From Minisyncoccota bacterium (GTDB lineage Bacteria; Patescibacteriota; Minisyncoccia; UBA6257), in NCBI GenBank assembly GCA_028711005.1, contig JAQTTC010000004.1, forward strand, positions 1 through 34,292: a DNA stretch of 34,292 nucleotides, in the 5' to 3' direction. The notes under the pieces were generated by a model. It made no database searches and was not told the DNA's origin. It saw only the letters and a list, made by a program, of their open reading frames with translations. Made by a program: the position numbers and the translations under genes. Shown here one piece after another: positions 1 through 34,292 of this stretch; position 1 is the first letter of the stretch; every line of letters starts with the position of its first letter.

Positions 1-566
1 CCTAAAATAACAGGAACAGCTAACAAGAAAGAAAATTTATAAGCGATTTCTGGTTTTAATTTTCTTAATAAGCCGGTTGAAATAGTAAGTCCAGAACGAG
101 AGATTCCAGGGAAAAGAGCAACTGTTTGAGCTATACCAATAATTAAGGCATCAAAATAAGTAAGGTCTTCTATATTAAGATATTTAGGAATAATCTTTAA
201 AAACTTTGTTAAAATAAGAAATAAAGCGGTGATTAAAAAAGAAAAACCAATGAATTTTAGTGAAGAAAATTGAGCTTCTATTATTGATTGAAAGAAAAAA
301 CCAAAAATTGCAGCAGGAATAGTCCCAATAACAATAAGTTTAATTAATTTCCAGTTTCTTTTTTGCAATATTTTTATAATTTCTTGATAAAAAACTATTA
401 AGATTGCTCCTAAGGTACCAAAATGGAGAAGAGCACTAAATACAACAGAAGGGTCAGGGATTTGCCAAAAAATTTGAAGAACAGCTAAATGACCAGAACT
501 GGAAATTGGTAAGAATTCTGTTATACCTTGGACAACGCTTAAAATAATAGCTTGGGATGTATTCAT
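1..566 (-). CDS. uppP: Undecaprenyl-diphosphatase (UppP/BacA), partial, truncated by the window edge
   Basis: Reverse-strand translation from ATG at 566 begins MNTSQAIILSVVQGITEFLPISSSGHLAVLQIFWQIPDPSVVFSALLHFGT, with the UppP EFLPISSSGHL motif. Not in the ORF track because it has no stop in the window. Confidence 0.93.
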   Translation of the reverse strand, partial: MNTSQAIILSVVQGITEFLPISSSGHLAVLQIFWQIPDPSVVFSALLHFGTLGAILIVFYQEIIKILQKRNWKLIKLIVIGTIPAAIFGFFFQSIIEAQFSSLKFIGFSFLITALFLILTKFLKIIPKYLNIEDLTYFDALIIGIAQTVALFPGISRSGLTISTGLLRKLKPEIAYKFSFLLAVPVIL

Positions 567-582
567 GAAATTAATTTAAATG

Positions 583-656
583 TCGGGGTGGCGGGATTTG
601 AACCCACGGTCTCAGCGTCCCGAACGCTGCGTGTTAGGCCACTGCACTACACCCCG
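583..656 (-). tRNA. tRNA-Pro(CGG)
   Basis: Acceptor CGGGGTG/CACCCCG, anticodon arm CAGCG-TTCGGGA-CGCTG, T-arm GTGGG-TTCAAAT-CCCGC. 3' flank A-CAT, no encoded CCA. Confidence 0.95.
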
Positions 657-2165
657 CTAATTGACATAATATTTTTTTTTAATTTTTGTTTCTTCTTCTT
701 CTAAAATATTTTTATATTTGCTTTTAGCTCTCGTTTGTTTTTGTTTTAATTCTTTACCAGATAATTTGATTAATCCTTTTGCTCTGCTTTCTAGTATTTT
801 TGTATTATTTTTTTTAGGATCATCTAGCACTTCTTCAAGTAAAATACTTAAAATAGCTCCAATCTTAGGACCTGGCTTAAGTTGAAGTTTTTTAATAATA
901 TCATTGCCGTTAATTTTTAATATCTTTAAAGAAGGTTGTTTTCCTTCTAATTCCTGTAGAACTTTTTCTACTCTGAAAAGAAAATGACGCAAACGGAAAG
1001 GAAGAGCTTTAGGGCAACCGGAACCAATTCGATCAGCCTCTCTTACTTGAGCTAATTCTTGAATATTTTCTTTACCAACTTTAACTAATAATCTACGAAT
1101 AGCAGCATCGGTAGTAATTTCTGGGTCATAAACAAATTGGTGACAACGAATTAATTTTATAATTTTTTCAGATAAATTTTTTGGGAATTTTAAACGATTA
1201 AAAATTTTTGTTGCAATTTTAGCTCCTTGCCATTCATGACCGTAAAAAGTGGAATCCTTTCCTTCTCCTTCTTTCACTAATGGTTTGCCAATGTCATGGA
1301 ATAAACTGGCTAGTTTTACCTCTAAACTAAAATTTTTCTTTGAAGCATAATCTAAAGAGCGCCAAAGATGTTCCCAGACAGTATAAATGTGATGCTTATT
1401 TTGAGTTACTCCAATTGTTTGTTCTAGCTCAGGGCTAATTTCTTTTAGTAAATTGGTCTCTTGTAAAAGAAGAATCCCCTTGGATGCTTGTGGGGAATCT
1501 ATAATTTTAATAAATTCATCACGAATTCTCTCTTTAGAAATAAAAGATAAAAGTTGAGCATTTTCTTTTATTGCTTTAAATGTGTTTTTTTCAATTTCCC
1601 AGTTTTTACCTAATTCACAAGTCAATCTAATAGCTCTCATTAGTCTTAAACCATCTTCTTGGAATCGTTTATTAGGATCACCAACAGTACGAATAATTTT
1701 ATTTTTTAGATCTTTTTTCCCATCAAAAAGGTCAAGAATTTCGTATTTTATATCTTTATTTTCTGTTTTTTGGCCTTTTAGTTTTATAGCTATTGCATTT
1801 ATTGTAAAATCGCGACGACACAAATCTTCTTTTACTGTTTCAGCAAATTTTATTTCATCTGGGTGACGTTTGTCACTATATTTTCCTTCTTTACGAAAGG
1901 TTGTTATTTCAACAATTTTTAAACTTGGATTTTTTGAGTCAGTTTTTACAGCGATAGTACCAAAATTATTTTCATAAACATTGTCAGGAAAAAGTTCTTG
2001 TATTTGTTCAGGCAATGCATTAGTAGTAATATCCCAGTCTTTTGGTTGCTTATTTGGTAAATTCTCAAGAAGTAAATCACGAACACAGCCACCAACAATA
2101 TAGGCTTCAAAATTGGCTTGAGAAAGCTTTTGTAAAATACTTAAAATTTCGGAAGGTATTTGCAT
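657..2165 (-). CDS. cca: CCA tRNA nucleotidyltransferase / poly(A) polymerase family protein with HD domain
   Basis: AYIVGGCVRDLLL...KDWDITTNA nucleotidyltransferase motif, RRDFTINAIA, and HD motif SLFHDIGKP. Confidence 0.93.
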   Translation of the reverse strand: MQIPSEILSILQKLSQANFEAYIVGGCVRDLLLENLPNKQPKDWDITTNALPEQIQELFPDNVYENNFGTIAVKTDSKNPSLKIVEITTFRKEGKYSDKRHPDEIKFAETVKEDLCRRDFTINAIAIKLKGQKTENKDIKYEILDLFDGKKDLKNKIIRTVGDPNKRFQEDGLRLMRAIRLTCELGKNWEIEKNTFKAIKENAQLLSFISKERIRDEFIKIIDSPQASKGILLLQETNLLKEISPELEQTIGVTQNKHHIYTVWEHLWRSLDYASKKNFSLEVKLASLFHDIGKPLVKEGEGKDSTFYGHEWQGAKIATKIFNRLKFPKNLSEKIIKLIRCHQFVYDPEITTDAAIRRLLVKVGKENIQELAQVREADRIGSGCPKALPFRLRHFLFRVEKVLQELEGKQPSLKILKINGNDIIKKLQLKPGPKIGAILSILLEEVLDDPKKNNTKILESRAKGLIKLSGKELKQKQTRAKSKYKNILEEEETKIKKKYYVN

Positions 2166-2248
2166 AATTGCATTTTTTTCATTATAATTAAAAAACTATA
2201 AATGGTCTTCTTTTAATCATAGAGCAAAAGACTCTTTTTTTCAATCCT

Positions 2249-2322
2249 GCCCTCGTAGCTCAACTGGATAGAGTGTGTGGCTTCGAACCACAAGGTTGCA
2301 GGTTCGAGTCCTGCCGAGGGCA
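2249..2322 (+). tRNA. tRNA-Arg(TCG)
   Basis: Acceptor GCCCTCG/CGAGGGC, anticodon arm TGTGG-CTTCGAA-CCACA, T-arm GCAGG-TTCGAGT-CCTGC, A20-type D-loop (GGATA). Confidence 0.95.
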
Positions 2323-2326
2323 CATT

Positions 2327-2397
2327 GCCCCCATAACTCAACGGCAGAGTAGTGGCCTCTTAAGCCATTAATCCAGGTTCGAATCCTGGTGGGGGCA
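2327..2397 (+). tRNA. tRNA-Lys(CTT)
   Basis: Acceptor GCCCCCA/TGGGGGC, anticodon arm GTGGC-CTCTTAA-GCCAT, T-arm CCAGG-TTCGAAT-CCTGG. Confidence 0.93.
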
Positions 2398-2406
2398 CGA
2401 GGATTT

Positions 2407-2488
2407 GGAGGGGTGGCAGAATGGTAATGCGCCAGTCTTGAAAACTGGTGCCCGAAAGGGCTTGCAGGTTCGAGTCCTGTCCCCTCCG
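2407..2488 (+). tRNA. tRNA-Ser(TGA)
   Basis: Acceptor GGAGGGG/CCCCTCC, anticodon arm CCAGT-CTTGAAA-ACTGG, long variable arm (gcccgaaagggc), T-arm GCAGG-TTCGAGT-CCTGT. Confidence 0.95.
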
Positions 2489-2506
2489 CTTATTTCTTAT
2501 TTAAAT

Positions 2507-3985
2507 ATGAAAAAAAAAGACAAACAATTAAGTTTAGTTCCTCGTCCTCCTGTTGTTGTTATTTTAGGTCATGTTGATCACGGAAAAACAAGCCTTTTAG
2601 ATTATATTAAAAAAACAAAAATAGCTGACAAAGAATCAGGAGGAATTACCCAACATGTCGGAGCTTATGAAATAGAGATAAATAAAAATAAAATTACTTT
2701 TATTGATACGCCAGGGCATGAGGCTTTTTCTAAGATTCGTTCACGAGGAGCAAAAGTTGCTGATATTGCCGTTCTAGTAGTTGCTGTTGACGAAGGAGTA
2801 AAACCTCAGACAAAAGAATCTTTTAAAATTATTCAAAAAGAAAATATTCCATTTATTGTAGCAATTACTAAAATTGATAAATCAGTAAATAATTTAGAAA
2901 AAATAAAAAATGAATTAGCCGAAGGAGGTATTCTCTTAGAAGGAAGGGGCGGAGATGTTCCTTTTGTTGGGGTTTCTTCAAAAGATGGTCAAGGGATTGA
3001 CGATCTTCTGGAATTGATAATTCTTTTATCAGAGATGCAAGAACTTAAAGCTGACCCCAGTAATCCAGCATCAGGAGTGGTAATAGAATCACACATAGAT
3101 CGTTTTCGAGGTAATACAGCTAGTTTAATTATTACTGATGGGGTTTTAAGGGTAAAAGATGAAATAGTAGCAGGAGAGGTGTCAGGAAAAATAAAAATAT
3201 TAGAGAATTTTCAAGGTGAACCTATAAAAGAAGCTACTTTCTCTTCTCCTGTTAGAGTTGTTGGCTTTGAAGGATTGGCACCAGTTGGGGAGCAATTTTT
3301 TACAGGAAAAAAAGGTATTCAAATAGTGGAACCATCTCAAAGAACAATAAGTGTTAGTAAAGAATTGGGTCAAAAAGATTCAGAAATCAAGATTCCACTT
3401 GTTATTAAAACTGATGCCTTTGGTTCTGGAGAAGCTTTGGAAGAAGTTATTAATAAATTAGGTAAAGAAAAAAAATGGCTTTTTTTGCTTTTTAAAAATG
3501 AGACAGGAGATATTTCTGAAAGTGATGTTAAAATAATTCCTTCAGGACAGGTTTTAATTATTGGTTTTCGAGTTAAAAAAAAGCCGGAAATCAATAATCT
3601 AATCTTAGCTAATAAAGATTTAGTTTTAATTGAAGGAGATATTATTTATGAAATTACTGATAAAATTGAAGAGATTGTAAAAAAGAAATTTATTGAAAAA
3701 CCAACAGAAGAAATAATCGGAAAATTAGAAGTTTTAGCTATTTTTAATCCAGTTAAAGGTAGTCAGTTAATAGGAGGAAAAGTTATTGAAGGTAAAGTTC
3801 AAAACAAGAATAACTTTAAGTTAGTTCGTGAAGAAGAAATTCTTAGTCAAGGGAAAATTATAAATTTACAAAGAAATAAGATAGAGGTGCCAGAAGTAAA
3901 GGCAGGAGAAGAATGTGGCTTATTGGTTTCAAGGTCTAAAGAATTACAGAAAGGTGACCAACTTATATTCTTTCGAAAAATTTGA
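2507..3985 (+). CDS. infB: Translation initiation factor IF-2, short form (start corrected from 2405)
   Basis: [44 protein letters not shown] and TKID GTPase motifs. The ORF-track start at 2405 reads through tRNA-Ser; the in-frame ATG at 2507 is the plausible start. Confidence 0.95.
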
Positions 3986-4059
3986 TAATAATTTATTCCG
4001 AATTAAGTAAAAAGGTTGAATTAAATCAAAAACATATATATAATAGCTAAGAGATTTTT

Positions 4060-4105
4060 AATTAAGTTATTGTATGCTATGTAGCATCAAAATACTTAAT
4101 TTTTT
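4060..4105 (+). terminator. Putative intrinsic terminator downstream of infB
   Basis: AATTAAGT ... ATGCTA/TAGCAT ... ACTTAATT followed by a T run. Confidence 0.5.
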
Positions 4106-4211
4106 ACTAAAAGTTCCTAAGAATTTTGCTTGTAAAGAGAATTGAATTTTTGAAAGAATATTATTTGTAATTTGTAATAAGAAAAAAGGTAAAGAATACT
4201 TAAGGAGCTAA

Positions 4212-4287
4212 GGCCATGTGGTGAAGTAGCTAACACAGCGGTCTGCAAAACCGTTATTCGTGGGTGCAAGTCCCACCATGGCCTCCA
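4212..4287 (+). tRNA. tRNA-Cys(GCA), CCA encoded
   Basis: Acceptor GGCCATG/CATGGCC, anticodon arm GCGGT-CTGCAAA-ACCGT, T-arm GTGGG-TGCAAGT-CCCAC, then T-CCA. Confidence 0.93.
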
Positions 4288-4288
4288 G

Positions 4289-4372
4289 GCCCAGGTGGCG
4301 GAATTGGTATACGCAAAGGACTTAAAATCCTTGGCTTTTCGAAGCTTGTGGGTTCGAGTCCCACCCTGGGCA
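4289..4372 (+). tRNA. tRNA-Leu(TAA)
   Basis: Acceptor GCCCAGG/CCTGGGC, anticodon arm AAGGA-CTTAAAA-TCCTT, long variable arm, T-arm GTGGG-TTCGAGT-CCCAC. Confidence 0.95.
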
Positions 4373-4374
4373 CT

Positions 4375-4405
4375 AAAAAACATCCTGTTTTAACAGGATG
4401 TTTTA
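4375..4405. terminator. Bidirectional intrinsic terminator between tRNA-Leu and the convergent 3D-domain gene
   Basis: AAAAAA-CATCCTG-TTTTAA-CAGGATG-TTTT. Confidence 0.85.
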
Positions 4406-4422
4406 ATTACATTATTTTTTAA

Positions 4423-4941
4423 TTAATAGTCTAGTATTTCCATAATTGTTTCTTGAATTCCAAATTCTTTTGCAGATTGTCGGTCAGGAAACCAAATATC
4501 TATTCTTGTATCTTTAAACCTTGAATTCATTCTATCTTCAACAATAAAAATTTTATCTTCAAAGAGCTCAGGGAGTCTTACCTTAGTACCAAAAGGTAAA
4601 AAATTAGCAGCAAGAACTCCATCATAGACTCGAGCACCAGAAGCAGTAATAAATGGATCACCTTCAGTCTGGTCAGGAGTTGAAGAATAAGCCGTGACAG
4701 AAATTTTTCTTACCTGAATTAAGAAAGGCCTGTTTATAGGAGTTAAAAAAGTATTATTTGAGGCATAATATGACTCTTTTTCTTCATTTAAGCTTTCTTG
4801 TTCAGAATCATCATTAAAAGAGTCATTAATGATAACAGAAGGAGACCCTTCTACTAAAACACCAGGTAAAAAACTGAAAAAAGCAAAAAACAGGGCAATA
4901 GTAATAAAACCTATCTTATGCGTTTCACTGTTAATATTCAT
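4423..4941 (-). CDS. Secreted or membrane-anchored 3D-domain (RlpA-like/MltA-like barrel) protein
   Basis: N-terminal hydrophobic segment; C-terminal VTAYSSTPDQTEGDPFITASG...GTKVRLPE...FIVEDRMN...DIWF typical of the 3D domain. Confidence 0.85.
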   Translation of the reverse strand: MNINSETHKIGFITIALFFAFFSFLPGVLVEGSPSVIINDSFNDDSEQESLNEEKESYYASNNTFLTPINRPFLIQVRKISVTAYSSTPDQTEGDPFITASGARVYDGVLAANFLPFGTKVRLPELFEDKIFIVEDRMNSRFKDTRIDIWFPDRQSAKEFGIQETIMEILDY

Positions 4942-4984
4942 GTTTTAATTAATTATTTTGAGATTTATTATTTATTCTTTGCAT

Positions 4985-5005
4985 TAAAAAACTCCCTTTT
5001 GGGAG
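4985..5005 (-). terminator. Intrinsic-terminator-like hairpin in the 5' region of the 3D-domain gene
   Basis: Minus strand CTCCC-AAAA-GGGAG-TTTTTT. Confidence 0.7.
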
Positions 5006-5018
5006 ATATTACTATGTT

Positions 5019-5046
5019 ATTTTATCATATTATAATAATTTGTCAA
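5019..5046 (-). promoter_or_regulatory. Putative sigma70-type promoter for the 3D-domain gene
   Basis: Minus strand TTGACA-N16-TAAAAT with an extended TGN before the -10. Confidence 0.65.
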
Positions 5047-5108
5047 TAGCAGAGGATAGGTTGCATTTTTTTTCTCTTTAAGATAAACTTAATAAAACTA
5101 TCATTCAT

Positions 5109-5199
5109 GGAGGGTTGACTGAGTGGTCCAAAGTAGCGGTTTGCTAAACCGTGGCTGTCTAAAAGCGGCCCGTGGGTTCGAATCCCACACCCTCCGCCA
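5109..5199 (+). tRNA. tRNA-Ser(GCT), CCA encoded
   Basis: Acceptor GGAGGGT/ACCCTCC, anticodon arm GCGGT-TTGCTAA-ACCGT, long variable arm, T-arm GTGGG-TTCGAAT-CCCAC, then G-CCA. Confidence 0.94.
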
Positions 5200-5329
5200 A
5201 GAATTTTTTATCTGCATAGCTCGATTAACTAAAAGTAAGTTATGGATAAAATTAATGATTATTTAATAAAATATTTAATTTGATAAGATTATTTGATTTA
5301 ATATTGATATTTAAATAATGCTTTATTTT

Positions 5330-5440
5330 ACATACCTTGAGTAGGAGACTAACAAAATAGTCTAAAAGTCCTTAAATACCTGGTGTTTAACTTGGGCAAC
5401 TCACTAATTTTAAAACTCAGTTTTGGGTTTTTATTTTTTT
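5330..5440 (+). ncRNA. Candidate structured RNA or rpsO leader element (unassigned family)
   Basis: More GC-rich island in an AT-rich intergenic region; hairpin AGACTA/TAGTCT; ends in a terminator-like hairpin. Confidence 0.35.
5412..5440 (+). terminator. Terminator-like hairpin upstream of rpsO
   Basis: AAAACTC-AGTTTT-GGGTTTT followed by TATTTTTTT (one G-U pair). Confidence 0.55.
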
Positions 5441-5487
5441 GATATTGATTTAATAAGAAGATTATGATAATATAAAAATATTGAAAT

Positions 5488-5748
5488 ATGCTGAATACAA
5501 AACAAAAAGAAAAAGTTATTAAAGAATTTGCTACTCATAAGAAGGACACAGGGTCTCCTGAAGTTCAAATTGCTTTGCTGACAAAAAGAATAAAATTATT
5601 AAGCAAACATTTAAAAGAACATCAAAAAGATTATCATTCTAGGAGAGGTCTTTTGAGTATGGTTTCAGAAAGAAGAAGGCTCTTGTCTTATTTAAAGAAA
5701 GAATCAGTTCGTCGTTATAATAAAGTCGTAGAAAAGCTTGGTTTATAA
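5488..5748 (+). CDS. rpsO: 30S ribosomal protein S15
   Basis: [38 protein letters not shown]...RRRLLSYLK is the S15 signature. Confidence 0.98.
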
Positions 5749-5802
5749 TAAACAAGTTTTAAATAAATGGTTGCTGTAATTTTATAAGAAAGATCATTGT
5801 TT

Positions 5803-6363
5803 ATGGTTATTAGAAATAAAAATCAAAGAATAGCGGTTTTCATAGATGTGCAAAATCTTTATCATTCTGCAAAAAATCTTTATGGTGCTCGAGTAAATTT
5901 TAAAAATCTTCTTTTAGAAGCTGTTACTGGGCGTCAATTAATTAGAGCGATTGCTTATGTAGCAAAAGCTGATGAGCCTGGGGAGGCTTCTTTTTTTGAT
6001 GCATTAGAAAAAGCTGGCATAGAAGTAAGGGTTAAAGATTTACAAGTTTACCCTGATGGAACAAAAAAAGGAGACTGGGATGTAGGTTTAGCTATTGATG
6101 CAGTCAGATTGTCTTCTGGCTTAGATGCTATTGTCTTAATAAGTGGAGATGGTGATTTTGTTCCTCTAGTTGAATATTTAAAGGCGTTAGGAAAACATGT
6201 TGAGGTAATCGCTTTTGGAAGAACTACCTCGTTTTATTTGAAAGAAGAAGTTGATGAGTTTTTAGATATAGATTCAAAATCAGATTACTTTCTTTTATCT
6301 CCTTCAAAGGAAGGTTTTTATAAAAAGATACCAAAAATTATTAAGACTAAACTTAAAAAATAA
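5803..6363 (+). CDS. NYN-domain (LabA/DUF88-like, PIN-fold) predicted ribonuclease
   Basis: AVFIDVQNLYHS ... KKGDWDVGLAIDAV ... IVLISGDGDFVPLVEYLKALGKHVEVIAFG. ATG at 5803 preferred over the TTG start at 5797 used by the ORF track. Confidence 0.9.
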   Translation: MVIRNKNQRIAVFIDVQNLYHSAKNLYGARVNFKNLLLEAVTGRQLIRAIAYVAKADEPGEASFFDALEKAGIEVRVKDLQVYPDGTKKGDWDVGLAIDAVRLSSGLDAIVLISGDGDFVPLVEYLKALGKHVEVIAFGRTTSFYLKEEVDEFLDIDSKSDYFLLSPSKEGFYKKIPKIIKTKLKK

Positions 6364-6396
6364 ACTTTTTGACAAAGATAAATTGAATTTATAAAA

Positions 6397-8526
6397 ATGC
6401 AAAAAAAACAATATCAATTAAAAGCAGGTGACAAATCTATAACAGTAGAATTTTCTAATCTTGCTGAGCAAACTAACGGCTCAGTAATGGTTAGAATGGG
6501 AGATACTATAGTATTAGCTTCAGCTGTTATGGGTAAAGAAGATAGAGCAGATTTAGGGTTTTTCCCTTTACTAGTAGACTATGAAGAAAAATACTATGCT
6601 GCAGGTAAAATTTATGGCAGTCGTTTTATGAGAAGAGAATCTCGTCCATCAGAAACGGCTATTTTAAATGATAGGCTTATAGATAGAACAATAAGACCTC
6701 TTTTTTCTGATAAATTAAGAAGGGAAATACAAGTTGTGATTACTTGCTTGTCTATTGATGAGGAGAATGACCCAGATATTTTAAGTATTATAGCAGCTTC
6801 GTTGGCCCTGGGGGTTTCTAATATTCCTTGGCAAGGCCCGGTAGCAGCAGCAAGAATTAGCTGGTCAGAAGAAAAAGGGTTTTTAGTTAATCCCAATTAT
6901 CAAGAAAAAGAAAAAGCATCATTAAATGTAGTTGTTTCTGGACCGAATGATTTAATAAATATGTTGGAGGCAGGAGCTAATGAGGTTTCTGAGGAAGTTT
7001 TTAAAGAAGCAATTGAATTAGGTCAAAAGGAAATATCAAATTTAAATAAACAATTAATAGAGATTATTAATGAAATAGGAAAGCCAAAAGAAGAGATTGC
7101 TTTTCAAGAATGGAATAAAGATGTAGAAAAAGAAATAGAAACTTTCTTAAAAGATAAATTAGAAACAGCTCTTTATGTTCAAGACAAGACAGAAAGAGAT
7201 GATAAATTATCAATTTTAAAAGAAGAATTAATTAAATATTTGGAATCTAAAGATTACCCAGAAGAATCTTTGAAAGATGTTGGTTCTATTTTTCATGATC
7301 AAATTGACAAAGTTGTTCATAAAAATGTTTTAGAAAAAGATAAAAGGCCAGATTTAAGAAAACTAGATGAAATTAGGAATTTAGAAATGGAAGTTGATAT
7401 ATTGCCTCGACCTCATGGTTCAGCTCTTTTCATGAGAGGGAAAACCCATGCTTTATCTGTGGTTACTTTAGGGTCGCCAAGTGATGTTTTGCTTTTGCAA
7501 GGAATGGAAGTAACAGGTGAAAAAAGATTTTTACATCATTATAATTTTCCATCTTATTCTTCCGGGGAAGTTGGTCCTTTACGCGGTCCTGGAAGAAGAG
7601 AAATTGGTCATGGGGCCTTAGGAGAAAAAGCTCTTCTTCCTGTTATTCCTTTACAAGAAGAATTTCCTTATACAATTAGAATTGTTTCTGAGATTTTATC
7701 TTCTAATGGATCGACTTCAATGGCAGCGACCTGTGCTTCTTCTTTAGCTTTAATGGCCAGTGGAGTTCCTATCAAATCTCATGTATCAGGAATTGCTATG
7801 GGTTTAATGACTGATGGTAAAGGAAAGTATAAAATTTTAACTGATATTCAAGGACCAGAAGATCACTATGGTGATATGGACTTTAAGGCTGCTGGAACTA
7901 AAAACGGGATTACTGCCTTACAAATGGATGTAAAAATAAAAGGAGTAAATATGCAAATAGTATCTGACATATTAGACAGATCAAAAGAAGCTAGGTTCTT
8001 TATTCTAGATAAGATGAATCAAGTTATTTCTGAGCCTAGAAAGAATCTTTCTCCTTTTGCACCGAGAATATTCACTTTAAAAATTAAAAAAGAACAAATA
8101 GGCAGTCTTATCGGACCTGGGGGTAAAGTTATTAATAAAATTATTGAAGATAATGAAGTAGCGATAGACATTGAAGAAGATGGTACAGTTTTTATAACTG
8201 CTCCTGATGAAAATAAAGCTCAGTCAGCTATTCAAGAGATAAAAAATATAACCAAAGAATTTGTTCCAGGTGAACTAGTGGACGGAAAAGTATCTCAAAT
8301 TAGAGATTTTGGGGCAATCATAGATCTAGGAGGCACAAAAGAAGGGCTTCTTCATATTTCTGAGTTAGCTCCATGGCACGTAGCGAAAGTAGAAGATATT
8401 ATTCATCAAGACGAAAAACTAAAATTAAAAATAAAAAAAGTAGAGGCTAATGGGAAAATATCTCTTTCATTAAAAGATGTTAGTCATCCAAAAGATGATG
8501 AAAAAAATAAAAGAAATAAAAAATAA
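6397..8526 (+). CDS. pnp: Polyribonucleotide nucleotidyltransferase (PNPase)
   Basis: RNase PH repeats, KH domain (IGSLIGPGGKVINKI) and C-terminal S1 domain (GELVDGKVSQIRDFGAIIDL). Confidence 0.98.
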   Translation: MQKKQYQLKAGDKSITVEFSNLAEQTNGSVMVRMGDTIVLASAVMGKEDRADLGFFPLLVDYEEKYYAAGKIYGSRFMRRESRPSETAILNDRLIDRTIRPLFSDKLRREIQVVITCLSIDEENDPDILSIIAASLALGVSNIPWQGPVAAARISWSEEKGFLVNPNYQEKEKASLNVVVSGPNDLINMLEAGANEVSEEVFKEAIELGQKEISNLNKQLIEIINEIGKPKEEIAFQEWNKDVEKEIETFLKDKLETALYVQDKTERDDKLSILKEELIKYLESKDYPEESLKDVGSIFHDQIDKVVHKNVLEKDKRPDLRKLDEIRNLEMEVDILPRPHGSALFMRGKTHALSVVTLGSPSDVLLLQGMEVTGEKRFLHHYNFPSYSSGEVGPLRGPGRREIGHGALGEKALLPVIPLQEEFPYTIRIVSEILSSNGSTSMAATCASSLALMASGVPIKSHVSGIAMGLMTDGKGKYKILTDIQGPEDHYGDMDFKAAGTKNGITALQMDVKIKGVNMQIVSDILDRSKEARFFILDKMNQVISEPRKNLSPFAPRIFTLKIKKEQIGSLIGPGGKVINKIIEDNEVAIDIEEDGTVFITAPDENKAQSAIQEIKNITKEFVPGELVDGKVSQIRDFGAIIDLGGTKEGLLHISELAPWHVAKVEDIIHQDEKLKLKIKKVEANGKISLSLKDVSHPKDDEKNKRNKK

Positions 8527-8548
8527 AATTTTGAGGTAAATCGAGTTT

Positions 8549-8582
8549 ATTAAAAAGAGAGTAATACTCTCTTTTTAATTTG
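8549..8582 (+). terminator. Intrinsic terminator after pnp
   Basis: ATTAAAAAGAGAGT-AAT-ACTCTCTTTTTAAT, 14-bp perfect stem. Confidence 0.85.
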
Positions 8583-8585
8583 GGG

Positions 8586-8613
8586 TTGACTTTAATTTTT
8601 ATAATATTATAAT
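8586..8613 (+). promoter_or_regulatory. Putative promoter for the 8667-ftsH unit
   Basis: TTGACT-N16-TATAAT. Confidence 0.6.
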
Positions 8614-8666
8614 TAATATAGTAAAGTACTAAAGACTCTAAAATTTTTTAACTTTAATTTAAAAAT

Positions 8667-10052
8667 ATGCCAGAAAATTTTAATCTCAATTCAGATTTTT
8701 CTAATCATAATTTAAAAGAGGATTCAAAACAAAATCCTCAAATTGATCCTAGTCAAAATCCTATATCGACACCAGGACTAAATTCAGAACCAGCTAATTT
8801 ACAAAACCCAGAACCAGCTTTTAGTTCAAACAATCAACAAAGTAAACCTTTTTCTGGCCAGCAGATTTATGAACCTGCTACTCAACAATCCTCTCCACAG
8901 CAAGGCTTTCAACCAATGCCAGAAACAAAACAATCTCCTGAATCAGTATCGGGGTCACTAGCTGATCAACCTTTTGGACAAGTTACTGAGCAAGAGCAAC
9001 CTTTTGGGCAGGCTACTGAAGAATCTTTTCAACAGTCTCCTGAGCAAAATATAGCACACTCCTTTGACCAGCAAGATTCAAAACAAGCGTCTATATCACA
9101 AGAAACAGAACAGAAATTTTCTCCTCCACCTTCCAATGTTTTTATTAGAACATCGGAGTCAGATTTAGAAAGAATCAAATCTGAGGGAGGAACTATTCCA
9201 GGGATAGAACCTAATTTTTCTGAACCTTCGATTTCTTCTGAATCAACAGGAAGTGATATAGAAGGATTTTCGGCAGCATCTGTCCCTTCTGACAAAAAAA
9301 ATAACCTTATTCCAATTTTAATTATTGGTATTCTAGTTATTGGAGGCGGTTTATTGGCTTATTTTTATTTGATACCTCTTCTGTTTAATAGAGAAGAACC
9401 ATTTGTGGTTACCACTACCACGACAACAATGTTAGCTCAAACAACAACTACTTTGGCTTCTTCGCCTTATCCTCAAATTAGCGGTCCGTTTCAAAAATCA
9501 ATTTTTAATGTAGAGGTAAGTGGAGATCAGATTGTTGAATCTATTAAATCGGCTGCACTTTCTGAATTAGCTTCTCCAAATACTTTTAAGGTTCTTATAC
9601 CTAAAATTCATAATGATCCTTTAACAAATGATGAAGTAGTTCTTTCCCTTATTCCTTCGCTTCCTGTAAGGCTTCATCCTTATCTTCTCGCTCGTGAATA
9701 CTTAGTCTATGCCTATTATGGAGAAGTTAATCCTTCTCTTGGTTTAGTAATTGATATTGGAGAAGAAAGCAAAGAAGAAGTAAAATCAATTTTCTTGTCT
9801 TGGGAGAAAAACTTAGGAATTTTAACTGACTTGCAAGAGCTCTTTTTAGTCGATGTTCCTTCTAAGTCATCAGAAGAATTTCAAGAAACTAATAATGCTG
9901 ATGTTGAAATCCGTTACTTTAATTATGCTGGAGAAGAAGCAGCCATTAGCTATGCTTTTTCTGATCAATATCTTATAATGAGTTCTTCTTTAGAGGCTGT
10001 TAATAGTGGAATTTCTCATTTACGTGGTGCTACTGAACCGATTAATCCTTAA
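8667..10052 (+). CDS. Hypothetical single-pass membrane protein with Q/S/P-rich N-terminus and Thr-rich juxtamembrane linker
   Basis: Long low-complexity N-terminus (QPFGQVTEQEQPFGQATEE), TM segment LIPILIIGILVIGGGLLAYFYLIPLLF, TTTTTT linker, then a globular domain. Confidence 0.8.
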   Translation: MPENFNLNSDFSNHNLKEDSKQNPQIDPSQNPISTPGLNSEPANLQNPEPAFSSNNQQSKPFSGQQIYEPATQQSSPQQGFQPMPETKQSPESVSGSLADQPFGQVTEQEQPFGQATEESFQQSPEQNIAHSFDQQDSKQASISQETEQKFSPPPSNVFIRTSESDLERIKSEGGTIPGIEPNFSEPSISSESTGSDIEGFSAASVPSDKKNNLIPILIIGILVIGGGLLAYFYLIPLLFNREEPFVVTTTTTTMLAQTTTTLASSPYPQISGPFQKSIFNVEVSGDQIVESIKSAALSELASPNTFKVLIPKIHNDPLTNDEVVLSLIPSLPVRLHPYLLAREYLVYAYYGEVNPSLGLVIDIGEESKEEVKSIFLSWEKNLGILTDLQELFLVDVPSKSSEEFQETNNADVEIRYFNYAGEEAAISYAFSDQYLIMSSSLEAVNSGISHLRGATEPINP

Positions 10053-10098
10053 ATATACAATTGCTTTTTAACTTAATTTAAGATAATATGTTGTTGCT

Positions 10099-11907
10099 AT
10101 GAATAAATTAGCTAAATCTTTTTTAGTTGTTTTGATTATTTTTTTAAGCCTTTCTCTAGTTTTTTCTGCACTAGACAATTCTTTGATTGATAAAAAAGAA
10201 GTAAGTCTATCAGAAGCATTACAGGTTTTAAAAGAACAAGACTTTCAAAAAATTGTTCTTCATCCTAATAGTTTTGAAATTTTCCTTTCTGAGGAAAGCA
10301 TTTTAGTAGCAGAAAGAGAGCCGAATGTTTCTTTTTCAGAAACTCTTTATAACTTTAATTTTTCTCCTGAAGAAATATCCGCTCTTAATATAGAAGTAAA
10401 AGGAGAGAGTGGAACAACAATTTTTCTTTCTGTAATTTTGCCAATTTTGCTTCCCGTTTTATTAATAGGTTTTATTTTGCTTTATTCTTTTCGTCGGGCA
10501 AATCAAGGTGCAATGCAAATATTCTCTTTTTCTCGCTCTAATATTAAATTATTCTCACCAACAAAAGATAGAATTACTTTTAAAAATGTCGCAGGGTTAA
10601 AAGAAGCAAAAGAAGAATTAAAAGAAATTGTAGAATTTTTAAAAACCCCTAAAAAGTTCCATGATTTAGGAGCAAAAATTCCAAGAGGAGTCTTGTTAAT
10701 GGGTCCTCCAGGTTCAGGTAAAACTTTATTAGCAAGAGCCGTGGCTGGAGAGGCTAAAGTACCTTTTTTCCATATCTCTGGGTCAGAGTTTGTAGAGATG
10801 TTTGTTGGTGTAGGGGCAAGTAGAGTAAGAGACACTTTTGCTACAGCTAAAAAATCAGCTCCTTCTATCTTGTTTATAGATGAAATTGATGCAATTGGTA
10901 GAGTTAGGGGTGCAGGAGTAGGAGGTGGTCATGATGAAAGAGAGCAAACTCTAAATCAGATTTTAGTAGAAATGGATGGATTTGATAGAGACACAAAAAC
11001 TATTGTGGTTGCAGCAACAAATAGACCTGATGTTTTAGATCCAGCGTTATTACGCCCAGGTCGTTTTGATAGACGAGTAGTTTTAGATCTTCCTAATATT
11101 GATGAAAGAGAGGCTATATTAAGAATTCATATACAAGACAAAACTTTAGCTCCTCTAACTAATTTAAGAGAAATAGCAGAAAGAACTCCAGGCTTTTCTG
11201 GTGCTGATTTAGCTAATTTAATTAATGAATCTGCTATTTTAGCGGCACGAAGAGATAAAAAAACTATTAGTCAGCAAGAATTGATAGATTCTATAGAAAA
11301 GGTTATTCTAGGACCAGAGAGAAAAAGTAGGATCTTGACTAAAGCAGAGAAAGAGATTACTGCTTATCATGAGGCTGGGCATGCTTTAATAACTGCCTTG
11401 CTTCCAGGGACTGCCTTAGTTAGAAAAATTTCCATTATTACACGTGGAAGAGCGGCTGGTTATACGATGAGAATGCCTGTTGAGGAAAAATATATGAAAA
11501 CACATTCAGAGTTTTTGGATGATTTATGTGCTATTTTAGGAGGATATGTAGCAGAGGAAATTAAGTTTAAAGATATTTCTACAGGTGCGGCTAATGATTT
11601 AAAAGAAGCAACTAATATAGCTAGAGGATTGGTAACTAAATATGGAATGAGTAAAAAAATTGGACCAATTTCTTTTGGTAAGTCAGAAGAGATGATTTTC
11701 TTAGGTCGCGAAATTTCTACAGAGAGAGATTATTCTGAAGAAACAGCAGCAAAAATAGACAATGAAGTAGCTAGTATTATTAGAAAATGTTACAATCGAA
11801 CAAAGAAATTATTACAGAAAAATAAAAACAAGTTAGAAAAAATTACACAGGAATTGATTAAAAAAGAAACTTTAGAAAAAGACGAATTTGAAAAACTTAT
11901 AAAATAG
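10099..11907 (+). CDS. ftsH: ATP-dependent zinc metalloprotease FtsH
   Basis: Walker A GPPGSGKT, Walker [35 protein letters not shown], zinc site AYHEAGHAL. Confidence 0.98.
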
Positions 11908-11917
11908 TAATATATAT

Positions 11918-11946
11918 TTGTTCTTTTAAAACATTAACGCTATAAT
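11918..11946 (+). promoter_or_regulatory. Putative promoter upstream of the LAGLIDADG-like ORF
   Basis: TTGTTC-N17-TATAAT. Confidence 0.5.
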
Positions 11947-11992
11947 GAACTAGGAAATAATCATTTAGTAGGTATAATTTAAAGGTTTAATT

Positions 11993-12667
11993 ATGGCACG
12001 TTTTAGAGATCGTCAAAAAGCGATAATTTTGAGAAAACGAGGGATGAGCTATAGCCAAATCAAAAAAGTTTTAAAAGTAGAAAAAAGTACTTTGAGCACT
12101 TGGCTTAAAGATTACCCTCTTTCAGAGACTAGGATAAGGCAATTAAGGGATTGGAGCGAGCAAAGAATCGAAAAATGTCGTGAAACAAAAAGAAAAAAGA
12201 AGGAAAAAAGATTAGAGGATTTTTATCAAGAACAAAAGAGAATTATTACTCCCTTAAATAAACGTGAATTATATCTTGCGGGTTTATTTCTTTATTGGGG
12301 AGAAGGAGCAAAGAGCAGGATGGTAGAATTATCTATTTCCAATACAGATCCCTCGATCATCCAATTTTTTCTTTTTTGGCTTACGAAATCTTTATTAGTT
12401 CCAAGACGGAAAATTAAAGTTGCACTGCATTTATATAAAGATATGGATGTTGATGAAGAGATACATTTTTGGTCAAACATTTTAAAAATTTCTCCAAAAC
12501 AATTTTATAAACCCTATATAAAAGAAAGTACATTGAAATCTGTAAATCATAAAGGAGGATTTGGTCATGGTACTTGCAATATAAGGGTTTCAGGGGCAAG
12601 GCTTACAGAAAAGATATTAATGTCTTTAAAGGTAATTAGTGATACATTTAATAGAACGCGCACGTAG
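11993..12667 (+). CDS. HTH plus LAGLIDADG-like (homing-endonuclease-type) protein
   Basis: N-terminal HTH (RQKAIILRKRGMSYSQIKKVLKVEKSTLSTWLK); YLAGLFLYWGEGAK resembles LAGLIDADG, followed by ELSISNTDPSIIQFFLFWL. Confidence 0.65.
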   Translation: MARFRDRQKAIILRKRGMSYSQIKKVLKVEKSTLSTWLKDYPLSETRIRQLRDWSEQRIEKCRETKRKKKEKRLEDFYQEQKRIITPLNKRELYLAGLFLYWGEGAKSRMVELSISNTDPSIIQFFLFWLTKSLLVPRRKIKVALHLYKDMDVDEEIHFWSNILKISPKQFYKPYIKESTLKSVNHKGGFGHGTCNIRVSGARLTEKILMSLKVISDTFNRTRT

Positions 12668-12730
12668 CTCAGTGGTAGAGCAGGGTCCTTATAAGGCCAA
12701 GGTTCGCAGGTTCAATCCCTGCCGTGCGCA
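12658..12730 (+). tRNA. tRNA-Ile(TAT)
   Basis: Acceptor GCGCACG/CGTGCGC, D-arm GCTC-AGTGGTA-GAGC, loop CTTATAA (stem GGGTC/GGCCA with a 27-43 mismatch), T-arm GCAGG-TTCAATC-CCTGC. Confidence 0.9.
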
Positions 12731-12735
12731 CTATC

Positions 12736-12809
12736 GGGCACTTTATATAGTAATTGGTATCTTACTTTGGTATAGTTAAAGATTGTAAGCTCAAGTTTTA
12801 TAGTGCCAC
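12736..12809 (+). other. tRNA-like element (degenerate or noncanonical tRNA)
   Basis: GGCACT (12737-12742) pairs AGTGCC (12802-12807). Anticodon-arm-like CTTTG-GTATAGT-TAAAG. T-arm-like GTAAG-CTCAAGT-TTTAT directly abuts the acceptor 3' strand. D-arm weak. 3' flank A-CTA like neighbouring tRNAs. Confidence 0.55.
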
Positions 12810-12812
12810 TAA

Positions 12813-12886
12813 GGGCGGTTAGCTCAGTTGGTTAGAGCGCGTACTTGACGTGTATGAGGTCAGGGGTTCGAGTCCTCTACCGCCCA
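12813..12886 (+). tRNA. tRNA-Val(GAC)
   Basis: Acceptor GGGCGGT/ACCGCCC, anticodon arm CGTAC-TTGACGT-GTATG, T-arm AGGGG-TTCGAGT-CCTCT. Confidence 0.94.
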
Positions 12887-12958
12887 CCTTAGTTGATTTT
12901 TATAAAATGATTTATACTGCTATACTTAATACAAATTTAAGGAAGTTTTTATTTTACA

Positions 12959-13918
12959 ATGGAAAATATTCATGTTGAGCAAGTTTTTAAGCCTTTACGT
13001 CTAGATAAATATTTGAGTAGAAAGATTAAAGATATTTCTCGAGAAAAAATTAATTTTTTAATAAAAGAAGGAAAGGTAAAGATTAAAGGTAAACAAAAAT
13101 TAAAACCAAGCATTTTATTAAAAGGAGGTGAAGAAATTAGTTTAGATATTTCTGGCTTAAAAGAAAATGAAGATTCATTTATTTTAGAGCCTCAATCAAT
13201 TTTTCCTGAGCCAGAAATTTTATATGAAGATAAAAATTTTATAGTCCTTGATAAACCATCGGGAATAATTGTTCATCCATCCTTAACTAATTTTAAAAAC
13301 CCTTCAATTATTAGTTGGCTTATTGGAAAATATCCTTTTCTTTCTCAAGTAGGCGAGGATAAATTACGCCCAGGAATAGTTCATCGCCTGGATAAAGATA
13401 CATCAGGAGTGTTAATTGTGGCTAAGAATAATTTTTCATTTAATTATTTTAAAAATCTTTTTAAAACAAGAAAAATTAAGAAGAAATATATTGCCTTAGT
13501 AAAAGGTGAGTTAAAAAATGAAAAAGGAGAAATAAATTTACCTTTAGCACGTTCTAAAAAATCACCAACTAAAAGAAAAGTAGTTACAAGTCGTTTTCAA
13601 CTAGATAAAGCAAAAACCGCTATAACAAAATATAGTGTGATCAAAAGGTATAAAAGCTTTACTCTTTTAGAGGTTTTTCTTGAGACTGGGCGTACTCATC
13701 AAATTAGGGTTCATTTAGCAAGTATTGGTTTTCCTGTGGCAGGTGATAAAATCTATGGGAAATCTAGAAAAAAAGAATATTTAAGCTTGTCTCGTCAGTT
13801 TCTTCATGCCCAAGAAATATCTTTTATCTCTCCAGCCGGAAAATTTCTTGAAATAAAATCTTCTTTACCTCAAGAACTTGTAAAAGTTTTGAGAAATTTA
13901 ACCCCTCAAATTAATTAA
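12959..13918 (+). CDS. RluA-family pseudouridine synthase with S4 domain
   Basis: S4-like N-terminus; GIVHRLDKDTSGVLIVAKN catalytic motif; GRTHQIRVHLASIGFPVAGDKIYG. Confidence 0.95.
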   Translation: MENIHVEQVFKPLRLDKYLSRKIKDISREKINFLIKEGKVKIKGKQKLKPSILLKGGEEISLDISGLKENEDSFILEPQSIFPEPEILYEDKNFIVLDKPSGIIVHPSLTNFKNPSIISWLIGKYPFLSQVGEDKLRPGIVHRLDKDTSGVLIVAKNNFSFNYFKNLFKTRKIKKKYIALVKGELKNEKGEINLPLARSKKSPTKRKVVTSRFQLDKAKTAITKYSVIKRYKSFTLLEVFLETGRTHQIRVHLASIGFPVAGDKIYGKSRKKEYLSLSRQFLHAQEISFISPAGKFLEIKSSLPQELVKVLRNLTPQIN

Positions 13919-13945
13919 AGTATTTAATAAAATATATTTTTAAAG

Positions 13946-13975
13946 TTGACTGAAAATCTCTTTTTATGTTAGACT
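13946..13975 (+). promoter_or_regulatory. Putative promoter for rplS
   Basis: TTGACT-N18-TAGACT with TG upstream of the -10. Confidence 0.55.
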
Positions 13976-14002
13976 AAGAAACAATTTAATTATTAAATAA
14001 TT

Positions 14003-14359
14003 ATGTCTGAATTAAAGATGGAAACAATTAAACCAGGGATGTTTGTGCGGATTTTTCAAAAAATACCGAGTTTTATTAAATCTAAAGAAGCTGGGAAAAA
14101 AGAAGGTGATAAAGAAAAAACCCAGAAGATAGAAGGGTTAGTTATTGCTCGAAAGCATGGAAGAGAGATAGGAGCAACAATTACCGTTAGAAGAGTAGTT
14201 GATGGGATTGGAGTTGAATGGGTTCTTCCAGTTTTTTCTCCAGAAATTAAAAAAGTAGAATTAATAAATGCTGCTCGAGTGAAGAGAGCAAAATTAGGTT
14301 TTCTTAGGGATAAATCCCAGAAACAAATTCGCGCCAAACTTAAAAAATCGGCAAAGTAA
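14003..14359 (+). CDS. rplS: 50S ribosomal protein L19
   Basis: IEGLVIARKHGREIGATITVRRVVDGIGVEWVLPVFSPEIKKVELINAARVKRAKLGFLRDKS matches the L19 pattern. Confidence 0.93.
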   Translation: MSELKMETIKPGMFVRIFQKIPSFIKSKEAGKKEGDKEKTQKIEGLVIARKHGREIGATITVRRVVDGIGVEWVLPVFSPEIKKVELINAARVKRAKLGFLRDKSQKQIRAKLKKSAK

Positions 14360-14367
14360 ACTTTTAG

Positions 14368-14450
14368 GCGCGGGTGGTGAAATGGTATACACGCATCCTT
14401 GAGGTGGATGTGTCCGCAAGGACGTGGAGGTTCGACTCCTCTCCCGCGCA
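14368..14450 (+). tRNA. tRNA-Leu(GAG)
   Basis: Acceptor GCGCGGG/CCCGCGC, anticodon arm CATCC-TTGAGGT-GGATG, long variable arm, T-arm GGAGG-TTCGACT-CCTCT. Confidence 0.94.
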
Positions 14451-14459
14451 CTAAAATTA

Positions 14460-15473
14460 ATGTTTTATTCAGAATCTAATAAAATTATTCAAGTTGTTAA
14501 GTCAGCTACTCCTTCAGTGGTAGCTGTTTTAGTATCAAAAGAATTAGCAAAGCTTAAAAAAGAGATGGGGCCAGATTTAAGCAAAGATTTAATCGATGAT
14601 GGTAAAGGAATGGTTAGAATAGGAGGCTGCTCAGGTTTTTTTGTTTCAGCTGATGGTTATGTTTTAACAAACCGTCACATAGTAGAAGATGAAGAAGCGT
14701 CTTATACTGTGATTTGGCAAAATAAAACTTATAACTGTAAGATATTAGTAAGAGATAAAATAACGGATATTGCTATTTTAAAAATTGATTCTTTAGATCA
14801 CTCTAATTTTCCTTATTTAAAATTAGCTGATTCTTCTAAGCTGCAATTAGGCCAAACTGTTATTGCAATTGGTAATGCTTTAGGAGAATTTCAGAATACT
14901 GTTTCACGTGGTATTATTTCAGGTTTGTCCCGAGATATTAAAACAGAAATAGAGGAAGATACTCGAGAGTTTTTTGGTTTAATTCAAACAGATGCTGCTA
15001 TTAATCCTGGTAATTCTGGTGGTCCTTTGATAGATCTTAGGGGAAGAGCTATTGGTATTTGTACTGCTGTAATTTTAGGTGTCGAAAATATTGGTTTTGC
15101 AATTCCTGTAAACCAAGCAAAAAATATTTTAGAAGATATAAAAAAATACGGTAAAGTATGCCGGCCTAATTTAGGGGTAAGGTATTTTTTGATAGATCAA
15201 GAGATACAGGATTTACGAAGCCTTCCTTTTAATTATGGCGCCTATATTGTTCATGAAACAATTCCTGGCCACGGAGGGATTATTTCAGATGGGATAGCTG
15301 AGAAAGTGGGACTAAAAGAAGGTGACATTATTCTAGAAATAAATAAAGAAAAAATAACAAAAAACTTTAATTTGGCTCAAGCTTTAGCTCTCTACAAAAT
15401 TGGCGATATAATTAAAGTTGTTTATTGGCACAAAGGAGAAAAAAAAGAAATAGAAATTGAATTAAAATGTTAA
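14460..15473 (+). CDS. HtrA/DegP-like S1C serine protease with PDZ domain (start corrected from 14424)
   Basis: LTNRHIV (His), TDIAILK (Asp), INPGNSGGPL (Ser); C-terminal PDZ (AEKVGLKEGDIILEINKEKI). ORF-track start lies inside tRNA-Leu; ATG at 14460 used. Confidence 0.93.
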   Translation: MFYSESNKIIQVVKSATPSVVAVLVSKELAKLKKEMGPDLSKDLIDDGKGMVRIGGCSGFFVSADGYVLTNRHIVEDEEASYTVIWQNKTYNCKILVRDKITDIAILKIDSLDHSNFPYLKLADSSKLQLGQTVIAIGNALGEFQNTVSRGIISGLSRDIKTEIEEDTREFFGLIQTDAAINPGNSGGPLIDLRGRAIGICTAVILGVENIGFAIPVNQAKNILEDIKKYGKVCRPNLGVRYFLIDQEIQDLRSLPFNYGAYIVHETIPGHGGIISDGIAEKVGLKEGDIILEINKEKITKNFNLAQALALYKIGDIIKVVYWHKGEKKEIEIELKC

Positions 15474-15477
15474 ATCA

Positions 15478-17634
15478 TTAACGATGAATGGTTTCAGAAA
15501 ATTCTTTAAAAGTGGCTAATAATAAAGGCCATTTTTTTAATGAGGCATCTTCTTCAATAATCTCTATTGCTTCTTGATGAATTTTTTCAATGAATTTTTT
15601 ATCAAGAAGAGAGCTCATAATTAAGTCAGGGATGCCTGATTGTTTTGTTCCTAAAAATTCACCCGGGCCTCTTAAAGAGAGATCCATTTCAGCTAAACGA
15701 AATCCGTCGTCACATTTTACTAAGGTTTTTAAGCGCTTAGTGACCAATTGACTTTTTGATTCAGTGAAAAGGAAACAATAAGATTGATGGTAGGATCTTC
15801 CTATTCTTCCTCTAAATTGATGTAGTTGAGCAAGTCCAAAATGTTCAGCACCTTCAATAATCATTAAAGAAGCGTTAGGAATATCAATTCCTACTTCTAT
15901 AACAGAAGTAGAAACTAATATTTTTATTTTATTTTCAAGAAATTTTTTCATTATTATTTCTTTCTCTTTTGGCTTCATTTTTCCATGAAGCATTGCAATT
16001 TCTAGATTAGGAAAAACCTCTTCATTTAATTTTTTATATTCTTTCTTTACTGCTTTTTCTTCATAATTTAATTTTCTTGACAGATCAAAAAGATTTTCTG
16101 CCTTTATTTTAGGGTCTTCTGTTTCTTCGATTCTAGGGCAAACAATAAAAGCTTGACGACCTTTTTTGATTTCTTCAAGAATAAATGCATAAACTTTTTC
16201 TCTATCTTTTGGGGTAATAATTTTGGTAATTATTTTTTTTCTTCCAGTAGGAAGTTTATCTAAAACAGAAAGATCCATGTCACCATAAAAAGTTAAAGCT
16301 AAAGTGCGAGGAATGGGTGTGGCTGTTAAAGATAAAAGATGAGGAATTTCATTTTTATTAGCGTTTTTAGAAATAAGTTTTTTTCTTTGCTCAACTCCAA
16401 AACGATGTTGCTCATCTACGATTATTAAGCCTAATCGATTAAAACGAATATTTTTTTGTATAAGAGCATGTGTGCCAATAGTAATAATTGGAGTACTAGG
16501 ACTAGATGACATGATTATTTTATTTAAGACTTGCTTAGAAATATCTCCTTCTAAAGAATCATCATAAATTTTTGTCTTTGAAGAAGTCAAAAGAGCAATA
16601 TTCACTTTAAAAAGACTAAGAAATTCTTTGAATTTATTATAATGTTGTTGAGCTAAAATTTCTGTAGGGGCCATTAAGGCTACTTGATATTTTGATTTTA
16701 CAGTTAATAAAGCAGCGCTCATGGCGACAATCGTTTTACCTGACCCTACTTCTCCTTCTAGAAGACGGTTCATGGGGCTTTGGCGGAAATTTTTTGCTAT
16801 TTCCCAAATAGCTTGTTTTTGGCACTGAGTTAAAGGAAAAGGTAGGGAATTAACAAATTCTTTAAGCAAAGGAATATCAATATTAATAATAGGAGCTTTT
16901 AAAAGAGAATTTCTTTTTTTATTTTTTAGAAGATAAATTTGAGAAAGTAAAAGTGATTCAAATATGAATCTTTCTTTTGCTTTTTTAGCTAAAAGCAGAG
17001 AAGAAGGAAAATGAATTTGGTGCAATGAGCGAGATAAATTCATTAGTTTATACTTCTTGAGGAGAGAATCAGGTAGAGTTTCCTTTATATTAAGCACTGA
17101 TTTTAAAAGAGGTTTAATAAAATAACGTAAGGCTCGAGAGGTTAGTCCTTGGGTTTCTGAATAAATAGGAATTAATCGGCCAGTATGGACTGTTTCTTGA
17201 GGTAGGTTTTCTTTTATTTTTTGGTGAGAAAGAATTTCATAAGAAGGGCTAGAGAATATTAATTTTTTTCCTTTTGATTTTATTTTTCCAGAGAGAGAAA
17301 CAGTAGTTCCTACTGGGATATTTTTGCTCAAATATAGCTGGTTGAACCAAATAGCTGTAATTTCTCCAGTTTGGTCTTCGACGAGAGCTTCGATTATAAA
17401 CATTTTTTTTCTGAAGCTTCTTCGGATGCTTATTTTTTTTATTATGCCTATAATTGAAGCTATTTCTTCGGGCTGAAGTTCATTAATTTTTTTAACTTGA
17501 GAGAAGTCTTCATAACGAAAAGGAAAATACCAAAGCAAATCTTTAATAGTTTTGATTCCTAATTTTTCCAAGTATTTTAAATAACGCGGTCCAATGCCGC
17601 GCAGTTTTGATACAGAATCAGACAATTTATACAT
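15478..17634 (-). CDS. recG: ATP-dependent DNA helicase RecG
   Basis: LRGIGPRYLKYLEKLGIKTIKDLLWYFPFRYED, LEGEVGSGKTIVA, DEQHRFGV, QFRGRIGR. Confidence 0.97.
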   Translation of the reverse strand: MYKLSDSVSKLRGIGPRYLKYLEKLGIKTIKDLLWYFPFRYEDFSQVKKINELQPEEIASIIGIIKKISIRRSFRKKMFIIEALVEDQTGEITAIWFNQLYLSKNIPVGTTVSLSGKIKSKGKKLIFSSPSYEILSHQKIKENLPQETVHTGRLIPIYSETQGLTSRALRYFIKPLLKSVLNIKETLPDSLLKKYKLMNLSRSLHQIHFPSSLLLAKKAKERFIFESLLLSQIYLLKNKKRNSLLKAPIINIDIPLLKEFVNSLPFPLTQCQKQAIWEIAKNFRQSPMNRLLEGEVGSGKTIVAMSAALLTVKSKYQVALMAPTEILAQQHYNKFKEFLSLFKVNIALLTSSKTKIYDDSLEGDISKQVLNKIIMSSSPSTPIITIGTHALIQKNIRFNRLGLIIVDEQHRFGVEQRKKLISKNANKNEIPHLLSLTATPIPRTLALTFYGDMDLSVLDKLPTGRKKIITKIITPKDREKVYAFILEEIKKGRQAFIVCPRIEETEDPKIKAENLFDLSRKLNYEEKAVKKEYKKLNEEVFPNLEIAMLHGKMKPKEKEIIMKKFLENKIKILVSTSVIEVGIDIPNASLMIIEGAEHFGLAQLHQFRGRIGRSYHQSYCFLFTESKSQLVTKRLKTLVKCDDGFRLAEMDLSLRGPGEFLGTKQSGIPDLIMSSLLDKKFIEKIHQEAIEIIEEDASLKKWPLLLATFKEFSETIHR

Positions 17635-17662
17635 AAAAATTGATATAAAACAGATTTTTTAG

Positions 17663-17734
17663 TGCCCCTGGGAAGAATCGAACTTCCATCACAGGATCCG
17701 CAATCCTGCATTCTATCCGTTAAACTACAGGGGC
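17663..17734 (-). tRNA. tRNA-Arg(GCG)
   Basis: Minus strand acceptor GCCCCTG/CAGGGGC, anticodon arm CAGGA-TTGCGGA-TCCTG, T-arm GGAAG-TTCGATT-CTTCC, D-loop AACGGATA with A20. Confidence 0.94.
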
Positions 17735-17761
17735 TTTAAAGAATTATAGCTAAATTTTGTC

Positions 17762-17791
17762 TTGAACGCAAAGCCCTCTATCCTGTATACT
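17762..17791 (+). promoter_or_regulatory. Putative promoter for recO
   Basis: TTGAAC-N18-TATACT. Confidence 0.5.
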
Positions 17792-17819
17792 AGAACAGAA
17801 GACTAAAAATTTATATATT

Positions 17820-18548
17820 ATGGAACATTATTCTACATTAGCTTTTGTTTTAAAACAAGAACCAATTAAAGAGCAAGATCGTAATTATACTTTTTATACT
17901 CAAAAATTTGGGAAATTAGCAATATTGACTCCTGGGGCTAGGAAAATAAAGGCTAAATTATCTGGTCATTTAGAATTACCTAGCTTAGTTCAAATTGAGT
18001 TTGCGATGTCTTATAAGCCACGTTTGATTAGTGCTTTAGAAAAGTTTTCTTTTCCAGAGATAAAGAAAAAGCAAAAACCACTAACGGCTGCTTTTTTAAT
18101 GGCAGATTTAGCAGATAAGCTTAGCTTGGAAAAACAAGATGATCCAGAGATATGGAAATTATTATTTAATTCTTTTTATTTTCTAGAGGAGAACTTAAAT
18201 AAGTCCCCTCAAGTAGTTGATTTTATATGGCTTTATTTTAATGCTCAGTTTTTAGAAATTCTTGGGCTCTCTCCTTTTTTAGAAGGTTGTACTGAATGTG
18301 GGAGGACAATCAATAATAAATTTTTTAGTTTTGAAAAAAAAGGAGTTGTTTGTCAGCAGCATTCTCATAAAGACGATTGGCCAATCAGTAATAATCAAAA
18401 GAGAGCTCTTAATAAATTATTTAATTTTTCGCTTAAACAATTCTCAGACCCTTCTTGCCTTAAAGAAGTTTTAGAAGAAAAAAAATATATAGAAAAATTT
18501 CTTAGTAAATTTACTTTAGTGATAAAATCAGATATAATAAATTTATAA
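17820..18548 (+). CDS. recO: DNA repair protein RecO
   Basis: OB-fold N-terminus (LAFVLKQEPIKEQDRNYTFYTQKFGKLAILTPGARK); C-terminal FLEGCTECGR. Confidence 0.88.
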   Translation: MEHYSTLAFVLKQEPIKEQDRNYTFYTQKFGKLAILTPGARKIKAKLSGHLELPSLVQIEFAMSYKPRLISALEKFSFPEIKKKQKPLTAAFLMADLADKLSLEKQDDPEIWKLLFNSFYFLEENLNKSPQVVDFIWLYFNAQFLEILGLSPFLEGCTECGRTINNKFFSFEKKGVVCQQHSHKDDWPISNNQKRALNKLFNFSLKQFSDPSCLKEVLEEKKYIEKFLSKFTLVIKSDIINL

Positions 18549-18574
18549 GATTTTAAAATTTTTTAAACAAAATT

Positions 18575-20314
18575 ATGGAACTAAAAAAATTCTTTAAAAC
18601 TTTTTGGGGTGGAGCGTTAATGACGGTTTTGGTTTTAATTTTTGGTTATTTTGCATGGAGTTTTATTAACAGTGGAGGAGTAACTTTTAGTTTTTCAGGA
18701 GCAGATGAAGTAAAATCTGGTGAAATAAAAGAGTTTAATTTTGTAATAGAAAATGGCTCTCGAGTAAGTATTCAAGAAGCAGAAGTAAGAATTAAGTTGC
18801 CAGAAGGTGTTATTAATGTTGAGGACCCAGAGGAGACAACTATTATTTATAATTTTCAACAGATATCATCACAGTCTTCTGAGAGAAAAGAAGTAGATCT
18901 TTTGATTACTGGGGAATCAAAAACTTTAAAAAACATTGAAGTAAGTCTTCTATATCGTCCTCGAGGCATTAGTTCTGTTTTTGAAAAAAAAGTTAATAAG
19001 TCAGTATTGATTTCTGGTTCTTCTTTTGGGTTAGAAGCAGTAACTCTCAATCAAGTTTTTTCAGAGCAGATATTTCCTATAGAAATTAACTGGGAGAATC
19101 TTTCTTCTTATGCTTTTGATAATGTTGAAATAAGAGCAGAGTGGCCAGCAGGTTTTATTTTTCAAGAATCTAATCCAGAGATTTCTTCGGAAACTACTGG
19201 GTATAATAAGTGGTCTTTAGGAGAATTAAGTCCTGCGAGTCATGGAAAGATTTTAGTAAAAGGTTTTCTTACTGGACAGCCAGGAGAAACAAAAAGAATA
19301 ATTTTAAGTTTAGGAATGATAAAAGACGAAACTTTTCTTCCTTTAAGTAGGACAGAGGGGTATATCACATTAATAAAAAACCCTTTATCAATTTCTTCTT
19401 TAGTTAATGGAGAGATTAATTATAATGCTGATTTAGGGGAAACTTTAAATGTTGTTATTAATTATCAAAATAATTATTCAACTGCTTTAAGGAATTTAGA
19501 TGTAGAGACTGTATTAAATGGAGATATTTTTGATTTATCCTCATTGAGAGCTCCAAATGCAACTTTTTCTTCCAAAACCAACACTTTAACTTGGTCAGGG
19601 GCTAAAGTATCTCCTCTTTATGCTCTTAATCCAGGCGAAAGAGGATCTTTAGAATTTTCAGTTAAATTAAAGAAAGATTGGCCAATGATAAGTTCGGTTC
19701 AAAAAAATGTACTTTTAGAAATTCAAACAGTTATTAAAAGTTTAAATGTGCCAGAACAATTAGAGGTCTCTGAATTGCCTCGGGCAGCATCTTTGAACAC
19801 AATAAAACTTAATTCTGATTGCAAGGTAGTTGTTGGGAGCTATTTTCGAGACGCTAGCTCGCAAATTGCAAATTCAGGAAGCTTGCCTCTTAGGGCTGAT
19901 AATGCTACTGACTTTACAATTCATTGGACGATAGTCAATAGTTTTAATGCGTTAAGAGACATAAAAATTAAAACAACTTTACCTCTTTGGGCAGAATTTA
20001 CAAGTCAAATTAGTGGTAATTATGGGCAAGCTCTTCCAATTTATGATCCTTTAACTCGGGAATTTTCCTGGAAGATTGATTCTGTTTCGGCTGGTTCTGG
20101 TGTTTTGACTAAAGCCCAAGAACTTATTTTCCAGATTAAAGTTACTCCATCTCAGTCTCATATAAACCAAGGAATCAATTTAATTGAACAAACAGTTTTT
20201 ACAGCAACAGACGCTTTTACTGGGAAAAATATTAACTTAACTTATCCAGCAGTAAAATCTATTCAACTGTCTGATAAAACTGTTCTTCCTGATGAGGGAA
20301 TAGTAAGACCGTAA
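18575..20314 (+). CDS. Membrane-anchored surface protein with tandem Ig-like/DUF11-like domains
   Basis: N-terminal TM (GGALMTVLVLIFGYFAWSFI); repeated IEINWENLSSYAFDNVEIRAEWPAGF- and VVINYQNNYSTALRNLDVETVL-type modules. Confidence 0.75.
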   Translation: MELKKFFKTFWGGALMTVLVLIFGYFAWSFINSGGVTFSFSGADEVKSGEIKEFNFVIENGSRVSIQEAEVRIKLPEGVINVEDPEETTIIYNFQQISSQSSERKEVDLLITGESKTLKNIEVSLLYRPRGISSVFEKKVNKSVLISGSSFGLEAVTLNQVFSEQIFPIEINWENLSSYAFDNVEIRAEWPAGFIFQESNPEISSETTGYNKWSLGELSPASHGKILVKGFLTGQPGETKRIILSLGMIKDETFLPLSRTEGYITLIKNPLSISSLVNGEINYNADLGETLNVVINYQNNYSTALRNLDVETVLNGDIFDLSSLRAPNATFSSKTNTLTWSGAKVSPLYALNPGERGSLEFSVKLKKDWPMISSVQKNVLLEIQTVIKSLNVPEQLEVSELPRAASLNTIKLNSDCKVVVGSYFRDASSQIANSGSLPLRADNATDFTIHWTIVNSFNALRDIKIKTTLPLWAEFTSQISGNYGQALPIYDPLTREFSWKIDSVSAGSGVLTKAQELIFQIKVTPSQSHINQGINLIEQTVFTATDAFTGKNINLTYPAVKSIQLSDKTVLPDEGIVRP

Positions 20315-20333
20315 ATTTAATATTTAAAATTCA

Positions 20334-21704
20334 ATGACTAAAAATAATGATTTAATGGAAAAAATCGTTTCTTTATGTAAAAGACGAGGTTTTGTTTATC
20401 CCTCCTCTGAGATTTATGGTGGTTTTGCAAATGTTTATGACTTTGGTCCTTTGGGATCTCTTTTAGCAAAGAATATTCGTGATATTTGGATAAAAAAAAT
20501 GGTTCAGGAAAGAGATGATGTTTATTTAATAGATGGATCTATTTTAATGCATCCTAAAGCTTGGGAAGCCAGTGGTCATACGGTTGCTTTTACTGATCCT
20601 TTAATCCAGTGCCCAGCTTGTAAAAAAAGGTTTCGAGCAGATAAGCTTGAAGGTTGGCAGCTTAAAAAGGACAATCAAACAGGGCGATGGGAAGTTATAA
20701 AACAAGGTAGTTTAGTTTGTCCTGATTGTAAAGCAAATTTAATTCCAACAGTAAAAGAATTTAATCTTTTAATGACGACAGAAGTTGGTTCAATAGCTGG
20801 AGAGAAATCAAAGGTATATTTAAAAGGGGAATCATGCCAAAATATTTATTTAAATTTTCTTCCATTTAGAGATACAATGACAGCTAAATTCCCTTTTGGA
20901 ATGGCTCAGATAGGAAAAGCTTTTCGCAATGAGATTACTTTAGGAAAATTTTTATTTAAGGTTCGAGAATTTGAGCAAATGGATATTGAATATTTTTGTG
21001 CTCCCGAAGAATCCGATAAGTTATACGAAGAATGGAAGCAGACTAGATTTAATTGGTATATTAAAGAAATGGGGTTAAGTAAAGAAAGGCTTCATTGGAG
21101 ACAGCATTCTCCAGAAGAAAGAATCTTTTATGCTAAGGATGCTTGGGATATTGAATACAAGTTTTTTAATGATTTTGAAGAACTAGAAGGTGTTCATAAT
21201 CGTTCTGATTATGATTTAAAACAGCAAGGAAAATTTTCTGGTAAAACCCTCGATTATTTTGATCCAACTAGTAAAAAAAGATTTATTCCATATATTATTG
21301 AATGCTCTGGTGGCCTTCAAAGAACTTTTTTTGCTGTTTTAGTAGAAAGTTATCGAGAAGAGATGATAAAGGATGAGAAAAGAATTTTTCTTAAAATAAA
21401 GCCCTCCCTTGCCCCTTATAAAGCAGCAGTGTTTCCTTTAGTAGCTAATAAACCTAAATTAACTGATAAAGCTAAGAATATCTTTAACTCTCTAAAATCA
21501 GAATTTATGGTTGCCTGGGACGATATTGGAAATATAGGAAAAAGATATCGTCGTCAAGATGAAATTGGTACTCCTTGGTGTATTACTGTTGATTATCAAA
21601 CTTTAGAAGACAATACAGTAACTATCCGTGATAGAGATACAATGAAACAAGAAAGATTTAAAATAGATGAAATTATAGAATATATTAAGGAAAAATTAAA
21701 ATGA
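20334..21704 (+). CDS. glyS: Glycyl-tRNA synthetase, dimeric class II type
   Basis: KRRGFVYPSSEIYGGFANVYDFGPLGSLLAKNI...; zinc-ribbon cysteines CPACKKRF...CPDCKANL; FRNEI...REFEQMDIEYF; ECSGGLQRTFFA. Confidence 0.97.
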   Translation: MTKNNDLMEKIVSLCKRRGFVYPSSEIYGGFANVYDFGPLGSLLAKNIRDIWIKKMVQERDDVYLIDGSILMHPKAWEASGHTVAFTDPLIQCPACKKRFRADKLEGWQLKKDNQTGRWEVIKQGSLVCPDCKANLIPTVKEFNLLMTTEVGSIAGEKSKVYLKGESCQNIYLNFLPFRDTMTAKFPFGMAQIGKAFRNEITLGKFLFKVREFEQMDIEYFCAPEESDKLYEEWKQTRFNWYIKEMGLSKERLHWRQHSPEERIFYAKDAWDIEYKFFNDFEELEGVHNRSDYDLKQQGKFSGKTLDYFDPTSKKRFIPYIIECSGGLQRTFFAVLVESYREEMIKDEKRIFLKIKPSLAPYKAAVFPLVANKPKLTDKAKNIFNSLKSEFMVAWDDIGNIGKRYRRQDEIGTPWCITVDYQTLEDNTVTIRDRDTMKQERFKIDEIIEYIKEKLK

Positions 21705-21733
21705 AGATAAATTTTGTCTTTTAGGTATTTATT

Positions 21734-23005
21734 ATGCATAAATTCAAGATAACAAAACTAGGTAATGGATTACGAGTAATAACAGTTCCTTCGAAAGAAT
21801 CACTCTCTTTTCAAGCCATGGTTTTAGTTAATACTGGAGCTGATTTTGAAACAAAGGAAAATAACGGTATTTCTCATTTTTTAGAACATATGTGTTTTAA
21901 GGGAACCAAAAAACGTTCTTCTAATTTTGATATAGTTCAAGAACTAGATTCTATTGGTGGTTCCTATAATGCTTTTACTACTGAAGAATATACAGGCTAT
22001 TATGCAATAGTAGCTAAACAGAAAAAGAATATTGCGTTAGATGTAGTTTCTGATATTTATTTGAATTCCCAATTTCCTGAACAGGAAATTAAAAAAGAAA
22101 GAGGGGTTATTATAGAAGAAATTAATATGTGTAAAGACGAACCAAAAAGATATATTTGGGATCTTTGGAATAGTTTACTATATGGCAACCAACCAGCTGG
22201 TCGATCTATTTTGGGTATTAAAGCAAATATTAAGCGTTTTAAAAAAGAAGATTTCTTCAAGTATTATGAGTCTCAATATAGAGCTAAATCAACGATAGTT
22301 GCTATTAGCGGAAATTTTTCTGAAAAAGAGGTTATTAAAGATATTCAAAAATATTTTGGAAACATTAGATTGGGCCAAGGCAAAGGTAAGGAAAAAATTA
22401 GAGAGAAGCAATCAAGGCCACAATTATTTTTAAAAAACAAACAGACAGATCAAACACATTTGGTTTTGGGGGTTAGAGGAATAGATTTATTTGATAAAAG
22501 AGTATATGCTTTAAAAGTACTAAATGCAATTTTAGATGGTGGTATGTCAGGAATCCTTTTTCAAACAATTAGAGAGAGACTAGGTGTAGCTTATTATCTT
22601 TATAGTTTTCTCTCTTGTAGTTCGGACCATGGTTTTTGGTCAGTTGCAGCGGGAGTAGATAATGCTCGTTTGGAAGAGGTAATTATGACAATTTTGAACG
22701 AATGGAAGAAGTTTAAAATTAAGCCTTTTAGTGTAAAAGACATCAAAAAAGCTCAAAACTATATTATTGGTAAATTGTCATTATTTTTAGAAGATGTTCA
22801 TAATGTAGCTGATAATATTGCTTTTCAGGAATTATTGCGTCGAAAGATAGAAACCCCTACTCAATATATTAAAAAAATAAAACAAGTTAGTCCTTATGAT
22901 TTACAAAAAGTAGCTCAAGATTTATTAAAACCTCAATTTTTAAATTTAGTTTTAATAGGCCCTCATAAAAATAAAAGAAAATTCGAAAGATTACTTCATG
23001 TTTAA
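21734..23005 (+). CDS. M16-family zinc peptidase
   Basis: HXXEH motif HFLEHMCFKGTKKRSS; downstream RERLGVAYYLYSF. Confidence 0.95.
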   Translation: MHKFKITKLGNGLRVITVPSKESLSFQAMVLVNTGADFETKENNGISHFLEHMCFKGTKKRSSNFDIVQELDSIGGSYNAFTTEEYTGYYAIVAKQKKNIALDVVSDIYLNSQFPEQEIKKERGVIIEEINMCKDEPKRYIWDLWNSLLYGNQPAGRSILGIKANIKRFKKEDFFKYYESQYRAKSTIVAISGNFSEKEVIKDIQKYFGNIRLGQGKGKEKIREKQSRPQLFLKNKQTDQTHLVLGVRGIDLFDKRVYALKVLNAILDGGMSGILFQTIRERLGVAYYLYSFLSCSSDHGFWSVAAGVDNARLEEVIMTILNEWKKFKIKPFSVKDIKKAQNYIIGKLSLFLEDVHNVADNIAFQELLRRKIETPTQYIKKIKQVSPYDLQKVAQDLLKPQFLNLVLIGPHKNKRKFERLLHV

Positions 23006-24047
23006 AATTAATCAAAATATAGATATTTCTTGGCAAAGCATTTTAAAGCTTTACATTGTTTTAATTGCTTTCATAGGTATTTGGTATTTTAGGCAAATTA
23101 TTTTTATTGCTTTGCTTGGTTTTATTCTAGCTTCTTTATTAGATAAACCAATAGAGTTTTTAGAAATAAGGCTAAAGAATCGTTGGGCAGCAACTTTTAT
23201 TATCTATTTTGTTTTTTTAAGCGGCTTAGGGATGATAGCTTATTTTTTGATACCAGTTTTAAACACTTATATAATTGGTTTTTCAGATTTTCTTCCATCT
23301 TGGATGAACAAGGAATCTCTAGTACAATTCTGGCAAGGTTGGCAAGTAACAGAATCATCAATAGAAAGATGGCTGACTTTATTTGGTGTTTCCCAGGGGC
23401 AATTATATGAATTTTTAGTTCAGTCTGCTGATTTTTTAATTAAAATATTAGGTGGAGCCTTTACTGCGTTTTTTGTACTTATTTTTTCTTTTTTTATTAA
23501 TACAGAAAAAAGAGGAATTGAAAAAGCAATATGTTTAATCTTCCCAAGGGCTTATGAAGATTATGTTATTTATCTTTGGGGAAAAACTCGTCAGAAAGTT
23601 AGTAGTTGGTTTTTTGGTCAATTGATTTTAAGTACTATAGTTGGAGGCTTAGTATTTATTAGTCTTAAAATTCTAGGTATCGCCCAAGCTGAATTTTTAG
23701 CTGTTTTAGCTGCATTATTTGATTTTATTCCATATATTGGTCCTTTAGTTATTGGTTTAATCGCAGTCTTTGTTGGAATGAGTCAAAATATATTTTTAGG
23801 TATTTCTATATTAGTTGTTTTTGTTATTGTTCAAGGAATAGAAGGGTTTATTAATCCTTTGTTAAGAGCTAAAACAATGAAACTTAATCCTCTAGTCATT
23901 CTTTTAGCGCTTTTAATTGGAGGTAGGTTGGCTGGTATTGCTGGAGCCATTATAGCCTTACCTATAGCAGCAGCAGCGTTTGAATTACTTAGGGATAGCC
24001 GAAGCGGTCGTCTAGCCTCTTATCTACCTCAAAAACAATTACTATAA
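22998..24047 (+). CDS. AI-2E family transporter (PerM-like membrane protein)
   Basis: Multi-TM protein; ALFDFIPYIGPLVIGLIAVFVG and VQGIEGFINPLLRAKTMKLNPLVILLALLIGGRLAGIAGAIIALP are diagnostic. Start overlaps the M16 gene by 8 nt. Confidence 0.93.
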   Translation: MFKINQNIDISWQSILKLYIVLIAFIGIWYFRQIIFIALLGFILASLLDKPIEFLEIRLKNRWAATFIIYFVFLSGLGMIAYFLIPVLNTYIIGFSDFLPSWMNKESLVQFWQGWQVTESSIERWLTLFGVSQGQLYEFLVQSADFLIKILGGAFTAFFVLIFSFFINTEKRGIEKAICLIFPRAYEDYVIYLWGKTRQKVSSWFFGQLILSTIVGGLVFISLKILGIAQAEFLAVLAALFDFIPYIGPLVIGLIAVFVGMSQNIFLGISILVVFVIVQGIEGFINPLLRAKTMKLNPLVILLALLIGGRLAGIAGAIIALPIAAAAFELLRDSRSGRLASYLPQKQLL

Positions 24048-24067
24048 TTATTTAATTCATTTTATAT

Positions 24068-24901
24068 ATGCTTTTCGATTCACATACTCATTTAAATTTG
24101 GCTGCTTTTGATGAAGACAGAGAGCAGGTATTAAAGAGAATTTTAAAAGAGAAAGTTTCAGTAATAAATATTGGTACTTGTTTTGAAACATCTAAAAAAG
24201 CAATAGCTATAGCTAATCAATATGAAAATTGTTGGGCTACTGTAGGATTGCATCCTAGTCATACGATTCCGCTTAAAATAGATAAAAATGAATTAGCTTT
24301 AATTAATTCTAAATCAGAATTTTTAAATCCAGAAACTTTTAATAATGAATTTGAGACTCTTTTAGAAAACCCGAAGGTAATTGCTATTGGAGAATGTGGT
24401 CTAGATTATACTTATTTAAATGATTTTTCAGGCGCAGATAAAGAAAAATATAAAAAAATAGAAGAGAATGAATTTAGAAAGCAGATTCAAGTTGCTAAAA
24501 AACACAAATTAGTTTTATGTTTACATGTACGAGATCTTTATAATGAGGCTCTTGATATTTTAGAAGATGAGCATTATGAAAACGGTGGAGTATTTCATTT
24601 TTTCACTGGTAATATTTCTGAAGCAAAAAAAATCATAGAAAAAGGGTTTTATTTAGGTTTTTCAGGAGTAATCACTTATTCTCAGAATCTAAATAATGTA
24701 ATTGAAAAAATACCTCTTGAGAAGATATTAATTGAAACTGATGCTCCTTATGTTGCTCCTGTTCCTTATCGTGGCCAAAGGAACGAACCGCTTTATGTTA
24801 AAGAAGTAGCTAAAAAAATTGCTCAAATTAAAAAACTTCCTCTAGAGGAAATAGAGGAAGTTACGTTTAAAAATGCAGTTAAGGTGTTTAAACTTCAATA
24901 A
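24068..24901 (+). CDS. tatD: TatD-family hydrolase (metal-dependent DNase)
   Basis: FDSHTHLNLAAF, VGLHPSHT, IGECGLDY, LETDAPYVAP-like motifs. Confidence 0.95.
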   Translation: MLFDSHTHLNLAAFDEDREQVLKRILKEKVSVINIGTCFETSKKAIAIANQYENCWATVGLHPSHTIPLKIDKNELALINSKSEFLNPETFNNEFETLLENPKVIAIGECGLDYTYLNDFSGADKEKYKKIEENEFRKQIQVAKKHKLVLCLHVRDLYNEALDILEDEHYENGGVFHFFTGNISEAKKIIEKGFYLGFSGVITYSQNLNNVIEKIPLEKILIETDAPYVAPVPYRGQRNEPLYVKEVAKKIAQIKKLPLEEIEEVTFKNAVKVFKLQ

Positions 24902-26603
24902 CAATCGGAAGAATCATTGGCCTGCGCTGTATTTTTTTAAATAAGAATAAACCAATTTTATTCCTTAAATTATTTCGAATGTACTCTTCATTAAATGCAT
25001 TGTTGCTAGTAGAGTGGTTAATAATTTCTTTTATTAGTTTTCTGGTTTGATTTATTAATTCTTTTGATTCTTTCATATAAACAAAACCTTGAGAAATAAT
25101 TTCTGGATTACTATGTAGTAATCCGGTTTTTTTATCAATGAGAGCAACAATAATAAATATTCCATCTTGAGAAAGGGTTTGTCTTGCCCTAAGGACTACT
25201 TCCTTAACATCTCCAACTCCTAGTCCGTCTACCATAATATAGTTTGTGGGAACAAACTTTTCAGTAGCAATGATTTTGTTTTTACTTAATTCAATAATTT
25301 GTCCATTTGTAGCAATAACTATATTTTTTGGAGGAATATTGACAGATTCTGCTAATTCCCCATGTGTTTTAAGCATTGAGTAATGACCATGGATAGGCAT
25401 AAAAAATTTAGGTTTAACTAAATTAATCATTGCTTTTAAATCTTCTTGATAACCGTGACCAGAGGCATGAATATCAAGCATTTTGTAATGATAAACTTTA
25501 GCTCCTTGTTTAGCTAGATTATCTTTTATATTCTGAACAGCTAATTCATTTCCCGGAACAACAGAAGATGAAAAAATAACCGTATCTTTTTTCTGAATTC
25601 TTAAATATTTATGACCTTTATTTACAATTCTCATTAAAACTGCCTCTGACTCTCCTTGAGCTCCAGTACAAAGAACAGTTAATTTTTTAGGATCAATTCG
25701 ACTTGCTTCTTGCCACTTGATAACAGTTCCTTTCTTTATAGAAAGATATTTTAATTTTTCAGCAATAGCGACATTTGTTTTCATTGCGAATCCTTCGATA
25801 ATAACTTTTCGATTGTATTTTTCTGAAAGCCAAATGGCTTGTTGAACACGGCTAAGCAATGAAGCAAAAGTCGATAAAATAATTCTCCCCTCAGCATTTC
25901 TAAAAATTGGATCTAAGTTATCCATGATTGTTTTCTCTGAGATTGAGTGTCCAGGACTTTCAGCTCCAGTTGAGTCTGATAGCAGGAGAGTGGTTCCCGA
26001 AGAAGCAAGGCTAATAATATGAGAAGGATCAGCTGGTTTGTCAGCTATTGGGTGAAGATCAAATTTAAAGTCAGTAGCATACATAATCAATCCTGCAGGG
26101 CTATTAATTGCTAAACCAAGCGTATCAGGAATATTATGATTAACATGAAAAGGGATAATATTGAAGGGTCCCAAAATTATTTTTTTGCCCGAAGATATCT
26201 CTTGAATATTAAGTTTTTTTAAGTTAGGAAAGTCTTCCTGTCTTTTTAAGATGATTCCTTTAGTGAGAGGGGCAGTATACATTTGAGGATAATTTAATTT
26301 ATCAATTAAATAAGGAATGCCCCCGATATGATCATAATGGCCATGAGTAATAATTACTCCTAGTATTTTTTTCTCAGGATGATTTGTTAAATACTCTATG
26401 TTAGGAATTATAAAATCAATTCCTGGCATATTTTCGTCAGGAAATTGTAAGCCCATATCAATAATTAAAATTTGATTTTGGTATTCAAATAAAGTCATAT
26501 TGCGGCCAATTTCTTCAAGTCCCCCTAAAGGAATTATTTTAACTAAATCTGTTTTTTTCTTTGTAAAACCGTGAGGTTTTTGATCTTTTTTTGTCTGATA
26601 CAT
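24888..26603 (-). CDS. rnj: Ribonuclease J
   Basis: KIIPLGGLEEIGRNMTLFEY, ITHGHYDHIGGIPYL, LLSDSTGAESPGHSISE, PIHGHYSML, ASGHG. Confidence 0.97.
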   Translation of the reverse strand: MYQTKKDQKPHGFTKKKTDLVKIIPLGGLEEIGRNMTLFEYQNQILIIDMGLQFPDENMPGIDFIIPNIEYLTNHPEKKILGVIITHGHYDHIGGIPYLIDKLNYPQMYTAPLTKGIILKRQEDFPNLKKLNIQEISSGKKIILGPFNIIPFHVNHNIPDTLGLAINSPAGLIMYATDFKFDLHPIADKPADPSHIISLASSGTTLLLSDSTGAESPGHSISEKTIMDNLDPIFRNAEGRIILSTFASLLSRVQQAIWLSEKYNRKVIIEGFAMKTNVAIAEKLKYLSIKKGTVIKWQEASRIDPKKLTVLCTGAQGESEAVLMRIVNKGHKYLRIQKKDTVIFSSSVVPGNELAVQNIKDNLAKQGAKVYHYKMLDIHASGHGYQEDLKAMINLVKPKFFMPIHGHYSMLKTHGELAESVNIPPKNIVIATNGQIIELSKNKIIATEKFVPTNYIMVDGLGVGDVKEVVLRARQTLSQDGIFIIVALIDKKTGLLHSNPEIISQGFVYMKESKELINQTRKLIKEIINHSTSNNAFNEEYIRNNLRNKIGLFLFKKIQRRPMILPIVIEV

Positions 26604-26626
26604 TTTTTTAATTTAATTTTAATTTG

Positions 26627-26710
26627 TGCCTTGAGGGAGATTCGAACTCCCAATCCCTTTCGGGAACTAACTCCTGAAGCTAGCGCGTATGCCAATTCCG
26701 CCATCAAGGC
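26627..26710 (-). tRNA. tRNA-Leu(CAG)
   Basis: Minus strand acceptor GCCTTGA/TCAAGGC, anticodon arm CTAGC-TTCAGGA-GTTAG, variable arm, T-arm GGGAG-TTCGAAT-CTCCC. Confidence 0.94.
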
Positions 26711-26716
26711 ACACTC

Positions 26717-26744
26717 CCCGTTAATTTTAAATTACGGGTTTTTT
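26717..26744 (+). terminator. Plus-strand terminator-like hairpin
   Basis: CCCGT ... ACGGG followed by TTTTTT. Confidence 0.45.
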
Positions 26745-26781
26745 ATTGTTTTATTTTTTAAAGATTACTCAAGGAATAATG

Positions 26782-28425
26782 TTATTTGAATACTCTTTTA
26801 GTGTATAGATACCAATTTTCTATATCAACGAATTTTTCCGAAGGAACATTGGCATATTGAATATTATTACCTTGTATTTTTTGAGGGAGAAGATAAAGAT
26901 AAAAAGGATTATATAAAAATATTGCTGGCTTTTCTTCGTGAAGAATTGTTTGAATACTCATTAAATCTGCTAGGCGCTTTTCTTCATTAAAAGTTTGTCT
27001 AGTTGTTTCTAAAAATTTATCTAACTCATTATTCTGATAAAGAGAAAGATTTAGGCCAGGATCAGTTGTTTGAGAAGAATGCCAAAAAGAAAAAAGATCA
27101 GGGTTCTGTCCAATAATTGCTCCAAAAAGAAGGGCATCATAGGACCTTGTTTGAATAATTTCTTTTTCTAAAGTAGCTAAAGGAAGTATTTGTAATTCTA
27201 CAGAAACTCCAATTTTTTCCCAGCAATTTACTAAATAATTAGCTATATTTATTAATTCTTTATTGTCAGGAAGAGAGAGGGTAAAACTGATAGAATCTTG
27301 ATCTAGTTCGGAGATAATTTTTTCTGCTTTTTCTAGAGAATATTCAGTTACTAGATTAAAATCATTACCTAGGAAACCAGCAGAAATAGGTCCTCCTAAA
27401 GGAAAAGCTTGCTCTTTTAGTATTTTAGTAACTAATTCTTGCCTGGAAAGTGAGAGATCTAAAGCTTCTCTTATGGGTTTTTGACTAAATAAAGGATTAT
27501 TAAGATTTAAAAATACAGCATAATAGCGAGGTAAAATTAAAGAATTAATTTTAACATTGCTTTTGTTTTTAAAAAATTCAATGTCTTCAATTGAAAGAGG
27601 AAAGATTCCATCGATTTCTTTTTTCAATAAACCATTTTTGGCTAAATCATAGTTATCATAAAGATGAAAAATTAATTTTGAGATATATGGTTTTTTCCCA
27701 AAATAATTATCGTTTGCTGTTAAAGAATAACTAATGATTCTACCTTCTTGCGTTTTTTCGAGTCCACTAAATAAATAAGATCCAGTCCCAATAGGTTTTA
27801 AATTATTTTCTGCTGTTAAAAAGGTACTAGCTTCAATATTTTCCCAGAAATGTTTAGGGATTATTTTTAAAGTAAGATTTTGAAGAAAAGGTTGGTAAGT
27901 ATTTTTTAAGTTAAAGCGAACAACATTAGAGCCTAATTTCTCTACAACAATTCCTCCCCAGTTTAATCTTAATGGGCTTTTAAAATTTGGATTTTGTATT
28001 GTTTCTATAGTAAAGACAACGTCATCAGCAGTAAAGGGGACTCCATCATGCCAGAAAACATTTTCTTTTAGAAATATAGTATAGCTAGTTCCATCTTCAC
28101 TGATTTCTATTTTTTCTGCTAGATCAGGAACAAATCCTCCTTGGCCATCAATTGTATAAAGTCCATTATAGATTAATTCAATTAAATCTTTCTCACTATC
28201 ATTTGATCGTGAGAGGACCGGATTAATATATGAAAGACGACCGATTGTTCCAAGGTGCAATGTTCCTCCTTCTCGAGGCTCTAAAACTGTAAATCTAGAG
28301 ATTAAGTTAAACCCTAACAGAACAAGGCCAACAATGAATATAAATAAAAATAAAAAGCTTAAAAATCTTTCTTTTAATGGCAGCTTTAACCATTTTTTAA
28401 AGAAAGAGTTGAAAATATTTTTCAT
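26782..28425 (-). CDS. SBP_bac_5 family (oligopeptide-type) ABC substrate-binding protein, TM-anchored
   Basis: GTLHLGTIGRLSYINPVLSRSNDSEKDLIELIYNGL...VFWHDGVPFTADDVVFTIETI. Confidence 0.93.
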   Translation of the reverse strand: MKNIFNSFFKKWLKLPLKERFLSFLFLFIFIVGLVLLGFNLISRFTVLEPREGGTLHLGTIGRLSYINPVLSRSNDSEKDLIELIYNGLYTIDGQGGFVPDLAEKIEISEDGTSYTIFLKENVFWHDGVPFTADDVVFTIETIQNPNFKSPLRLNWGGIVVEKLGSNVVRFNLKNTYQPFLQNLTLKIIPKHFWENIEASTFLTAENNLKPIGTGSYLFSGLEKTQEGRIISYSLTANDNYFGKKPYISKLIFHLYDNYDLAKNGLLKKEIDGIFPLSIEDIEFFKNKSNVKINSLILPRYYAVFLNLNNPLFSQKPIREALDLSLSRQELVTKILKEQAFPLGGPISAGFLGNDFNLVTEYSLEKAEKIISELDQDSISFTLSLPDNKELINIANYLVNCWEKIGVSVELQILPLATLEKEIIQTRSYDALLFGAIIGQNPDLFSFWHSSQTTDPGLNLSLYQNNELDKFLETTRQTFNEEKRLADLMSIQTILHEEKPAIFLYNPFYLYLLPQKIQGNNIQYANVPSEKFVDIENWYLYTKRVFK

Positions 28426-28443
28426 TAATCAATTAAAAGAAAG

Positions 28444-28662
28444 TTAAATCAAAAAAGAAATAACTGATAAAGCAATAAATAAAATACCTAAAGCGACAGT
28501 AAAAATAAATATTGTTTTTTCTAAACCTCTTCGAGTTCCATAGAACTGAGAAGAAATACCTCCTAAAATCCCCATTCCTCCTCCTCTTTGTTGGAGGAGA
28601 ACTAAAATTATTAGAAGAATGCCAACAATAATCTGAGCTATAACTAAAGTTAATGGATTCAT
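28444..28662 (-). CDS. secG: Preprotein translocase subunit SecG
   Basis: Two TM segments flanking LLQQRGGGMGILGG...FYGTRRGLEK. Confidence 0.93.
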   Translation of the reverse strand: MNPLTLVIAQIIVGILLIILVLLQQRGGGMGILGGISSQFYGTRRGLEKTIFIFTVALGILFIALSVISFLI

Positions 28663-28670
28663 AAACTATT

Positions 28671-29024
28671 TTATTTATACATTAAAGAATTAAAGCTGCT
28701 AATAATGATGGAAGCGATTAACCAAACAATAGGAGATTGAATGATTAAGACAGGCATAAATACAGTAGCTGTTTTTAAAATAATGATGTTAATAATTAAG
28801 GAAAAAAGACCAAGAGTTATCCAGATAAGAGGAAGGAATATCAAGCGGAGAATAGGCTTTATTAATAAATTAAGAAAAGAAATAATAAGAGCCAATAAAA
28901 TTAATTCAATAAAAGTACCTTGAAAATAAAAATCATTAAACAATTCATTGAATAGTTTTTGACATAATAAAATTGTTAATGAATTTAAGGCAATGCCTAA
29001 AAAAAGTTTTTTCAAAAAATTCAT
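28671..29024 (-). CDS. Phage-holin-family (superfamily IV-like) small membrane protein
   Basis: Four predicted TM helices; ALIISFLNLLIKPILRLIFLPLIWITLGLFSLIINIIIL. Confidence 0.8.
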   Translation of the reverse strand: MNFLKKLFLGIALNSLTILLCQKLFNELFNDFYFQGTFIELILLALIISFLNLLIKPILRLIFLPLIWITLGLFSLIINIIILKTATVFMPVLIIQSPIVWLIASIIISSFNSLMYK

Positions 29025-29118
29025 TTCCCAGTAATGTTAAGTTTTACTTAACTAAGGGTATTAAAATTAATACAATAAAGCATTCTAAGTATAGAATAAA
29101 AAACCTTAAAAGTCAAAA

Positions 29119-30720
29119 TTATTGTTTTTTGATTCCTAATAAGGGAAGAAGGCTTTGGCCAGTTATTTCTGGAGGGATTGCTAAGCCAAATAATTCTAAA
29201 ATTGTTGGAGCGACATCAGCTAGCATGCCACCTGCCCATCTTTCTATATCTGCTATTTCTTTTTCTGTGCGAATAGAGGAAAGTTTCCATCGATTATCAA
29301 TTAAATAAAAGGGGACTAAACTAGTGTCATGTTCTGTTTCTATTTTACCTGTTATAGGATTCATCATCCTTTCTATATTTCCATGGTCAGCGGTAATAAG
29401 AGTTGTGTAATTTAATTCTTGACTTTTCTTAATTACTTTTGCAACTTCTTGATCGATAATCTTTACACATTCAATCCCTGCTTTTATATTGCCTGTATGA
29501 CCTATTAAATCAGGGCTAGCATAGTTGACTAGTATAAAATCATAAATATTTTCTTCAAAAGCTTGAGTAAGGCGAGTAGTAATTTCTAATGATTTTAGAC
29601 CAGGGTAATCTTCAATATGAAGTGTTTTTATTGAAGGAACAATTACCCAATACTCTCCAGGGAAAGGTTTTTCTTTAAGACTGTTAAAGAAATAAGTAAC
29701 ATGAGCATATTTTTCAGTTTCTGCAAGATGAAGCTGTCTTTTTCCTGATTGAGAAAGAATCCTAGAAAGACATGTAGATATTTTTTGTGGAGGAAAGGCA
29801 GCTTTAACAGGAAATTCTTTATTATATTCAGTAAAAGTAGTAATTTTAAGCTCTTGAAATTTCTTAACTGGAAATTCTTTAAACTCAGGGTTACAAAAAG
29901 CTTCTGCTAATTGCCTCATCCTTTCTTCACGAAAATTGAAAAAAATTATTCCGTCTTTTTCTTCTATTAGATTTGAATAGCTAGAGTTTTCTTGGCTTTC
30001 AATGATAGCAGGAACAATAAATTCATCAGTAACTCCTTCTTTATAAGATTCTTCAATATAAGATAATGGATCTTTAACTACTTTTCCTTTTCCTGAAACT
30101 AAAATATTATAGCATTTAGCTGTTCTATTGAAGTTTTTATCTCGATCCATTGCGTAAAAACGACCTGAAATACTTGCAATTTTCCCTTTTCCCCTTGCTT
30201 TTAAATCTTTTTCTAGCTGAATAATTAATTCTTTTGCTTCATTTGGGGGCGAATCTCTTCCATCAGTAAAAAGGTGAAGGTTGACTTTTTCTATTTTTAA
30301 AGAGTTAGCTAAATCTAACAAAGCTAGGAGATGATTATATGAACTATGAACAATGTTTTTACTTACTAAGCCAGCTAGATGAAGTGTGCTATTATTTTGT
30401 TTTACGTGGTTGTATGTTTCTAATAAAGCTGGGTTTTGAAAAAAAGATCCATTTTCTATGCTTTGTGAAATACGAACAGAATATTGATACATAATCTGGC
30501 CACTTCCCAGTGTTAAATGGCCTACTTCACTATTTCCTGCTTTATTAAAAGGCAAGCCTACGGCTATTCCTGATGCTTGAAGAGAAACCATAGGATAATG
30601 TTTTTTTATTTCATCAATGTTTGGTGTTCCTGCTTGATGGATAGCATTTGAAAAATTTTTTTCTCCTATTCCCCAGCCATCCAAAATTACCAAGCAAATT
30701 TTTGAAGAAAGACGAGCCAT
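29119..30720 (-). CDS. gpmI: 2,3-bisphosphoglycerate-independent phosphoglycerate mutase
   Basis: LVILDGWGIGE, GNSEVGHLTLGSGQ, LFTDGRDSPP, TADHGNIE. Confidence 0.97.
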   Translation of the reverse strand: MARLSSKICLVILDGWGIGEKNFSNAIHQAGTPNIDEIKKHYPMVSLQASGIAVGLPFNKAGNSEVGHLTLGSGQIMYQYSVRISQSIENGSFFQNPALLETYNHVKQNNSTLHLAGLVSKNIVHSSYNHLLALLDLANSLKIEKVNLHLFTDGRDSPPNEAKELIIQLEKDLKARGKGKIASISGRFYAMDRDKNFNRTAKCYNILVSGKGKVVKDPLSYIEESYKEGVTDEFIVPAIIESQENSSYSNLIEEKDGIIFFNFREERMRQLAEAFCNPEFKEFPVKKFQELKITTFTEYNKEFPVKAAFPPQKISTCLSRILSQSGKRQLHLAETEKYAHVTYFFNSLKEKPFPGEYWVIVPSIKTLHIEDYPGLKSLEITTRLTQAFEENIYDFILVNYASPDLIGHTGNIKAGIECVKIIDQEVAKVIKKSQELNYTTLITADHGNIERMMNPITGKIETEHDTSLVPFYLIDNRWKLSSIRTEKEIADIERWAGGMLADVAPTILELFGLAIPPEITGQSLLPLLGIKKQ

Positions 30721-30784
30721 ATATTTAATTAATAAAAATAGATTTAATTTAGCTTGATTATTAGTATAGCTTATTTTTTAAATT

Positions 30785-30812
30785 TTGACAAAAAGCTTAT
30801 TTTTGTTATAAT
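30785..30812 (+). promoter_or_regulatory. Near-consensus sigma70-type promoter upstream of rny
   Basis: TTGACA-N16-TATAAT. Confidence 0.75.
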
Positions 30813-31105
30813 AAGAAATATTTACTTAATATAGAAATAGAGTAAATATATACCAGTTTTACGTTTTTGTTCGGTTCTTCACTTAATCGGTTCTATTTAT
30901 TCTCTAGCCTTTAATCTTTTTTAGAATGCTTTATTTTAAACGATTTTTCTTATCTAACTTTTCTTTGTTTAGAATATTAAATCGAGACTTCTAAGTTTTC
31001 TTGATTAAGTTTGTTTTACGTGAATAATAAGAATAGATTTAAGAAATTATTTTTGTTATTACGAAAAATCAAAATAGAGAATAATAGGCCTTAAATATAA
31101 AAATT

Positions 31106-32647
31106 ATGGCTATGTTTAATATATCTGATGTCTCAATAGGCGCAATCCTTTTATCTTTTGTAGTAGGCGCTTTCTTGGGATACATTGTTCGTCAAAAAAT
31201 TGCTCAGAAGTACTCTGATTCGATTGAATCAAAATTAAAATCTCGAATAGAAAAGGTAAAAGAAGAAGCAAAAAATATTGTTTTAGAAGCAAGAGAAAAA
31301 TCAACCAAAATTTTAGAAGAAGTTGAAAGTGAAAAAAAAGAGAGAAAAGGTCAACTTGATAAAATGGAAGAGAGGCTATTGCAAAGAGAAGAATTGTTAG
31401 ACAAAAGACAAGTCGAGATTAGTGAAAAAGAATTAGAAAATAAAAAGATTCTTGAAAAAATACAATCTTTAAGATCAGAGTTAGAAAAAATACAAAAAAG
31501 TGAATTAGACTCTTTAGAAAAAATTGCAAAATTATCTCAGAAAGAAGCAAAGGAGGAATTAATGAAAAAAATAGAACAAGAAAATAATGAAGAGGTTGTG
31601 GAGTCTTTAAAAAAATTAGAAAAATTTAGAAAAGAAGAGGTAGAGAAAAAAGCAAAAGAGATAATGGTTAGAGCGATTCAAAAATATACTCGTTCAAATG
31701 TCGGAGAGGTTACAACAACAGTAGTAAATTTGCCTTCAGAAGATATCAAAGGGAAAATTATAGGTCGTGAGGGAAGGAATATTCGTCATTTTGAAAAATT
31801 GTCAGGGGTCGAGTTAATAATGGATGACTCACCAAATACTATTATTCTTTCTAGTTTTGATATTACCAGAAGAGAAGTTGCCAGAGTGGCTTTAGAGAAG
31901 TTGATTCAAGATGGTCGTATTCAGCCAGTAAAGATAGAGGAGAAGATTACAGAAGCTCAAACAGAGATAAGAGAAAGAATAAAAACAGCTGGTGAGGATG
32001 CTTTATATGAAGTAGGAATATTGGATTTACCACAGGAATTAGTCTATTTGTTAGGGAGATTAAATTTTAGAACTAGTTATGGTCAAAATGCTCTTACTCA
32101 TTCAATAGAAGTTGCCTTACTATCAGCAGCTTTAGCTTCAGAATTAGGAGCTGACATCGAAGTAAGCAAAAAAGCTGGATTGCTTCATGATATAGGCAAA
32201 GCAGTGGACCAAGAGATAGAAGGAACTCACTTGGAATTAGGGAGAAGGATTTTGGCAAAATATAATTTGCCTGAGGAAATAATAAAAGCAATGCAGTCTC
32301 ATCACGATACTTATCCTGTTGAAACAGTAGAAGCTGCCATTGTTAATGCTGCAGATGCAATTTCTGCTTCACGTCCTGGAGCGAGAAAGGATAGTGTTGA
32401 GGCTTATCTTAAAAGATTAGCTAATTTAGAAGAAATAGCTTCTTCATACGAAGGAGTTGAAAAGGTTTATGCAGTTTCTGCTGGAAGAGAAATTAGAGTT
32501 TTTGTTCGACCAAATAAAATAGATGATTTAGGGGCTATTAAATTAGCTAAGAATATAGCTAAGCGTCTTGAAGAAACCTTGAAATACCCTGGAGAAGTTA
32601 AAGTAACTGTAATTCGTGAAACTAGGGCAATTGAAATAGCGAGATAG
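31106..32647 (+). CDS. rny: Ribonuclease Y
   Basis: N-terminal TM, long coiled coil, KH domain (DIKGKIIGREGRNIRHFEKLSGVELI), HD domain (AGLLHDIGKAVDQE). Confidence 0.98.
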   Translation: MAMFNISDVSIGAILLSFVVGAFLGYIVRQKIAQKYSDSIESKLKSRIEKVKEEAKNIVLEAREKSTKILEEVESEKKERKGQLDKMEERLLQREELLDKRQVEISEKELENKKILEKIQSLRSELEKIQKSELDSLEKIAKLSQKEAKEELMKKIEQENNEEVVESLKKLEKFRKEEVEKKAKEIMVRAIQKYTRSNVGEVTTTVVNLPSEDIKGKIIGREGRNIRHFEKLSGVELIMDDSPNTIILSSFDITRREVARVALEKLIQDGRIQPVKIEEKITEAQTEIRERIKTAGEDALYEVGILDLPQELVYLLGRLNFRTSYGQNALTHSIEVALLSAALASELGADIEVSKKAGLLHDIGKAVDQEIEGTHLELGRRILAKYNLPEEIIKAMQSHHDTYPVETVEAAIVNAADAISASRPGARKDSVEAYLKRLANLEEIASSYEGVEKVYAVSAGREIRVFVRPNKIDDLGAIKLAKNIAKRLEETLKYPGEVKVTVIRETRAIEIAR

Positions 32648-32777
32648 GGTGTTATTAAAAGATTTACTTTATTTCAGTCTTTTGCTATACTATATCTAGC
32701 AGATAACAATTAAAAAGGTCGAACCCCTTTAAATAAAAATCTTTAATTTAAAGGAATATTCACAAAAATTAATTATT

Positions 32778-33050
32778 ATGACAAAAGAAGGATTAATTGA
32801 TGCTATCGTTAATAAAATTGGCTGCTCTAAAAAAGATGGAGCAGAAGCCTTAGACGTAATTCTTGAGACTATTACTAAGTCTTTAAGCTCAGGAGATACA
32901 GTAACAATAACTGGTTTTGGCACTTTTTCTGCTAAAGAAAGAGCTGCTCGAGCAGGAGTAAACCCTAAAACTGGTGAGAAGATTCAAATTCCAGCAATGA
33001 CAGTTCCAAAATTTAAGGCAGGAAAGGGATTAAAGGATGCAGTAAAATAA
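32778..33050 (+). CDS. hup: HU-family DNA-binding protein
   Basis: TKEGLIDAIVNKIGCSKKDGAEALDVILETITKSLSSGDTVTITGFGTFSAKERAARAGVNPKTGEKIQIPA. Confidence 0.97.
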   Translation: MTKEGLIDAIVNKIGCSKKDGAEALDVILETITKSLSSGDTVTITGFGTFSAKERAARAGVNPKTGEKIQIPAMTVPKFKAGKGLKDAVK

Positions 33051-33070
33051 AATTTTAAGAATTCGTGATA

Positions 33071-33104
33071 TTTAAAACCCCAGTTTATTTACTGGGGTTT
33101 TAAA
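33071..33104. terminator. Bidirectional intrinsic terminator between convergent hup and the S1-domain gene
   Basis: TTTAAAACCCCAGT-TTATTT-ACTGGGGTTTTAAA, 14-bp perfect stem. Confidence 0.93.
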
Positions 33105-33121
33105 ATATATTCTTATTTAAT

Positions 33122-33946
33122 TTATTTTTCAGCTTGATCAGTTTTTTTAATATTCTTTAAAGAAAGAGAAATTCTATTATTTTCAATGGCGATAATTTTT
33201 ACATCTTTTTTCTCTCCTTCTTTTAAGACTTCATTAATATTTTCAGGCAAAGGATCTGCAATCTCTGATGAATGAATCAATCCATCCACACCAGTGTCAT
33301 CAAGTTTTGCAAAAGCACCAAAGTCTACTATTTTAGTAATTGTAGCCTTAACAACATCCCCCTTATTGTATTTATTAATAATATCCTTTATTTTGTCTTT
33401 TTCTACTAGTTTTTCAGAAAGAATCAACTTATTATCTGTAGAATCACAATCCAATACTTTTACTTTAATTTCTTGTCCAATTAAAGATTTTAATTTTTCT
33501 AAAATTTCAGCTTTTTTCCCTTCTTCAACTTTTGGATAATGATCAGCTGCTAATTGAGAAGCAGGAAGGAAACCTTTGATATCTTCAACTTTTCCTATTA
33601 ATCCACCAGTATTAGCTTCTAAGATAAGGAAAGAAAGTGTTTCATTGTTATCTTTAAACTCTTTTATATTTTCCCAAGATTTTTTTCTTTCAAGATTTTC
33701 TAGAGATAAATCAATTAAACCTTTTTCATTATTCCAATCAAGGATTCTAACTAAAGCTTTTTCACCTAAAGATAGTGTTTTAATATAGTGTCTTGCTTCT
33801 GAGTATTCCGCTCCTTCAACAACCCCAGTACCATAAGGGGATAAATCTATGAATAAAGATCTTTCTTTTTTTTCTAAAACAATTCCCTCAACAAGAGATC
33901 CAGTTAAAGGAAGCGAAATAGAGTTATTTTTTTTGAGAATAGGCAT
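33122..33946 (-). CDS. rpsA: S1-domain RNA-binding protein / short 30S ribosomal protein S1
   Basis: Three S1-like repeats, e.g. KGDVVKATITKIVDFGAFAKLDDTGVDGLIHSSEI and IKGFLPASQL. Confidence 0.85.
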   Translation of the reverse strand: MPILKKNNSISLPLTGSLVEGIVLEKKERSLFIDLSPYGTGVVEGAEYSEARHYIKTLSLGEKALVRILDWNNEKGLIDLSLENLERKKSWENIKEFKDNNETLSFLILEANTGGLIGKVEDIKGFLPASQLAADHYPKVEEGKKAEILEKLKSLIGQEIKVKVLDCDSTDNKLILSEKLVEKDKIKDIINKYNKGDVVKATITKIVDFGAFAKLDDTGVDGLIHSSEIADPLPENINEVLKEGEKKDVKIIAIENNRISLSLKNIKKTDQAEK

Positions 33947-33973
33947 AATAATTTAATAATTCTTTTATTTTTG

Positions 33974-34292
33974 TGCCGAGGCGGTGAATCGAACACCGGA
34001 CGCTTTGCTCTTCCATAATAATTCTAAATTACTTTAGAGGTTGGACTATATCATCACCCTAATTAAAAGGGGCTGGGCGCTTCGAAGTAAAAATTTATTT
34101 ACCCCTACTCTTATAAAAGATAGTCTCTACACCTTCCTGCTTAATTTTTATGAAAATAATTTTTAGCAGGCTTGGCTCGGAATTGCCCAATTTTATATTT
34201 GGGTTTCTCCGATTTTACCCAGTTTGCAATTCACATTACTATGAATTGGCCCAAAGATTTAGGCAAACGCTCTACCACTGAGCTACCTCGGC
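33974..34292 (-). tRNA. tRNA-Phe(GAA) interrupted by a group I intron; exons 34261-34292 and 33974-34013
   Basis: Acceptor GCCGAGG/CCTCGGC, D-arm GCTC-AGTGGTA-GAGC, spliced anticodon arm TTTGC-CTGAAGA-GCAAA, T-arm CGGTG-TTCGATT-CACCG. 3' flank A-CAA. Confidence 0.9.
34014..34260 (-). other. Group I self-splicing intron, ORF-less, about 247 nt, IC3-like
   Basis: P1 exon GCCT pairs IGS GGGC with U-G at the splice site. P2 CAATTCA/TGAATTG. Core motifs GGGCAATTCCGAGCCAAGCC, GGAAGGTGTAGAGACTATC, GATGATATAGTCC; P7 GACTA/TAGTC. P10 IGS TCTT with exon AAGA. Terminal G at 34014. Confidence 0.93.

Follow-up and report, generated by a model that had tools for sequence, protein, structure and literature searches.

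The element at positions 12736–12809 of the window, by which we mean the whole analysed stretch of 34,292 nucleotides from a Minisyncoccota bacterium, is best read as a decayed tRNA-Ile. Most likely it is a former tRNA-Ile(UAU) that would have become redundant after a homing cassette, consisting of an ORF and its own tRNA-Ile(UAU), was inserted upstream; we give this reading a probability of roughly two in three. The upstream ORF and its tRNA-Ile(UAU), which an earlier note on this DNA did not link to the element, are the likely cause of the decay. The remnant by itself is ordinary, and it is the cassette family, rather than the remnant, that deserves attention. The features of the locus are as follows.

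10099–11907, + strand: ftsH (AAA+ and M41 peptidase; Pfam), upstream flank; same flank in G002–G004, G006 and L032
11911–12735, + strand: insert relative to congeners (leader, ORF and tRNA-Ile), approximate, from comparison with L002, L003 and L147
11918–11946, + strand: probable ORF promoter TTGTTC-17-TATAAT, read from the sequence and similar in the closest homologues; not listed by a consensus promoter scan
11993–12667, + strand: ORF of 224 aa with an N-terminal HTH (HTH_23-like) and a LAGLIDADG-like domain; absent from G001–G003
12658–12731, + strand: complete tRNA-Ile(UAU), the putative replacement tRNA of the cassette, with acceptor GCGCACG (ARAGORN; Rfam, 64 bits)
12736–12809, + strand: the element, a degenerate full-length tRNA of tRNA-Ile type in the slot of the resident tRNA-Ile(UAU) (covariance model, synteny, best matches to Ile tRNAs)
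12813–12888, + strand: intact tRNA-Val(GAC), downstream flank (ARAGORN; 97–98% identical to congeners)
12959–13918, + strand: RluD-like pseudouridine synthase, downstream flank (Pfam; syntenic in G002 and G003)

Detection and structure of the element

The earlier note had described a tRNA-like cloverleaf here, and a covariance model built from 40 Patescibacteria tRNAs (with row L088 included without its 5′ part) confirms it from end to end. The element scores 18.5 bits at full length (model positions 1–72), with an E value of 8e-5 in 1061 nt and 0.0021 in 27 kb; its intact tRNA neighbours score 76.5 and 63.5 bits on the same model. When aligned with the Ile tRNAs of the genus by a transition-tolerant method, the element beats 500 of 500 dinucleotide shuffles. 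The covariance match, taken with this alignment, therefore establishes the element as tRNA-derived, beyond chance. Only the lineage-specific model detects it. The general tools that had been suggested as checks make no call: ARAGORN does not report 12736–12809, and the Rfam tRNA model (RF00005) does not match it at the gathering score, nor at E ≤ 10 on 261 nt. The minimum free energy is unremarkable (z = −0.9, with 39 of 200 shuffles equally stable). Two further Rfam matches were rejected as chance or tRNA mimicry, one to Plastid-ycf2 that is the antisense of tRNA-Ile and one to YrlA at E = 0.9.

All of the sequence features claimed for the element are present, with the stems where they had been described. 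These include the terminal stem formed by GGCACT (12737–12742) and AGTGCC (12802–12807) and the T-arm GTAAG-CTCAAGT-TTTAT (12785–12801). The hairpin CTTTG-GTATAGT-TAAAG is likewise there, but the covariance model favours a different register for the anticodon arm, with the stem UUACU / AG-u-UAA, a bulged U, the loop UUGGUAU and the nominal anticodon GGU. Because this register differs from that of the hairpin with loop GTATAGT, the anticodon AUA proposed earlier is insecure, and neither AUA nor GGU is trustworthy.

Synteny, ancestry and probable decay of the element

In all three congeners (G001–G003), ftsH is followed by tRNA-Ile(UAU), 0–4 nt and tRNA-Val(GAC) with no ORF, and these loci are thus empty sites; the RluD gene then follows in G002 and G003, where the contig extends. 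The window differs by about 825 bp of extra sequence after ftsH, made up of a leader, the ORF and a tRNA-Ile(UAU) whose sequence is of a different type, 92% identical to the only tRNA-Ile(UAU) in the sister genus G004. The TAG stop codon of the ORF is T8-A9-G10 of this tRNA. The ORF is patchy in the genus, being present in the window genome (G000) and absent from the three congeners, and the same insertion context is seen at Ile-UAU in many families. The comparison of relatives that the earlier note had suggested therefore yields an intact tRNA-Ile(UAU) in the slot that the element occupies in the window, an orthology that rests on position.

The best matches of the element are Ile tRNAs, with z = 6.7 for Ile-GAU and a mean z of 4.1 for Ile-UAU vs 3.1 for other tRNAs (P = 0.002). 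As the element sits in the tRNA-Ile slot of the congeners and matches Ile tRNAs best, the simplest account is that it is a former tRNA-Ile(UAU). In alignment comparisons, sequence alone does not separate Ile(UAU) from Ile(GAU) as the ancestor, and the top single match is the genome's own tRNA-Ile(GAU) (42 matches, 20 transitions and 10 transversions). That the nearest tRNA by sequence is Ile(GAU) counts against the cassette account and in favour of a decayed within-cluster duplicate, for example of tRNA-Ile(GAU), that arose independently of the ORF insertion. We consider such a duplicate unlikely, because the element fills the tRNA-Ile(UAU) slot of the congeners, the tRNA-Ile(UAU) now in the window is of another lineage's type, and remnants beside cassettes recur at other loci, as described below.

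Three possibilities had been offered earlier for the element, of which a decaying tRNA is supported by the syntenic intact tRNA-Ile(UAU), by sequence loss and by redundancy. At near-universal positions T54 has become C and C61 has become T, with T55, C56, A58 and G53 kept; one C is missing from the 3′ strand of the acceptor stem, one base is bulged in the anticodon stem, and the GC content is 0.32 vs 0.5–0.6 in the compared Ile tRNAs. Significant full-length tRNA homology with lesions, together with an intact tRNA at the same site in relatives, is what marks a tRNA pseudogene, and a score below the Rfam and ARAGORN thresholds with T54 and C61 changed is not what a functional tRNA shows. The window genome (454 kb, 98.6% complete, 40 detected tRNAs) has intact tRNAs for every codon that the element might read, namely, Ile UAU, Ile GAU, Tyr GUA and Thr GGU, and the element is therefore not needed. 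Its full-length homologue was sought in 245 genomes of the order, which yielded only pieces of at most 30 bases.

The pairing of the element is the one observation that sits uneasily with simple decay. Of the 21 model pairs, 20 are standard and up to 21 are attainable, and in simulations of neutral decay from Ile tRNAs equal pairing was reached in 0–2% of cases, so more pairing survives than neutral decay would be expected to leave. Realignment was permitted to a limited extent in the simulation, and its stems were the reason the element was picked out; we therefore read the pairing as hinting at slow or late decay and not as functional proof. The same figure, along with the position of the element within a tRNA cluster, is what would speak for a tRNA-derived RNA under structural selection, whether an AU-rich tRNA or a non-decoding RNA from the cluster. 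We judge this quite improbable given the loss of T54, C61 and the acceptor C, the bulged anticodon stem, a folding energy no better than that of shuffles, the lack of a full-length homologue in the order and the tRNAs that the genome already has. The other two possibilities offered earlier, a mitochondria-like minimal tRNA and a tRNA-derived RNA with a non-decoding role, are each unneeded and, apart from the better-kept pairing, have no positive evidence.

The ORF family, its tRNA partners and remnants at sister loci

Homologues of the ORF are found in 111 of 245 genomes of the order and, at a stricter cut-off, in 105 of 384 genomes across the phylum. We examined 100 of them for pairing, gap and phylogeny. 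In 88, a same-strand tRNA lies directly 3′ of the ORF at a gap of −35 to +63 nt, and in 39 the stop codon falls inside the tRNA. Four more precede a tRNA split by a group I intron (L084, L107, L112 and L126, with tRNAs Phe or Asn as read from the exons) and two run off the contig. The remaining six make up two clades beside tRNA-Val(UAC) or tRNA-Glu(UUC) in which the tRNA is on the opposite side (L070, with the ORF at 585–1220, L109 and L130; L082, L083 and L131), a reversal that counts against the cassette account; in L109 a 3′ tRNA fragment immediately follows the ORF stop. Among 40 regions fetched later, 38 of which had not been used before, a tRNA follows at once in 35 and an intron-split tRNA in three, so that 38 of 40 agree; in the other two, a tRNA-Ile lies on the opposite strand in one and nothing is near in the other. 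With about 40 tRNAs per genome and several hundred genes, as estimated from genome size, fewer than one gene in 10 would be so placed by chance. An intron-split tRNA also occurs in the window itself, at 33973–34292 on the − strand, where a tRNA-Phe(GAA) with a group I intron (Rfam RF00028, 94 bits; exons read) was missed by ARAGORN.

The pairing is specific. On the protein tree, 11 changes account for 11 tRNA labels, and when the unlabelled rows are treated as a twelfth group there are 14 changes vs a shuffled mean of 67. There is one clade per isoacceptor, for example, Lys CUU, Trp CCA and Gln UUG, with the window ORF in the Ile UAU clade, and the ORF–tRNA pairing is seen beside more than 10 kinds of tRNA across Patescibacteria. 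The ORF is under purifying selection, with dN/dS of 0.06–0.22 where unsaturated. Inverted repeats flank the ORF promoters in, for example, L054 (2400–2500), L088, L108 and L118, either as GAACC...GGTTC or, in the Gln clade, as long arms on both sides of TATAAT, and are possibly an operator for the N-terminal HTH.

The ORF protein consists of this N-terminal HTH followed by a domain with the motif LAGLFLYWGEGAK, which includes Glu104; the LAGLIDADG-type motif reads LAGLFLYWGEG, and E104 and D119 are at least 90% conserved. When the family profile was compared with PDB sequences it matched the homing endonuclease I-DmoI at E = 4e-4, with GLFLYWGEGAK on the second LAGLIDADG motif, GLYVAEGDK. The AF2 model of the protein has a pLDDT of 93, and a Foldseek search of this model against the PDB returned no match at E < 1e-3 and none to LAGLIDADG or any other nuclease. 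In a viral library, named LAGLIDADG proteins were listed only at E > 0.1, the hhalign comparison of the family with LAGLIDADG_3 was not significant, and a Pfam search of the ORF gave no LAGLIDADG match. As the I-DmoI match is weak and neither Foldseek nor hhalign supports it, which is a further point against the cassette account, "LAGLIDADG-like" is a lead, and membership is putative. Separately, G000 holds a second, different endonuclease–tRNA pairing in L149 (contig 34, 7538–7878, − strand), where a LAGLIDADG_3 protein (254-aa frame) lies directly 3′ of tRNA-Leu(CAA); L142 is similar, beside a CAU-anticodon tRNA.

These properties could also be those of a conserved gene linked to its tRNA, for example one for a regulator or a maturation factor of the tRNA with which it is cotranscribed, and not of a mobile nuclease. 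The tight spacing, same-strand order, single isoacceptor per subfamily and purifying selection would suit such a gene, as would the failure of Foldseek to find a nuclease in the PDB. We nevertheless regard it as improbable, because the ORF is patchy within genus and family, broken resident tRNAs lie alongside, the motif aligns with the second LAGLIDADG motif of I-DmoI and the family spans many isoacceptors.

At several sister loci, parts of the old tRNA can still be seen beside the cassette. In L076 and L086 (Lys), the 5′ half of a tRNA lies upstream of the ORF and ends near position 30–32, and in L042 (Arg), a 3′ half starting from about position 36 lies just after the cassette's own tRNA-Arg. 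In G010, which belongs to the window's family and has the Ile–Val pair but lacks the ORF, the 3′ half of tRNA-Ile(UAU), starting at the anticodon, is repeated almost exactly after the complete tRNA. The clear breakpoints of tRNA halves are all in the anticodon arm. Pairwise alignment and reading by eye further suggest a 3′ tRNA fragment in L028 (Ile) and an apparent pseudo-tRNA without an anticodon arm in L032 (Ile), which lies at this same ftsH locus but belongs to another family. The majority of modules (about 90 of 100) have no recognizable tRNA remnant, and this too weighs against the cassette account. When the sequence upstream of the Lys modules was compared with 5′ halves of tRNA-Lys, only L076 and L086 were clear, L094 and L117 were suggestive, and the clade means were not raised. 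Tentative tRNA-like matches upstream of L095 and L120 were rejected as remnants, being intron-split tRNAs. In L006 (G006, of the same family), positions 1576–1763 on the − strand hold a 5′ piece of tRNA-Val, an insert of about 150 nt and a full tRNA-Val, between tRNA-Ile(UAU) and tRNA-Val(GAC).

Tyrosine-integrase islands target tRNA genes and leave a working tRNA, restoring the tRNA end by crossover at att sites. The cassettes share with them the tRNA target and a host that keeps a working tRNA, and repeated tRNA 3′ ends, such as those in L095 (2215–2360), where 19 nt of the tRNA-Trp 3′ end recur without mismatch about 128 nt downstream, would fit an integrase-type element that restores tRNA genes on insertion. 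Such an element is very unlikely here: the ORF has no integrase domain, complete cassettes hold no recombinase gene, the cassette carries a complete tRNA and not a 3′ end, and the clear breakpoints are in the anticodon arm.

The cassette account and its meaning

From these sequence comparisons, we infer that the ORF family comprises free-standing LAGLIDADG-like homing cassettes, with each subfamily tied to one isoacceptor. In a genome without the cassette, the encoded protein would cleave the gene of the cognate tRNA at the anticodon loop, and repair would then copy the ORF and its complete tRNA into the cut site. Because the cassette brings a complete replacement tRNA, loss of the target would be survivable. 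Clean conversion would leave the ORF and tRNA without a scar, as in L058 and L060, where the cassette is scarless and tRNA-Val(GAC) lies within 4 nt. Imprecise events may leave tRNA halves or, as in the window, a displaced and useless tRNA. The window remnant is full length and unsplit at the anticodon, which counts against the cassette account; if it was indeed the target of the cassette, it would be a displaced or damaged copy and not a clean insertion scar.

Parts of this picture are already known, namely, free-standing endonucleases that adjoin tRNA genes in phages, and LAGLIDADG enzymes in rRNA introns as well as tRNA introns in this phylum. The nuclease family of phage T4 SegB is GIY-YIG. 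SegB and its relatives are described as homing endonucleases that stand free within tRNA clusters (Brok-Volchanskaya 2008, cited in PMC13096335), the neighbouring tRNA region being spread by coconversion and homologues often lying near tRNAs in phages (PMC13096335). The likeness lies in a free-standing endonuclease gene next to tRNA genes, the nuclease role of the cassettes being putative; SegB differs in being a phage protein of another nuclease family, whereas the cassettes are cellular. The literature covered does not report for SegB isoacceptor-specific subfamilies, a fixed ORF–tRNA unit or leftover half-tRNAs.

LAGLIDADG homing endonucleases occur in rRNA introns of CPR bacteria, as PMC11809585 relates (citing Tsurumaki 2024). 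The ORFs resemble I-DmoI-type enzymes in the aligned motif, and such enzymes are common in the same phylum; these sit in introns or inteins, whereas the ORFs stand free of either, begin with an HTH, are paired with a tRNA and match the fold weakly. In CPR bacteria, group I introns interrupt tRNA genes at the anticodon loop (PMC8172020), the same kind of site at which the cassettes would act, and the four modules noted above precede tRNAs split in this way. The cassette differs in that it has no intron or ribozyme and its tRNA is supplied whole. Our search of the open-access literature found no account of isoacceptor-specific ORF-plus-tRNA cassettes, although novelty is not thereby proven.

We put at about even the chance that self-compensating tRNA-homing cassettes form a large family in Patescibacteria, one that drives the turnover of essential tRNA genes phylum-wide and could act as an addiction element. 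The putative addiction would arise because the cell's sole copy of that tRNA would disappear together with the cassette. If this account is true, a selfish element aims directly at essential tRNA genes and carries the remedy with it, and the window remnant is one likely scar of the cassette family. It would help to explain the turnover of tRNA sequences and the split and decayed tRNAs of these small genomes, and it would provide many candidate nucleases with specificity for sites in tRNA anticodon loops, as well as a testable case of a selfish gene that holds an essential gene hostage.
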